Assembly (NCBI GenBank): GCA_928724745.1
Contig: CAKMXJ010000012.1
Location: forward strand, 124,001 to 188,000
Length of the DNA stretch: 64,000 nt
Direction of reading: 5' to 3'
Source: Anthracocystis setariae
Taxonomy: Eukaryota; Basidiomycota; Ustilaginomycetes; Ustilaginales; Ustilaginaceae
A model generated the notes under the pieces. It ran no database searches. It saw only the letters and a list, made by a program, of their open reading frames with translations, and was not told the origin of the DNA. The position numbers and the translations under genes are program-made. Every line of letters starts with the position of its first letter. The first letter of the stretch is position 1. Positions 1-64,000 of this stretch are shown here, in pieces.

Positions 1-127
1 TATAGCCGTAGTACGAAGGCATGACTACGCGCGGAGCATCCTCACCTGCCCAACCGATGCGGCTGGAAGAGTGGCCCGCATCAATAACGAGCGCATTGAT
101 CTCATCGCCTCCATAGACGCCTGGCAT
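1..127 (-). CDS. ARP4: Actin-related protein, Arp4-like (N-terminal 42 residues, cut by window edge)
   Basis: The frame opens with ATG at 125-127 on the minus strand and stays open to the window edge. The residues begin MPGVYGGDEINALVID and continue through a GHSSSRIGWAGEDAPR stretch. YGGDE followed by a (V/I)D-G phosphate-1 loop and a GxAGED turn is the N-terminal pattern of Arp4/BAF53 nuclear actin-related proteins. By family knowledge Arp4 is a subunit of NuA4, SWR1 and INO80 chromatin complexes. Only the first ATP-binding subdomain is visible, so other nuclear Arps cannot be fully excluded. It is transcribed away from ERB1. Confidence 0.72.
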   Translation of the reverse strand, partial: MPGVYGGDEINALVIDAGHSSSRIGWAGEDAPRVVMPSYYGY

Positions 128-682
128 GATGATATAGGAAGCCGGGTCACGATGCTGCTTCGATTGTGCGGGTGGTGGGTTGAGGTCGGCTGCTGGCACT
201 CGAGATGTTGCGTTGCGGGGAGCCGGAGCGCTGGTGACGAGGAGGGATCGGTAATGAAGCTGAGATGACTGTCTGTCAGGGCTCTGCTGTCGATGGCTTC
301 AGAAGATAGCGAGATGGAGAGAAAGGCGATCTCTTTGTCGCGACGCGATCCGATTCGAGCCCCACTGGTCTTCCATCCGGCCGAGACGAGGCGCCCACTC
401 CACACAATTTTTGAAAAAAAAAAAAAAAAAAAGGCGAGGGGTGAGCTTTCTCTGCAAAAATTTCGAAACAGCTTTCTTTGGCCTCGACATGCCACTTGCC
501 CAATTTTTCTTCTCAAACTGAACCCTGACCAAGCCTCGACTCAATTTTTGTATATCTTTTCACCATCGGATAGTGCCGAAAGGGTTGACACATCTTCACT
601 ACACTGTTGCTCCTTCCCTCCTACAAATCACATCGGTGCATCACACAGCTGAGGTAGCGCAGCCAATTCATACGCTCCGGAC
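128..682. promoter_or_regulatory. Divergent intergenic region between ARP4 and ERB1
   Basis: This 555-bp gap separates two head-to-head start codons, so it must contain both promoters. A run of 19 A lies at 414-432, a likely nucleosome-depleting tract. Pyrimidine-rich sequence precedes the ERB1 ATG. No clear TATA box is seen. Confidence 0.5.
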
Positions 683-3382
683 ATGGCGCGACCTTCCGCT
701 TCCGCATCTTCGGCTCCCGCCGCAAAGAACGGCACGGCAAAGAGGAAGCGTGACCTTGCAGCCACAGCGAGAGCCACCGCACCAACACCAGTCAAAGGCA
801 AGTCCAAGGCTCTTCAGCTCTCAACTGAGCTCGACTTGGGCTCCGATGACGAGGACGACCAAGACGCCAGTGATGTCTCCGATGAGGAAGAGCACGACGA
901 GTTTCCCGAGATCGATCTCGAGGCAAGCGACGACGAGGATGCAGCAGATGAGGAGGCAGACGACGGATCAATAGAGCTCCAAGATAGCCAAGCAGAGGAA
1001 GAATCGGAAGAGGGCTACAACTCTTCTGATATCGACAACTCCGACTTTGAAGACCAAGGCCAAGATGAACTTGCATACAACTCTGCAGACGAGGACGAAC
1101 GTGCTTCTGCCTTCGCCGCTCGCAGCGATGCTTCGCAGACCAGCATTGACGAGGAGCTTTCGCGCATGATGTCTCGCTACTCATCCAAACCCGACGAGCA
1201 ATCCGGCTCTGTTTCCGCCACCAACAAACTCGGCGTTCCACGTCATCAAGCAGCACAACCCTTTGATGCTCGCCTTCGCAATCCAGATGGCTCGGCCAAG
1301 GGCGTCTTCAAGCGCAGCGAGATCACTGGCGAGATGAAGCGAGTCTACCCCGAAATCGAAGCCGGCTACGACTCGGACAGCAGCACAGAGGACCCAGAGA
1401 ACCGCATCGGCAACGTCCCGCTCGAGTGGTACGATGATCTCCCACACATCGGCTACGATATCAACGGACGTAAGGTCATGAAGCCTGCTACCAAGGACGA
1501 GCTCGATAAGTTCCTCGACACCGTCGACGGTGATGGCGAAGCTTGGTTCTCTGCCAAGGACAACTCCACTGGCAAAGACGTGCGTCTTAGTGACGAGGAG
1601 CTTGCCATCATCCGCAAGCTCCAGAACGCCGAGATTCCGGACGATGCCTACGACCCCTACGAGGACTACGTCGACTGGTTCACCGGCGAAGACAAGGTGA
1701 TGCAGACCGCGCTTACTGGTCGTCCCGAGCCCAAGTCTCGTTTCGTGCCAAGTAAGTGGGAGCACAAGAAGGTCATGAAGATCGTCCGTGCCATCCGCGA
1801 AGGTCGCATCGTGCCCGGTGAAAAGGCCAAGAAAGACACCAAGCCCAAGTTCTACAACATCTGGGCTGACGCCGACGAGAACAACACACGCAGTCCGTGG
1901 GCCGTCATGGCGGCTCCCAAACTGCCGCTCCCCGGTCACGCCGAGTCGTACAATCCACCGGCGGAATACCTCTTCAACGAGCAGGAAGAGAAGGAATGGA
2001 AGGAGGCTGATCCGGAAGATCGCAAGCAGAACTTCCTGCCTGCCAAGAGCGATTCGCTCCGTCGTGTTGGTGCTTACCAGAACTTTGTCCAGGAACGCTT
2101 CGAGCGCTGCTTGGATCTCTACTTGGCGCCGAGGATGATGCGGAAGAAGATCGATATTAACAACCCGGAGAACCTGCTTCCCAAGCTTCCGTCGCCCAAG
2201 GAGCTCCGACCCTTCCCCACCACCACCAGTGTGGTGTACACCCACCCTGATGGTAGTCGAGTGCGATGCCTGTCGGTCGATCCCACAGGTAACTGGCTGG
2301 TGACTGGTGGTGATGATGGTCGCGCTAGGTTGTGGGATGTAGCTATTGGCCGATGCACCGCGTCGTGGGATGTGTGCGAGGGTCTGCCCAAGGCGGAGCG
2401 TTCGCCCGTCCACTCGGTCGCTTGGTGTCCTACCAAGAACTACTCGCTCTTTGCCGCCACAGTCAACGGACGCGTCACCATCATTGCTCCTCCGCAAACG
2501 GCCAACTTTGCCAAGACGTCGGCGGGTCTTGCATCCTCCAAATCCGCCTCGTCGTCTTCCGGCTCCACCGCCACCTCGACTGCCTCGTTCCTGTACGCCA
2601 CGGCGGCGGCGGCCACCTCGATGCCTGCCAAACCCGATGCGCGCGCGCCCGTGGCATGGACCCGTCCTACCGAACCCGAGCGTCGCATCGGTGTAGCCAT
2701 GCACCTCAACATCACCTCTACGAACGCGTCCTCGCTCAAGACGGTGGTCTGGCACGCCAAAGGCGACTATTTTGCCACCGTCTGTCCCGACGCGGCGTCG
2801 GGCTCGGCTGGGTTGTTGATCCATCAGCTGAGCAAGCATCGTTCGCAGTCTCCCTTCCGCAAGGCATCCAAGGGCTCGAGTGTGCAGAAGACCGTCTTCC
2901 ACCCGACCAAGCCATGGATCTTTGTTGCATCGCAGCGGTACGTGCGCATCTACGATTTGATGGCCCAATCGCTGGTCAAGACGCTCCAGACGGGTTTCAA
3001 ATGGATCTCGTCGCTCGACGTGCATCCCAGCGGCGACCATGTTATGGTCGGTTCGTACGATAAGAAACTCGCTTGGTTCGACCTCGATCTGAGCGCCAGA
3101 CCGTTCAAGGTGCTCAAGTACCACAGCAAGGCGATTCGAGGGGTCAGTTTTAGTACTGCCTGGAATCTGGTGGCAGATGCGAGTGACGATGGAACGCTGC
3201 AGCTGTTCTACGCCAAGGTGGGTGCGGATTACGGTGAGGCGTTGACGTTGGTCCCATTGAAGGTGCTGCGTGGACATGACGTCAAGAACGGGTTGGGCGT
3301 GTTGGATGTCAAGTGGCATCCCAACCAGCCGTGGGTGTTCAGTGCCGGTGCGGATGGAAATGCCGTTCTCTGGACCACCTGA
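683..3382 (+). CDS. ERB1: Ribosome biogenesis protein ERB1/BOP1
   Basis: An intronless frame of 899 residues. Residues 1-200 are basic, then strongly acidic (many D/E runs), as in nucleolar assembly factors. A BOP1NT domain follows from about residue 240 to 500, marked by EWYDDLPHIGYD, DAYDPYEDYVDWFTG and the KWEHKKVMKIVRAIREG stretch. A WD40 propeller fills about residues 520-899, starting at VRCLSVDPTGNWLVTGGDDG and ending VLWTT, with a Ser/Ala-rich low-complexity insert near residues 610-650. ERB1 forms the PeBoW-type complex with Nop7/Pes1 and Ytm1/WDR12 needed for 27S pre-rRNA processing and 60S assembly. The length is slightly above the yeast protein (about 800 residues) because of the acidic N-terminus and the insert. 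Confidence 0.97.
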   Translation: MARPSASASSAPAAKNGTAKRKRDLAATARATAPTPVKGKSKALQLSTELDLGSDDEDDQDASDVSDEEEHDEFPEIDLEASDDEDAADEEADDGSIELQDSQAEEESEEGYNSSDIDNSDFEDQGQDELAYNSADEDERASAFAARSDASQTSIDEELSRMMSRYSSKPDEQSGSVSATNKLGVPRHQAAQPFDARLRNPDGSAKGVFKRSEITGEMKRVYPEIEAGYDSDSSTEDPENRIGNVPLEWYDDLPHIGYDINGRKVMKPATKDELDKFLDTVDGDGEAWFSAKDNSTGKDVRLSDEELAIIRKLQNAEIPDDAYDPYEDYVDWFTGEDKVMQTALTGRPEPKSRFVPSKWEHKKVMKIVRAIREGRIVPGEKAKKDTKPKFYNIWADADENNTRSPWAVMAAPKLPLPGHAESYNPPAEYLFNEQEEKEWKEADPEDRKQNFLPAKSDSLRRVGAYQNFVQERFERCLDLYLAPRMMRKKIDINNPENLLPKLPSPKELRPFPTTTSVVYTHPDGSRVRCLSVDPTGNWLVTGGDDGRARLWDVAIGRCTASWDVCEGLPKAERSPVHSVAWCPTKNYSLFAATVNGRVTIIAPPQTANFAKTSAGLASSKSASSSSGSTATSTASFLYATAAAATSMPAKPDARAPVAWTRPTEPERRIGVAMHLNITSTNASSLKTVVWHAKGDYFATVCPDAASGSAGLLIHQLSKHRSQSPFRKASKGSSVQKTVFHPTKPWIFVASQRYVRIYDLMAQSLVKTLQTGFKWISSLDVHPSGDHVMVGSYDKKLAWFDLDLSARPFKVLKYHSKAIRGVSFSTAWNLVADASDDGTLQLFYAKVGADYGEALTLVPLKVLRGHDVKNGLGVLDVKWHPNQPWVFSAGADGNAVLWTT

Positions 3383-3417
3383 TTGTACACTTAGCCTTGT
3401 CATACTGCACACATGCC

Positions 3418-3419
<2 letters not shown>

Positions 3420-3450
<31 letters not shown>
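3420..3450 (+). repeat. Poly-T tract (31 T) between convergent genes
   Basis: An uninterrupted run of 31 T starts about 38 bp after the ERB1 stop and lies between the 3' ends of ERB1 (+) and GPC1 (-). It could act as a terminator/UTR element or be neutral. Confidence 0.9.
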
Positions 3451-3503
3451 CTTTCTTTTTGCGTTCTTGGTATCATTGGTGATTGTTGGGATCGTCTAGA
3501 CGG

Positions 3504-5703
3504 TTATTGGTCTTTCTTGTCTTGAGTAACAGGGAGTCCGCTAGCGGCAGCAGCAGCTTCGCCTTCGCTGACCTCGCTCCTTTCGTTGTCCGCTTCGACT
3601 TCGACGTGCTTCCCAGCGGCAGAGACGGCGGATTCGGTTTGCGACATAAGTTCCATCTCCCTCCTCAACTCGATGAGTTCCTTTTCGAATCTTCGACCGA
3701 ATACTTCGACGTAGTACGAAGCGCCATTCCACACGCTGATCAGCAAGATCACCGCGCTGACCAACCCCCAAAAACGCCCCGAAATGAGAAGTCAGTCAAT
3801 GCGATCAAAAGGGGGGAAAAGGGGAGAGTGAGGCGCAAGGGGGAGACTTACAAGAACACCGCGGAGGCTGTTGAGTACGGGTACAAGATCAATGGAGCCG
3901 GCAGTGTGGTAATGATGGTATACACGAATTGCAACACTGAAGACCCCCAAAGCGCAATCGCAAGGCAAGCTCCGTCATCAGTATCCACCCTCCTCGATCC
4001 ACGCGGCAAGTAGGAAAGAGGGGAGACTTACGCATGAAAGCAGGCTCGCGTCTCTTGGGCGGAGCTTTGCCCAACAAATTCGCCACAGGCCCTTTCCCCT
4101 TAGACATGGTCGAATACGAATTGATCCTCTCGCCCGTCTCGATCTTTGACTTTTTGCGGATCACAATCAACTCGTAGTACACCAACTGCCACACCAGGTA
4201 GATCGTCACATTCTATCCCACCCCGCCAACCAAAATCCAACGCAGAACTCCCGTCAACACCCCAATCACGACGCATAAAACAAGGAAGGTTGGGGAGCAA
4301 CTTACAAACCAAAACGCCGTGTAGCCGTTGAGTGTGTCGAGATTGCGCAACGCGGGGAATCGTTCCACGGCCTTGTCGTGCGGCATGAAGTGTACCATGG
4401 TGGTGAAGACGAAGGGGGGGTAGAGGTGGATGAAGAGAGATGTCATTTTCTCGAGCGAGTGGAAGACGAGCGAGTTGCGCCAGGTTGCGACAGAGAATGC
4501 GAGTGGGCCGTGTGCGGCACAGTAGCAGACGGTGAAGAGGAACTCGGAGTTGGGGAACACCCAGATGAAGAGCTGCACGGTGGAGAGTGAATCAACCAGA
4601 TGGTGTGAGCAGAGATATGGGAAACCAAGACGTCAGTGGGGCGTGTAGCGTAGGGAAGCTTACGAGGTTGGCCGTGCTGTTCGAGAGTCCAGTAGATACG
4701 TTTCGAGGAAAAGAGAGTCAGAAAAGTTGATGAAGACCAAGCTGTCAGTTTGCATAGTGCCAGGGATGAACTCACTTGAGGAAGTCTGTTCGCGCCAGAG
4801 AAAGGTCTAAGAGGTCAGCTAGTGCATCATCTCGTCTCGTGGCGAAACGATGTGGGGTCACTTACAGCAAAAGTCGAACAAGAAGTAATGCTGTTACGCC
4901 GTTTCCCACATTGAGCAAACTTGTTAGTTTCCGGTCTACCGTCCAACACTCTCAGAGCAACACTCACCCATTTCTTGGACGTATAACTCCAGACCCTCAA
5001 GGGCAAAAAGTAGAGCGCCAACAAGGAGTACAATGTCGGAATATACTCTGGCTTCAACGCAAACACCAACGAACTGACGACGAGATTGCCCACGCCTACG
5101 ACAAACGAAATCTTGTCCCTCAACCTGACTACCTTGGCATCCACCCACTTTTGCTGCAAGTTTTCGATGCGTTTCGACACTTTCTTCCTCATCTTTCTAA
5201 GTTCATCGTCCATCTGTTGCAGCTCGCGTTTGGACTTCGCCTTGCGGACGAGTTCTTCGCGACGACGACGGGCACGCGACTTCATGTCGCCGGAGAAGGC
5301 GGACCATTTGCGTCCAGCCAGATCTAGCCTGGGATTAAAGTATGTGTTGAGCAGATCTGCAGATCCGACGTGGTCATGTCAGTATTGTAAGTATGTGCCG
5401 ATTGAGAAGGGGAGGTTGGTGGGAAATCTTACCTGAAAGCGGCAACGCACCCGAAGTGCCGCCCGAACCACCAAGCAGATCGATCCCCTCCATGCTTGCG
5501 GAAGCGGATGAGTTGTGTGTTCTCCAGCTGGGCGTCATACTGCCATCGTCCGAATAAGCTATGCTGGATGCACGCGAGAGGCTCGGCCTTGCATCCGAGA
5601 CATCGGAAGCCTGCGAAAAAGTGCTCGAGGTGGACGAGGCGCGACGCATGTGGTGGGCCCCCAGCTCATCTTGATCTGGGACGGCAAGTGTTTCGTTCAC
5701 CAT
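3504..5703 (-). CDS. GPC1: Glycerophosphocholine acyltransferase (GPC1, DUF2838 family), nine exons
   Basis: Exons deduced by frame and splice sites: 5433-5703, 4968-5356, 4866-4890, 4776-4785, 4664-4676, 4306-4572, 4032-4212, 3852-3969, 3504-3756. They total 1527 nt, or 508 residues. All eight introns are GT...AG and the phases agree. The product has a Ser-rich N-terminus, a basic coiled-coil stretch (KSRARRRREELVRKAKSKR), then the family core KISFVVGVGNLVVS, a junction HYFLFDFCYFLNTANL rebuilt from the microexons, LFIWVFPNSEFLF, WRNSLVFHSLEKMTSLFIH and YLVWQLVYYELIVIR. The last exon begins with a membrane helix ending in a charged C-terminus. The multi-pass family acylates glycerophosphocholine with acyl-CoA, allowing phosphatidylcholine re-synthesis. 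An in-frame upstream ATG exists at 5895; 5703 is preferred because the preceding sequence looks like leader. Confidence 0.9.
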
Positions 5704-6696
5704 GGTTCGGAAAGAGTGAGTGGTTGGTGTGAGGGGTGGAGAGATGGTGGATGCTTGGAAAGTGTTGATAGCCTGACGGCTGCGCAATGTGATTTGAGAA
5801 GGGGTGCAGTGACAGCATCGCGCATAGCTTTCAGCTGCTCGTTGGCTCGTTGACTTCACACCAACAGCCTTTCCGCACACGCTCTCAGCGGACATGGATA
5901 TTTTGCGATGAATATGTTAGATCTGCTTTGCAACGCTTTTACTGCTGCTGAGGAAGAGACGAGCCCCGCCTGAGCGGCTCCTTGGCTTGATCAGCCCTAC
6001 TCTACTCAGAACAGCTGACCGAACACAGATCGTTGCGAGAAGGGTTTGATTAGCCTGCAATACCCAAGTTCATTATCCAAGAGACGTGAAATGCGCGAAA
6101 CTTCTAGTCCGATTGAGAGGCAATGGCTGCCTTCACCTACGATAATCTGCTGCACTGGACTCGATTCTTCAAAGCGATGGGTTCCTATAATCTACCAGCC
6201 AAGAGGATTGCAAACCAGAAGCCTTCTGTCCCAGGCCACAAACGAAGCAAGACGCTGAGCGATTGAAAATGTTGTATGAGGCGAACCTGGAAGAAGAATG
6301 CTAAGAGTACAAAAAAGAGAACATTACAAGAGAGCGAGACCGATCAGGGGATGCAGTTGTTGCGTGGTCGCAAAGATGGATGTGTCCGGCATCCTTATTT
6401 TGAGGTTGTGATGAAATAGAGATAAGATGGAGGGTTTAGAGGAGCCGGAGATGGATTTTGAACCGGATGTGGCGGACATGACATGAGGATCAACTAGAAC
6501 GCAGCCCAGACCAAGGCCATTTATCCGATCGAGTGAATCATCTGGCCCTCGATATTTAGGCCAAGCAAGCCCTGTGATGATGCATTGCTTCGGTGAAGCC
6601 GAAGTTTGAGCTGTCGGGCGAGTTCCTGGCGTCTGGACACATGTCTTGGAAGAAAGCTGCGTTTTGACAGCCGTAAGCCATTTCGATATAGGTTGC
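5704..6696. other. Intergenic: GPC1 5' region and RPB12 3' region
   Basis: About 1 kb holds the GPC1 promoter/leader and the downstream region of RPB12. I see only short open frames without recognisable content, and no RNA gene. Confidence 0.5.
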
Positions 6697-6912
6697 TTAG
6701 CGTGCCTCGAAGTGCAACATGCGCTTGGTCCTCTTCTTGTACATGACACGATGACCACATTCACGGCAACGGATGGGTTCCCTGGGCCTGATCTCGTTGG
6801 TAGCCGCGCAGTCGGCGCAAATGTACTCCATCGCCGGCGTCCTTGTCGCCAAACCGCCCATGCCCGCTCCACCGCTGGGTGCCGAGCCTGCTGGTCTTGC
6901 CTGGTATGACAT
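6697..6912 (-). CDS. RPB12: RNA polymerases I, II and III shared subunit RPABC4 (Rpb12)
   Basis: A 71-residue intronless frame. After a Gly/Ala-rich leader of about 27 residues comes the subunit signature [16 protein letters not shown] followed by [19 protein letters not shown] and a terminal FEAR. This is the four-cysteine zinc ribbon (C-X2-C ... C-X2-C) and basic tail that contact the Rpb3/Rpb11-type assembly platform. The leader makes it about as long as the yeast protein (70 residues). It is divergent from AP-3 mu. Confidence 0.96.
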
Positions 6913-7189
6913 CTTGGCTTCCTTCTGTTCGATCAGAGATGGATCTCTTCGAGTCAGAGATCAAACGAGTGCGGGTGTAGTTGAAGAGGATGGATGGTGT
7001 GAAGAATGTCTGCGTGCAAAGTGGAGAAATCGAAATTTTGTCGAAAGGGTCTCACAGAATCCCAACTCACGTGACACCCAACCGTCCTTCCCGGTGTTGG
7101 ACTTGTCCACTTCTGCACGGACATCCTCCTCGCCTACTTCCTTCCTTCTGTCACCTTCCCATTCTGCATCAATTGACAAGGCGGACACG
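6913..7189. promoter_or_regulatory. Divergent promoter between RPB12 and AP-3 mu
   Basis: A 277-bp head-to-head gap. The AP-3 mu frame stays open upstream through this gap and into RPB12 antisense, so the first ATG with family-like sequence after it (7190) was chosen as the start. A TCACGTGA palindrome lies at 7067-7074, an E-box-like site (CACGTG) bound by bHLH factors in fungi. Confidence 0.5.
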
Positions 7190-9091
7190 ATGTCAGGCTC
7201 ACTAGAGGGGATCATTGTACTCAGCGCTGACGGAAGGCCGGTCGTACATTCCCACTTTGCCAACCGCATTCCATCGTATCCTCTTCTCCACTCCGACTAC
7301 TTTACCACGCTACTGGCGGGCATCAACTCGGCGAACGCGCAGATCACGACTAGTACGACTTTGAGCTCAACAGCAAATCAATCAGCGATAGCGGGACCAT
7401 CGAGCAACAGAATCTACTTTACAAAGGATATCAAGCCGGTCATCTGGGTTCCTGGTGTACCTGATGTCAACCTGTTGGATTTGCAGAACAAGGACGACGA
7501 GGACGACGAGGAGGATGAAGAGGCAAACGTTACAGCTGACCTTGCCGAGCTCTCCCTTGCCAGTCAGCTGAGTGCGAGGATCACTGCAAGCAGAACAGCG
7601 CCACTACCATCGGACGATGTCAACGTGTGGGGGGATGGCAATCAACCAAGCACCACAGCCACTCAACCACCGACAGACTCTTCTTCCGTGTCCACTACAC
7701 CACCTCAGGGAGAAGCACGAGGAGCGCAGATCGTTCAGCAAGCCGCCGAAGCACTCGCAGAACAAGGCGCTGCCCTCATTCACGTCGCCTCCGGCCCCCT
7801 TCGCTTCCTCTGCCCCGTCTCTCGCGAAGTCGATCCCCTCCTTCCGCTCACCTTTCTGCGCTCATTCATCTCGATCCTTCAAGAATACCTCACTCAATCC
7901 ACAGATCCAACTTTACTCACCGAAGATACCCTCCGCGACAACTTCGATATCGTCTACCAACTGTTCGAAGAAATCGTCGACACCGATGGAAACATCCTCA
8001 CCACCGAAGTCAACCAACTAAAAAGCCTCGTTCTGCCGCCAAATTGGGTAGGAAAGCTGGTCAAAGCTGTAGGTGTAGGTGGGCTGGCTAGTGCCGCACC
8101 TCCACCGCTGATCTCGACGATCCCCTGGAGAAGGCCCAATTCGAAATACACCAACAACGAGCTGTACGTCGACCTGGTAGAGTCGCTCGAAGGCGTTGTC
8201 GGTCGAACGGGCAAAGTGGTAGCACTCGATGTATGGGCAACTGTCCAGTGTAACGCCCGGCTCACTGGCACACCCGATCTGAGTCTCACATTCAACCATC
8301 CCAACATGGTGCAGGATGAGTCGTTCCACCCTTGCGTTAGGTATCGTGTCTGGCGCAAGGAGAAGAGGCTCTCGTTTGTCCCGCCCGATGGCAACTTTGA
8401 ACTCGTGTCGTTCCGGGTTGGAGACCCTTTCTTGGCGACGCACGAGGGGGTCAAGGCTGGTAAAGGTCCAACCAACGGATGGAGCAAGGCGCTACCGGTC
8501 CAAGTTGCGCACTGCATCGAGTTGGAGAATGGCTCAGCCACCGTTCTGATCCAGGTTCAAGCCGCCGCATCCTCGTCTTCATTCTCGGGCACATCGTTCG
8601 GCTCGGCACCCTCCAAGACTTCCGATGCGCCGGGTACACTTGAAGACGTGACCGTCACCTTCGGACTCGGCCCCGGCGTCGTCTCGTTCGACGCTACAGT
8701 CGGAGGCGGCCTCATCCCACACACCTCCACCTCCACCTCCTCTTCTCCACCCACCCTAACCCCCGATATCGTCCCCTCCGCTGGCGCCACTCCCGATCAA
8801 TACGGCTCGTACATCTACGACCCAACCACAAAACTCATCCAATGGACCATCCCCAAACTCTCCGTCACAACCTCCACTCGTCCTGCCCTCCTCAAACTCA
8901 CCTGGTCCACCTCCACCCAGTGCCTCCCAACCCACTCCTCGGCATTCACACTCACATGGACAAACCCAACCGCACCCATCTCCCACCTCAAAATCGACTC
9001 GATCAACATCACAAACACAAACACCCACCCGTACAGACCCTTCAAGGGCGTCCGCAGCCTCAGCAACGCCAAAATCACCTACCGCGTCTAA
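7190..9091 (+). CDS. APM3: AP-3 adaptor complex mu subunit
   Basis: 633 residues from the ATG at 7190. The N-terminal longin-like part begins with IIVLSADGRPVVHSHF. It is interrupted by an acidic/Ser-rich stretch and resumes with ALIHVASGPLRFLCPVSREV, and NFDIVYQLFEEIVDTDG is typical of mu chains. The mu homology domain starts at IPWRRPNSKYTNNELYVDLVE, the AP-3 mu hallmark, and continues through a CVRYRVWRKEKRLSFVPPDG strand. The C-terminal half has Thr/Ser/Pro-rich loops. AP-3 sorts cargo from the Golgi or endosome to the vacuole by recognising Yxx(phi) signals. Length exceeds the human or yeast subunit (418-483) because of low-complexity inserts, which are common in smuts. Confidence 0.92.
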   Translation: MSGSLEGIIVLSADGRPVVHSHFANRIPSYPLLHSDYFTTLLAGINSANAQITTSTTLSSTANQSAIAGPSSNRIYFTKDIKPVIWVPGVPDVNLLDLQNKDDEDDEEDEEANVTADLAELSLASQLSARITASRTAPLPSDDVNVWGDGNQPSTTATQPPTDSSSVSTTPPQGEARGAQIVQQAAEALAEQGAALIHVASGPLRFLCPVSREVDPLLPLTFLRSFISILQEYLTQSTDPTLLTEDTLRDNFDIVYQLFEEIVDTDGNILTTEVNQLKSLVLPPNWVGKLVKAVGVGGLASAAPPPLISTIPWRRPNSKYTNNELYVDLVESLEGVVGRTGKVVALDVWATVQCNARLTGTPDLSLTFNHPNMVQDESFHPCVRYRVWRKEKRLSFVPPDGNFELVSFRVGDPFLATHEGVKAGKGPTNGWSKALPVQVAHCIELENGSATVLIQVQAAASSSSFSGTSFGSAPSKTSDAPGTLEDVTVTFGLGPGVVSFDATVGGGLIPHTSTSTSSSPPTLTPDIVPSAGATPDQYGSYIYDPTTKLIQWTIPKLSVTTSTRPALLKLTWSTSTQCLPTHSSAFTLTWTNPTAPISHLKIDSINITNTNTHPYRPFKGVRSLSNAKITYRV

Positions 9092-9241
9092 AACCGCGCA
9101 CCGATCACGCAAGCCCACACTGTCCAACACCACACTTGTCCAGCTGCATTGACGAGAAATATCGGTGACAAAGATTGAAATTACAACATCAAAAAGTCTC
9201 CCCTGATCAGATCTTGAGATGGAGCAAACGACACCCAAACT

Positions 9242-11383
9242 TTAAGACGCATGCAGCATGAGCTTCCAGCCCTTATCTGTAGCTTGGTCCAACCAAGCTG
9301 TGAGCGAGGCATCATCGTCGATGGGATTGGGCTTGTCGTTGCAGTTGAACGTGCTGACATCTGCACCCAGCCTCTCGCGCACCTTTTCTAGCAACTGCGC
9401 AAACGTCGGACTTGGCGGCATACGCAGCGCAATCACGCTGTCCAGGTCATTGCGACGAGCCACCTTGATCCTGTGGTACGCCACATTTGCTGCCGATCCA
9501 GACGTGTGCGGGTGCGACGACGGCCCTGACGAGATCTGCTTGCGGTGACCAGATGAAGCCTCAGATGTGCGACCAGTACTGATAGCACCACCGGGCCCGC
9601 CAAACGCAGCACTGCTGCGCATCGAATCGCGCTGCTCCGAAGAGTTGCCCGCTGACCCGGAAACCAGCGAAGCGCCGCGCATCTTGGACACCAGCTCGTC
9701 CTCCGTTCTTGAGCCTGTGCTACTTCGGCCCACCGGCTGGTCTTCCGCATACTTGTTGTTGCCGTTGCTCCTCAGTGGCGGCTGTGGCGCCTGTAGCTGC
9801 GATGGTTGCTGATTGCCTTCATCCACGCGTCCTGCGAGGTATCCGTACTCTTTGTACTGCAAACCACCCTCCTGCTCCTCGGTCGGTGCTCTGGCCGGAT
9901 GCGTTGTACAGTGATCTCCGGGACGCGGCTCGAAGAACAACCTCACCAACTCGGAGCGCATGATGTACTCTGGCAGGTGACAGAGCTCGGCAATGTATTG
10001 ATCCAGGTCAACGCGGCGCTGCGAGGTGATGAGATCGTCAACAACATCGAGTGGGCCAGGCATGAGCGGTAGGATGCGCTGGCTGGCGTGACCGTTGGCG
10101 TCTGTCTCGCGACCCGCTTCCGCCGGGAAGTGATCCAGCAGCGCGATCTGGAACTCGTAAAAGTCCTCGTAGAGTCGGTATAGGATTAGGTCACGTTCCT
10201 CGCCTGCGGGTGCGGTCGGGGCGTTGGACGGCGCTGATGGCGACGAGCCAGCAATGTGGGTTGCCTGAATGCGGAACCAATAGTCACCCTGCTCGTAATG
10301 GAAGGAGTCGACTGTGGCCGAATTGATGATACCGGTTGGCAGAGGCTCTCCCGGAGACATGCCAGGTGGAAGCTGAGTGAGCGGATCAATAGCATCGGGA
10401 TCGTGAGAGGGCTGTGTAGCGCCTGCTCCGCCAAGTGGACCTCCTGCGTTTCCGTACAGATCGTCTTTGGGCGGTAGATTAGGGATCGGCATCGAAGAGA
10501 TGGATGCGTTGGTGCCGTGCATAGCTGATGGCGGCAAGCCAGGATTGCCCGACGCTGCGGCCATGTGAGAGTAAGGAGAGTTGACGCCGGGTTGTGCGGA
10601 ATGCGGGAAGTCGAAGCGGCCCAGCGGAATGGTGTTCTTCTTGTATTCTGCAGTCATCTTCTTCCACTCCTCCACCTTGGGCACAACCCCGCTTTGGATG
10701 AGTTCCTGGACGTCCTCGATGGGTCTTCCTGTCACCAAGTCGCGAATCTCGACGAAAGCGACCGGAATCAGACCAGGTCCTCCGAGCCTGCCAATAGGTT
10801 TTGCGACGAACCATTCGAAGTTGGACTGTGCGATGACGATGATGGACTCGCCCGCTTTGGCCTCGAGCTCATCGGCTCGCTCGGCGAGAAAGTCGTACTT
10901 GACGACGGCGTAGAGGCCTCCACCGCCTTTTGCTGTCATTGCGGCACCAGCAGCGCGGCCGCCGTATGCGTTGGATGGACCTGCTGAGGAGGCAGGAGGA
11001 GATATGCTGCCCATCGGAGGCGATGTGGCTCCAGGACCAGCGGGTGTAGCTGGGTTGGCGCGGTTGCTCTTGGAAAGGACGTCAAAGTGATTGGCAGGGA
11101 CGAGGCCACGTGCGTTGGTCATGGGATTGCTGGCTTCGAACCATTCTGCATTCGGAAGAGGGTCAGTGATGACATGGAAGAAGTCGCCTTTGTGGAAGCT
11201 GAGCTCGTGCGGAGAGGCAGAGCGATAGTCGCGGATGGCACGGATGACGAGCTTGGGAGGTTGGATTTGGACGGCGCTCTTGACATTGGAAAAGGTGCCG
11301 GGGCTGACGGTGGAGGCGGCGGGTTTTCCACCGGATTGGCGGTCCTTGTTGAGGGATCTGCGGAAGTCCTTGAGCCCCTTCAT
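9242..11383 (-). CDS. BEM1: Cell-polarity scaffold Bem1/Scd2 (SH3-SH3-PX-PB1)
   Basis: A 713-residue intronless frame. SH3-1 lies at about residues 44-105 (VIRAIRDYRSASPHELSFHKGD, ending RGLVPANHF). SH3-2 lies at about 150-215 (YAVVKYDFLAERADELEAKAGE, ending GGPGLIPVAFVEI). A PX domain at about 355-495 contains YRLYEDFYEFQ and RILPLMPGP. A PB1 domain closes the protein from about 638, with RIKVARRNDLDSVIALRM and an acidic DDDASLTAWLDQA loop. Domain order and length match Bem1, which bridges Cdc42, its exchange factor Cdc24 (by PB1-PB1) and PAK kinases at growth sites; in smuts this bears on filamentation and mating. Confidence 0.96.
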   Translation of the reverse strand: MKGLKDFRRSLNKDRQSGGKPAASTVSPGTFSNVKSAVQIQPPKLVIRAIRDYRSASPHELSFHKGDFFHVITDPLPNAEWFEASNPMTNARGLVPANHFDVLSKSNRANPATPAGPGATSPPMGSISPPASSAGPSNAYGGRAAGAAMTAKGGGGLYAVVKYDFLAERADELEAKAGESIIVIAQSNFEWFVAKPIGRLGGPGLIPVAFVEIRDLVTGRPIEDVQELIQSGVVPKVEEWKKMTAEYKKNTIPLGRFDFPHSAQPGVNSPYSHMAAASGNPGLPPSAMHGTNASISSMPIPNLPPKDDLYGNAGGPLGGAGATQPSHDPDAIDPLTQLPPGMSPGEPLPTGIINSATVDSFHYEQGDYWFRIQATHIAGSSPSAPSNAPTAPAGEERDLILYRLYEDFYEFQIALLDHFPAEAGRETDANGHASQRILPLMPGPLDVVDDLITSQRRVDLDQYIAELCHLPEYIMRSELVRLFFEPRPGDHCTTHPARAPTEEQEGGLQYKEYGYLAGRVDEGNQQPSQLQAPQPPLRSNGNNKYAEDQPVGRSSTGSRTEDELVSKMRGASLVSGSAGNSSEQRDSMRSSAAFGGPGGAISTGRTSEASSGHRKQISSGPSSHPHTSGSAANVAYHRIKVARRNDLDSVIALRMPPSPTFAQLLEKVRERLGADVSTFNCNDKPNPIDDDASLTAWLDQATDKGWKLMLHAS

Positions 11384-13267
11384 TTTGAACCAGGGTCACA
11401 AAGCTGATCGGCAGCCTGAAAGCACTGAAGAGCGGGATAGGTGGATGCAAAAGTATGCGACCCAGACAAGGTGCAAACAGAGGCAACCGTGTGTATCGGT
11501 GCGGCGGTGGTCGTCAATGTATGTTTCGGGGCGGATGGTGCGTTGCAAATCGATCGGAAGAGCTGGCGACTAGCTTTGTCTGTGCGAGTAGGAAAGCGCC
11601 GGAGGATGAATTGGGGTGGAATGTGTCAACGTCGTTGCGCAGTCGTGATGGTCGTCAAGCAAGGGATCGGAAGCCGCACCACAATACAGCGGATGGAAAT
11701 GAGAATACGCAATGCCGGTGGATGCGTGCGGATGCGTGGCTTTCCTGAAGGGTTAGGAAGCGCAAGGTAGCGAACGACGGACGAAAAGAAGTATCGACAA
11801 GGATATAGATGTCGAGTGTCGCTCGTCGTGGTGGAAAGATACAGAGTAGGGAATGGGCAGAGCTGTCTAGCCAAGGTTGCGGCAGAAGCAGAAGCAGCGG
11901 TTATTGAATATTGAGGCAGGACATGGTCGCTGAGGCGCAGTGCGCACAGCTGCCAGTGCACTACAGTGTGACTGTACCGTGTGATTGTCTGTCTGCCTGT
12001 CTCTATTTCCGCGTGCAGAAACCGACTGACTGACAGACACCACATGCACCCGACCGACCGACCAACCGACCGACCGACCAAAGCAGCTCAACGCGAAAAC
12101 TCCCACATTTGCCAAATTCTGGAAAAAAAAAAAAAAAAAAAAAAAAAAAAGAAAGAGAAACATTGCTTTTGCTTGCACGTCGCACGACGCGGATACGCTG
12201 CACGCGAATATCACGCTTAAATTGCTCCGCATCTGCATCTGCATCTGCATCCGCCTCCTCCCACACTCTGCTTCGCCAATGGCAATCCGAATGCCAATGC
12301 CAATGCCACGGCCCAAGCGTGCTCTCTAGTCTGCTTGAGCGACACCTGCTACCGAAACATACCGACCAGCAACAAGATCTCGATGAAGCAATGCGTGCGA
12401 AACAAGGTCTGCATCGGCAAGTACCTCGATGACAGAAGAGCAATAGATACTGTACGGCAATTTAGGCGGTGAGCAAGATACGCCTCTGATCTTGTTTCAA
12501 GCTCGCATCGCATGCACGCTCGGACAGTGGACATAAAGTTGTCTGCACTGCTGATTGCAGATCTCGCCTTGTCTTAACAACATGCACTACCGCATAAATA
12601 TCTCTGCAGTCGGATCGTGTGCCAGAGTGCGTCTTTCAAGGCTGAGGCGGTGTCGAGCCGAGATCGGATTGCTACAGCTTCAGCCGAATGTTGAATACTG
12701 AGGGCTCCAATGCAGCCGTAAGCTAAGAGCATGCAAGACGCAAGCAACGTAGAAGTTGGCCCCTCCTTCGGTCGTTGATGCCATGCCATGCCATGCCATC
12801 CATGCATTTGGACCCGCGGCTTCCCATTACACATCCTTCCTGCGTGAAACACCCCATACTGCTCGGTCCATACCGAGCCCGAGGGTTCTCATTCATCGGG
12901 CGGCTGTAAGGTGACAAGTATGCCAGTCGCCGAGTGCACCGAGCGACCACAACCACCATCTGCAATCGTCGCCCGATTCGAGGGCCCTAACTGAGCACCC
13001 CTGATTTTCGACCTCTTTCTTTTTTTTTCTTTCTTTTTTTGGCGCAGTCTCGTCGCGTGCTGGATTTTCACAGATTTTTTGATGTGAGATCGACAAATAC
13101 CACATTCTAACTCTCGACGCCACGCTAAATTCACTGAGCCAGAGAGGCGCGGCGCTCAGACAATTCCGAGCCTGCTTTGTTGCGGTTCCATCTCGGCACT
13201 TTCTTCCGTACTTCCATCCCGTCTTGCTACCCATCCACTCATATCCCCCCTCAAGGCAGCTCGCAGA
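11384..13267. other. Intergenic 1.9 kb between BEM1 and the SR-type gene (divergent promoters)
   Basis: The two flanking genes point away from each other. The gap contains short tandem repeats: CGAC-type tetranucleotides at 12049-12080, 28 A at 12123-12150, GCATCT hexamers at 12229-12252 and ATGCC repeats near 12780-12800. A TACTGTAC palindrome lies at 12448-12455. I see no convincing gene. Confidence 0.5.
12049..12150 (+). repeat. CGAC-type microsatellite and poly-A tract
   Basis: About eight copies of CGAC (two as CAAC) run from 12049 to 12080, followed by 28 consecutive A at 12123-12150. A six-base GCATCT repeat follows at 12229-12252. Confidence 0.85.
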
Positions 13268-14168
13268 ATGTCTACTCGTGTCTACGTTGGCAAGCTTCCC
13301 GCTGATGTTCGCCGCGGCGACATCGAGGACCTCTTCCGTGACTACGGCGTAAGTTTCATCCCTTCCATTCACTAACCCTAGTCCGGAATTCACATGGCTA
13401 ACTTTGACATCCACCCGGATTTCTATGCTCTATCGCCACACATGATAGCGTCTCCACGATGTTCGCATCATGGGCTCGTTTGGTTTCATCGAATTCGAGC
13501 ATCCTCGTGATGCCGAGGATGCGGTCAAGGACTTTGACGGCAAAAATTTCATGGGCGAGCGCATCGTAGTCCAGCACGCTAAAAGCACCGAGCGTCGCCG
13601 TGAGCGCGAGCCTGCCGGCTACGCCGGCGACTCTTACGACCGCAGAGGCGGTCGTGATGCTGGACGCGATGGTGGCTATGGCAGGGACGCTTCCCGTTAC
13701 GGTGCTCCTCCAGCGCCTCGCCGCGAGCCTCGCGTTCGCCGCGGCCAATTCCGATGTGTTGTATCCAACCTCCCTCCCAACACCAGCTGGCAGGACCTTA
13801 AAGATATTGGTCGTGAGCACGGCTCCATCTCTTTCGCTGATGTCGACCCCACCCGCCCTGACGAGGGTGTGATCGAGTACGATAACCGTGACGACTACGA
13901 ACGCGCTCTCGACAAGATCGAGGGCACTGAGCTTCGTGGTTACAAGCTGCGCATCGACCCTGCTCGTCCTCCGCGTGATGACCGTGACCGAAGCCCTCCC
14001 CGCCGCCGTGATGACAGCCCCCCTCCTCGTCGCCGTGACGACAGCCGCGAACCTCGTGACCGCGAAGACAGCCGCGAACCCGCTCCTGAGCGCAACGGCA
14101 GATACGACAGCCGCAGCCCTCTCCCTCCCCGTGATGACGATGACGTCCCTCGTCCCCGCGACGATTGA
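13268..14168 (+). CDS. SR-type RNA-binding protein (two RRMs, RS-like tail)
   Basis: Two exons, 13268-13348 and 13449-14168, joined in phase 0 across a 100-bp intron with GTAAGT donor, a CTAAC branch-type sequence near 13372 and an AG acceptor at 13448; 266 residues. RRM1 is split by the intron: TRVYVGKLPADVRRGDIEDLF in exon 1, GSFGFIEFEHPRDAEDAV in exon 2. A Gly/Arg/Tyr-rich linker leads to RRM2 (FRCVVSNLPPNTSWQDLKDIG), a pseudo-RRM of the SR family, though the canonical SWQDLKD motif is intact. The tail is rich in RD, RE and RS dipeptides (about residues 205-266). This matches S. pombe Srp2 and animal SRSF1/4-type splicing and mRNA-export factors. Confidence 0.9.
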
Positions 14169-15323
14169 GCTCTCGAAGCTGCATGTGCTCTCCACTCGCA
14201 AGAGCAGCTCGCACCCCCTCGCGATTTGTGTTACACCTGCTATCCCTGCCAATGGCCTCGCAACGGCTTTGTTCCACCCGCAAGCCTCAAAACCCGCGCG
14301 CAATGTTGAGAACTCACGCTCTTCCCGACATACTCCGTACCGATGTATTCTTTGTTCACCTGTTCTACTGCACGATTCTGGTCTATCAAAACTTAACGCT
14401 CCGCTCCGCTTCGATCGATCCAATCTGGTCTTCATGTTTCCTTGACGGTGGCTTCAACGCGATGCAAACCAACTTCCATTCTCGATGTCTGTCTACCTTT
14501 TTTTATTCCTTTTGGGCGAACGTATCGGATCGATTGCTCATGGCTGCTTAACGACTTGACACGATGGATCTTACCAGCACTTTCGGAATTACCGATCCCC
14601 TTCCGCCATCGTTCGGGTCCCGAACCGTGGATGGCCTTTCCACTCTTGAGCAAGATCGGGAGATCGCATGCGATCATTCGTTGTAGGTGGAAGAATACGA
14701 TGGGTGATTGGTTGAACTCTTGGCTGTTGTGCGAAATGGTCAGTGGACGCACCGTGTGGGGGCACTTTTGACCTTCCAGTCGTTTCCATTTTCGCATAGC
14801 TCTGTTGCGCACAGAGCCTTTCTTTTAAAGTGCAGATACTGCAGCAGTACAGTACGGACCCTCTTCTCCCTTGCTCTCCCACTCGGAGTGTGGATAGTGC
14901 GAACGGTACGGCTCATTTCGGGCACACTGGTAACCTCACTTCTCGCCGTCACGCCCATATTGATCAAGCCTTGCCCTCCCGCACGCTTTCGGCTTCCGCC
15001 AAGCAAAGAAACAGCAAGCATGTCCCCACCAAAGAAGCCACCCGGCGGTGGAAGTTTTGAGTTTGAAAGGTAAGTACTGTAGATGCGCAAGGTCGTGCGC
15101 CTGCGCTGCGCTGTGCGCAAAGTCAACGATCAAGCCAACTCGCAACGGGACTTGGCGCAAAGCTGTCCCCCACATTCTGTATGTAAAACTACCCTTGCGA
15201 AGAAATCTCAACCCACCTCAAATCAATGCGCCTGCACCACTCAAGTCTCACACGCACGCATGCCGAAACCACACACATCTGTCTGATGACATTGCATCGC
15301 ACATTGCATTGCTTTGGAACCAA
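14169..15323. other. Intergenic between SR-type gene and GPI8 (convergent)
   Basis: This 1.15 kb holds the 3' regions of two converging genes. A TACAGTAC palindrome lies at 14849-14856 and an AGTACTGTA at 15073-15081. A short open stretch with ATG at 15020 and a GTAAGT-like donor at 15070 could be a first exon, but no continuing exon was found. Confidence 0.4.
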
Positions 15324-16508
15324 TCACATCAACTGCGGACCGGATTTCGGAGTCAATTGGACCTTTGCGAGGCTTCCAAAGAAGTCGGTGACTCTGACAT
15401 TGGCAAGGTCGCGCTGAAAGAGATCCTTCCTGACGCCTGGGTTGCTTTCGATCTCGTGTGGATCGTACGCTGCGAACAGCTGTTGCATTGTAGCTTCGCT
15501 GGTCTTGTCCTTCCCCTCCATCCACTCGAGCACAAAGTTGGTGAATCGGTCGATCAGCGCAACACCCATATCCTCGTCTGCACCGTGCGAGTACGAGTTT
15601 TGGCCTTTCTCCGCCGATCCTGTCGCGAGCACGTTGGGCGAGTAGATGCGGCTGTACAATGTATTGGCCTGACACGTATCGACCATGAAAAAGAGTTCAT
15701 GGTAGCGGTTTTTCTGGTGCATCTGTTCGATCGCATCCGCAATATCGACGGCACTGATTTCTTCGTAGTCTTGGAATTTGAGGAACTCGTCGCCACCATG
15801 ACCAGTCATGTACAGGAACACGTTGCTGCGTGCATCGCTTTCAAGTCGTTTCGATTTCGGCGTCGTTGGTGGTAGACGTCCGGTCAAAAGCCGGATCAGG
15901 TTCTCGACGGAAACCTCGTACCCGCGGTAGTCGACTTCGATGTTCTCGCCGTACAGGTCCAAACGGTTGGCGGTCGAGGCCCAGACGTTGCCGGGGAATT
16001 TGTTTCTTGGGTTGCAGGCGGCATCGTCCGCCAACATCAGGATGATGTTGGAGTCAGGAATGCCCAGACGTTTGACGGTACGATACATGCCCAGCGTGTT
16101 GGCAATGTGACGATAGTTGAACCAGAACTTGGATGTGCATACCAGAACTGCCCAGTTGTTGGTATGTCCTCCTCTGACAGGCGTAGTAGAGCTTCCGTTG
16201 CGATCGGTAGTCAGGGTTAGCGTTGGGCTGGAATTGGAATTGGACGGATCGCGACCTTGAAGCGAGGCAAGGGTGTCGCCGAGGCCGGCATTCTCGAAAA
16301 AGTGGGTGACTTGGTTGATCTGAGAGGAAGTGAGGAAAATCTCAGGGTATATTAGCGGGAGCAGGACCGCCGACAGGGCCACTAGGATACTTAGAAGGAG
16401 GAACCGCAGCACATTGCGTGACCGTGAACGCGGAGTTGGTGACGGATTCCTTGTTGCTGAGCGACCCGAGGCTTTCCTAGGCGACCCCGAGACAGAAGCC
16501 ACTGTCAT
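15324..16508 (-). CDS. GPI8: GPI-anchor transamidase catalytic subunit GPI8/PIG-K
   Basis: 394 residues, intronless. A basic Ser/Arg-rich N-terminus precedes one hydrophobic helix (about residues 33-56, VLRFLLLSILVALSAVLLPL), then a C13 caspase-like domain from NNWAVLVCTSKFWFNYRH. The catalytic His lies in YMTGHGGDEFLKFQD and the catalytic Cys in ELFFMVDTCQANTLY; SYSHGADEDMGVALIDRFT is also conserved. The protein cleaves the C-terminal signal of precursors in the ER lumen and transfers the GPI anchor, within the complex with GAA1, GPI16, GPI17 and GAB1. It ends shortly after FFGSLAKV without the C-terminal membrane helix present in yeast and human proteins, so the N-terminal helix may act as the anchor or a short 3' exon may be missing here. 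Confidence 0.95.
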   Translation of the reverse strand: MTVASVSGSPRKASGRSATRNPSPTPRSRSRNVLRFLLLSILVALSAVLLPLIYPEIFLTSSQINQVTHFFENAGLGDTLASLQGRDPSNSNSSPTLTLTTDRNGSSTTPVRGGHTNNWAVLVCTSKFWFNYRHIANTLGMYRTVKRLGIPDSNIILMLADDAACNPRNKFPGNVWASTANRLDLYGENIEVDYRGYEVSVENLIRLLTGRLPPTTPKSKRLESDARSNVFLYMTGHGGDEFLKFQDYEEISAVDIADAIEQMHQKNRYHELFFMVDTCQANTLYSRIYSPNVLATGSAEKGQNSYSHGADEDMGVALIDRFTNFVLEWMEGKDKTSEATMQQLFAAYDPHEIESNPGVRKDLFQRDLANVRVTDFFGSLAKVQLTPKSGPQLM

Positions 16509-17315
16509 ACCGAATGCTATCGCCTTTGGTGCGAGGAGCTACTACTGGATGTTGCTGGACTCGAAACTCAGGTGAGAGTCTGAGGAGCAAGGTGATGGTC
16601 CCGGTGTTGATGTTGGTGTTGATCTCCGAGGCCGAGATTCAGGGTCACACCATCCCCGAAATCCGAACTCCTCCGCTTCAACTTGATTCATTCATGATCG
16701 CAATATGCTTCAACAACGGCACGCTCCCCCTAGCTTATCATCATCCTGCAACTTCGGTCCGCCCCAAACCATCACCCGCTACAGTCTATCATGTCCATGT
16801 CATCGTCATTGATCAAACATTCCAACCATGAGTGAAGAGTGTGTCCTCTAAAACGTGATCGAATTCATGCATTCACCACCAATCAAAACTCCGCTGTACA
16901 CGGCCTTACCCAATGGCATGTCAAAAACGTCTTCCTTCACTTCATGCAGAATGCAAGACTCCCTCCATCGGACGTCCTTCGCCTGTCACCCTCCTCTCAG
17001 CTCATGCCTAAGACGCCGACACAGACGCAACCTGCCACGTGGTGCCCATCCTCATCAAGTTGCGAAGTCGCCACACAAAAGCCACAATCAGCAACAGCAC
17101 GAGAAAAAAGAAATGACAATGGAACGACTGGGATATTGGGGATCGACTGACTTCGACCCGACTGCAGGATACAAATAATCAAAGCATGGATTCAAGAGAG
17201 TGTGTATGGGATCGAGTGCAACTAAAGGAAGCGCCAGCCTCGGTGCCTGTGTCTATTAATGCAACAAGTGTCGAAAGATCAAGCATGCAAGCTCTACGGA
17301 AGATCGAGTGTCGCT
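16509..17315. other. Intergenic between GPI8 promoter and the peptide-precursor gene 3' end
   Basis: About 800 bp upstream of GPI8 and downstream of the peptide precursor, both on the minus strand. I see only short frames and no recognisable feature. Confidence 0.4.
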
Positions 17316-18008
17316 TTAGTTGGACTCAGCAGCAACAGACTCGCGCTTCTTGTATACCCACTGGCCGGGGTCGTAGCCGTAGTCGGCGGCAGGAGCCTCC
17401 TGGCGCTTCTTGTAGACCCACTGACCAGGGTCGTAGCCGTAATCAGCGGCGGCCTCGTCACGCTTCTCCTCGCGCTTCTTGTAGACCCACTGACCAGGGT
17501 CGTAGCCGTAATCAGCGGCGGCCTCGTCACGCTTCTCCTCGCGCTTCTTGTAGACCCACTGGCCAGGGTCGTAGCCGTAGTCAGCGGCGGCCTCATCACG
17601 CTTCTCCTCGCGCTTCTTATAGACCCACTGGCCAGGGTCGTAGCCGTAGTCAGCAGCAGGGGCCTCCTGGCGCTTCTTGTAGACCCACTGGCCAGGGTCA
17701 TAGCCGTAGTCAGCAGCAGGGGCCTCCTCGCGCTTCTTGTAGACCCACTGGCCAGGGTCGTAGCCGTAGTCAGCAGCAGGGGCCTCCTGGCGCTTCTTGT
17801 AGACCCACTGGCCAGGGTCGTAGCCATAGTCAGCAGCAGGGGCCTCCTGGCGCTTCTTGTAGACCCACTGACCAGGGTCGTAGCCATAGTCGGCGGCAGC
17901 TTCGTCACGCTCGACGGCGACGGGAGCGGCCTGAGTAGCGGCGGGAGCCGCACTAGCAAGGCCGACAGCCACAGCGCCAATCACGAAAATGGAAGCTTTA
18001 AGCTGCAT
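17316..18008 (-). CDS. Secreted Kex2-processed repeat precursor (nine copies of an 11-residue peptide)
   Basis: 230 residues, intronless. Residues 1-20 (MQLKASIFVIGAVAVGLASA) are a signal peptide, followed by a short Ala/Pro/Val pro-region. Then come nine copies of DYGYDPGQWVY, every one identical and each followed by KKR, a Kex2 site. Spacers are of three kinds: QEAPAA or EEAPAA (five copies), EEKRDEAAA with a second KR (three copies), and DEAAA (first copy). The tail is ESVAAESN. No membrane helix or folded domain is present. This is the layout of fungal Kex2-processed repeat proteins, including yeast alpha-factor precursor, smut Rep1 repellent and dikaritin RiPP precursors. No peptide-modifying enzymes (UstYa-like or tyrosinase) are adjacent. 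The mature peptide's role is unknown. Confidence 0.9.
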   Translation of the reverse strand: MQLKASIFVIGAVAVGLASAAPAATQAAPVAVERDEAAADYGYDPGQWVYKKRQEAPAADYGYDPGQWVYKKRQEAPAADYGYDPGQWVYKKREEAPAADYGYDPGQWVYKKRQEAPAADYGYDPGQWVYKKREEKRDEAAADYGYDPGQWVYKKREEKRDEAAADYGYDPGQWVYKKREEKRDEAAADYGYDPGQWVYKKRQEAPAADYGYDPGQWVYKKRESVAAESN

Positions 18009-19508
18009 GTCGGGCAGCGACTGACAACCAAGTCGAAAAGGTTATTGGCGGAAGAGGGGCAGGATAGATAAATGGAGGGGACGGAAGGGGTGGTAGTGAA
18101 GAGGGACAGAGCGAGTCACCCTGCCACAGTAGAGAGGAAGGTGGAGAGGGGAATGGGGGAATGTGTTGTGACAGGATGGGGGAACTTTGCTGGATTCTGG
18201 CCTGGTCTTTAAACGAAATGAGAGCAAGCGAGGCGCTCGGATAGATCCAACCTTTGCCGTACCTCGAATATGGAAACCTCGAATATGGAAGCTATTCGAG
18301 AAGCGAGCGAAGCCAGGTGCATCAGTTGAGGAAGCGGCGCACAACAGCCCGAACAAATGCAGATGGTTGATGACGACGGGCAGAGGCCAAGTGAACCATG
18401 CTCAAGGATGCAGAAGGGCCGAGTGGAAGTGCGCTAGCTCAGGTACACGGCACGAAAGTTGGAGGAGGAGGAACGCGAGAACTGTGTCGCTTGGTTGTTG
18501 CATGCTCGGTTGTGTATGAGCAGACGCTTGGAGGCTACAAACGACGCTGCAGAATCAGGCTGTGGCGGCTCTCCATCAGTCGTATGTGGACTGAATGGCA
18601 GCACTGGATCAAGCGGCATCTCCCACCCTTACTGGTTAGCGAGGGGTAAACATTTGCGCAAGCAAGGGGGAATTCGCACGAGGCAAGGCAGGCTGAGGGC
18701 GAAAACGCAACACCGGTCATAGCTTGCGTATGATGCCACGATCCACAGAACATTGGCAGCATCAGATCCGAAACCGATGCAGCCCCCAACGTTGAAAGAA
18801 CCCGGTCAAAGGACAATAGGGTAGGCGGATAAGCGAAGTTGCGCAGTTGCACGCTCCGATGCAAAGATAGTCGTCAGCATGAGGGGAGAGGGGGCCAATG
18901 GAAACGCCTACCGTTGCGCGCCATCAGTTACAGGCACGCAAGGGGCATGAGCGCGGTGATGGTCAGAGAGGCAGAGACAGCAGAAGCCTCGAGGCCTTGG
19001 AACCGACCCACCCGGCCACAGCCAAGGCAATTTGAGTGGAACTGAAATTAGAAGAAATATAAAACGTATAAAATTTTAAAGAATTCAACATCATCAATGA
19101 AACCAAGTAAATCTGCGTAGGGCGAGAAGGGTTTCGGTTCAGGTCCGTGTTGGTGGGTAGGATTGCATCTCAAGGCAACTCCCCCTACTGCCAAGGCATG
19201 GTTTTCGATGCGCTGGAGGTTGGGTGCGTATGGTACTCTGTAAATACAGTACGCCGAAACCATGCGTTCGGGCACAGAGCTGGTGATGAAATCGTCCTCC
19301 TCGCTTAGCAGCGTACTGTAATACTGGAATGCGATTTATATTTTAGCAATTCCGTCTGCAACATTCAAACTGCCTCGCAAGAGTCTGGGCGAAGATTGAA
19401 ATCTGAAACCCAGGCGCACAAGATAGCGTGAGAAGTATCTCGGAATGTGCATTCGATCCCACGAATGACAAGGTTGGGCTTTACACACAGACAACACCCC
19501 TCAACCTC

Positions 19509-19536
19509 CCCTCTCTCTCTCTCTCTCTCTCTCTCT
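19509..19536 (+). repeat. (CT)n microsatellite
   Basis: About 14 uninterrupted CT dinucleotides. Confidence 0.9.
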
Positions 19537-19911
19537 GTGGATTTGCTCAAGAGACTTGGCGGAACATCCCGGTCTCTGCCACACCATTTGCCACGGCTCG
19601 CTCCAAAATCAAGAGATGCCACCGTGATGGAGGCTGTGGATCGTTCACAAATACAAGTGTGGATGCGAGGGAGCTCTGCAAATCGTTTTGCTCGGCAACG
19701 TAAACTAGTTCGGTCGCATTTGGGTGGCAAGAATCAAAAGCAATATTTAACTGATCATTGAGAACAATGGATCGACAACATAATTAAAGCTCCGCATCAC
19801 AAGTTCATCAAATGTGGAGAGCAGCGATGGAGACTCACAGAATATAGCGCTGAGCAGTACAACACAGTCGGCGGTTCAGTTGGCATGAGTGGGGGGTGCA
19901 GGAGGGGGTCA

Positions 19912-19970
19912 AGGGGAGGGGAGGGGAGGGGAGGGGAGGGGAGGGGAGGGGAGGGGAGGGGAGGGGCGGG
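19912..19970 (+). repeat. (GGGGA)n purine minisatellite
   Basis: About ten head-to-tail copies of a five-base AGGGG unit ending in GGGGCGGGGCGGGGG, with all purines on the plus strand. It has regularly spaced G4 runs that could form G-quadruplex DNA. Confidence 0.9.
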
Positions 19971-22663
19971 GCGGGGGAGGTCTCAGCAAGGGGTGCTGCT
20001 GCGTTGTCAGCATATAGACGCCCGCCCGTTTGTTTGACTTGGAAAACTGCCAGCCAGACCGTGCCGGATTTTTCCAGACTAAGAGCCGTAGCTCGAAATA
20101 CGCAGGCTGGGTCGGGCTTGGAAATGGCGTCGCAGGAAAAAGTAGGCTAAAATGGTTGTCAGCGGACTCTGAACAGGGCTTGGGAAGCGGCGGAGAGAGA
20201 ACCCGGCGCGCTTTGAACCGGTTCAGAAGCGGTGCTTTGGACGAGAAAAGAGCGTCCTCGGCGGCGATCTTCCCTGTAAGGCATTGCAAAACGTCCAATC
20301 TCCATCGAACCCGCCAGGGAGCGATTCCAATTTAAAATGTATTCTTGGACTCACGTTTCTCCCACGCCAAAACCCAAACAAGCTCAAGCTAGTGACCTGG
20401 ATTGGCTCTGCTTTCGTCATGGAACTCCAGCTTCCCAGCCGTTTTGTATAAGGAACAAGCGGAAGCGCAGAACAGCAACCTTAAGGGTTGCAAGAGGCTT
20501 GGACCTGCCTATTGCCGTGTTCGATCCAGGGGATCCGCGGTGTCGTGGATCCCAACTGAGCAGCACCAGCTTGGCTCAACCGAATCGAGAACGAGAAAAA
20601 GGGCGTCATCGTCGCTGCTAGAAAGGTTCATCGGCTCGATCGTGTCCACTTCCGTCGCCATCATACGATATTGTACCTATGAGTAAGAGTCTTTCCAGGT
20701 GCATTTCGATGAGACAACAAGGTGGAGTCGCCGATGGTTGCACTGCCAGAGTGATCGATCAAATGCGTCTTGCACAGTCGTTCTCATCTGCAGGAAATGC
20801 GTTCACCGCACGAAAGTCAAGAACGTGAGCCGTCGGCTGCTGATTTTTTTCGAAAACAGTTCAGCCGAATCCTCACCCTTTACAACCTGTTCTTCTGCTC
20901 TGCTGGCTCGACAACCCCCTCTCTCCACATGTCATCGCTCATTCTAGGAGATCACCTGATGACTTGATTTGTATCCTCAATGAAACATGGAGGCGGCGCA
21001 AGGCAGGTGTCAAAGCGCAGGAAAAGCAGGTCAAATGAAATCGAAAACGCCGGCATGTGCTTTCTGCTTGTCAAATGCAACAACGTCGGAGACTGGGTTT
21101 CGATCAGGTTTCGACGGTAGGAGTCTGAACCTTGACAGGTTTTCTATATTCAACGTCGTTATATTCATTACGGTATCTTCTCCAGATTCTCTCACGCTGG
21201 CTCGCTAGAGTCGTGAGCGCCGAACACCGTTCACAACCCAATGGATCTGATTTGCAATGAATGCCAAAAATGACATTTGTTGCTCCACCCTGCAATGCCA
21301 AACCCCGAACGTCTTGTCCCTAGCCTAATTCGGGCCGCATTGTCCATGAAGGAAGCGAGACATTGTCAACATGGTATCGCGACATGATGTGTTTCATTCG
21401 CCAAGCAAATACAGTTCGAGCAGCGCAAAACTTAACCGGACATTCATCATGGTGTTGGTCGCATCATGTCGCTGGAACAGATTGGTGTCTCTAGTGCCAG
21501 AGCATGGTCGAATCCGAGTAACGACCGAATTCGCGTCTGGCAAGCAAATGTTGTTCTCCAACTTGCAATCGTAGGTCCGCCATCGACACGTTCGTCTTCC
21601 CACGCGCCGGAAAAGTCAGTTCCACCTTCACAATCAAACGCCTGCAATGATGACACCACTGTTTGGGGCACGTCTCAAATCCCCATGACCTTGCCAGAAC
21701 CAAAATTTGCAAGTTGGATGACGCAAGATGCATCATGGAAGCCTACCGCTTTGACTCTCTCTCACCATGCGCAATGGTTGATGATGACAGTTCGTCGGGT
21801 GGCCATTCACCGATTCTTGACACAAGCACACCCTTGTCTTAAGACGTGTGCACGTCAAGCTTGTCAAGCTGCGAACACGTGAAACGTCGCCGCAAAGAAT
21901 GACCAATCGAAGCAGTCCGCCGACTTCTAGGCGGTCAAACTCGTTGCACACGCAAACCTTGGATTCATTAATTAGCGGTCAAACTTCGGTGAAAACCATT
22001 GTTCTGTAGATGATCCATTGTTCGTCTCTTCACTATCGAGCATCATTGTTCCTGCTGTACATATGGGCAACTAGTACCGCTATGCGCTGTTCATTAAGTT
22101 CTGCCGTTCTTCGCGCCAACCTACAGTACTGTTTGCCAGGCGAGTAGGTTGTTACAGTACACGAATGCGATTCGCACACTGCATTTGGCAACAATGGTGC
22201 TGAGTTGAACCTGCGGTTCCACTGCGCATCCTCGATATTTGTAACTCAGATCAAGAGACCTACTATACAATGCCAATCACTGCGCTTCCTGACATGGTTT
22301 CAATCTCTGATAGTGCCGATGGACAATGGAGTGAAGGTCTTGAACGAGCATACGGTGGTTCGAGTTCCGCCCGTTGTGGCATCGACAAGCATTGTCTTCA
22401 AAAAAAAAAAAAGTCCCATGACTTTGAAATCCCTTTGTTCATGTTGAGCGCATGGCGTCGATCAAGGCGCTTCTGATTCATCCCTGCGCATTGGATTCAA
22501 TATGACCGGTCAGCTTCAGACATGAGGCTGTGTCGCTCACGTTTGCACTTTCACAATCTGATGGTTCAGTTGATTGAAATTGCGATACCTCGTGATCAGC
22601 TTGGAGCACGCTTTCAGTTGCAACTGATCAAGCCATCTTGGGTCTCTTCCCCGCATTGGCACG

Positions 22664-22864
22664 ATGGACAAGCCCGTAGCACTGCTTGCGCTTATCTACG
22701 CTGCGTTCGTGTCGCTGCTCGCTACTCCTCGGTCATTGCTCGTTCCGCTGGTGCCAACGATAGATGGCTTCGAATGCCTCGACCTGACCGACATGGTTTG
22801 TCGGAAAAGACATGAAGACATCATTACATCAAGCTCAGGGTTCCAATCGACCGTGGGACAATAA
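22664..22864 (+). CDS. Possible small secreted protein (66 residues)
   Basis: An open frame of 66 residues starting MDKPVALLALIYAAFVSLLA, which looks like a signal peptide with a cleavable Ala. About 46 residues with two cysteines (GFECLDL, MVCRK) follow. It lies alone in a gene-poor region, a common setting for smut effector candidates. Nothing else supports expression, and it could be chance. Confidence 0.22.
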   Translation: MDKPVALLALIYAAFVSLLATPRSLLVPLVPTIDGFECLDLTDMVCRKRHEDIITSSSGFQSTVGQ

Positions 22865-23525
22865 GGCAACAACAATGGCGTTGATGTGCAGAAGAACAAC
22901 AACATAGGCTTTCCCGGGGAGACCAAGAGAGGAATGCCATGGATTCTAACCCTCATTATCAATACAGTGCAAGCCTCAGAGCCGGAAGAGGTAATGTGAT
23001 CGGCATATCGGTTGCTGTTTCACCTCCAACCCGCCAGTGATTGAGCCAATCCTAACTTCTCTTCCATCAGAGAGACTGACTCTGGAACGTACGCATTGAC
23101 CTTCGCTTCACGTTCAGCCATCCGTCCTTGATCCCGTTCTAGATCATTCTCTGGTGCGGTGGCCGGATCGAGACGTTGCAGTGAGATGTTCAGTCGGCGA
23201 GGTCATCGCCAAATGGATCTTTCCGTTCGAACCGAATTGATCGAGAAGCGATGTGTCATTTCGATAGATCGATCGGAATCTCATCTGAATTGGAAACGTG
23301 CCACCTCGATCACCGATACTTTAGAACGAGCAGCCAGTCTCGCACCCAAGTCTCCACTCGACTCAAGCTTGCGAATCCAGAGAGCAAAGAATTGATATCG
23401 ATCGTATAGACAGGAACAAGAGGTATACGGAAATGTCCATGGTATGTGAAGCGGTGAGAAAGAGCGGGAACGAAAGCGAAACGGTCGGGGTAAACATATC
23501 ACCAAGAGTCCTCGATGTAACAAAA

Positions 23526-26500
23526 TTAGGGCAACAGAACGCTCGATACAGCTTCACGGAAAGACTTCCTGAACCTGTCCAGACCAGGCGCCCTCCTCGC
23601 GGGACGAGTTTCACGAGGCATGTAAGGATCAGTTCGAGTCCTACCTCTCCCATCGCCTGGAACTTGGATGGGATGGTGCTCCTCGGTATCGCCTGCAGCC
23701 CATCGGCAGGCGATTTCCATCTGCCTATTGCGCTTACGACGACCAAACTCAGCAATCGAGTTGATCTCCTTCATAGTAGCTGGGTCCAAAGCACCCTCGT
23801 GCGCAGGCAGGTGATCTGGATGAACTGACTGACGGTCCCCACCGGCTTCTTCGTCTTCATCCTCGGGCATCGGAGCTGCAGGAGGATCCGTCCACACCTT
23901 GGCAAGATCGTCCGAGCCCGCACCTACAGTCATAGCAAGGTGACGGAACCACGCAAAGAAGCTGAAGACGGTAGGCGTCGCGTCCGAAGCCTTGCGCAGC
24001 CAGGGGTACCAAGAGGGTGCTGCATTGTCGAAGATCTCGGCAATGCTATTGACAGCGTGCAAGGGATCCACAACACGAGCGCGCAGACCAGTAAGGTGAT
24101 CCAGAAGCACGCCAAGGAAGTCGGAAAGGTCCAAGACCGCATTGCCCATGCCTTTGATCTTGTGCAGACGCCTGAGCTCCTCCATCAGCGGCTCCAAGAT
24201 GGTGGAAAGAGCATCGGCGATCGCAGGATCCTGAAGCATGCCTCTTACCTGCGCTCCGTCGCGCTGCAGCGACAACAGACGCAAAGCACGCTGCAAATTG
24301 ACAATGAGACGGTAGCCTGGCTCTCTGTGGTTGTTCTTCCTGGTGGTCGAAGGAATCGTCTTCATGAAAGCTTGGTAAGCCTCGGTGGCATCCATGACGC
24401 GCTGAACTTCGACCTTGTTGAGCTTGGGCTGCTCCGAACCACGAACGATGGCGGCGACGAGCGGGACCCCGGCCTTGTCAGCATGCTGGCGGATGAGACG
24501 CTTCAGATCACCAGGAGAGTTGACATAGGCGCGAAGCTTCTGGAACATGATCTCGGAGCCGATGGACCTTCGCAATTCGATCAGGTCCTCCTCGATCGTC
24601 TCAGGCTCATCCTCCAGCATGACATGCAGGATGGTCTGCAAGAAGTTACGCTTCAAGATTTGATCGCGCCAAGCTCGAACCATCTGAGGAGCCGGCGACT
24701 TCATCGCGTACGAGAGCGTCTTCCATGGGATCGATTCGTAGACGTCCTGCACGCGTGCCAGGTTGGCGCGTGAATCGTCACCGGCAACAAAGATGCCGTA
24801 CAGCCAGCGTGCGATCTGAAGATTGCCCCACGACACCATCTTTTGGTAGTTGATGGGCAAGCGAGCATAGTCTGGCGTCTCGCGCAACGCGTCGTACATC
24901 TTGAGGAAGCCGTCGCCTTCGACACAGTCAAACCAGATGTCGTCGCGAACATCGCGCAGCTCGTGGACATCATCGCCAGCTTCAGCCGCATCTCGCTCGT
25001 GCTCCTGTCGGCGATGCCTGTCTTCCCAACGACGCTCTTGGATGTCGTCCAAATCGGAACGTCGCAAGTCTCGCTCGTAGAACCCGCTGATGGTAAGGAA
25101 ATCTTGCGTCTCGAATGCGTGACCCGCCTCGCGAATCGAAAGCGCATCGCGCAGCCACGTTCGCAGCTTCTGTCGTCGAGCGTCAAAGTCCAACGCACCA
25201 GCGGGAGTGGGTTGACGCAGCGAGCTTCGCGGCGGAAGACTGGAAGAAGGAAGCGGTCCGCGAGGCGAACCACTGGCGGGGCTATCGGGTGCGAACCGAG
25301 TACCATTGCTGTCACTGCGTCGGAGCGATGTGCTACGCTTCTTGGGCGGCGTCTCCTTCCCGCCTCCGAAACGGCGCAACGATCCCATGGACAGGAACTT
25401 GCGCGTCTTGGCTTTCTTCTCCGGCGCACGATCGCGTCCATCAGCTCGCAAAGACCCGCGGTGCGGCTGCATGGTGGATTCGGACTGATTGTCATCCATC
25501 GTGCTTTCCAAAGCCGAGCTGCCTCGCTCAGAGGGTTCATCACGGCCCGAAACAGGGCGTTCACCCTCGGCGCCAACGCTGAAGCGTCTTCGTCCATCAT
25601 TGCTGACGCGTGGTGGACGGCCGTACTCGGAACTACTGCGCGGGACGCCGTTCAAAGGCTTGTCGGCCTGCGCAGCCGCCAGTCCGTTGGATAGCACCGA
25701 GCCAAGCGGACTGTCGTCGTCGTCTTCACTGTCCTCATCGGGACGCCCACGCGTGTGGGGCAAGGGCTGAACGAAAGCGTACGGGTTCAATTCCTTGGCG
25801 AGATTGTAGCGGAACTCTTCGAAGTCGTAGTCGTTTCGCACGACGTACTGATCGGGAGCATTGGGACGACGAAGCCGGATGATGTAGTCGCGCGCGCCGA
25901 CGCCGTATCTGCGGATGCCGACAATGTCGACCTCATAGCCTCCGAACTTGAGCCGGTCCAGAGGCTTCCGGAATGCATAGTACGCCTCAGGAGGCAGAAG
26001 GTTGGATGCTGGCCAGGGCCAAGATTCCTTACCGAGCGGACCTTCGCTTTCGAAGTACGGGTCGCCCGGTCCGACTCGCAAGATCGCCGTGATGTAGCGG
26101 GCGGCCCACTTGGTCAACAGGTTACGCACCGAGCCGAGCGTCGTAACGGCACTGAACGGAGTGCCATCTCCTTCACCATGGCGATCTACCGTGGCGCTGA
26201 GGGAACGCGACTGGATAGCACGCAATAGCGGGAGAACGCCGGTGGTGAAGTATAAGCGTGCCAGAGTGGCCTTGTCGGGAGGGCCGCCGACGTACTGATC
26301 CACCTTGTCCTCAGGAGCAACAAAGAGAGGGAAGGTGCAGAAAGCATTCTTGAAGAGGAAGCGAAGCAGCGGCAAATCTGGGATCGGAGGCTGCTCGTAC
26401 AGAGGTCCCAACGGCTGGGAAGCCCGTCGGAAGACAGCTTCTTCGTCCTCGTCTTCATCCATGGCAAGGAGGCCCTCGTCAGACGACTCGTCGAAGTCGT

Positions 26501-28664
26501 GGATGCGCGAGTCGGCGTCTCCGTCCGATACGTCCTTGCGAGCCTGTTGCGTCTGGCGCTGTGGTTTTTCAAAGCTGCTGAGCAACCAGGCGCGGTCCAA
26601 TTCCCATCGAAGTTCGCGCGTCGAGAGCTCACGCAGGAAATAGTGGGTCTGTTGTGGCGAAAGATCTTTGGTGAGCCAATCGCCCTTGGAAGCGGCGGCC
26701 TGGTTGCGGCCAGCATCCAGGGCGTCAGCGACGCTAGGAGCCATGCTTGGTGTAAGGAGATAGCCGCCCTTCTCGGGCGCTGGAATGGTTCGTCGGTAGC
26801 CCTTTCCATCTTCAGTAACCGAAGGAAGCTTTTCGAAGCCTTGGCTGCCTGTGGTGTTCTTGGACTTGCGACCTCCCGCGGCGGCCGCCAGACCGAGCAT
26901 GCTGAATTTGCTCTTCCCTCCGACCGGTGACACGGTCGAAGACGCAGCATCATCGGGATCCGAGCCTTCGGCGATAGGCGGAGCCGCGTAGTCACGCGCT
27001 TGGATGGCAGCCGTTTGGGTCATTTCCAGAGTGCTGCCTCCAGACACTGCAGCTGCAGCAACCGAGTCTGCCAGGGTGTTGCGCTTTTTGTCGTCGTTCT
27101 CACCCACGACGTATGGCAGCTCGGAGGGAGCTTCGAGCTGACTCGCACGTGCAGCTGGACTAGTTTCCTCACTTGAGCTGCCGCCAAGAACGATAGCCTG
27201 GCTGCTCTTGTTCTTGTTCCTGATGGGAAGGAGGTTGGCACTGGCTGTGTTGGTGGCGCTCTCCACCTTCGGCGTGGCCGTGGTGACGGTGGAGGTGGAC
27301 GCGTCGGCAAGTTGGGTGGTGGACGACTCGGAAGTGAGACCCAACGCCGAGGAGAGAGGAGCATCCTTGGGAGGAAGACCATCCTTGGTCTCACGTAGCG
27401 CATCGAGGCCGATCATGGCAGCGAGACCGCCCAGCGCGCCTCCGGCAGCTGCACGAAGGTCCATGCTTGGCTTGCGGGATCGGGTCATTGTCTCGTCGTC
27501 GATCTCATTGTCCCTCATGGACTGCATCGAAGGGCGCTCGCTGGGGACGACAGCTTCCTTGTGGCTGAGCGGGCCCGACAAGGGAATCAGAGGCGAAGAA
27601 GGAGGAAGAATCGGAGAGACATCGCCGACATCGAGCATGCTGGGCTGGCGGCTCACCGCAAGTGATTTGGATCGGGACGAAGGGTCGACGATCTGAGGCG
27701 AACGAGCACTCTCGGCATCGCGCAAGGCAACAGGGATCGGCAGACGAGGAGCAGCGTTAGGGACGCCTTCGGGACCGCGACCCAACTCTGTCTCGCCATC
27801 GCTATCGATCACGGAAGGCGGACGGCGTGCTCGAAGACGAGAGCTTTGTCGAGCCGAGCCAAGCTCGCTTTCGAAATCGTCATCGAAGCCGCCGCGTCCC
27901 GATGCGCTGCGGCTGCTGCCGAGGCCCGAGGATCGACTGGTCTTCGCGGGGATACCCGACGAAACGGCGGTGGCAGCAGCGCCTCTTCGGAACATGGCAC
28001 GATCGCGCGTGCGATCGGGCACGTCCGAATCGGGTCGTTGAACGGAGCTCTTGCGACTGCGAAGCTCGCGCACAGCTCCGTACGAGCGTCCTAGTACCAC
28101 GTCGGCGTTGGCACCTTCGCGAGATTGACCGGGTTCGGGAGTGGAATTTTTGGGCTTGCGGCCTAGACGCGTGAGGCGACCGAACACACCGCCTTTGCGA
28201 CGTTTGTCCTCATCCTTGCGCGCCCAGGCTTCTTCTTCTGGAGCGGGCTTGTTAGAACGCGAGAACGAGCGAGGTTTGCTGTTAGGCGTGGTACGAGGTG
28301 TAGCGGCAAGGTTGCTTCTGCTCCGATTCCTAGGTGTGCGAACAGCCCTATCGTCGTCGTCATCATCCCCGTCATCATCGGCGCTCTGCTCGTCGACCAA
28401 CTGGTTGCGAATCGCAGGGGCTCCTCGAGGGACCGATCGAGCCGAGCGCGTTTCTTGCTCCTCGTCGTGGTTCGATTCGTTGTCACTGTCGGGATCCTCT
28501 TCGCCATCCACGTCCTCAGCTGCGGTGACGGCGTTGTCGTCTGTCTGCGTGACGAAGCCCTGCTCTTCGTTGTCGGTATAGAATCTGTCCTGGTCGGTCT
28601 CGCTCCCGTTTGCAGATCGTGCACGGCGTACAGAGCGAGTGCTGCGCTCTGTGGATTTACGCAT
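23526..28664 (-). CDS. PXB-PX-DUF3818 lipid-binding protein (yeast Ypr097w/Lec1-like)
   Basis: 1712 residues from ATG at 28662-28664 (MRKSTERSTRSVRRARS); the frame extends to an earlier ATG at 28853, but that segment looks like leader. Residues 1-630 are disordered, charged and Ser/Pro-rich. A PX-associated (PXB) region starts near residue 650 (LSPQQTHYFLRELSTRELRWELD) and runs to about 880. The PX domain lies at about 900-975 (YEVDIVGIRRYG, ARDYIIRLRRP, YDFEEFRYNLAKELNP). After a Ser-rich linker the DUF3818 region spans about 1130-1600 (LRTWLRDALSIREAGHAFET, DYARLPINYQKMVSWGN, RLLSLQRDGAQVRGMLQDPAI). The yeast member has the same three parts and has been linked to sterol and sphingolipid distribution; the PX fold suggests phosphoinositide binding. 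The smut protein is about 640 residues longer, mostly N-terminal disorder. Confidence 0.9.
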   Translation of the reverse strand: MRKSTERSTRSVRRARSANGSETDQDRFYTDNEEQGFVTQTDDNAVTAAEDVDGEEDPDSDNESNHDEEQETRSARSVPRGAPAIRNQLVDEQSADDDGDDDDDDRAVRTPRNRSRSNLAATPRTTPNSKPRSFSRSNKPAPEEEAWARKDEDKRRKGGVFGRLTRLGRKPKNSTPEPGQSREGANADVVLGRSYGAVRELRSRKSSVQRPDSDVPDRTRDRAMFRRGAAATAVSSGIPAKTSRSSGLGSSRSASGRGGFDDDFESELGSARQSSRLRARRPPSVIDSDGETELGRGPEGVPNAAPRLPIPVALRDAESARSPQIVDPSSRSKSLAVSRQPSMLDVGDVSPILPPSSPLIPLSGPLSHKEAVVPSERPSMQSMRDNEIDDETMTRSRKPSMDLRAAAGGALGGLAAMIGLDALRETKDGLPPKDAPLSSALGLTSESSTTQLADASTSTVTTATPKVESATNTASANLLPIRNKNKSSQAIVLGGSSSEETSPAARASQLEAPSELPYVVGENDDKKRNTLADSVAAAAVSGGSTLEMTQTAAIQARDYAAPPIAEGSDPDDAASSTVSPVGGKSKFSMLGLAAAAGGRKSKNTTGSQGFEKLPSVTEDGKGYRRTIPAPEKGGYLLTPSMAPSVADALDAGRNQAAASKGDWLTKDLSPQQTHYFLRELSTRELRWELDRAWLLSSFEKPQRQTQQARKDVSDGDADSRIHDFDESSDEGLLAMDEDEDEEAVFRRASQPLGPLYEQPPIPDLPLLRFLFKNAFCTFPLFVAPEDKVDQYVGGPPDKATLARLYFTTGVLPLLRAIQSRSLSATVDRHGEGDGTPFSAVTTLGSVRNLLTKWAARYITAILRVGPGDPYFESEGPLGKESWPWPASNLLPPEAYYAFRKPLDRLKFGGYEVDIVGIRRYGVGARDYIIRLRRPNAPDQYVVRNDYDFEEFRYNLAKELNPYAFVQPLPHTRGRPDEDSEDDDDSPLGSVLSNGLAAAQADKPLNGVPRSSSEYGRPPRVSNDGRRRFSVGAEGERPVSGRDEPSERGSSALESTMDDNQSESTMQPHRGSLRADGRDRAPEKKAKTRKFLSMGSLRRFGGGKETPPKKRSTSLRRSDSNGTRFAPDSPASGSPRGPLPSSSLPPRSSLRQPTPAGALDFDARRQKLRTWLRDALSIREAGHAFETQDFLTISGFYERDLRRSDLDDIQERRWEDRHRRQEHERDAAEAGDDVHELRDVRDDIWFDCVEGDGFLKMYDALRETPDYARLPINYQKMVSWGNLQIARWLYGIFVAGDDSRANLARVQDVYESIPWKTLSYAMKSPAPQMVRAWRDQILKRNFLQTILHVMLEDEPETIEEDLIELRRSIGSEIMFQKLRAYVNSPGDLKRLIRQHADKAGVPLVAAIVRGSEQPKLNKVEVQRVMDATEAYQAFMKTIPSTTRKNNHREPGYRLIVNLQRALRLLSLQRDGAQVRGMLQDPAIADALSTILEPLMEELRRLHKIKGMGNAVLDLSDFLGVLLDHLTGLRARVVDPLHAVNSIAEIFDNAAPSWYPWLRKASDATPTVFSFFAWFRHLAMTVGAGSDDLAKVWTDPPAAPMPEDEDEEAGGDRQSVHPDHLPAHEGALDPATMKEINSIAEFGRRKRNRQMEIACRWAAGDTEEHHPIQVPGDGRGRTRTDPYMPRETRPARRAPGLDRFRKSFREAVSSVLLP

Positions 28665-30727
28665 CTCGGACAGCCTCCGGGGAAGGTTCAAAACGTACGA
28701 GCGGAAAAGTGGTTGCCACCAAGAAGAAAAGGGCGGAACCGTAACAGGGACGGTATCAAGTGGGTTGGTGGTAGCGGTCAGGAAACAACAACAATTTGGA
28801 TGAGACACATTGCTTCGAAATCTCAAAGGAAGTGCGGCCAGAGACGAGGGCACATGTCAGCCTGGGGGGGGGAGCAAGAGCACTAAGGAGCGACGATCAG
28901 CGATCGAGCCATCGGATAGGGAGAGTCGGAGTCGATGGCTCCCCGCATGGATCGATGGGAGTGGAAGCGCTTTCCGAGAGGCAGGCAGGCATGCACTAGT
29001 GGAACGCTTCCAAAAAAAAAAATCAAAAAAAAAATCAACAACAACAATGTCCGAAACGGGAATATAAATTTCACGTTCCGCCTTGATAAACATACAAACC
29101 GTCAACACCACACGTTCGAAAGAAGACGCCACGAAGCAATGTTACTACTGATGCTGATTGCCATCCCATGAGGGTGTGTTGCTTGGTGGGTATATTCTCC
29201 GCGAGAAGTTCGGTACAGTACTGTAGGACAAGATGATGTGCTGCGGAACAAATGCGGGGATGGACGATTTGATGATCAGCCGACCTGATTGGATCTCCTT
29301 TGCTTCCGCCGTGCTGAATTGTTCGGCAAGCAGTGGCTTTCAAACTTCTAGCCCAATCCTGTCCACGGTGCCGTCCTGCAAGCCATGGTGAGCTCCTCTG
29401 TCTAAGTCAACTACTGAAATGGCGAAGGAAATCTTAGCAAACGGATTTCGCATTATTGTGTACCGTCGATACTATGCGGCAGCTGCCGAGTGACGTTGAC
29501 GCGACAGGCGAAATGACAGTCGGGGGGAAGGCGGTTTTGGAAGCGATGCAGAATCAACAAGTTGAAAGGTCGCTCGCTGCTCGCTTACGACAACGGATCG
29601 ACGAGCACACGCGACCATTTTCTCTGCTTCTTTTACCTATGTCAGATCGACACTTTCTTTTCTTGCACTATATCTTTGTCAGATCGACACATTTTCTCTC
29701 GCCTTACGTGCGTAAATCTCACGACCGCCATCCACCATGAAAAGGTTGTGGTTGGACAGCCGTTGGATCGCGCACAACAAGCTGACCACGCACGTGCACA
29801 AGGGATCGTGACACTGCAACTTGCAACGCCGCTCTATCATCCCACCTTCAGGCATGGATGTGTGACAAATCTCCTTGCGCTTGCATGTGCTCACCAGTCT
29901 CGGATCTTGTTGAATCCACAGCCGGCCATTCGATACAATCCTAGGCATGGACAAGTGGCAAGACTGTACGAACGCGGTACAAGCAAAACAATCCGGGATG
30001 AAGAACCCCCCACCATTCGATGGAACGCGGATCAAATCATCTTCCAATTGAGCCACGCTGCTATTCGATCTCCCTATTGCGATCGTGCAAGTCGATAAGC
30101 GTTGGCAACAATCGTGCCGTTTCGGTATCCAAACGCTCTGCCTGCTGACGCCTTGCGAAACAAATGGCCACATGGGTGAGACCATGTCGTGCACTGCCCA
30201 GCTGCGACTCGCGACACAAAAATACAGAGCATCGCAGTACGGCGATTTATTCGGCGAAAATTCATTCGGTTTCGGCCACGTTGCCAGAGTGGAAATCAAG
30301 GCAATTAGCTGGTGCCATCACTACATGCAAACCTCGTCTGGATGATGCTTGCGCTCTAGTGCCAGTATCAATGCCCAGCTCACATAGCACAAGTCAGTGC
30401 TATTCATTCCCGCGAGACACACGCATGCAGGCTCTCGGAGTCATAGTGAAAAGGTGACTGTATGCAGAATGATTACAATTACACGACACTCGACGCAAGT
30501 ACGAGGTCATCAGAGATATGCTGAAGATGAAGGAAGCCCGTGCCAATGCACCGGTAGGGCTGAGTATGCTTGACCTAGTCAGTGGGAACAATTCGTGTGC
30601 GAGAAACTATTGAAGAAGTTGAGGAAATGCGGGGTGAGAGTGAGCTGGGAGGGTATCATAGTGTGCCGAAACTGGTCTCGGAATGGATGTGAGAGAGGAG
30701 GGAAGCAGTGCGATGGATGTAGTGACC
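28665..30727. other. Intergenic 2 kb upstream of the PX-protein gene
   Basis: Contains the PX-gene leader and promoter, short A-runs near 29010-29035 and a perfect 12-bp palindrome TACAGTACTGTA at 29214-29225. A 24-bp near-repeat of a GTCAGATCGACA-type sequence occurs at about 29640 and 29677. I see no convincing gene. Confidence 0.45.
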
Positions 30728-31501
30728 TTAACGACGCCACCTGAGGGAACGAGTCGTTCGATGTGATGGTATTGCCTCGACGCCGTCATGGGCTGTGGAT
30801 TCAATCTTGGGAGAAGGCTTGATCTTGCCCAAGCGAGAGCCTGCACGCGAAAGGAACGATTTCCTTGGCTTGGAAAAGTAGTGACCAACGTGCTTATCCG
30901 AAGCATCTAACACTGCAGGGTGATCTGAAGAGTGAGGCTCGGACGGCGCCGAACTCTCTGAACCCGAACTGGAATCGCGTTTGGAAAGACGGGGCAAGTC
31001 TGCGAGAACATTGTCGTTGGCGTAGGCATGCTTGAGCGCATCGAGACCGGCGGCCTTCTCTTGAGCATAGATGGCTGGTAAGCTGCGAGGCAAGACTGGA
31101 ATCGCTTGCAGTGCCTCTACAGGTACAATAGCATCTTCGGCCTGCTGATCGAGAGTGGCAGATCGCTCGACGGAAAGAGATGTACGACCGATGGTGTCGC
31201 GTCCATCGATCCAGCAGTCAGGCGTACGTTCAGACTTGCGACGGACCTGGTTGATGCGCTTGAGGCGCCAGTCAAGGTAAGAGAGCTTCTCGGCGGTGAG
31301 AGAGCCGCGTGGAGGAGGAGGGCCGGACTTGTCATCGAAGCGGTGAAGGCGCCCTGGTCGTGTGCCAGCTGCTGTGGTGGCATTGACGGAGGTAGTTGTG
31401 GAAGTGGAGGAGATTTTGTTGGTGGTGGTGGATCCGCTGCGAGCACGGCCGGACAGAACCGACAGCAGCGACTTGGTCATGGCGAATTCGCGCTCCTGCA
31501 T
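30728..31501 (-). CDS. Unrecognised protein, 257 residues
   Basis: A single open frame with normal smut codon use. ATG occurs at 31501 and again at 31480 (MTKSLLSVLSG), and either could be the start. The N-terminus is Ser/Thr/Gly-rich. A central segment (SLTAEKLSYLDWRLKRINQVRRKS) looks like an amphipathic basic helix, followed by acidic and Ser-rich parts, then a basic C-terminus (FSKPRKSFLSRAGSRLGKIKPS, ending RSLRWRR). No domain, signal peptide or membrane helix is seen. It may be a small smut-specific nuclear or cytoskeletal protein; I cannot assign a function. Confidence 0.55.
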   Translation of the reverse strand: MQEREFAMTKSLLSVLSGRARSGSTTTNKISSTSTTTSVNATTAAGTRPGRLHRFDDKSGPPPPRGSLTAEKLSYLDWRLKRINQVRRKSERTPDCWIDGRDTIGRTSLSVERSATLDQQAEDAIVPVEALQAIPVLPRSLPAIYAQEKAAGLDALKHAYANDNVLADLPRLSKRDSSSGSESSAPSEPHSSDHPAVLDASDKHVGHYFSKPRKSFLSRAGSRLGKIKPSPKIESTAHDGVEAIPSHRTTRSLRWRR

Positions 31502-31818
31502 CTTGACGAGGTGCGAGCGAGGTGCAAGCGACCCGGGCGAATGGGACTTGGAAGATGAGTCGGTGGTAGTGATAGCTAGACTGACCCGTGCTACGAAGTA
31601 CAGAAATCGTCAATTCGCCACGAAGTTCGAAACCAAGTTGCGACTAGGTGAAGCAAAGACGGTAGACAAAGGTAGGGAGCAAGATGTATGCAGGGGAAAA
31701 AGTCGAAGGCGAGATGAGCTACAGGTGAACGAACGTACTGTTGTGTGTATATATCTTGGCACGTTTGGAGTGACTGTTGGCTCGTGGCAGCTGCGTACAG
31801 TACCGTGCAGATAAGGCC

Positions 31819-31865
31819 AAAGCAAAGCAAAGCAAAGCAAAGCAAAGCAAAGCAAAGCAAAGCAA
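31819..31865 (+). repeat. (AAAGC)n microsatellite
   Basis: Nine perfect AAAGC pentamers in tandem, directly downstream of a TACAGTAC palindrome at 31796-31803. Confidence 0.92.
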
Positions 31866-32149
31866 CAGCGCTTTGAAGAGGTCACAGGTGAGGCTGCTCG
31901 CCACCGTTCCTGATCCAAGTGGGGAAAAGCAACAGAGGAAAGGGGAAAAAACAGCGGCAAGCCTCTTGGCAATCCAATGCCCGACCCGTTACATGAAATG
32001 TACAGAGTAGTACTGTAGATTGGGCAGTGAACGAGCGGAGACTTCGCTTCGTAGAAGAGTCTAGAGCCTGATTACAGAAAGTTGAATTTCAATATGTAGT
32101 CTCTTTGTCGTGAATGAATGCACTGCGAATTGTCCATCTGGTATTCGGG

Positions 32150-32187
<38 letters not shown>
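32150..32187 (+). repeat. Poly-A tract (38 A)
   Basis: The longest homopolymer in the window. It is followed within 12 bp by a TACTGTAC palindrome (32198-32205). Confidence 0.92.
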
Positions 32188-32188
<1 letters not shown>

Positions 32189-35100
32189 GTGCAGCAATAC
32201 TGTACTGCACTGTATGCATGCAAGTTGGCGCGACACGGGAAAAGGCAGTTTAAAAAAAGGTACTCCGCTGGTCGCAACGCGCAACGGACCAATCAAAACG
32301 TGAGAAGCTTCCATTTACCACTTTTGACTTTTCCAGCATTTCAAGTCATCTCGCCAGCCTCAAGTGCTTCCCCGCCTTGGCCGACAAAAGCAAAAACCAT
32401 AAACCATAATCCACAAGCAAAATACAAAAAGCAAAAAGCAACAACAAAAATCAAAAAAACAAGGGTCTGGCCAAACCCTCTTTTCTCGAACGCTGCAACG
32501 ATACCGCTCAACTTGAAAGCCAGCTTCGCTTGCCTTCGCTTCCTGGACGGGGTTCACTGGCGAATTGGGTCGCCTACCTTGACGATGTTTGGGGCCGCTC
32601 CGAGCCTGTCTTCTCGGCATTCCTTTGGGTTGGATCTGACGCCGGTCGAACCTGGCAAGGGCGACAGTCGCTTGCTGTCCTGCCCGCGTCGTTACCATGG
32701 TTTCGCCTACGGATTCCCATCGACGGGTAAGGACCGCGAGTTCGATTCAAGGCGAGCGGACGGACTCGCTGGGCTGCAGGTAAAGCGTCTTGGACTATAC
32801 AATTCATGCCGTTTGCTTGCAGACTAGATCGTCCGTCCCGAACAAGACATTGATCTCCTCTCCGCAAGGCGTTCACTTGGTTTCAAGCGACTCGTTCAGA
32901 CAGCTTGCATTGGTGGGTACCTTCACAGCGATGTCAATTCAGACCACTACGGTAGTGGCCACCCCCTTTGCGCGCTCCCCCGAATGAAGTGTTTCTTTTC
33001 GGTTTCATTGCCCCGTGTTTGAACTTGCCCACGTGCCTGATCCACAGGTACAGTAGTTTGAAACAGGTCTGCAAGTCTCCAATGTAGCATTTTGATCTTG
33101 AACTGGGGTTGATGACTTCAAGAGATCACCTCTACTCCATCCATCGATGTGTAGTCCATCGGCAGCCACCGAAGGAGCAACATGCAACTTTCAAGATCCC
33201 CAGAAGCTTGTTCAGCGAAGTCACAATGGCGAGCGGCGCAGTACATCAGCCAATAGCATCCTCCGGTCACCTGTGGCGCGTACCGCAGTGACGAGAGCTC
33301 CAAAAAGCTCTCGCGCAAGCCAGCGACTGCGAGCAGGATCCTTCCTGCGACAGTCTTGCACCAGGTCTCAGCCTGCAAGAAACATGCAGTCATGCTAGCC
33401 AAGTTTCCCACACAGCTGCTCTTACCGGGGCTTTTTCAAAATCTCAGATCAAACCGCAGGTCCGGGTATCGTAAGACCATCATAGGCATATCGGAAGCCA
33501 GATCTTCTTGCTTCTGATACTCGCAGAATTTTTGGACGGAGTTCCTGGATACTCACACATATCAACAAGGGCGCCCGAATGTCTGAGATACGACTCTTGA
33601 GCACCGCGCGAAATTCAGTGTTGGCTGTCCAATGTATATGAGACATTTTCAGTGCACATACATTGTCGGCTGGGCTGTCCTCATCCCTCAGGGACGGAGG
33701 CACCTTGGTTCCCCGCCTAATGTCATCGACAAGTGGTTTCATGCAAAGGCCTGAAAGCAAGATTCGTTTATCAGTTTGCCATCAAGGCCGCCACGAAAGG
33801 AATGGATCTCGATTGCAGTCGAATCGGCTGGAACAATAGGTACGATCTCGTTTCCAGGGTCGGGTCTGGTGTGACCTAACACGCAGACCGGAGAGAACCG
33901 CACGAAAGGGCTGCAACAAAGACATCGAGACATCGTTACCACAGTACAATGCAGCCCAGGATGACATGGTCGAGGATTGACAGCGTGCCAACGAGCGATG
34001 TGTATGTTGCATTCCCAATGTCCCCCAATTTTACCGAGGCGTTTAGCGACCTGTACAGGACAGTTCTGTAGGGCTGCCGTCGGTGCAGATGGTTGGCATC
34101 AACGCCTCAGAAGCTTTAGCGTATCCTCACCGCCCTAGTGGTGTTCAGCACGCATGCACTCGAGCCCTGTGCCCATCAACTAGATGCAGTGGAACAAAGT
34201 ACAGTTGGTACAAGCAATGCGTCCTCGTGACCAATAGACAAGTGGGTGCGAAACTAAAAAAGTAGGATCAGAGTGATGAAGCTATGTCATAACTGAAAAG
34301 GAAATGGGTTCAGTCAAGGCAAGTCTATGATTTAGGGGTCGATGCTCGCCTCGGCACACACGCGCAAATTTTGTGCTGTCAAATAAAGAAACTATAACCT
34401 ATCTATCTCAAGCGCATCCTTTAGGAACAAGAGCAACAACAACCGTATCATTGACAAAGAAGCACAAAGGGTGACATCCTGGGCGGATGGGCGCAGGAGA
34501 AGGCGCAGGAGCAAGCTCTCGGGTTGCGGCCTTTTGTTCATTCTGGTCTGGCGTGCATGCGTTGTTATTAATACTGCATTCTGCGCAGCTGAGCCTGCAC
34601 AGTGCGCTATTCAACACCCTGAATTGGCCTGCCTCTTCGGCGTCGACATTGGCGCTTGTCCTTCGCCTTGTTCGTGCAGTATGGCTGCACCGGACACTCT
34701 GAGCCGCATACCATCTGCGCTTTCACGGCAACAAGATCGACTGTGCGTTCAGCTGCCGAGCGGCGTCTTCGGCTGGTATCAGCCACGATTCTGCATGATC
34801 GGCGCTACGTGTGTTGATCACGGCGCAGATTCTTGCCGACCCTGAGGATCGTCGGATCGCTTCGTCTCCTGCGCAGCGCATTCTGCTGTAGCGTCCGCCT
34901 CCCTTCGTGTTGTTTCTGCTTCGAATGGACCTCCCATCCGATAAAACATATCCATCCCTCGGCCCCTTCTCTTTTACCTCGTCCTTTCCACATCCTCTCT
35001 CCACCCTTTCATCGCTCTAGTCCCTCTCCCCTCTGCTGCTTCTCCTAAGCCTGCATTCGAAAGCACAAGCTGGTCTTGTGAGCTCTACTTCCTCCTCTCT

Positions 35101-35283
35101 TAGCCTTGTCACCTCCATCGTCGACCCTTCTCAGCCTCCCTTCATCTCTGAGTTTCGATCTGTCCACATTCTCTACCAAGTTTCGTGCGTTGTCCCTTCT
35201 TCATCTCTTGTCTTTCACCTTTCCGACACCACCTTCACCAACTGCAACTTTGGCGGGTCAACAAGTTCGATCCGAATCCTACC

Positions 35284-36351
35284 ATGAAGTTTTCATCCAC
35301 AAAGCTTGCCCTCGTGGCCCTCGTCGCCGGCACGACCATGGTCTCGGCTTCCACTATGGACCATTCCAACGTTCCCGCCGTGATGCGTCGAAGCAAGCAC
35401 AAACACCATGGTGGTTGCTCCTCTAAGCATCACAAGTCGACCTCAGCTGTATATCAGTCTGGCTCTAGCTCCAACTCTAACTCACAGTCCCAAGCCAAGT
35501 CCCAGCCCGGCTCTCAATCTGACATTTCGGCTTCGGCCTCGGCTTCGGCTTCGTTTTCGTCCTCCTCGAGCAGCAATGCTGCTAACGGAGATCCTTCCGG
35601 TGGCAAGATGGGTCTATGCTGGGCCAACTCGGACGGCATGCCTATCAACAATTTCGACATGGGTTCCGTCTCGTGGTTCTACTCTTGGGACGCTACTCCT
35701 GGATGGGATGCCGCTCCTGTTGACAAGCTCATGTACTGTCCGATGCTGTGGGGATGGAAGAACGTCGATTCGTTTAAGCAGAATGTGCTCGACAACCTCG
35801 ACTCCAAGTTCAACCAACACAAGTGCGCCATGGCCATGAACGAAGTCAACCAGCAGGGTCAGGCGGACCTGAGTCCTCAAGATGGTTGCAGCCTCATCGA
35901 ACAATACCTGCTTCCGCTCAAGAACAAGGGGTGGTACCTTATGGGTCCTTCCACCACCAACGCTCCGAGCGGCAAGACATGGTACCAGCAGTTCCAGAAG
36001 GCTTGTCCCAAGACGTTTGATGCACTCGACTCGATCGCTATCCACTACTACGGCACCTCGAGCACCGATTTCAAGCAGTATCTTCAGGATTGGCACACCG
36101 AGTTCGGCAAGGACATCTGGGTCACCGAATTCGCCTGTCAGGACTTTTCGCAGCAGAATGCGCAGTGTAACAAGGACCAGACCAATGCGTTTGCCAACGA
36201 CATGGCGACGTTCATGAACCAACAGGATTGGATCAAGGGTTGGGCACCTTTCGCCGTCATCCAGAACCTCCAGGGGGTTTCGGACACTCAGCGTCTCTCC
36301 AACGGCAACAACCCCACCGCCCTCTTCCGGCTTTACGCTGATGCCAACTAA
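35284..36351 (+). CDS. Secreted GH128-type glycosidase (ASL1-like)
   Basis: 355 residues from the ATG at 35284. A signal peptide (MKFSSTKLALVALVAGTTMVSA) is followed by a dibasic RR near residue 37, a His/Lys-rich stretch and a Ser/Gln/Asn-rich linker to about residue 105. The catalytic module starts at KMGLCWANSDGMPI and contains VSWFYSWDATPGW, MYCPMLWGW, MAMNEVNQQGQADL, SIAIHYYGTSSTDF and DIWVTEFACQDF. The NE (in MNEVN) and the later TEF glutamate fit the acid/base and nucleophile of Glyco_hydro_cc/GH128 beta-1,3-glucanases. It is probably a cell-wall or apoplastic beta-glucanase. The linker uses repeated SA dipeptides (SASASASASFSSSSSS). Confidence 0.88.
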   Translation: MKFSSTKLALVALVAGTTMVSASTMDHSNVPAVMRRSKHKHHGGCSSKHHKSTSAVYQSGSSSNSNSQSQAKSQPGSQSDISASASASASFSSSSSSNAANGDPSGGKMGLCWANSDGMPINNFDMGSVSWFYSWDATPGWDAAPVDKLMYCPMLWGWKNVDSFKQNVLDNLDSKFNQHKCAMAMNEVNQQGQADLSPQDGCSLIEQYLLPLKNKGWYLMGPSTTNAPSGKTWYQQFQKACPKTFDALDSIAIHYYGTSSTDFKQYLQDWHTEFGKDIWVTEFACQDFSQQNAQCNKDQTNAFANDMATFMNQQDWIKGWAPFAVIQNLQGVSDTQRLSNGNNPTALFRLYADAN

Positions 36352-36649
36352 AGCAGATGCATCGAGATCATCAGGTCATGTTCTCGTCCAACACTTTTTG
36401 TCATGCTTCATCCTGTCGTTCCTCCAGTCGCAACTTTTTACAGCCCTCTTGGTGTCTCTCTTTGCTAGCCTCACGGTCTGGTACCGCTTCGCATTTTCTC
36501 TTCGTCTTCATTCCTTCTTTCGTCATCCGTGTCAACACAGTGCAGAGGGCTGCTGAGCAGTCCGCACGTTTCACATCATCGCGTCGCCGTTTGTGCTTCC
36601 GTAGACGTGTGATGAGACGATTGTGACGAGTGAGTTCCCTGACAAAGCA

Positions 36650-37935
36650 TTACAGATGAGCCTGACGACGCTTCGACTTGCCGATATGGCGATCGATCAA
36701 GTCGGCCACCTCTTGAGCAATCCCGAACGAAGCCTGGTACCCAGCCGTACCGATCCCGTAAGAATGAACTACGGTCAACGACTGACCCGCACTGTCGATC
36801 TGCTCGAGCTCGACCCTAGCTCCACCTTCCCTTGCGGGTCTCAACCCGACATTGTGCGAAATCACCGGAATCTCGCGCCACGATTTCCCCTCGGGAACGA
36901 TCTCGGGAACGAGTTGGGCGCATTCACGCAACACTCTCTCCGCCGTTTCTTGATCCGGAGTGGTGGCGGATTCGCGTATGCCGAAAGTGCCACCGAGGAT
37001 GACCTCGCCCGACCTAGCGCGTGGGATCACGTAGTTGGCCGGACTGCCGAGCTTCATCACGCACCGAGCGCCCATGCTGGGTGCCTTGAACGAGGGAACG
37101 GATACCAGGACGGTCTGACCGCGGATCGGGTGTACTTTGGAATCGCGAACATCCACCAGATCGCCAGCGCCGATGCCGGTGGCGTTGACCACGAGGTCAG
37201 CGCTGGGGATGAGCGCACGTACGGCTGAGAGCGATTGTAGTGTCGAGCAACGACGCATGTCCACGGGTGGCCCCGCGCGCGAGGCATCGAGAAGGTTCGG
37301 TTGCGGAGAAGTGAGTTCTGAGACAAGCCAGCGCGTGTACAGCGGCACGCTGATCGTGAACGATTTGTACTTGACAGCATAAGCACCAGAGCCAACTTCG
37401 TCGGGTAGAACTTGAAAGTCGGGGGTGAGTTTGCTGAACCAGATGTCTTTCGCCTCGCGCTTGGAGGGGCTGATATCGGTAAACTCCATCATCGACATGT
37501 TTTCCGGTGGGAGGTGGTCGACGAGCTTGAGCCACTTCCTGAAAGTGATTTCATCGCGACGTTGGTTTACCTTGTCATCAAGGGTGGCAAACGAGCACCA
37601 ATTTGCGCCCTGTTGCAGTGCAATGTAGAGGAGATGGCATGTTCAGTTTGCTGAGAAGCTGGAGTGATGTGTGCAAAAGTACTCACCGCCCAGGGACTGG
37701 CAAAGGTTTGCGAGAAGGAGTCTTGTGGCAGATCACGAGCCAATATGGTGACCCTGTAGCCTCGCTCTCGCAGCTCAAAGGCGTTGGTGAGGCCAAGCAC
37801 TGTGACAATGAAGAGACGGTGGGACCATCAGCGCTGCCTCCTTTTCAGCGTCGACTCTGACAGAACGCCGGCGACGGGTGTTCGTCCGCACTTACCTCCT
37901 GCTCCTAGCACGACCACATGCGTATTGCTGGACAT
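36650..37935 (-). CDS. D-amino-acid oxidase, three exons, peroxisomal
   Basis: Exons 37896-37935, 37687-37799 and 36650-37609, all GT...AG and in phase; 370 residues. The N-terminus [19 protein letters not shown] is the FAD-binding GxGxxG motif, completed across intron 1. FASPWAGANWCSF is built across intron 2 and is typical of D-amino-acid oxidases. Further marks are [51 protein letters not shown] and [17 protein letters not shown], the last holding FAD- and substrate-contacting residues. The C-terminus AHL fits the PTS1 consensus [SAC]-[KRH]-[LM], so peroxisomal import is expected. It deaminates D-amino acids to 2-oxo acids with release of H2O2 and ammonia. Confidence 0.94.
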
Positions 37936-38228
37936 CCTGATGGATCTCGGGATGCAAACGCCGGGGGGAAAAGAAGAGGTTATTGGGATACTTCGGATGG
38001 TGGGAAGTTCGGAAACAGAAACTTGGCAACGTCGGATCGAATTGTGGGGTAGTGACTCGGGGTCCACACTGGCGTGTTCTGACATTTCTTCCTCTTTGGG
38101 CGAACCGTGCTTTCCGCCGAGAACTTCCCGGTCAAGATAACGAAGCAGCTTTAATCTCTCCGAAGAGGCGACTGCCACACCAATTCCCTCGTTCACCAGT
38201 CGGCATCGTACTCGAAGGATCGATCAAC
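37936..38228. promoter_or_regulatory. Divergent promoter between D-amino-acid oxidase and the 2OG oxygenase
   Basis: A 293-bp head-to-head gap, so both genes are likely co-controlled or share open chromatin. The oxygenase frame is open through the gap from 37983; the ATG at 38229 was chosen because the family-like sequence begins there. Confidence 0.5.
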
Positions 38229-39254
38229 ATGGACGAAACAACGCCCATTCCCATCATCTCTCTACGCGATGGCACAGGCGATGCTCCACTAGGCTCGCGC
38301 ATCCTGGAGGCAGTCGTCAAGACTGGCTTTTTCTATCTTTGCGATCACGGTATCAGCCAAGCGGAGATCGATGCTCTCTTCGCTCAGAGCTCAACGTTGT
38401 TCCTTGAAGAGCAGCAAGAAGAGCGCCTGAAATGTCAAGATCGGACCAATAACACCGGCTATACGCCGATGAAGCAGGAGAGGCTCGACCCCAACAGCAC
38501 GTCGGATGGCGATTTGAAAGAGTCTTTCTACCTTGCCGGTGTTGCAAGAGCTCAGGGGGGATCATTAGAGGTGGAAGAGCGATATCGACCACCATCGCAG
38601 CCCTTGCCTCCAACACTGGCGCGTCACAAGGAATCCATCGCGGCGTTCATCGAAAAGTGCAAGGGCGTATGCGATAAGGTGGTCAGTGGATTTGCGGAAG
38701 CGATCGACTTGCCCTCGAACTACTTTCTAGCCTCACATCATGGCCAGCATGACCGTCTGCGCTTGATTCACTACCCACCTACAGAAGTATCTCCTGAATT
38801 GAGCTCGTGCGGGAGCATTCGAGCAGGCTCGCATTCAGACTATGGCTCATGCACTTTACTTTTCCAGAAAGATGTCGGAGGTCTGCAAGTGGAGATGGAA
38901 TGCGGCAAGTGGGTCGACATCGCGCCGCAGACAGGCTGCATTGTGGTCAATGTGGGCGATGCCATGGAGTTCTGGAGCGGGGGACTGTTCCGATCGACTC
39001 AACATCGAGTAGTGCTCCCCCGAAGCGAATCCGAGAGCGGCTCGCGTTTCTCAGTGGCGTACTTCTGCCAACCCGACGAAGACGCCCGTCTTGTGCCGCT
39101 GCCGATCACGGAGTCGATGCAACAGAGGTGTCGAGGAAAGGTGATGGACCGAGACGAGTTCAAGGCAAGATGTGCAGCCAAGGGCGTTGCTGATGTGACC
39201 GAGCTCACAGGTGGGCAGCACCTTCGCGCACGTCTGGGTGCTACCTATTCATGA
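38229..39254 (+). CDS. 2-oxoglutarate/Fe(II)-dependent dioxygenase (isopenicillin-N-synthase-like)
   Basis: 341 residues, intronless. The N-terminal DIOX_N part begins with IPIISLRDG and has GFFYLCDHGISQAEI, then GYTPMKQERLDP and DLKESFYL. The catalytic core has the iron triad H-X-D in AGSHSDYGSCTLLFQ and the distal His in RSTQHRVVLP, with Arg in SRFSVAYFCQPD for 2-oxoglutarate binding. RLRLIHYPP and DVGGLQVEM are also diagnostic. Such fungal proteins act on diverse small substrates; the substrate here is unknown. The neighbouring divergent D-amino-acid oxidase hints at nitrogen or amino-acid metabolism, but this is only context. Confidence 0.92.
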   Translation: MDETTPIPIISLRDGTGDAPLGSRILEAVVKTGFFYLCDHGISQAEIDALFAQSSTLFLEEQQEERLKCQDRTNNTGYTPMKQERLDPNSTSDGDLKESFYLAGVARAQGGSLEVEERYRPPSQPLPPTLARHKESIAAFIEKCKGVCDKVVSGFAEAIDLPSNYFLASHHGQHDRLRLIHYPPTEVSPELSSCGSIRAGSHSDYGSCTLLFQKDVGGLQVEMECGKWVDIAPQTGCIVVNVGDAMEFWSGGLFRSTQHRVVLPRSESESGSRFSVAYFCQPDEDARLVPLPITESMQQRCRGKVMDRDEFKARCAAKGVADVTELTGGQHLRARLGATYS

Positions 39255-41926
39255 CACAGAGACAAATGATTGACCTTGAGCAATGTAAGCGATCCGCATC
39301 TTACATTCACCTGATCGATACGAGAGCCTGTGTCGAGAGTGATTCGCAAGATCCGGTGTTTCGTCGTTCTCGAAAGAGATCGGGGAGCATGGTCGATATC
39401 GGCCAACGATAGGTTCTCACATTGCCTTCGGCCCTTCGGGTAGTCTCACTCTTTCCGTTTTTAGAAACGGACGGATGCGAGGGTCTCGTGTTAAGCATTC
39501 GAAACCAACTCGCTAGGCTGGAGGCACGGCAAGGGTTGGTTGGTGACTGCTGTACGGAACTCATCGGTCCTCGGCGGCCTTGCTGTTCAAGAGACGCACT
39601 CCAAGCCGGTCGATACCAGAACGTCATCCTGCTCCGAGACTCTTGTACCAAAGGCGAACGGCTACTTGGACAATGGCATTGCGATCGCAGCTGGCGACGG
39701 CGTTCGACTGGGGGAACTCGCGCAGAACCCAGCTCGCATGGTCCGAGTAATATGAAAAAGCTACGATCGGCTCTGCCACCATCTGGATATAAAAAGGTCG
39801 GCCCGCTTTTGCAGAGTAATGATGTCGGTGTGACATGTACCGGTACGGAGCTGAGTCAAGTCGATAGATAGCTTGATCAAGTTTATCGCTTAAAAGGGAT
39901 GAAGGCGCAATACTCCGCCGTTACCACCGATCGCAAAGGCAAAGCTCGCATTTATTTGGTGGATGACGCGGGTCGAGACCTAGTGCAAGGGTCTGCATGA
40001 AGCGGGTCCGATCGCAGGCGATAGGGGCGAAATTGCCAACTGTCATGTCGTTCAATCGCGTGTCATGATCGGAAGACAACCGTGCCTATCTTGAACAGCA
40101 CGCGGTCATGAACGGAGCTTGATCTTGACCATGGTTGTGCATAGTCTGTCCGTGCAGGAGCAAGCTGCCAAACTCAAGCCATCCATCAGCTCAAGCCCCT
40201 CTCTTTTGCTGCGAGCTCGACTTTCAATCGAGGGTGTATGCATTGCAACGCTGGCCAACCATACAGTACAAGGCTCAATGACCCGAGGCCGGCGACCAAC
40301 ACCGGGATGATTTCGAGGGGAACGTTGTCAAGTAGGATTGCATGTGAGATGATGGAGTAGCGCATCGCAAGCGAAGGCGCGCAAACAGAGAAGCGGTGCT
40401 GGCTGATTGCGTTGCATGCGGTGCAAGCGATGGATTCATGTGCACTGCCAGTGGGCAAGTGCAAGTGCAAGTGCAAGCGCCAGAAGAGTGAGAGTGCAAT
40501 AGAGTTGGTGTGAATTTGCGGCGGCAATGTGTGCGGACCTCCAACGCAGTTATTTTTTGGTGTGAATTTTGCTTTACTCGTTCAGTGCATTCGCGGCAGA
40601 TTTTGAGGCCCAATCACACAATCAAGATTTTGCTGAATGCATGTCGACGGGACATCGGCTGTTTTCGCGACCTTTTTTTTTTCTTTTTTCTTTTTTCTCT
40701 CTTTCTTTCTGCCGTGGCGTGCTCTCACAGCAGCGGCGACGGCAGGGGCCGAAATCGGACAACACCCCATCCAATGTGCTATTCTCATGCTACGCTCCTG
40801 CCCTCCATCATCACAACTTACATCACTTTCCTTATCCTTCCTTACATTCTTGCGCTGCCTTTGCTTACCTTGCTTCCACCTGTTCCGCACTGGTACAGTG
40901 CCACATAGCACGTCACGGCATCGCCCTTTGGAATCGGTTAGTCACTTCCGATCAGGACCTCCCTCCCTTACGCAACTTCTAACCTCAAGGTTGCCGGCTC
41001 GACCTCGCCTCGATCCTCATCCTGCAACACTCTGTCAACGTCAGCCATCAGCACCGAAATCTAGCTTCGACTCGCCTCGACTTGGCTTGACAACATGGGT
41101 AAGTGATCCCCCTTGTGAGCTCCAGCACAGTTTGTCGCAAAGTCGCCCTTCGAGTTCGATGCCGGCGATTCGGCTGTTCCTCGATCCGTGGTTTGAGTAG
41201 ACACCTTCTGCGATCCCAAACATCCTCTGTCAGCGCATCACATGCACGACATGGCTCGGTTGCAGTGGGAATGGATGGGCCAACGGTTGCCAACGTCGGT
41301 CATATCTCTCAATATGGCCATTTGGCGAATTGTAGTTCGCCCCTTGACTCAGTGAATGGTCGCTATGTGATTCTTGGCATCGTTGCTTTTTTCTCGGACC
41401 ATGTCCAAGTGCTGGATGGTTCTACTTGACTTTGTCGAGACACAGGTGCCTTCCTGTCCTTTCTTTTCCCTGTTCAGGCTGTTTCAGGCTCGGAACGTCG
41501 AGATCGAAGCGGATGATGTTTGCGGATGACCGGCCAAAGAAAGCAGGGAAGGCGTCGGCCGGTTAGAGTATGTAGAGTTGTACAGGGGCATGGTTCAGTC
41601 TGACTGCGGTTGCGTGTTGGATCAAGACTCATCAGCGGCGAAGCTGGACAAATCACGCGGCTTAGTCGCTGTTGCAGGATCAGCACGTCTTGGCGCTACA
41701 TCCTGCGTTCTGTGGATCGGCTTCGTAGCGTCTGTTGTCGCCACGCTCTGTCTTCGTTTGGCGACTAGGCATGCGTTCTGATGCTTTCGTGGCGGATTCG
41801 ATGGCTGTGTACAAATTTTGCCGCAAGACGCTCGCTGCCTTCCGCGCTGCGCCGTGACCTGGACTTGCAGCACGCCTTATTGACCGACCGGCTTGATACC
41901 CACTCTCACCTCCGTTCTCCAATCGG
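39255..41926. other. Intergenic 2.7 kb
   Basis: Contains a GCAAGT hexamer array on the plus strand (about 40454-40480), T-rich tracts near 40672-40705 and a TACAGTAC palindrome at 40262-40269. An ATGGGTAAGT near 41095 looks like a possible tiny first exon, but no frame-compatible partner was found. It probably includes the leader of the downstream membrane-protein gene. Confidence 0.4.
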
Positions 41927-44690
41927 ATGGCATCTTGGCACCTACCGTGAGTATTTGACGGCCTTCGCCTGCTGCTGCTTCCTTGTTCGCTTTTTTTTTT
42001 TTTTTTTGTCTTTGGCCCCCACCCTTTTTCTCTTCTCGATCCTCCACCCTTGTCCCGCGCCCCCTTTTTTTTTCGTTGTCACAATCTTGCTTGCTCAAGG
42101 CTGGCACGGCATTTGGCTGCCAAATTCCCACCATTTTGTCACTGCGATCCCACTCCATCCCCTTGTCTCCCTCGCCACTATCCCATCCTCTCCAGGCCTG
42201 TACTCTTTGTGAGCTCTGGTCCTCCACTCTACTTGTCCGCTACCAACACCTGTTCCGACCTTGGCCTCCTTGATAAGACACGGTCTTTTCTGATCACGTC
42301 CAAGGCACTCCCTGCATCCGCTTCTTTCATCAGAAGCATCTCCTGGCTGGTTGCATCCCAGTCCTCGCTATCAGACTGAGCTCGAGCGACGCTCCGAGTG
42401 CCGGCCTGTCTTCGACGGGCGCGGCGTCCCAAGCGCCCACCAGTTCCACTCCAGGCCAGGCTTCCTTTTCATCTCCCACCCCTTCTCCGTCACCGTCTTC
42501 TGATCCTTCATCGTCATCCTCTCCGACCATGTCTGACACCACTCGACCCTCTTCTTCGCGCGGCTCTAACTCGGGTTCCGACAATGCGGCCTCGACCTCT
42601 ACCTTCAACCCGTTCACCATCTTAGATCCTTCTTCGGATTCCTCGTCATCGCGGAGTACAGACGCACCTTCGTCATCGGCGTGAGTTACACAAGTTCAAA
42701 ACACAACCATGTTCTATCTGGATCGAACAGCCAACTGATCGGACTTGCTACATTCGATTGATTCCCTCTCGGTATTTACAGTGCTCCGACATCATCGGCG
42801 TCCCCGACTAGCGTAAGTTCGGCTTCGATTGGACCATCATCGAGCTCAACCACCCCAACGTCCAGTGTAAGCTCCTTGCTCCTTTCCTGCATTGACTTCG
42901 CCCGCCGTCATCAAGGACGACGAACGGCCAGATGCATACGGCATGGGGGACCAGCTCCCTATGCCCGATCGGTGCTGCTTTTACGGCCCACTGGACGCGA
43001 AGCTCGCCTTTGCTCAGCTCGAGCAGCATCAACGTCGCTGCATCTTGCCCAGCTCCCCTTCTCTTCTGCCCTTGAGTTGGCAAAGATCTGACCCCCGTGC
43101 GTCTCTGCCCATTTTTATTGCGTTTGCCTTTCTCCAGTCGTCATCGTCGACGCCAGCTCCAATCACTACAAGCTCCTCCTCAAGCTCATCCACATCTAGC
43201 TCAAGTTCCACCTCCACAAGCACTCCCATTATAAGCACAACAACGACAACCTCGAGCTCAACAACAACGGACCCACCCACCACCTCAAGCTCGAGCACCT
43301 ACACTCCTCCTACTACCTCCACTACAAGCACACCGCCACCGTGAGTATACATGTTCCTACCATGCATTCACGCCTCCAGAGATACCCATCTTGTGTTCGC
43401 ATGCATCTAGCTTTTCCACGTGTAGCGCGACGCACTCCCGGGTCGATTTTAGACCGTTTCCCCGTTCTACTTCTGTGGCTTCTCCGCCGCGGTCTTTGGG
43501 CCGATGACCTTTTATGTTGATCAGTTTCAATTTTGTGCGCCGTATGTGGCCCACTTGATGTACCATGGCTCGCTTGCAGATCAACTTCCAGCTCCCCGAT
43601 TCTGACATCATCCTCACCCACTTCCTCGCCCGTTTCCTCATCTACTTCATCCGCTCCGTCGGATTCATCCAGCAGTCCAGATACTTCCACCTCCACCTCG
43701 CTCACCCCCTCGGTGATCACCACCCAGACTTCGCTCACCACTATCACCCTCCCCGATGGTCAAACGTCCACTTCCACCGCCTATGCCGTCGCCACCACCA
43801 ATGGCCAGCTTTCAAGCGGTAGCAGCAACAACAGCGGTGGCTCGTCTGGCTTCTTCAGCAACTCCGGTGCCGTCGGCGGCACTTTTGCCGTTGTCGGTCT
43901 CGTTATCGTTGGTTTGATCGCAGGTGTCTTCTACATGCTGTGGAAGAGGCGCAAGGCGCAAAAGATGGATGCCGATGTTGTGGCTGCTGCCTCCGCCGCT
44001 GCTGCCACCACCAGGACGCCTTTCGATGTCGATGATGATGACCCGGAAATGATGGAGGGTCCCAACTACGGCGCCGCTGCAGCCGGTATGGGTGTCGGTG
44101 CTGCTGCAGGTGCCGGTGCCTACGGTGCTTCGAACGCAATGATGCAACAGTACTACAACAACTACGGTCAGTCCTCGGAGGGTTACGAGCCGAGCCATCT
44201 TTCTGGTGGCACGGGCGGGTACGCTGGCATGGGCGCTTACGGCCCAATGGCCACGGGTGGTGCTGCCGCTGCAGGCGCCGCGGGTTACTACGGAAGCCAA
44301 GCCCCGACGGATGCCTCGCACTACTACGACTCGGTGGCGTCCGAGGGCGCTTACGGTGGAGTCAACTCGATGGGTCATGATAATGCCTTCTCCCAATCCG
44401 CCCACGAGGACCCGTACGGTGCTGGCAGCGGTGGACACGGATATACCTCTTCGGGTGCGCCGCAACTCAACTGGGCGCCAGGTGCATCACCGCCGTTGGG
44501 CCACGAGATGTATACGGATCAGCAGGCAGCCGCTGGTGGTGCGGCGGGCGGAAACATTTTTGCCGACCCGAGCAGTAGCAGTAACGAGACCGACGGCAGG
44601 ATCGACATGACCGCTCACAATACGGGCAGTGCCGTCAGTCTTCGCGATGACACGGACTACGGCCGTCGTCTAGCCGTGCGCAATGACTAA
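41927..44690 (+). CDS. Ser/Thr-rich single-pass membrane protein, five exons (first exon tentative)
   Basis: Proposed exons are 41927-41946, 42375-42680, 42782-42866, 43138-43340 and 43580-44690. They sum to 1725 nt (574 residues) and every junction keeps frame with GTGAGT/GTAAG donors and CAG-type acceptors. Exons 2-5 encode an ectodomain of about 270 residues that is mostly Ser, Thr and Pro, hence heavily O-mannosylated. It is followed by LTTITLPDGQTSTSTAYAV, one membrane helix (GTFAVVGLVIVGLIAGVFYML), a stop-transfer WKRRK and a Gly/Ala/Tyr-rich cytoplasmic tail of about 250 residues with DVDDDDPEMMEGPNYG. It resembles fungal SKG6/AXL2- or Mid2/Wsc-like wall sensors. Exon 1 (MASWHLP) was picked for phase only. 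No signal peptide is visible, so the true start may lie upstream. Confidence 0.7.
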
Positions 44691-45150
44691 TCGTCATCCC
44701 CCCCCCCCCCGGTTCGTTGATCTCGTTTCGATACAACCCAAAAGATAATCACCCGCATTGCATGTCCCACTTGGATAGAAGTTCTTCTTCTTGTTGTCTT
44801 TCATTTTTTTGGATTTTTTGTTTCCAGTATATATTATAAAAGTCGCGGGTTTCTGGCCCGTCGTTGGCGGTTCGGCATTCAGTTTGGCTTGAGTGACGAC
44901 GACGGGCTCAAACGCTATGGACAATTTGCAATCGGTTTTATTTTTCAATCGTTTTCTTTTGCGGCGATGGTGTGAAATGTTTGATGCGTGGTGGGTACAA
45001 GTACAGAGGGGGGAGAGGGGTCAGAAAGAGTGGGTTGGTTTTTATCTAGCTGTCTTTTTGGGGGAAATGAGAGAGACGCGATGAGGGAGTTAGTCAAGTC
45101 ATCGAGGGAGGAGGAGGAGTGGGGAGGGGGAGGGGGGGGTATGATGATTC
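44691..45150. other. Convergent 3' intergenic region
   Basis: Holds a run of about 14 C at 44698-44711, then AT-rich and later G-rich (45121-45138) sequence between the membrane-protein gene and the DUF262 gene. No gene is seen. Confidence 0.5.
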
Positions 45151-46596
45151 TTACCATGGATCAACATTGTTGTTGCGAAAGAGACCGGCGTCTGGGTTTG
45201 TTTCCAATCCACTACCATTGGTAGTCCTACGACGCGAGGTAGGGGTAGTCGGTACCGCACCATCATCATCGCTATCTGCCACCACCTGTTGATGTGTACG
45301 TTTATTACGAGGCGTCGGCACCACCGAACCCCCCACCTCCCCATCCGACGTAACCCGCGCCAAACTAATATACCTCCGAATGGTATTAGCCACATTCGAA
45401 TTAAACAACACATCCTTAAACTGCGATCGAACCTCCTCCTTCAACCCCTGCACCAACCGAAACAACTGCGACACCGTAGCCTCGGGAAACTTGAAGATCA
45501 AAAACGCAATGTACACAAACTCGGTAGGCGACAGAGGCTTCTGCAACGGCCGACCAAGTCGATTCAGTTTGGTCTCGGGCTTGATACAAGCTCCATACCG
45601 CTTATGGTTGGCAAGCGCAACATATCGCTCAAGCGCCTGCTGCATGCTCTGACGCAGATGGTTGGGCGGATGCGCCTTGGCATGCTGCTTGAGGAACGTA
45701 TCGATGGTATGAGCCGACGGCACGTACTGCGGATTCTCCGCATGCAGAATGAGCAGCGCCATTTGCGCAATGTACAGGTAATCCCTACCACGACTCACCA
45801 CCAGAATAGTGTGACCATCGCTATCGTGCACCAACGACGGCGTCGGGTCGATGAACCTCTTGACCATCTGTCGAATGAAATCCGGCCATGCACCCAGATG
45901 AGCCCCCAGCCTCTCGGCCGAAGAAAGCGTCACACCCATCTGGACTCGACTGAACATATCCCTTTCACTCTCCTCGGAAAGCCCTTCAAAGATGACAATG
46001 GTCATCTGCTCGTTTTCAAACTTGCGTCGCTGAGCCGCACTAAGTGCAGGTGTCTTGCCCGCCGCCAAGTTCTCCTTGTACCAAAACTTTCGGCCGGACG
46101 ACGGCTCCCTGACCGGAATCTCGTTGTCCAGGAAATTGCAGATGGACGACACGCGCTGTTTGCCATCGATGCAGACATACAGGGTATCCCCGTCTGCAGT
46201 GGGTTTGCCCTGCACAGAAAGCAGGATGGGCGGGACGTAGTAATGGCGCATGATGGACTCGATCACCGCAGACTGCTTGTCCGCCGTCCAGACGACTCCT
46301 CGTTGGTATTCGGGTTCGAGGTCGATGAGATCGTCTTTGACCATATTAAAGATGGTGCTGGTAGAGTACTGGGCTGCTCGGGGTGCTTGGAGAACACGAC
46401 CAAGATCGAGCACCTTGGTGGAAGCTCTTCGTACGCGTGTACTGGAAGGCGTTGCGCCGTATTCGGCGTCGGAGCCGTCGGATCCTGAAGAGTTATGCTG
46501 ATAATCAAAAAGCTCGTCGAGCTCTTCGCCTGTTTGCCGTGGTGTCGATTGAGAGCGTCGGACACCATCGATGCACGGAAGAAGGTTGCCGATCAT
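45151..46596 (-). CDS. DUF262 (ParB/GmrSD-like fold) protein
   Basis: 481 residues, intronless. After a Ser-rich N-terminus the DUF262 domain starts at STIFNMVKDDLIDLEPEYQRGVVW and continues with SAVIESIMRHYYVPPILLS, then LYVCIDGKQRVSSICNFL. The DGKQR is the family's DGQQR signature. EQMTIVIFEGLSEESERDMFSRVQMGV follows. The second half is helical (LEAPDF-free, with PPNHLRQSMQQALERYV and PTEFVYIAFLIFKFPEATVS), and the C-terminus is basic and Ser/Thr-rich (PRNKRTHQQVV, TTPTSRRRTT), possibly nuclear. In bacteria DUF262 is the NTPase/nuclease half of GmrSD-type defence enzymes. The DUF1524 HNH part is absent here. Fungal homologues exist, but their role is not established. Confidence 0.85.
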   Translation of the reverse strand: MIGNLLPCIDGVRRSQSTPRQTGEELDELFDYQHNSSGSDGSDAEYGATPSSTRVRRASTKVLDLGRVLQAPRAAQYSTSTIFNMVKDDLIDLEPEYQRGVVWTADKQSAVIESIMRHYYVPPILLSVQGKPTADGDTLYVCIDGKQRVSSICNFLDNEIPVREPSSGRKFWYKENLAAGKTPALSAAQRRKFENEQMTIVIFEGLSEESERDMFSRVQMGVTLSSAERLGAHLGAWPDFIRQMVKRFIDPTPSLVHDSDGHTILVVSRGRDYLYIAQMALLILHAENPQYVPSAHTIDTFLKQHAKAHPPNHLRQSMQQALERYVALANHKRYGACIKPETKLNRLGRPLQKPLSPTEFVYIAFLIFKFPEATVSQLFRLVQGLKEEVRSQFKDVLFNSNVANTIRRYISLARVTSDGEVGGSVVPTPRNKRTHQQVVADSDDDGAVPTTPTSRRRTTNGSGLETNPDAGLFRNNNVDPW

Positions 46597-48625
46597 GAGA
46601 TTGATCCATGGCGCGATTCGAAATTCGAGGACAGTTTTGACACGTTGATGCGCCGGTGATGATCAACGATGGGTGGGTAAAGGGAACGAAGTGATGTGAA
46701 GAGGGAAGGCAGTGCGGAGCAATGTCGTATCGAAGACGTATCGAAACCAAAATGAGGATCCGTATTTTGTCGGACAGTGTGCAGTAGCAGGGACGCGATG
46801 CAGATAGGGCGGAAAAGTCAAAGCATGGTGAAGTGAGACGTAGAAGTCGGAAAGAGTCAGTCTATGATCGCTTGCGTGCATCAATATCGAGTCTTCGGAC
46901 AGCGACATGAAGATGAGGTATCGATATACATACCATTCTCGGGTTTGAGGTTCATTGCTGCTTTTCTCTGGTCGAGTCGATCGACAGTGGCACCGTAAAT
47001 TTCCGCAGTTGGCCGAAAGGGAGAAAGCAGGAGACCCGTTTTGGAGAGGTCGTGAAAGTGGAAGCGATTGAGGTTGGTCGAGCAAAGTGAGCAGATGGCC
47101 AAGCGATCCAGAAGCCTTGCGATGCGTGTCACGAGATGTCAAGAACAGACTCGCGTCGAGGGCCAGGGTGTGTTGAGGTTGTGCAGGTGCGATCGAAACG
47201 CCAGCTGCCGTGAATCCGCTTGAATCAAGGCCGTTGATGGATGGAAAGCTCCGGATGTGTAAGTGCGATCTTGACGAAGGTGTTCTTGCTGAGATGGAGG
47301 AGTCGAAGCTTCTGTTCGTGTCAGGTCAAGAAGAAGCAATCGCGGTGGAAGCTTGGCAAGCGCCAGAAAGGGTTCAAGATTACCAATGTGGAGCAAAAAC
47401 GCGTTGCCAAAAAGTGGCCGTTGGGCGTCGGCGCGAGCAAGCAAAGCAACCAACAACGCGCTACTTTGAGGCAAGTCACCGCTGCCAGAAGCGCAGAGAC
47501 GCGAATAACGGCCAAAACAAAACTCGACGTTCTTGGCTTTCTAACAGCAAAACAGCGAAACAGCTTCGACGTGCAACAGGAAAGCACTGATGAGCGATCA
47601 CGCTTGAAGAGAGATGGATGAGGGGGACAAGCTTGGATGTGGTAGAAGGCAAGCTGTTGGATGGGATGGGATAAGAATGGGAATGGGAATAGGAATGAGA
47701 GGAGGTGCCCACAAAGTCCATTGCTTGAAAAAGGAGCTGCTGCTCTCAGAAGCTCAGTTGAAGCGAAACAGGATTATTTGATTTTTGCCTGGTCCAATGC
47801 TTCCCAAGTGGGCCTTTCTGGCGCGACTTTTTTTTCTTTCTCTTTCTCCTCATTAAAGCTGCTCAGCAACAACGCTTGGGCCTATGTCTTTGATACTCAG
47901 CCTGTGCCAGATCATCTGGAGAGCTGCAGTGACTCAGCAAACTTTCATCTGCAGTGCAACTTACTTGGATCCCACCAACAACCTTGCTCAACCCCTGAGC
48001 TAATGCAGGATAAAGCTCCTGAAAGCTAGGTCAAACCCATGTTAACTTCAGTCAACTACACCTGAACTTCAAGAAACCTCACTCTGAGCTCAGGCCTAAG
48101 CCCAGAATCATCCTATGTCTGCTTGTCCGGAAATCAGAAACATGTTAGATTTTGCTCCTTGGTAGTGTTCGGCTGCAGCAATTGGGCGGAAACACAGGCA
48201 GTCGATGCTCTTGTCATGCCGGTGGCACAGACGAGATGAGATAATGAGCAGATGGTGGTTCCATTCCAAGAGAGAGCGAGGCGGAGTGGACAAGGTAAGC
48301 TTGTCCACTCGCGCGAGAGAATTCTAACGAGGCAAAATAGCGAATATCGCGACATCCCCCCCCTCCGGAGAGAGCCGAGGATGGCCGGATGTGAGAACAG
48401 GACAGCGACGAGACATCTATGAGGGACAGTGGAACAGGACGGTACCAGGAAGGTGACGGCGAGACGGGGGATTCCATGTGATGCGAATGCGAGGGTGGCG
48501 AGAGACCAAAGATTGTGAAGCGCAAGGACACAGGCCGTGGTGAGGGGAGAGCGACAGAGGAGCACCGACGCGGACGGATTGTGACCAGAGTGTCGAAGGC
48601 TGTGCAGCGAGAGGGATGTGTCGGA
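46597..48625. other. Intergenic 2 kb between the DUF262 gene and the Ty3 element
   Basis: Contains the DUF262 promoter and leader, then sequence without recognisable genes. One would expect the 3' LTR of the Ty3 element at its right end, but I cannot match it by eye to the other side. An eight-C run at 48357-48364 and a GCTTGTCCACT...AGTGGACAAG inverted repeat (48285-48310) are present. Confidence 0.4.
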
Positions 48626-51600
48626 TCAACACGACTGCTGCTCCGTTCCTTCGACACGCTTCAATCGTGACAGTGCGTCGACGTTGGCGTGCAGCTTTCC
48701 CTGCTTGTACCTGAATTCGAGATTGCCCAAGAGAGGCATCAAGTACGCGCGCAGTCGCTCTATCCTCGGCGTGTACTGACGCTGGCTGTGTGAGGGCGAC
48801 CTGAGGACCGACGGCAGGGGAGCGTGATCGGTGATCACGACGATCTTCTCGGCGCCATCGAGATAATGCTGGAGGCGATGGAGGGCCCAGGCCAGACATG
48901 ATATCTCGAGCTCGATTGCCGGCATCTTCGACTCCGTTGCAGAGGTGGTAGTCGAGATGAAAGCAATCGGGCGTTCGACCAAGTCGTCGTCCTCGGCAGG
49001 ACCGGTTGAGTCAACGACCCGAGTGTGGCACTCTGGTGGTGGTGGTGTCGACACGTCCCTGAGCCGCCAGTGGTTGATGACCTCATCGCAATGTCCCTCG
49101 GCCAGATCGTCCGCAAACTCCCAAGTCGTGCGAGGGTCGTCCTTCCACTTCACGCGGTACTGGAGGTGACCGTGGCGAATGCGCTCCTCGACGATCCGCT
49201 CGACTTCGTACTCCGGCTCTGCTGTTGAGGAACGTGTTGCTACGACTGGTGTGGCCTCCAGTTGTCGACCAAAGGGGTCTGGTGTTGACGGGGCCATGTC
49301 AAGCTGAGACACGTCGAAGAGCGGGTCGACGTTGATGTCGGCCGGAAGATCGAGGCGGACGCGGTGGTTGGAGAGGACCTCGGCGATGGCGAAGGGACCG
49401 GCCTTGGCTGGGTCCAGCTTTGGGAAGCGTGACGACGCGAGGAGTGGTCGATCCTTCAGACGCACGAAGACTTTGTCTCCGACCTGGACCTTGGGCAGCG
49501 GGCGATGGCGACGGTTGTATGTCTTCTCATCGGTTGCCGCGCTGTTGAGAACTCGCTGCCATGCCGTCTCGACTCGCGCCTTGGCGATTGCCAACCTGTC
49601 CGTGTGTGACTGAGTCGATACTGAGGGAAGGACAGGTCGCTCCGGCCCGGCGATGTAGACCAGGTCGAAGGGGCGTTCGTTGGTGACGACGGATGGCGTG
49701 GTGTTGACCGCAAGTTCTGCCGCAGGCAGGTATGTCGTCCAGTCCTCGGGGTGGTCGATGGCCAGCGCGCGCAAGACTCGTTGCAGCGTCTGGATGTGTC
49801 GTTCCACCGGATTCGCCTGCTGGTGGTATGGAGCGGACGGCCGAAGCGTCGCTCCGATGGTGGTGGCAAACCTCTGTCCGACCTGACCAATGAAGCGCGC
49901 GTCTGAGTCTGACACGATTACTTCTGGTTTCCAACCTCGTTGTAGGACCATGGAGGTCAGCATGTCATAGAGGTTGGCGGCGGTGGCGTGGGAGGTGCAG
50001 GCTTGCGTCACCAGCATGCGCGAGAACAAGTCGACGACGACGAGGATGGCATCGAACCCGTGGCATACCGGCAGACCCAGCACCACGTCGATCGAGATGG
50101 TGTGGAAGGGGTAGGATGCCGCCATGGTGCGTTCGATGCTGTACTCGCCGGTGCGTCTGTCGAGCTTGGTTCGAAGGCAGGTCGGGCAGTTGTCGATGTA
50201 GGCCTGGAGGTGTTTGGCCAGGCGTGGGTGGTGATATTCCGCAAGACGGAGGAATGTCTTGTGGAAGGCGAAGTGGCCGTCGTCGTGATGCTTGACGAAC
50301 AGTTCCTTCATCTCCTCCACCGGCACGCAGAACTGCCGCAGTGTGCGCTTCGGACCAATGTGCACAAGTGTGTCGTCCTGAATCTCGTATCCGAGCTTCC
50401 CTTCGCCCCCCTCCAAAGCCAAGATGATAGGCTTCAGCGTCGGGTCGGCGCGCTGTCGGTCAAGGGCGGTTGATGTACCCGAGGTGACGCGACAAGCTGC
50501 TGCGCCGACGGGACGTGGTAACCTCTGATGCAGAGCGGCGGCGAAGGCCTGACCCGACGCATTGACGTAGAGGTAGAAGGGGCGAGAATAGTCGGGGAAA
50601 GCAAGGGTCGGAGGGGAGGACAACGACGACTTGAGCGACTCGAGGGCGGTGGCGTGGGAATCGTCCCATGCAAGCTTGACTTGGCTCGCGGATGTGCGTA
50701 AGTCGTCCTTGTCGACCAAGTGCCACTTCTCGCCGAACTTCTTGTACCGATGGCCCTTCAACAGCGAAGTCAATGGAGCAGCCATGGAGGCGTAGCCCGG
50801 AATGAAGTCGCGATAGTAGTTGAAGAGGCCAAGGACGTGGTACAGCTGCTGAAGGGTCGTTGGAGGTGCCAGCTCACGGACGGCAGCAGCTCGATCTTGG
50901 AGGATCGAGATGCCGTCGGTGGAGACCTGGCGACCCAGCAGCGACAAAGAAGAGATGGCGAAGTGACACTTTGACGGCGAGAATTTGAGACCTACACGCT
51001 TTGCTGCGGCTAGAAGCTTGTCGAGCGACTCCACATGTCGGTCCAGCGTCGGCGAGAAGACCACGACGTCGTCCAAGTATACCAGTGCCTCCGTCCAGCG
51101 CATGTTCCCGAGGAGCTGGTCCATGAAACGCTGGAAGAAGGACGGGGCGTTCTTGAGACCGAAAGGGATCCTCTTGTATTGGTAGAGGCCCTTGTGGCAG
51201 ACGAAGGCTGTCTTCCACCTATCCTCCTGATCGATGTCGATTTGGTGGTAGCCCCTGATGGCGTCCAGTCCTGAGAAGAACCGGTTGCCAGCGAGGGCTT
51301 CAAAGACATCATCGATCCGTGGTAGAGGATAGCGGTCGGGGACGGTCGACGTGTTGAGTCCTCGATAGTCGACACAGAACCGCCACTTTTGTCCTTGTCG
51401 GACAAGCAGCACGGGGTAGGAGACACTCGACGACGACGGTTCGATGACGTCCCAGTCGATGAGTTGGTCGAGCGTCTCTTCTATCACGTGGCGCTTGTCG
51501 GGGCTGACGCGACGTGGGGCCTCAGGCTTGAGCGTGTCGGACTCCCGGATGGGGATCTTCATCGCCGTGCCTGAGACTCGCCCAGGTTTGCCGTCCAGAG

Positions 51601-52957
51601 AGAAGGCGTCGATGTGGCGGCGCAGGACAGACACCACGGCCGAGTGAGGTTGGCCGGTGGCGTCGAGCCCGACATTGAAGACGTCGTCGACAAGTGTTGT
51701 CGACGAGTCGTCCAACCGAGGACGAGCCAGCTCGTCGTCGGCGAAGTCAAGGGGCTCGGCAGACAGATCGTGTGTGTCGCGCGCGAGGAAGGCGGAGGCG
51801 ATGTCGACAGGGGTCGAGTCGGCTGGTGCTTGCATGGAGAAGCTACCAGTCGACGTTGATAGATCATCGGGTCCCAGAGGGACGGCTTCTCCGAGGAGGA
51901 AACCTTCGCGGAGAGGATACGGTTGCGACCCCAGATTGGTGACCAGCACGTGTGTGGAGTGCTGGTCGATCACAGCCGACGGGAGAGTCAACTGTGTCCG
52001 GGAGTCGTCCGTCAACCAAGCCGCTGCTCTGATCGTATAGGAGAACGAGTCGGAGATGCGGTGTTCGACCGCCACCCAGACGTGTGACTGCGCTGGGATG
52101 GTGGTGGCCGACTTGGTGGCGACGGCGCGGTTGATGATCTTGGGCGTGAGAGCCCGACCCCTGATGTCGAAGACTGGGAACGACACGTTGTCGACCCACG
52201 CTCGTCCCGCTTGGACGTCGATGACCATCCCTGTTGAGTGGATGACGTCGAGGCCCAAGCAAATACCAGGCGCAAAATTCTTGACGACGTGGAAGTCGGT
52301 CGAAGAACAGAGCCGGATGGGGTCGTCGTCGTCACGTTGTCCTTGGATGCTGAAAGACAGCGTGACGAACCCCGACGAACGGTCGTTGCCAATGCCGTTG
52401 ATGGCGACGCCGGGTCCGTTCAGCGGTCTCAAACACAGTTCGTCAACCAGTGTGTCGTCGACAATGGACAGAGTGGATCCAGTGTCGACGAGGGACAGGC
52501 GTGGTTGCGAGCCGGCGAGGCTAACGAAGGCGGCGGTGGGGAGGTGACCGGCGTATGCCCGTCCCGATCCAGTCGCTTTGGCGCAGGGCAGCTCGACGTC
52601 GACAGCGTTAGGGTTGCTGTTTCGAGTCTTGCGCTCGATCGACAGAGTCATGAGACCCGGGTCGATCAAGAGCATGCTGGCGCCGGCGTCAGCGCTGGAC
52701 GGGTGCGAGGGGCTGATATCGACGGGAGATAGTGTGGCGGCGTCAAGGTGGGAGAAACGGCCAAGAGGCTGGGCGAGGTCGATGGGAGCTGAGGGATATT
52801 GTGGGTTGTTGGCGACGGCGGTGTGAGTGTCGCCGTTGCCCAGCTCGTGGAATGTGTCGACGACAAGGGCATGAGCCTGTCGGCAACTGGCAGTTCCACG
52901 GCGACACGCGTCACGACGACTGTTGTCTTCGTGACGGGGCGTGTCGTCACCATCTAG
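48626..52957 (-). CDS. pol: Ty3 Pol (PR-RT-RH[part]-INT-chromodomain-RH[part])
   Basis: The frame is open from the frameshift site at 52957. The first Met is at 52675, leaving about 95 trans-frame residues before it; the Met-initiated part is 1349 residues. Protease: LSLVDTGSTLSIVDD (about residue 62). RT: WRFCVDYRGLNTSTV to YLDDVVVFSPT (about 530). Then FPDYSRPFYLYVNASG, the start of RNase H (about 690-720), with Asn where the first catalytic Asp (TDAS) is usual. Integrase follows: HHDDGHFAFHKTF ... CPTC zinc site, SIDVVLGLP, VSDSDARFIG and NPVERHIQ as the D,D,E residues. A chromodomain (EYEVERIVEERIRHG to WEFADDL) lies at about 1150-1205. Residues 1233-1349 (VERPIAFIS, AIELEISCLAWALHRLQHYL, VVITDHAPL, NVDALSRL) are the missing remainder of RNase H. 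Confidence 0.93.
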   Translation of the reverse strand, partial: LDGDDTPRHEDNSRRDACRRGTASCRQAHALVVDTFHELGNGDTHTAVANNPQYPSAPIDLAQPLGRFSHLDAATLSPVDISPSHPSSADAGASMLLIDPGLMTLSIERKTRNSNPNAVDVELPCAKATGSGRAYAGHLPTAAFVSLAGSQPRLSLVDTGSTLSIVDDTLVDELCLRPLNGPGVAINGIGNDRSSGFVTLSFSIQGQRDDDDPIRLCSSTDFHVVKNFAPGICLGLDVIHSTGMVIDVQAGRAWVDNVSFPVFDIRGRALTPKIINRAVATKSATTIPAQSHVWVAVEHRISDSFSYTIRAAAWLTDDSRTQLTLPSAVIDQHSTHVLVTNLGSQPYPLREGFLLGEAVPLGPDDLSTSTGSFSMQAPADSTPVDIASAFLARDTHDLSAEPLDFADDELARPRLDDSSTTLVDDVFNVGLDATGQPHSAVVSVLRRHIDAFSLDGKPGRVSGTAMKIPIRESDTLKPEAPRRVSPDKRHVIEETLDQLIDWDVIEPSSSSVSYPVLLVRQGQKWRFCVDYRGLNTSTVPDRYPLPRIDDVFEALAGNRFFSGLDAIRGYHQIDIDQEDRWKTAFVCHKGLYQYKRIPFGLKNAPSFFQRFMDQLLGNMRWTEALVYLDDVVVFSPTLDRHVESLDKLLAAAKRVGLKFSPSKCHFAISSLSLLGRQVSTDGISILQDRAAAVRELAPPTTLQQLYHVLGLFNYYRDFIPGYASMAAPLTSLLKGHRYKKFGEKWHLVDKDDLRTSASQVKLAWDDSHATALESLKSSLSSPPTLAFPDYSRPFYLYVNASGQAFAAALHQRLPRPVGAAACRVTSGTSTALDRQRADPTLKPIILALEGGEGKLGYEIQDDTLVHIGPKRTLRQFCVPVEEMKELFVKHHDDGHFAFHKTFLRLAEYHHPRLAKHLQAYIDNCPTCLRTKLDRRTGEYSIERTMAASYPFHTISIDVVLGLPVCHGFDAILVVVDLFSRMLVTQACTSHATAANLYDMLTSMVLQRGWKPEVIVSDSDARFIGQVGQRFATTIGATLRPSAPYHQQANPVERHIQTLQRVLRALAIDHPEDWTTYLPAAELAVNTTPSVVTNERPFDLVYIAGPERPVLPSVSTQSHTDRLAIAKARVETAWQRVLNSAATDEKTYNRRHRPLPKVQVGDKVFVRLKDRPLLASSRFPKLDPAKAGPFAIAEVLSNHRVRLDLPADINVDPLFDVSQLDMAPSTPDPFGRQLEATPVVATRSSTAEPEYEVERIVEERIRHGHLQYRVKWKDDPRTTWEFADDLAEGHCDEVINHWRLRDVSTPPPPECHTRVVDSTGPAEDDDLVERPIAFISTTTSATESKMPAIELEISCLAWALHRLQHYLDGAEKIVVITDHAPLPSVLRSPSHSQRQYTPRIERLRAYLMPLLGNLEFRYKQGKLHANVDALSRLKRVEGTEQQSC

Positions 52958-52963
52958 TTTAAA
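52902..52963 (-). promoter_or_regulatory. Gag-Pol -1 ribosomal frameshift signal
   Basis: On the minus strand the gag frame reads TCT TTA AAC TAG, so the slippery heptamer T TTA AAC (52957-52963) directly abuts the gag stop. A 10-nt spacer (52947-52956) precedes a 45-nt hairpin (52902-52946). Its outer stem is CGACACGC/GCGTGTCG (8 bp), a CCC bulge follows, then a middle stem GTCACGA/TCGTGAC (7 bp), an A-G mismatch, an inner GAC/GTC and an AACA loop. After a -1 shift the next codon is CTA in the pol frame, which is then open to the end of Pol. Confidence 0.88.
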
Positions 52964-54543
52964 GACCTCGCGGTCTGGTCTTCCCCCGTCGAGGGGAATG
53001 TGTCGCGAGAACGATCGAGTGTCGACTCGCTCGACGACCCAAAGGAGAGGTCGGGACTAGGACTCTCGTCGTCGTCGATGGCGATGGGCTCTTCATTGAA
53101 GATGGGGTAGCCGTACGCTCGGACGAGTTCGAGTTCCGTCTGAGCGAGGTGCTGCATGTAGTGCGCCTCGGCCTTGACCCGTGTGGACACGTGGTCATGC
53201 TCGAAATCGAAGTGCTGTTGATGGCACTGTCGACAAGGGCGGCCGAGGTAGATGGTCTGCCCGGTGTGAGGCAGTTTGTATGCCCTCACTTGGCGACCAT
53301 CGCGCGACACAAACGACACGTTCTCGGGCCGGTACGTGTCAAACAGCGAGACGCCAGACGTCCTTGGAGCGGGGGACTGTCTGGATGGCTGAGGTCGAGC
53401 AGGCGCGACAGCGGATGTCGGCTGCTGGACCTCAGCGGCGTCGGTTTGAGTGACGACGACGGCTGGGGACACGAATGTTGACGACAACGACGGCGGAACC
53501 TTGAGCGGACAGCGGTGTGACGCTCTCCAGGACGCTTCGAACGCCTTCAGCTCGACCAACATGTCTTGCACGTTGGTGATCAGGCCCAGATGGGACCTGA
53601 TCAGGAGCTTGAAGCTGTCCGGAAGGCCCAGACGGATTTCCTTCGCGAGGTCGGCTTGCCTGCGGTCCGGGTAGGCCGAGCGAAGAAGGGCCAGCTTGCT
53701 GTAGAAGTACTGCTGGACAGTCTCGCTCTGCCACACCCATCGACGAGCGTCGGCAAGGGCTCGAGCCTCGCTGTCGTCTTGACGGAAGGCGACGCAGAGC
53801 GCCTCGTCCCAGGCGGACCAGCCGATGCTAAGACTCTGGCGAGCCTCGGACGACATCAGCTGGTACCACTGGGCGGCAGTACCACGGAGGCAGAGGGGCA
53901 GGGTTTCAATGATCGCCTGTTCCCATGCTGGCTCCGAGCGGCTCTGCACGAGGGCTCCAACGCGGCCTCGGAAGAACTCCAGGTTGTCTGGGGAGCCGTC
54001 GTAGAGACCAATGTCGTCAGGCTTGACGGTTGGCCGACGAGCACCACCAGACGTGTCAACAGCAGCATCGTGCGTCCAATGGTCGTTCTGTTGGTGTTGC
54101 TGCTGTCGTCCCGAAGCCTCCGCGTCGTGTCGATCGACAGGTCTGTCGGGCTGGCGAGGTGACGATGGGTGGTGGCGACCGCTCTCGCGAAGTAGACGGG
54201 CCAGCATGATGGTGTGCTGCTGCGCCGTGTCTGCCTGCTGTTGCAGAGCGACTCTGTTCGCCTCCGCCTGCTGCTGCATCGCCTGCTGGAACGACTGCTG
54301 CATGGCCAGAAGCATCTGAGCCAGCAGAGTCGACGAGTCGGACGACTGCGAGTCACCGGCAGTTTGAGCTGCCCTCGCAGCCTCGTCGGATCCCGACTGA
54401 GACGGCGAGTGTGACTCCTGGTAGGGCGGAGCGGCAGGGGCGAGGTCGGAAGGCGAGGCGCCGCCACGGCAAGTGGTTGGGGTCATCGTCGGGCCAGCCG
54501 GACAGACCGAGAGAGAGAAGAGGTTGCTGGACACAGGGATCAA
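52954..54543 (-). CDS. gag: Ty3 Gag
   Basis: 529 residues. A Gln-rich coiled stretch (MLLAMQQSFQQAMQQQAEANR) precedes the capsid-like region: IGLYDGSPDNLEFFRGRVGALV, LPLCLRGTAAQWYQL, SLSIGWSAWDEALCVAFRQ, VWQSETVQQYFYSKLALLR and IRLGLPDSFKLLIRS. These are typical of fungal Ty3 gag (retrotrans_gag). A C-X2-C-X3-H-X4-H motif (CRQCHQQHFDFEH) near residue 435 takes the place of the usual CCHC knuckle. The stop TAG lies immediately after the slippery heptamer. Confidence 0.88.
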   Translation of the reverse strand: MIPVSSNLFSLSVCPAGPTMTPTTCRGGASPSDLAPAAPPYQESHSPSQSGSDEAARAAQTAGDSQSSDSSTLLAQMLLAMQQSFQQAMQQQAEANRVALQQQADTAQQHTIMLARLLRESGRHHPSSPRQPDRPVDRHDAEASGRQQQHQQNDHWTHDAAVDTSGGARRPTVKPDDIGLYDGSPDNLEFFRGRVGALVQSRSEPAWEQAIIETLPLCLRGTAAQWYQLMSSEARQSLSIGWSAWDEALCVAFRQDDSEARALADARRWVWQSETVQQYFYSKLALLRSAYPDRRQADLAKEIRLGLPDSFKLLIRSHLGLITNVQDMLVELKAFEASWRASHRCPLKVPPSLSSTFVSPAVVVTQTDAAEVQQPTSAVAPARPQPSRQSPAPRTSGVSLFDTYRPENVSFVSRDGRQVRAYKLPHTGQTIYLGRPCRQCHQQHFDFEHDHVSTRVKAEAHYMQHLAQTELELVRAYGYPIFNEEPIAIDDDESPSPDLSFGSSSESTLDRSRDTFPSTGEDQTARSLN

Positions 54544-54725
54544 TGTCGTGAAGGCAGGTCGACGCTCAAGATGATCGTTCGCCGACGATCAACCGCCACA
54601 CGTGGACGTTCCCGGCTTGCGAAGCCTAGGGGCGCTTGCACACGATACCCCAGTTCCAAGGGTCGTGTAGTCGTGTTGCCCTCGGTAAACGGACAGCTGC
54701 ACAGCGACTGACTCTGTGCAGCGAG
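54544..54725 (-). other. Ty3 leader upstream of gag
   Basis: Between the gag start and the copia insertion. It should contain the primer-binding site and perhaps the LTR end; I could not match a primer tRNA. A CAGCTGCACAGCGACTGACTCTGTGCAGC imperfect inverted repeat near 54692-54721 (written here only to show arms CTGCACAG/CTGTGCAG) is visible next to the insertion point. Confidence 0.4.
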
Positions 54726-54730
54726 GGGGC
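54726..54730. repeat. Target-site duplication (left copy, GGGGC)
   Basis: GGGGC directly precedes the TG of the left copia LTR and is repeated at 62628-62632 after the CA of the right LTR. Confidence 0.9.
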
Positions 54731-55529
54731 TGTGAAATAATAGCAAATGAGAAATGGCGACCTTACGGCAAAGCCAAGAATAAGTAGTTAATTATGGCTT
54801 TTGAGCGCGACTTACGGAAGTAGGCGTCGGGTGATCAATCCCGACGTCGGGTTCTGACAAACTGCGGGTTTGTTAGAATCCCGGAAGTCTTAGGATATCC
54901 GAACGTTATCTTTGTTGTTATTCCAAAGATCCACGTCGGGTTTCGTACGCTCACGTCGTCTTCGCAGAGGTAGGAAGCTTGAACGATAAATACTATAAGT
55001 ACTTTGATGACTACTCGACGAGTTGTCGGAGAGAAGGTATGGTAAGAGTAAATTGGGGAAAGATTCGATACATTCCAAAGACACTAAACGAGTCATGACA
55101 AAGAGGCGTTTATATACATGTTGAGTCCACGATGATGCTTCCTTGTGTTCGCACTGAACGTTCCTTGATGGATGTTATGGTGTCTATAGCGTGGTCCCTT
55201 TACTTGGTCGTTGACACCAGTCTTTCGCTGTGGGGTCTACCTTCTGGCCATATTGAGGGGGAATCCGCGCTTTCTATTCGAGTACGCATCCGGAAACATT
55301 AAACCCCGACCGCGGGTTTTGAGACGATGTTTCGGACCTCCTGTCTTGAATCGTGTGTCTTGGGAACGTGTGTGAGTTTCGGTTGGTTTTGTGAATACTC
55401 CGTGGTTGTCCAAATCCGGTAAATAAAACGCAAACCCGCATGCGTGTTACAAAACCCGACGGCGGGTTTATTGTCGAAGGGTGAAATGCTCCAAGTGTGA
55501 GACGACAAAATGGAACCCGTGTTCCAACA
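54731..55529 (-). repeat. Copia 3' LTR (799 bp)
   Basis: Starts TGTGAAATAATAGC and ends GTTCCAACA on the plus strand. It matches 61829-62627 at a constant offset of 7098. Differences seen: 54809 G/61907 A, 54846 G/61944 A, 55077 A/62175 G. A TATATAAA box for minus-strand transcription lies at 55109-55116. Three CCG-N4-CGG palindromes lie at 54840, 55305 and 55455. A 68-codon frame spanning 54890-55096 is carried by both LTRs and is probably not a gene. Confidence 0.96.
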
Positions 55530-55538
55530 GTCCCCCTC
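55530..55538 (-). other. Polypurine tract
   Basis: The minus strand reads GAGGGGGAC immediately before the TGTTGG start of the 3' LTR, the expected plus-strand primer position. Confidence 0.85.
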
Positions 55539-55610
55539 GTTGAGCACTTCACACACTTCACGCACACATTGATTATTGTTATGGAATGAAATGGGATTTT
55601 ACGACGGGTC

Positions 55611-57227
55611 TTAAGGACCCGAAGTACCGGAACCAGTTGCTTGGACATACCTATTGCGCGGGCCGGGTGCTTCGCGCTTGTCGACGAACTCCTCGATTTG
55701 ACCCAGGATCTTGATGAAGTACGAGGGATCCCACTTCTTTGGAGGTGGTTTCCCAGTACGTGTAGCGACGAGTGTGTCGATGCAGATCTCCTTGGCTTCG
55801 GAGAGTTTGCCACGGAGACTGTCGACGAGGGCAATCTTTTGCGTCCTCTTGCCCTCGTACCCCAACCCTCGGCAGGGTTTCGAGATGATCATGCAATGAT
55901 CACAAGACCCGCGGGCGGGGTCTCGCTTCTTGCCTTGATGGTTCACTCCGGCGCCGAATGAGCAGTGCACTCCGATGAGTTGGCACTCTCGGCAGCCGGG
56001 TTCCATTACCACGAGGTCGGGATGGTGAGGTTCATCCAGCCGAGCGAAGTGTCGTCGTAAACTGAGCACTACGCCGGCTGGGACAACAAACCGCTTTTGC
56101 TTCGACAATGGAACCCCCGGAGTGAGAGCCCCCGACCATGCCAGGTGCGAGGGAAGGGGGTGTTCCAAAGATCCGCCGGCGGGTTGTATTTCGTCGGCCT
56201 CGAAGTTTGCTTCTGAGGCCGCGACCGCGGTGGCAGCGGCACCGACGACTCGTTGGCGGTGAGGGAGCATGGTCGCCTCAACGAGTTCGATTGCCCGGGC
56301 GGGGGCGTTGGTAACGCGTGCGCGTGCGCTCGTTCCTCGCCCTTCGTCTTGATCCTCGTCGTAACGTCGGAAAGTTGGGTCGTCCTCGTAATCGCCATCG
56401 GCGAGGGAGTCGTCGGAGTGGAGGAAGAGTGGTCTTGCTTCCGGTGATCCTTCCTCTTCAGGGACTGAAGTAGATGGCCTCAACGCAGGGAGGGGTCTTC
56501 TGCGGAGGCGAAGAGTACGACTAGCCTCTCGGGGCGCGGTCGAAGGTGGAGAGGTCTTGCCGCCTGCGTTGGCGACGATGATACCGCCGGTCTGACGGGA
56601 CACGGCGACTCGTGGTGACGGAGAGGCAGGTGGTTCGCTGATGCTGAGACCACCTGAGGGAGGATCGACGGCCATGTCATCCGCGACGGGTGGCCGAGTG
56701 CTTGATGTGAGCGAGCTCTCGTTCGTTGGAACTGAGTGCTGCTCGTCGAGATCCATGGCCTCGTCTTGACCCTGTGCAGGGGAGGCTAAGTTGTCGCTGT
56801 TGTTGTCGCCGTTGTTGGTGGGGGGGAGGTTGGTGTTGCTGGCGACGTTGACGACGGAGGTGTTGTTTGTGTTGCTGGAGGGGGGTGAGGGTGCATTCTT
56901 CCTTCGCCTGGCCTCGTTGGCCTTGGCGAGGGCGTCCTTCTTCGCCTGGGAGAGTCGTTTTCCCATCGTTTCTTGAGGAATGGAGTTGGTGGTGTTGAGG
57001 TTGATGTCGGTAGGAGTGGTCAAGTCGGTTCTTATAAGCAACGTAAGTGCTTTGTCTTTGTTTCGATCCGCTTCTTTGGTTCTTAGGGGTGTAAAGCTTT
57101 GTTCGGCATGTTCCGAGGGTGGCGCAGTGTGAGGCGAAGGCCCGACGTCGGGTCTTATGACCCGATAGAGAGTCTTGTCGGATGCGCCGCGTTTCATCTC
57201 GGTGGATGTGATTGCGCAATGTGACAT
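55611..57227 (-). CDS. Copia-borne accessory ORF with Zn2Cys6-like cysteine cluster
   Basis: 538 residues from the first Met (57227). A second plausible start, MGKRLSQAKKDALAKANEARRRKN, is at 56966 (residue 88). The middle is Pro/Ser/Asp-rich and disordered. At residues 412-452 lies C-X2-C-X6-C (CRECQLIGVHC), 19 residues, then C-X2-C-X6-C (CDHCMIISKPC), with basic residues (GKKRDP) in the loop. A helical, coiled-coil-like stretch follows (KIALVDSLRGKLSEAKEICID) and then a short C-terminal part. Spacing matches the fungal Zn2Cys6 binuclear cluster except for the longer loop, part of which (DPARGS) is encoded by one of the element's palindromes at 55908-55919. It may be a DNA-binding protein or a nucleocapsid-like factor. 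It lies where env-like ORFs occur, but no membrane helix is seen. Confidence 0.75.
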   Translation of the reverse strand: MSHCAITSTEMKRGASDKTLYRVIRPDVGPSPHTAPPSEHAEQSFTPLRTKEADRNKDKALTLLIRTDLTTPTDINLNTTNSIPQETMGKRLSQAKKDALAKANEARRRKNAPSPPSSNTNNTSVVNVASNTNLPPTNNGDNNSDNLASPAQGQDEAMDLDEQHSVPTNESSLTSSTRPPVADDMAVDPPSGGLSISEPPASPSPRVAVSRQTGGIIVANAGGKTSPPSTAPREASRTLRLRRRPLPALRPSTSVPEEEGSPEARPLFLHSDDSLADGDYEDDPTFRRYDEDQDEGRGTSARARVTNAPARAIELVEATMLPHRQRVVGAAATAVAASEANFEADEIQPAGGSLEHPLPSHLAWSGALTPGVPLSKQKRFVVPAGVVLSLRRHFARLDEPHHPDLVVMEPGCRECQLIGVHCSFGAGVNHQGKKRDPARGSCDHCMIISKPCRGLGYEGKRTQKIALVDSLRGKLSEAKEICIDTLVATRTGKPPPKKWDPSYFIKILGQIEEFVDKREAPGPRNRYVQATGSGTSGP

Positions 57228-57516
57228 ATGAGTGACTATGGTGTTAGTGGTAATTTACTTGTAATTTTTGGTTGTCCAGTCTTAAGTTCCGAGGTTTCGT
57301 GCTGAATACAAAATCCCGACGTCGGGGTCTGTTATCCGGTGGGTATTGCTGTATATTGGGTCGCGTGTTCATGCAGGGTCCAATTTTTTGTTGGCTTTTA
57401 TTGTTAATTTTCGTGTTGTTTTTGTGTTTTTGGTGTTTTTCGCGTCGAATCGTGGGTGTGCATATACGGATCTTGATGATTAATCAATGGAAAAGGAAAC
57501 CCGTCGTCGGGTTTTC

Positions 57517-60500
57517 TTAGTTCGTGGGAAGTATGTGAAGGTTCTCGCGGTTGGCTTGAACCTTGTTCTTTTCCAATGCCTTAGTTAGAATGTCTGCCAG
57601 TTGGTTCGTTGTCGAGACTGGCTTTACGATCAGTAATCCATCTGCTTGGTATGATCGGGTAATGTGATACTTGAGGCGAAAATGTTTGGTTCGGTTATGG
57701 AATTTGGGTTCCTTGGCGAGTTCAATGGCCGCGCGATTATCCACCATCAGTTGCGTCGGGTTCTTGACTTTTAGGCCGAGTTCTTCGACCAGCCATCGGC
57801 ACCACGTAATTTCCTTTGCTGCTTCAGCCATAGCTACGTATTCAGCGTACGTTGTAGAGTCCGTGATGATGGACTGTAGCTTAGAAATCCAGCTGTATGG
57901 CATAGTGTTGATCGTATTAACAATTCCCGACGTTGATCTCGAAGTCAGTGTGTCCCCCGCGTGATCTGCGTCGGTGAATGTTTGAAATAGGGACCCGAAA
58001 TCAAGGTTTACGTCGTGAATTGGAAACCCGATGGCGGGTTTATATTCCAGACCGTGGGTTTCTGTTCCCTTGAGGTAACGTAGTAGATGCTTTGCCTGAA
58101 CCATGGCATTAGAGTGCGGGCTTGCAAGTTCGCGGCTGAGTCTCTGCACGGCGTAGCTGATGTCCGGCCGCGTGCATGTTGCAATGTAAAGAATTTGACC
58201 AACGATGCTCCTATACTTGGAATGTTCTGATGAGGAGAGGAGGTCCCCTTCTGCTATGTTGGCACTCGGGTTGAGCGGAGTGTGTACGATGTTGGCAGAT
58301 TCGAGCCCGTAAGTCAGGAGGAGCCGTCGGATGTAGCTGGTTTGGGACAAGTGTATGGAGTCCGGCGATTGTTTCACTTGAATGCCTAGAATGTAGTCAA
58401 GCTGTTCTCCACCCGTCATCTTGAAGTGCTTCCTGAGGTCGTTCATCACGCTTTCGGCGAGGGGTTTAGAGCGAGCAAAGATAAGAATGTCATCCACGTA
58501 AAGTGTGAGGACGAGCGGGTGAGTCTCGGACCCCGACGTCGGGTTTTTGATGTAGAGCGCGGAATCGTGGTTACTGCGCTTGAAACCCATTCCCCGCAAA
58601 GTTGAGTCTGCTTTCTGGTACCAAGTACGACCAGCTTGCTTGAGACCGTACAATGACTTGTTTAGCTTGCAAAGTAGACCCGGGGTGTGAGGATCTGCGT
58701 CGGGTTCGCGAGGCGGTGGTCGCATGTATATATCTTTGTCGATTTCACCATTGAGGTAGGCGGTCTTGACATCCATTTGGTAGATAGTCAATCCAATCTG
58801 TAGACTTAGTATCATGAGCAGACGGAGTGTCGCAAGCTTCACGACGGGTGCGAAGGTCTCGTCGTAATCTATGCCGTGTTTTTGTGCGAATCCTTGTGCT
58901 ACCAAGCGAGCCTTGTACTTGTCAATTGTTCCATCGCTTTTTCGCTTGATCTTGAAGACCCATCGACTTCCGATGACGTTTGCGTCCTTCGGGGGGGTCA
59001 CAAGATTCCAGGTGTTGTTGTTCTTGTGCGACGCAAGTTCTCTATTTACTGCCTGTTTCCACAATTCCCAGTCGGGTCTTCGGAAAGCCTGAGTGATTGT
59101 TCGTGGTTCGTCGTCGAGTAGCCCGATTGGGTCCGAATCGTCCAATCCCGACGTCGGGTTTTCGACCCCGTCGGTTTCTTCGAGAGCTGCGAGCGCGTCC
59201 AGGCGTGGTGAACTTGGTGGCGATCCAGGTGGAGTCTGGATCCCTGCCGCTCTCTCTTCGGGAGTAAGGTAAGGCCAGCTAGTAAGGTTTTCTCTTGTTT
59301 CTTGTCGAAGTTCGGTATTTTGGTCATTTGACTGAGGGGGAATATTGATTTCCTTCGTCGTTGTGTCAATTCTGGGCGGGTTCGCGAACCCGACGTCGGG
59401 TTTTGCAAACCGCACTGAACTTTCGGTATCATACGAGAAGGGGAAAGTCCCTTCGTCGAATGTTGCGTGGACCGTCGTAATGTATCGATCTTCGGCTACG
59501 TTATATAACTTGAAGGCCTTCGTCCCTGCAGCGATGCCGACGTAGACACATGCCAGTGCGCGGGGTTCCAATTTGTCCCTTCTTTCTTCCGGAACGTGTG
59601 CCCATGCAGCACATCCGAACGTTCGAGCGAGGGAGAAGTCAGGTGTAATGGAACGCAACAGTTGGGTCGGGATCTTCATCCCGGCGCCCTTCGTTGGGAA
59701 TCGGTTATTGAGGTAGACCGCGTGGAGGAAAGCGTCTCCCCACATATGATACGGTGAGGATGATTGGATCATCATGCAGCGAGCTAGGTCGAACAGGGTG
59801 CGATTCATTCGTTCTGCAACCCCGTTCTGTTCTGGCGTGTATGGAGCGGTGTGTTCGTGGATGATCCCATTTCCCCGAAGTAGCTCTGCAAGTTCTTTAC
59901 TCGTGTATTCGCCTCCGTTGTCCGACCTGATTCTTTTGATCGATTGGCCGGTTTGCTTCTCCATCATAGTTTTGTATTCCAGGAAGTGGCCATACACTTC
60001 ACTCTTCCTCGTGAGTAGGAAAGCGACGGTGAATCTTGAGAAATCGTCGATGAATGTGACAGCGTAGCGGTGGCCTTGAGGAGTTTCGTCGGGCATTGGA
60101 CCCACGACGTCGGTATGTACAAGTTCCAGGGGTTTTGTGGAACCCGACGTCGGGTTTCGAGAGAACGCCTGTTTGTGCGACTTTCCGATCTGGCATGTCT
60201 CACACTTCGCGGGTGTACGTGGGTTGAGAGTCACTTGAGGAACGACCTTCGCAATCTCTTCCAGACGTGCTTGACCAGGGTGGCCGAGGCGTTTATGCCA
60301 GTTCGTGGTGTTGGCCTCGTGTTCGGCCGCCATTCCGGCAAAGTCGGTGCCGACTTGGTCGACATACGTGAGGGGTCCAATATGGACACCTCTGCATGTA
60401 ATTCTGCCGTCTGTCGTTCGGGCGATGGTTTCACGATCGTTTGTAACTATTTCCACCTTCTTCCTCATCACTCCTGTGGAGAGAAGGTTGACGCCGAAGG

Positions 60501-61824
60501 ATGGTATGTAAGCCACGTTCGACAGTGTGATCTTGTTCGTTTTTCCTTGTCCGATGTTGACTTCGAGGTCCACTGTGCCGAGTCCTTCGATTTTGACCGG
60601 AACTTCGTTTGCTACCCAGATGGGTCGCATTGACACGTCGAGTTTGAGATCCCGGAATAGAGTCTTGTTACAACAGATGTGTCGACTGGCACCCGAGTCC
60701 ATTAGCCACATTGTTGATCGCGGGTGTGTGAACTCACTGGCGGAGTAGACGTTATCACGCCCGGGTTCACCAGTTTTGGTGTTCGGTTGAGAACCCGACG
60801 TCGGGTTCTTGGGTTTCGGGCATTTGTTCGCGTAGTGCCCCTTTTCTTGGCAATTGAAACAAGTAATCTTCTCGATCGGCGTTTTCGGCTTCGCCTTGGG
60901 GTTTCGCTTCGGGTTTCGTTGACCCTTCCGTTTGTTTTCTTGTCCGGCGTAGTATGCCGATGACCCGACCCGGGTTCGTTGGTGCATGCCCTGAACGTTG
61001 ATACCGAGGCGCAATTCCTCGCTTCGCAGGCGAGTAACGATGTTGTCGAGCTCGACCTTCTCGTTAATGACGGCACTCTCGACAACCAGGGTCTCGACTT
61101 CGTTGTCGCCCCTTCGGACGATCATTTCGCTTGTCTCTCGGCGTGCTCGGTAGGTCTCCTCGATTTGTGCTCGGATGTTATCATATTCCTTGCGGAGGCC
61201 CTTCATTAGTACGCTGTACTTCTTGTTGAAGCTAATTGTAACGCCTGCCATGGTCAGCTGGTCTGACAGTTCGGTGATTCGGCTGACGAATCCGTCGATG
61301 GTTCGTCTATCTTGCTTGAGACTGTTGAGCTCCGTCTCCATTTCCTCGAGTTGCCATTTCATGGCTTTAGCGAACCGTTCTTCGAGGGTTTTCCAGATTG
61401 TGTGCGCGTCTTCGAGGTCCGCGATAGTGTGTTTGATTTCGCTTGAGAGACTGCTTCGTAGCATGCCGCAGGCGGTAAAGTTGGCGTTAATCCACTCTCC
61501 GTACTTGGGGTCAGAGGCTTCAGGCCGGGGTAGAGTCCCCTTGATGATTCCATAGATTCGAGCACCCTTTTGCATAATAATGTCGATGCATTGGTCCTTC
61601 CATTGGTAATAGTCGCGTGCCTGTGTCAATTTCGGCAATCCGGGGGAATTATGCGGGACCCCGTCGATGGATTGCATGATTTCTTCAGTGTATTCGGAAC
61701 CCGTCGTCGGGTTCGGTAAATTTCTTTCGGGGTTTTCGTGTTCTCCGGTGATCGAATCGACTCGAGAGCGGGATCGAGTATTCAAGTATATATCGTTCGA
61801 GTTTCCAGCAGGCGTTGGGCTCAT
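57517..61824 (-). CDS. gag-pol: Copia Gag-Pol polyprotein
   Basis: 1435 residues in one uninterrupted frame. Gag lies at about 1-330 with the UBN2-type core (MQKGARIYGIIKGTLPRP, WKTLEERFAKAMKWQLEE) and a CCHC knuckle CFNCQEKGHYANKC (about 318-331). Protease: MDSGASRHICC (about 375). Integrase: HKRLGHPGQ ... CETCQIGKSHK zinc site, HTDVVGPMPDE, RSDNGGEY and EQNGVAERMNRT as D,D,E. RT: GSRWVFKIKRKSDG, IYQMDVKTAYLNGEID, LYGLKQAGRTWYQ and LYVDDILIF. RNase H: TDADHAGD, TTYAEYVAMAEAAKEI and ADILTKALEK. All catalytic motifs are present, so the element may be competent. In-frame peptides NPTSGS, NPTTGS, NPTSGL, KPDVGF and KPAIGF mark palindrome copies at about residues 38, 340, 557, 808, 889, 1094 and 1262. 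Confidence 0.97.
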   Translation of the reverse strand: MSPTPAGNSNDIYLNTRSRSRVDSITGEHENPERNLPNPTTGSEYTEEIMQSIDGVPHNSPGLPKLTQARDYYQWKDQCIDIIMQKGARIYGIIKGTLPRPEASDPKYGEWINANFTACGMLRSSLSSEIKHTIADLEDAHTIWKTLEERFAKAMKWQLEEMETELNSLKQDRRTIDGFVSRITELSDQLTMAGVTISFNKKYSVLMKGLRKEYDNIRAQIEETYRARRETSEMIVRRGDNEVETLVVESAVINEKVELDNIVTRLRSEELRLGINVQGMHQRTRVGSSAYYAGQENKRKGQRNPKRNPKAKPKTPIEKITCFNCQEKGHYANKCPKPKNPTSGSQPNTKTGEPGRDNVYSASEFTHPRSTMWLMDSGASRHICCNKTLFRDLKLDVSMRPIWVANEVPVKIEGLGTVDLEVNIGQGKTNKITLSNVAYIPSFGVNLLSTGVMRKKVEIVTNDRETIARTTDGRITCRGVHIGPLTYVDQVGTDFAGMAAEHEANTTNWHKRLGHPGQARLEEIAKVVPQVTLNPRTPAKCETCQIGKSHKQAFSRNPTSGSTKPLELVHTDVVGPMPDETPQGHRYAVTFIDDFSRFTVAFLLTRKSEVYGHFLEYKTMMEKQTGQSIKRIRSDNGGEYTSKELAELLRGNGIIHEHTAPYTPEQNGVAERMNRTLFDLARCMMIQSSSPYHMWGDAFLHAVYLNNRFPTKGAGMKIPTQLLRSITPDFSLARTFGCAAWAHVPEERRDKLEPRALACVYVGIAAGTKAFKLYNVAEDRYITTVHATFDEGTFPFSYDTESSVRFAKPDVGFANPPRIDTTTKEINIPPQSNDQNTELRQETRENLTSWPYLTPEERAAGIQTPPGSPPSSPRLDALAALEETDGVENPTSGLDDSDPIGLLDDEPRTITQAFRRPDWELWKQAVNRELASHKNNNTWNLVTPPKDANVIGSRWVFKIKRKSDGTIDKYKARLVAQGFAQKHGIDYDETFAPVVKLATLRLLMILSLQIGLTIYQMDVKTAYLNGEIDKDIYMRPPPREPDADPHTPGLLCKLNKSLYGLKQAGRTWYQKADSTLRGMGFKRSNHDSALYIKNPTSGSETHPLVLTLYVDDILIFARSKPLAESVMNDLRKHFKMTGGEQLDYILGIQVKQSPDSIHLSQTSYIRRLLLTYGLESANIVHTPLNPSANIAEGDLLSSSEHSKYRSIVGQILYIATCTRPDISYAVQRLSRELASPHSNAMVQAKHLLRYLKGTETHGLEYKPAIGFPIHDVNLDFGSLFQTFTDADHAGDTLTSRSTSGIVNTINTMPYSWISKLQSIITDSTTYAEYVAMAEAAKEITWCRWLVEELGLKVKNPTQLMVDNRAAIELAKEPKFHNRTKHFRLKYHITRSYQADGLLIVKPVSTTNQLADILTKALEKNKVQANRENLHILPTN

Positions 61825-61828
61825 AACC
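61811..61828 (-). other. Primer-binding site (half tRNA-iMet type) overlapping the start codon
   Basis: Directly after the 5' LTR the minus strand reads GGTTATGAGCCCAACGCC. GGTTATGAGCCC is complementary to the anticodon stem-loop of initiator tRNA-Met (GGGCTCATAACC), as in Drosophila copia, which is primed by a 5' half of that tRNA. The ATG inside it is the start codon of Gag-Pol (61822-61824). Confidence 0.8.
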
Positions 61829-62627
61829 TGTGAAATAATAGCAAATGAGAAATGGCGACCTTACGGCAAAGCCAAGAATAAGTAGTTAATTATGGCTTTT
61901 GAGCGCAACTTACGGAAGTAGGCGTCGGGTGATCAATCCCGACATCGGGTTCTGACAAACTGCGGGTTTGTTAGAATCCCGGAAGTCTTAGGATATCCGA
62001 ACGTTATCTTTGTTGTTATTCCAAAGATCCACGTCGGGTTTCGTACGCTCACGTCGTCTTCGCAGAGGTAGGAAGCTTGAACGATAAATACTATAAGTAC
62101 TTTGATGACTACTCGACGAGTTGTCGGAGAGAAGGTATGGTAAGAGTAAATTGGGGAAAGATTCGATACATTCCGAAGACACTAAACGAGTCATGACAAA
62201 GAGGCGTTTATATACATGTTGAGTCCACGATGATGCTTCCTTGTGTTCGCACTGAACGTTCCTTGATGGATGTTATGGTGTCTATAGCGTGGTCCCTTTA
62301 CTTGGTCGTTGACACCAGTCTTTCGCTGTGGGGTCTACCTTCTGGCCATATTGAGGGGGAATCCGCGCTTTCTATTCGAGTACGCATCCGGAAACATTAA
62401 ACCCCGACCGCGGGTTTTGAGACGATGTTTCGGACCTCCTGTCTTGAATCGTGTGTCTTGGGAACGTGTGTGAGTTTCGGTTGGTTTTGTGAATACTCCG
62501 TGGTTGTCCAAATCCGGTAAATAAAACGCAAACCCGCATGCGTGTTACAAAACCCGACGGCGGGTTTATTGTCGAAGGGTGAAATGCTCCAAGTGTGAGA
62601 CGACAAAATGGAACCCGTGTTCCAACA
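61829..62627 (-). repeat. Copia 5' LTR (799 bp)
   Basis: Partner of 54731-55529, with a TATATAAA box at 62207-62214 and palindromes at 61938, 62403 and 62553. Two of the three LTR differences sit at CpG positions, compatible with deamination of methylated C. Confidence 0.96.
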
Positions 62628-62632
62628 GGGGC
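62628..62632. repeat. Target-site duplication (right copy, GGGGC)
   Basis: Follows the CA end of the right LTR and equals 54726-54730. Confidence 0.9.
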
Positions 62633-63080
62633 CCTCAGCTGTGGAGGGTTGTTGGAGTTCGGGGCTCTAACCCTAGGCCGTGCTGCCCGTGTGAACGAAA
62701 CACCAGAGAGCGGCCAACTCTCCTGGGATACGGGGGCCCTTGTCGGAAAAGGGTTGCCGTCTCACTGTCAGGACGTGCACCTGATCAGTGAGTGTTTTTA
62801 ACGCCCGGGATCAATTCAGGTGCTGCGACAGGCAAGCCGTAGCCGCAGAAGAGCCTCGTCAGCGAGTAACTGCGAGTATGGAGCCGGTGTTGGGCCAGCG
62901 GAGATGACTAGGGGCCAACCGAAGGAGAAGGGATCGTGAAGACGTTGAGGGGAAGAGGTCGCGGCGGCGAAATGCGCGGCGGCGACGAGAAGACGATGTC
63001 GAGCTGCGCGGTGGTATTGGAAGTCGACTGCGTCAAGGGGCGACCTTGACGGTAGGCAGCCAGGTACGATGAGTCTATCG
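62633..63080. other. Interrupted 5' part of the Ty3 element (probable LTR or leader)
   Basis: Once the copia element is removed, this sequence joins 54730. It lies upstream of the Ty3 gag, so it should contain the Ty3 5' LTR. A 90-codon minus frame (62816-63088) has no recognisable content. LTR boundaries were not resolved. Confidence 0.4.
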
Positions 63081-63729
63081 TCTGCCAAAGATACTATAAC
63101 AAGTAGCTAAGTCGCTATAGACCTCACACTGGTGGATGGGCGTATAGGGCTGGCTCTGTTGTTATGTCAGGCCAGTTAGATCCGTAACCAAGAGTGGGCG
63201 GTGACGTTAGGCAGCAGGCACGAAGGGGAGAGACCTATGTCGATACAACAGTAACGACGTCGGTAAGGATCTGTAAGTAGCAGGCGTTATGATACGGAGA
63301 AGTTGGTAATGAATCGATTAAGGGATCATCAACTGTGCGCTCGAAGTACGCCCTATAAATACACTTAGTCCCCTACACCGTTGTTGCCCGTAGCGGTGTA
63401 GGGAACCCCATAGCGTCGACGTTAGTGACAAGATTCTACGCTAAGTGTAAACAACAGTTGATCATCAACATAAACAACGATGTTGACAATAACATGACCC
63501 GACGAGTAACATCCCGGTCAGAGATGTGATGAGGCACCATGTCAACGTCACGTGGGAACGCACAGTGCCAGCATTGGCATTGGCACGCGCATAGTTTCCC
63601 CGCTGCCGAGTCCCGAGGAATTGTATTGTCGGCAACTATGTCGGAATATCACCGCCCTAGTTATGGACATACCGACGTCTGTAGTGTCACATCGATAGCT
63701 GACGCAGCAGGTGACCATATATTTCAACA
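63081..63729 (-). repeat. Probable LTR of a second copia-like element (left boundary approximate)
   Basis: The right end TTTCAACA followed by GTCCCCTTCATC parallels the first element's TTCCAACA followed by GTCCCCCTCGTT, meaning an LTR end plus a polypurine tract in the same orientation. A TATAAATA stretch occurs near 63353. The left end, perhaps TGCCAAAG at 63081, is a guess. Confidence 0.4.
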
Positions 63730-64000
63730 GTCCCCTTCATCTGCTAAGTCATTGAGGCCATCGACCATGATATGAGACATATACAAACCTCACACGCATA
63801 GCTGTGTTTAAGTGATCGCACTTGAATTTGCTAGAGAGCAAGCGATCAGGGAACTTGAAGAGACTACTATAGACACTAGCGCCAGCGCTAAGTTACTACA
63901 GTGAGCGGAAGGACCGGAACGAGACATCGAGAACTACCTGAATGAAGTTGAGACCTATTGCGCCGAAAGGGAAAGAGGCCGTTAATAGAACGGCGATGAC
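63730..64000 (-). mobile_element. 3' end of the internal region of a second copia-like element (runs off the window)
   Basis: Begins with a minus-strand polypurine tract GAAGGGGAC next to the LTR. No reading frame of note remains in the 271 bp visible. Confidence 0.35.

Follow-up and report, generated by a model that had tools for sequence, protein, structure and literature searches.

Why should one retrotransposon carry the same short palindrome many times over, in its LTRs, between its genes and inside its coding sequence? The question is raised by a complete Ty1/copia element at positions 54731-62627 of the window (the whole 64-kb stretch of DNA analysed here), which is flanked by a 5-bp target duplication. 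Its class is given by TG...CA LTRs, the target duplication, the order of integrase and reverse transcriptase (RT) and a copia-type RT. The gag-pol frame matches Retrotran_gag_2, zf-CCHC, rve and RVT_2 of Pfam, with rve (556-657) followed by RVT_2 (929-1177, E 2e-67), that is, integrase ahead of RT. The original prediction listed 18 palindromes of the form CCG-N4-CGG and offered two readings, a mobile mini-palindrome that had spread inside the element or selected binding sites, possibly of a Zn2Cys6 factor such as Leu3. Our data favour binding sites, and suggest that their reader is encoded by the element itself.

Palindromes in the window element

The window has 38 matches to CCG-N4-CGG, against a mean of 22.2 and a maximum of 34 in 100 dinucleotide shuffles, and half of them (19) lie inside the element. 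The longer form CCCG-N4-CGGG occurs 17 times in the element, far above the commonest gapped palindrome of the same size in 20 shuffles (at most 5), and the excess is therefore real. The predicted count of 18 falls between the element's 19 matches to the short form and 17 to the longer one. Three sites in each LTR, two between the ORFs and seven in gag-pol were recovered as predicted, and a further site in the LTR, altered at a single position of one arm (55433 and 62531), was absent from the earlier list (Table 1). The three sites assigned to the accessory ORF frame are weaker: those at 55906 and 56170 have 2 mismatches to the full half-sites, and the one at 57139, with 3 mismatches and an exact core, is located upstream of the probable ORF2 start codon. 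Genome-wide, there are 138 copies of the exact 12-mer versus 4 of the reversed control; the loose pattern CCCG-N4-CGGG gave 554 versus 239.

Table 1. Features of the copia element and its palindromes, in window coordinates.
Feature	Positions	Strand	Remarks
Target-site duplication GGGGC, left copy	54726-54730		Identical five letters at 62628-62632
3' LTR, TG...CA, 799 bp	54731-55529	-	
Palindrome, 3' LTR site 1	54838-54853		
Palindrome, 3' LTR site 2	55303-55318		
Palindrome, 3' LTR site 3	55433-55448		AACCCGCATGCGTGTT; one mismatch; missing from earlier list
Palindrome, 3' LTR site 4	55453-55468		
Accessory ORF2, 451 aa, downstream of pol	55611-56966	-	C-terminal Cys cluster and probable helix; putative palindrome reader (ORF, conservation, purifying selection, Zn2Cys6 link)
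Weak palindrome within ORF2	55864-55879		2 mismatches, may be chance
Weak palindrome within ORF2	55906-55921		2 mismatches, may be chance
Weak palindrome within ORF2	56170-56185		2 mismatches, may be chance
Palindrome 5' of the ORF2 start	57139-57154		12-bp core exact
Palindrome between ORFs	57313-57328		12-bp core exact
Palindrome between ORFs	57498-57513		
gag-pol, single open frame	57517-61824	-	gag, zinc knuckle, integrase, copia-type reverse transcriptase (ORF and Pfam)
gag-pol palindrome	58025-58040		Sister families' own palindrome ~7 alignment columns off
gag-pol palindrome, RT domain	58530-58545		Sister families' own palindrome centred on same codon position
gag-pol palindrome, integrase-RT interval	59145-59160		Sister families' own palindrome at same codon position
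gag-pol palindrome, integrase-RT linker	59387-59402		
gag-pol palindrome, directly before integrase core	60141-60156		Sister families' own palindrome at same codon position
gag-pol palindrome, past zinc knuckle	60792-60807		
Palindrome close to gag start	61698-61713		
5' LTR, TG...CA, 799 bp	61829-62627	-	
Palindrome, 5' LTR site 1	61936-61951		
Palindrome, 5' LTR site 2	62401-62416		
Palindrome, 5' LTR site 3	62531-62546		One mismatch
Palindrome, 5' LTR site 4	62551-62566		
Target-site duplication GGGGC, right copy	62628-62632		Matches left copy

The claim that the outer CCG and CGG never change is partly circular, because those letters were the criterion for picking the sites, and deviations, CCCA and CAGG among them, are found in LTR relatives. 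Slower change of half-sites than of centres was found in the third family described below (6/70 versus 11/30 positions changed, p = 0.0013), but these half-sites were not significantly slower than the rest of gag-pol (L032/L033, p = 0.57). Three of the four LTR sites have a CCCG/CGGG core that varies less than centre and flank; at the fourth, 54838, the core varies more than its flank (core 0.096, flank 0.025). The gag-pol comparison between the window element and its relative L038 is without power (3/84, 1/28 and, for the rest, 253/4232).

Different words at shared positions in sister families

The genome also contains two related copia families (65-67% gag-pol identity), each of which carries a dispersed palindrome of its own. 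The half-site is AACCCG in family 1 (the window element and L038); the palindromes are AACAYTC-N6-GARTGTT in family 2 (L031) and AACACGC-N6-GCGTGTT in family 3 (L032 and L033). In a de novo scan the dominant gapped palindromes of the three families were CCCG-N4 (17 times), AACA-N12 (13 times) and CACGC-N6 (12 times in L032 and 7 times in L033), with shuffle maxima of 2-5; in a gypsy element nearby and in two stretches of host DNA, no palindrome rose above shuffles. Allowing up to 2 mismatches, matches to motifs 1/2/3 numbered 20/2/0 in the window element, 17/0/0 in L038, 0/15/4 in the L031 family, 0/9/15 in L032, 0/8/13 in L033 and 0/0/0 in the gypsy element. Motifs 2 and 3 resemble each other and cross-match, and sites of the CCCG-N4-CGGG type were absent from the L031, L032 and L033 sets at the same tolerance. 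Exact half-site pairs of the two sister motifs occur 100 and 68 times genome-wide, versus 0 for either reversed control. Moreover, in all 10 gag-pol copies listed on the contigs for which sites of the three motifs were listed in full (C1-C11 and C12 to 183147; 33 of 155 candidates scored), the motif of the own family was present exactly and the other two were not.

The sites of different families also share places. Four window sites coincide with site columns of the L032 gag-pol alignment (0.28 expected; 0/10000 random placements reached this number), three coincide with those of L031 (64/10000), and L031 and L032 share five columns (1/10000). At three homologous gag-pol positions that are exactly aligned across families, each family holds a different palindrome and the length is unchanged. 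The sites, their family specificity and the conservation of their positions are established by these comparisons: the positions are old, and the palindromic word was rewritten family by family. Spread of a mobile mini-palindrome inside the element would account for near-identical words of 12-16 bp that are scattered, several of them within protein-coding linkers. However, arms at different positions decay by single substitutions, and the three exactly aligned positions offer no empty sites, since the sister families have their own palindrome there at equal length. We therefore reject this reading as highly improbable, because homologous codons in sister families hold other palindromes.

A fourth copia family of 16 copies, L037, has a distant ORF2 and a marginal palindrome signal: CGAC with spacer 0 is present 5 times, and shuffles reached 4. 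Its 7-mers CGACGTC (16) and GTCGGTA (12) exceed a shuffle maximum of 10, and the 9-mer CCGACGTCG occurs 7 times against a shuffle maximum of 3, but the gypsy control is also rich in CGAC 7-mers (18). L044 (C27) is a decayed piece of family 1 with a few weakened sites, and L045 (C20) is an ORF2-like frame without a recognised element.

A conserved cysteine-cluster protein downstream of gag-pol

All three families encode a homologous protein, ORF2, downstream of gag-pol, with an invariant cluster C-x2-C-x6-C-x19-C-x2-C-x6-C. The six cysteines (C325, C328, C335, C355, C358 and C365) are invariant in 4 aligned proteins, and the cluster is likewise invariant in 14 sequences. ORF2 is conserved and under purifying selection, with pN 0.107 versus pS 0.591 over 45 pairs (uncorrected proportions, since Jukes-Cantor fails on saturated pairs); positive selection was not seen in these pairs.

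Fungal Zn2Cys6 factors have six cysteines in two C-x2-C-x6-C halves and recognise palindromic targets. ORF2 resembles these Gal4-type proteins (PF00172; Leu3) in both halves, in the probable helix that follows the cluster and in the palindromic nature of its putative target. It differs from them in the C-terminal position of the cluster, in a linker of 19 residues with a conserved G-x-G-x-N-H, which is longer than usual in such clusters, and in scores of 13.7, 9.6 and 12.4 bits, below the 21-bit gathering score of Pfam Zn_clus; ORF2 loci are missing among the 97 Zn_clus matches of the genome. When a profile of 15 ORF2 clusters was aligned with one of 5 host Zn2Cys6 domains (hhalign), the probability was 82 and the score 33.3; in 40 shuffles with the cysteines left in place, the score reached at most 21.2. 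This suggests, on as few as five host domains, a relationship with host Zn2Cys6 factors beyond cysteine spacing. The whole ORF2 matched no Pfam family at E<=1, and an AlphaFold model from one sequence had a pLDDT of 36, too low for use as evidence on a binuclear zinc fold. No homologue at E<=0.01 appeared among 7992, 246 and 441 scored candidates from a protein collection of unstated fungal content, and three PDB sequence matches (E 0.12-0.19) were taken as chance. Among the titles and abstract openings listed in literature searches, none mentioned a retrotransposon-encoded Zn2Cys6 protein or dispersed copia palindromes.

The Zn2Cys6 hint of the original prediction was thus apt in that the element's own ORF2 carries a diverged cluster of this kind, but the Leu3-like site is not the rule: CCG-N4-CGG, which is the site geometry of Leu3, is confined to family 1, and the sister families, with AACAYTC or AACACGC half-sites and 6-bp centres, have no CCG/CGG triplets.

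Proposed self-recognition and its alternatives

We consider it reasonably probable that the palindromes serve as operator sites, dispersed and specific to each family, for a DNA-binding homodimer encoded by the element itself, the diverged Zn2Cys6-type ORF2, with a likely anti-silencing or activating role. One ORF2 subunit would read each half-site, and with many sites in the LTRs, the ORF1-ORF2 spacer and gag-pol the protein could label elements of its own family over their full length. Three ORF2 clades are paired with three motifs, and the zinc-cluster-like protein of each family probably reads the word of its own element; because only three families bear motifs, this link rests on few independent events. 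Protein and sites may have diverged together, giving three half-sites at partly shared positions. Bound protein would most likely maintain transcription of the element or keep silencing chromatin away from it. Dimerisation, binding to the sites and the effect on silencing or transcription are what we infer for ORF2. The family-specific palindromes at conserved positions support the selected binding sites proposed originally.

The same sites could be bound by a host transcription factor, either Leu3-like or another Zn2Cys6 protein or a bZIP protein on the ACGT centre, and be exploited for element transcription. The Leu3 geometry of the family 1 sites, the richness of the host in Zn2Cys6 genes (85 of the 97 Zn_clus matches are over the cut-off, a number that points to a fungus) and the presence of sites in the LTRs agree with this. 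However, each of three sister families in one host has a half-site of its own at these shared places, most exact sites belong to the elements, seven sites lie deep in gag-pol, distant from an LTR promoter, and the ACGT centre is not kept; we regard a host reader as unlikely. Hairpins or kissing loops of RNA or single-strand DNA, serving packaging, dimerisation or strand transfer and made family-specific against mixing, are rather unlikely too. RNA hairpins are disfavoured because arm changes are almost never compensated: among 141 deviating arm pairs, 99 are broken on one side and 3 are compensated by Watson-Crick pairing, in a scan whose limit of 2-3 mismatches biases against double changes. 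The letters of the half-sites are kept across sites beyond what pairing needs, although a stem of 6-7 bp with a loop of 4-6 nt is possible at each site, the loop is free to vary, and specificity by family would fit with co-packaging.

ORF2 and its sites might also serve integration and nesting, if protein on resident copies tethered the integration complex and drew new copies into clusters. Families 1 and 3 do lie close together in several clusters (e.g. C32:636-689 kb, C36:431-465 kb and C15:1.6-42 kb) and near contig ends. Such clusters may merely reflect survival in centromere-like regions, and copies of family 2 are scattered despite the same arrangement of ORF2 and palindromes, which leaves this explanation very unlikely.

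Operator sites read by the element's own ORF2 would have their closest likeness in VANC proteins of the Arabidopsis VANDAL (MULE) transposons. As described by Hosaka et al. 2017 (PMC5735166), the short motif that is recognised differs between VANC proteins (YAGTATTAY for VANC21 and AGTTGTCC/AC for VANC6) and is dense in the family of the protein concerned, and protein and motif change together. Here too, an element-encoded protein accompanies a motif that abounds within the family and is rare outside it, and related proteins accompany different motifs. Anti-silencing is a trait of VANC proteins, and for the copia ORF2 it would hold by analogy. In contrast, VANDAL is a plant DNA transposon whose motifs are mainly non-coding, share one orientation and have spread through tandem repeats, whereas the present element is a fungal LTR retrotransposon with palindromic sites at conserved positions, coding sequence included, and a zinc-cluster-like protein. 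It is not a VANC system: it is a copia element, and its proteins gave no VANC-like Pfam match.

TnpA of maize En/Spm has as its target a short motif that is repeated within its own element, whose expression and methylation it affects by binding. ORF2 would resemble it as a transposon protein with a repeated motif in its own element, and differs in that En/Spm is a DNA transposon with subterminal repeats and an unrelated protein. LTR retrotransposons of bdelloid rotifers have extra ORFs downstream of pol, of env-like, DEDDy and GDSL types (PMC5408684), and share with our families a family-specific ORF in the env position; neither zinc nor DNA-binding is mentioned in that article.

A wider interpretation, to which we give an even chance, is a co-diversifying self-recognition code. 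Each copia family would encode its own zinc-cluster protein and write the palindromic address of this protein at fixed places over the entire element, coding sequence included, and a shift in specificity would lead to all addresses being rewritten in place. Anti-silencing or activation of the VANC type would then have a separate origin in fungal class I elements, with a Zn2Cys6 factor as its source. If true, sequence-specific self-recognition of transposons is not confined to plant DNA transposons but extends to fungal retrotransposons, there with a new type of protein, and DNA operator sites shape the protein-coding sequence of a retrotransposon. How DNA-binding proteins shift specificity while dozens of sites must follow is a long-standing question. 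Three related zinc-cluster domains, for which three target words are known, would form a natural series in these families, and hence a change of specificity with dozens of sites to alter would become testable with short oligonucleotides.

Family-specific palindromes in related copia elements

The original prediction placed dispersed CCG-N4-CGG palindromes inside a copia retrotransposon, and these are real, with 19 occurrences in the element and 38 in the whole 64-kb window; CCCG-N4-CGGG occurs 17 times in the element. In the 21.5-Mb genome, the exact 12-mer was found 138 times against 4 for its reversed control, and loose CCCG-N4-CGGG 554 times against 239. Hence, the background is sizeable for the loose pattern and not for the exact word.

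Features of the window element, its surroundings and related loci (window positions unless a locus or contig is named)
Feature	Position	Strand	Remarks
Ty1/copia element	54731-62627	minus	complete: two LTRs, target duplication, gag-pol, ORF2
LTRs	54731-55529 and 61829-62627		
Target duplication GGGGC			flanks the copia element on both sides
gag-pol	61824-57517	minus	single open frame
ORF2	56966-55611	minus	second frame, downstream of pol
GGTTATGAGCCC	61822-61828		contains gag start codon, immediately past 5' LTR
Gypsy-type element	48626-54588	minus	long open frames; ends just left of copia element; reverse transcriptase, integrase, chromodomain-like C-terminus (by eye)
L037	62633-64000 and beyond (C12:187600-195600)		adjoins window element; another copia family with distant ORF2
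ORF2-like six-cysteine frame, C20	L045:2362-2934	minus	no recognised LTR element around; ~36% to both families
Different six-cysteine frame, C10	L010:2214-2846	plus	C-x2-C-x6-C ... C-x2-C-x6-C, 211 aa; just outside LTR
Dense mixed clusters of families 1 and 3	C32:636-689 kb, C36:431-465 kb, C15:1.6-42 kb		

GGTTATGAGCCC would presumably be complementary to initiator tRNA-Met around its anticodon, and the M-S-P start of gag is common to the three sister families and L037.

Among the gag-pol matches listed in the genome (33 of 155 candidates scored), 14 copies had 95-100% identity and 19 had 65-67%, the latter comprising two families, L031/L034 and L032/L035 with L033/L036. No CCG-N4-CGG arrays occur in these families. 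Repeat search and an unguided gapped-palindrome scan identified an AACAYTC-N6-GARTGTT array in the L031 family (motif 2) and an AACACGC-N6-GCGTGTT array in the L032/L033 family (motif 3); the same unguided scan gave no dispersed palindrome in the neighbouring gypsy element. Cross-matches between motifs 2 and 3 arise because the two resemble each other. Exact half-site pairs of motifs 2 and 3 numbered 100 and 68 genome-wide, each against 0 in the reversed control. On the contigs listed in full for all three motifs (C1-C11, and C12 as far as 183147), each of the 10 gag-pol copies listed carried exact sites of its own family's motif, and none carried those of the other two.

Matches at <=2 mismatches to the three family motifs (motif 1, AACCCG-N4-CGGGTT); LTR sites are counted twice wherever the set included both LTRs
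Set	Motif 1	Motif 2	Motif 3
Window element	20	2	0
L038, diverged window-family member	17	0	0
L031	0	15	4
L032	0	9	15
L033	0	8	13
L037, distant copia	0	0	0
Neighbouring gypsy element	0	0	0

Positions and conservation of the sites

At gag-pol alignment columns 609.7, 946.7 and 1151.7 (window 60144, 59148 and 58533), a palindrome is present in the window element, L031, L032 and L033 alike; around columns 76-78, 378-384, 861-872 and 1320-1327 their palindromes are close neighbours. Sites no more than 3 columns apart were counted as coincident. On this count, 4 of the 9 window sites (two of the nine being weak, with 3 mismatches) had a counterpart in L032, where 0.28 were expected and 0 of 10000 random placements gave as many. 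The window element shared 3 of 9 with L031 (64 of 10000), and L031 shared 5 of 11 with L032 (1 of 10000); L032 and L033 have all 8 in common but are close relatives. Since the same columns carry different family words, the positions predate the words. No other result speaks as strongly against the spread of a mobile mini-palindrome, as had been proposed, and for replacement in place.

Selection on the sites as binding sites had been the other proposal. In 18 LTR lineages, obtained from 30 LTRs by collapsing copies >=98.5% identical, mean diversity was 0.118 for half-sites, 0.170 for centres and 0.187 for flanks. The CCCG/CGGG core was less variable than centre and flank at three of four LTR sites; the fourth, 54838, has a strongly conserved flank, which varied less than the core (0.025 vs 0.096). 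Between L032 and L033, differences amounted to 6/70 in half-sites, 11/30 in centres and 482/4193 in the remaining gag-pol. Half-sites changed more slowly than centres (p = 0.0013) but not significantly more slowly than the rest of gag-pol (p = 0.57), from which the centres differed (p = 0.0003). The corresponding counts for the window element and L038 (3/84, 1/28 and 253/4232) form a comparison without power. Among 141 deviating arm pairs (111 distinct site sequences), 99 were broken on one side, while both changed sides were Watson-Crick in 3 and G-T in 2 more. Half-site letters are kept rather than mere pairing, as would be expected for double-stranded recognition, in a test weakened by the mismatch limit of the scan.

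The accessory protein ORF2

ORF2 homologues occur in all three motif-bearing families, with 33-35% identity over the aligned length. Genome searches listed ~19 copies of window type plus fragments, 8 of L035 type, 14 of L034 type and 16 of the distant L037 type plus one orphan on C20; searches of the protein collection found no homologues outside this genome. Six cysteines (C-x2-C-x6-C-x19-C-x2-C-x6-C), G-x-G-x-N-H within the linker and R-G-x-G past the last cysteine are invariant in four aligned ORF2 proteins, and a helix probably follows the cluster. Within the window's family, the few exceptions concern the linker (N-H in L022 and L038) and none the cysteines. The L037 protein has C-x2-C-x6-C ... 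C-x2-C-x6-C with ~37% in the cluster, and the frame in L010 may belong to a further element as its accessory ORF.

The Pfam Zn_clus match of the cluster lies below cut-off, and ORF2 loci are absent from the 97 Zn_clus matches of the genome. A cluster profile aligned cysteine to cysteine with five host Zn2Cys6 domains (probability 82, score 33.3), against a maximum score of 21.2 in 40 cysteine-keeping shuffles. Because of this sub-cut-off match and the profile comparison, ORF2 is read as a diverged Zn2Cys6-type protein rather than a proven member. In 45 pairs from 10 window-family copies, pN was 0.107 and pS 0.591, with pN >= pS in 1 pair, indicating purifying selection.

Gag-pol of the window element and L038 differs at 6% of bases. 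Divergence among window-family copies is much greater in ORF2, with values of up to 0.75 at synonymous sites, and in the U3 portion of the LTR, so that the element resembles a mosaic in which a young gag-pol is combined with old ORF2 and U3 modules. Families 1 and 3 also occur at contig ends (C6, C8, C11, C36, C2), and family 2 copies are scattered; the clusters of families 1 and 3 may be centromeric or subtelomeric.

Proposed recognition of the palindromes by ORF2

The simplest account, from three motif-bearing families, which are few, predicts a dimeric ORF2 protein that would bind the palindromes of its own family. Residues fixed within families and different between them are partly clustered in the first C-x2-C-x6-C loop (E-C-x-L-I-G-V in the window element, P-C-E-T-R-R-I in L034 and P-C-V-E-A-G-V in L035), which would be a natural place for specificity. 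L037 has at best a marginal palindrome signal; either its motif is shorter or non-palindromic, or the link between ORF2 and motif is not general.

LTR sites alone would suit a transcription activator. The sites across gag-pol as well as the LTRs suggest that the whole element is meant to be covered, possibly by ORF2 protein as in VANC systems. VANC is a transposon-encoded protein that relieves silencing of elements in which its motif is dense; the motif differs between related VANC proteins (PMC5735166). Integration tethering is a rival output for this predicted ORF2-palindrome system, of which the likeliest output would be anti-silencing or activation.
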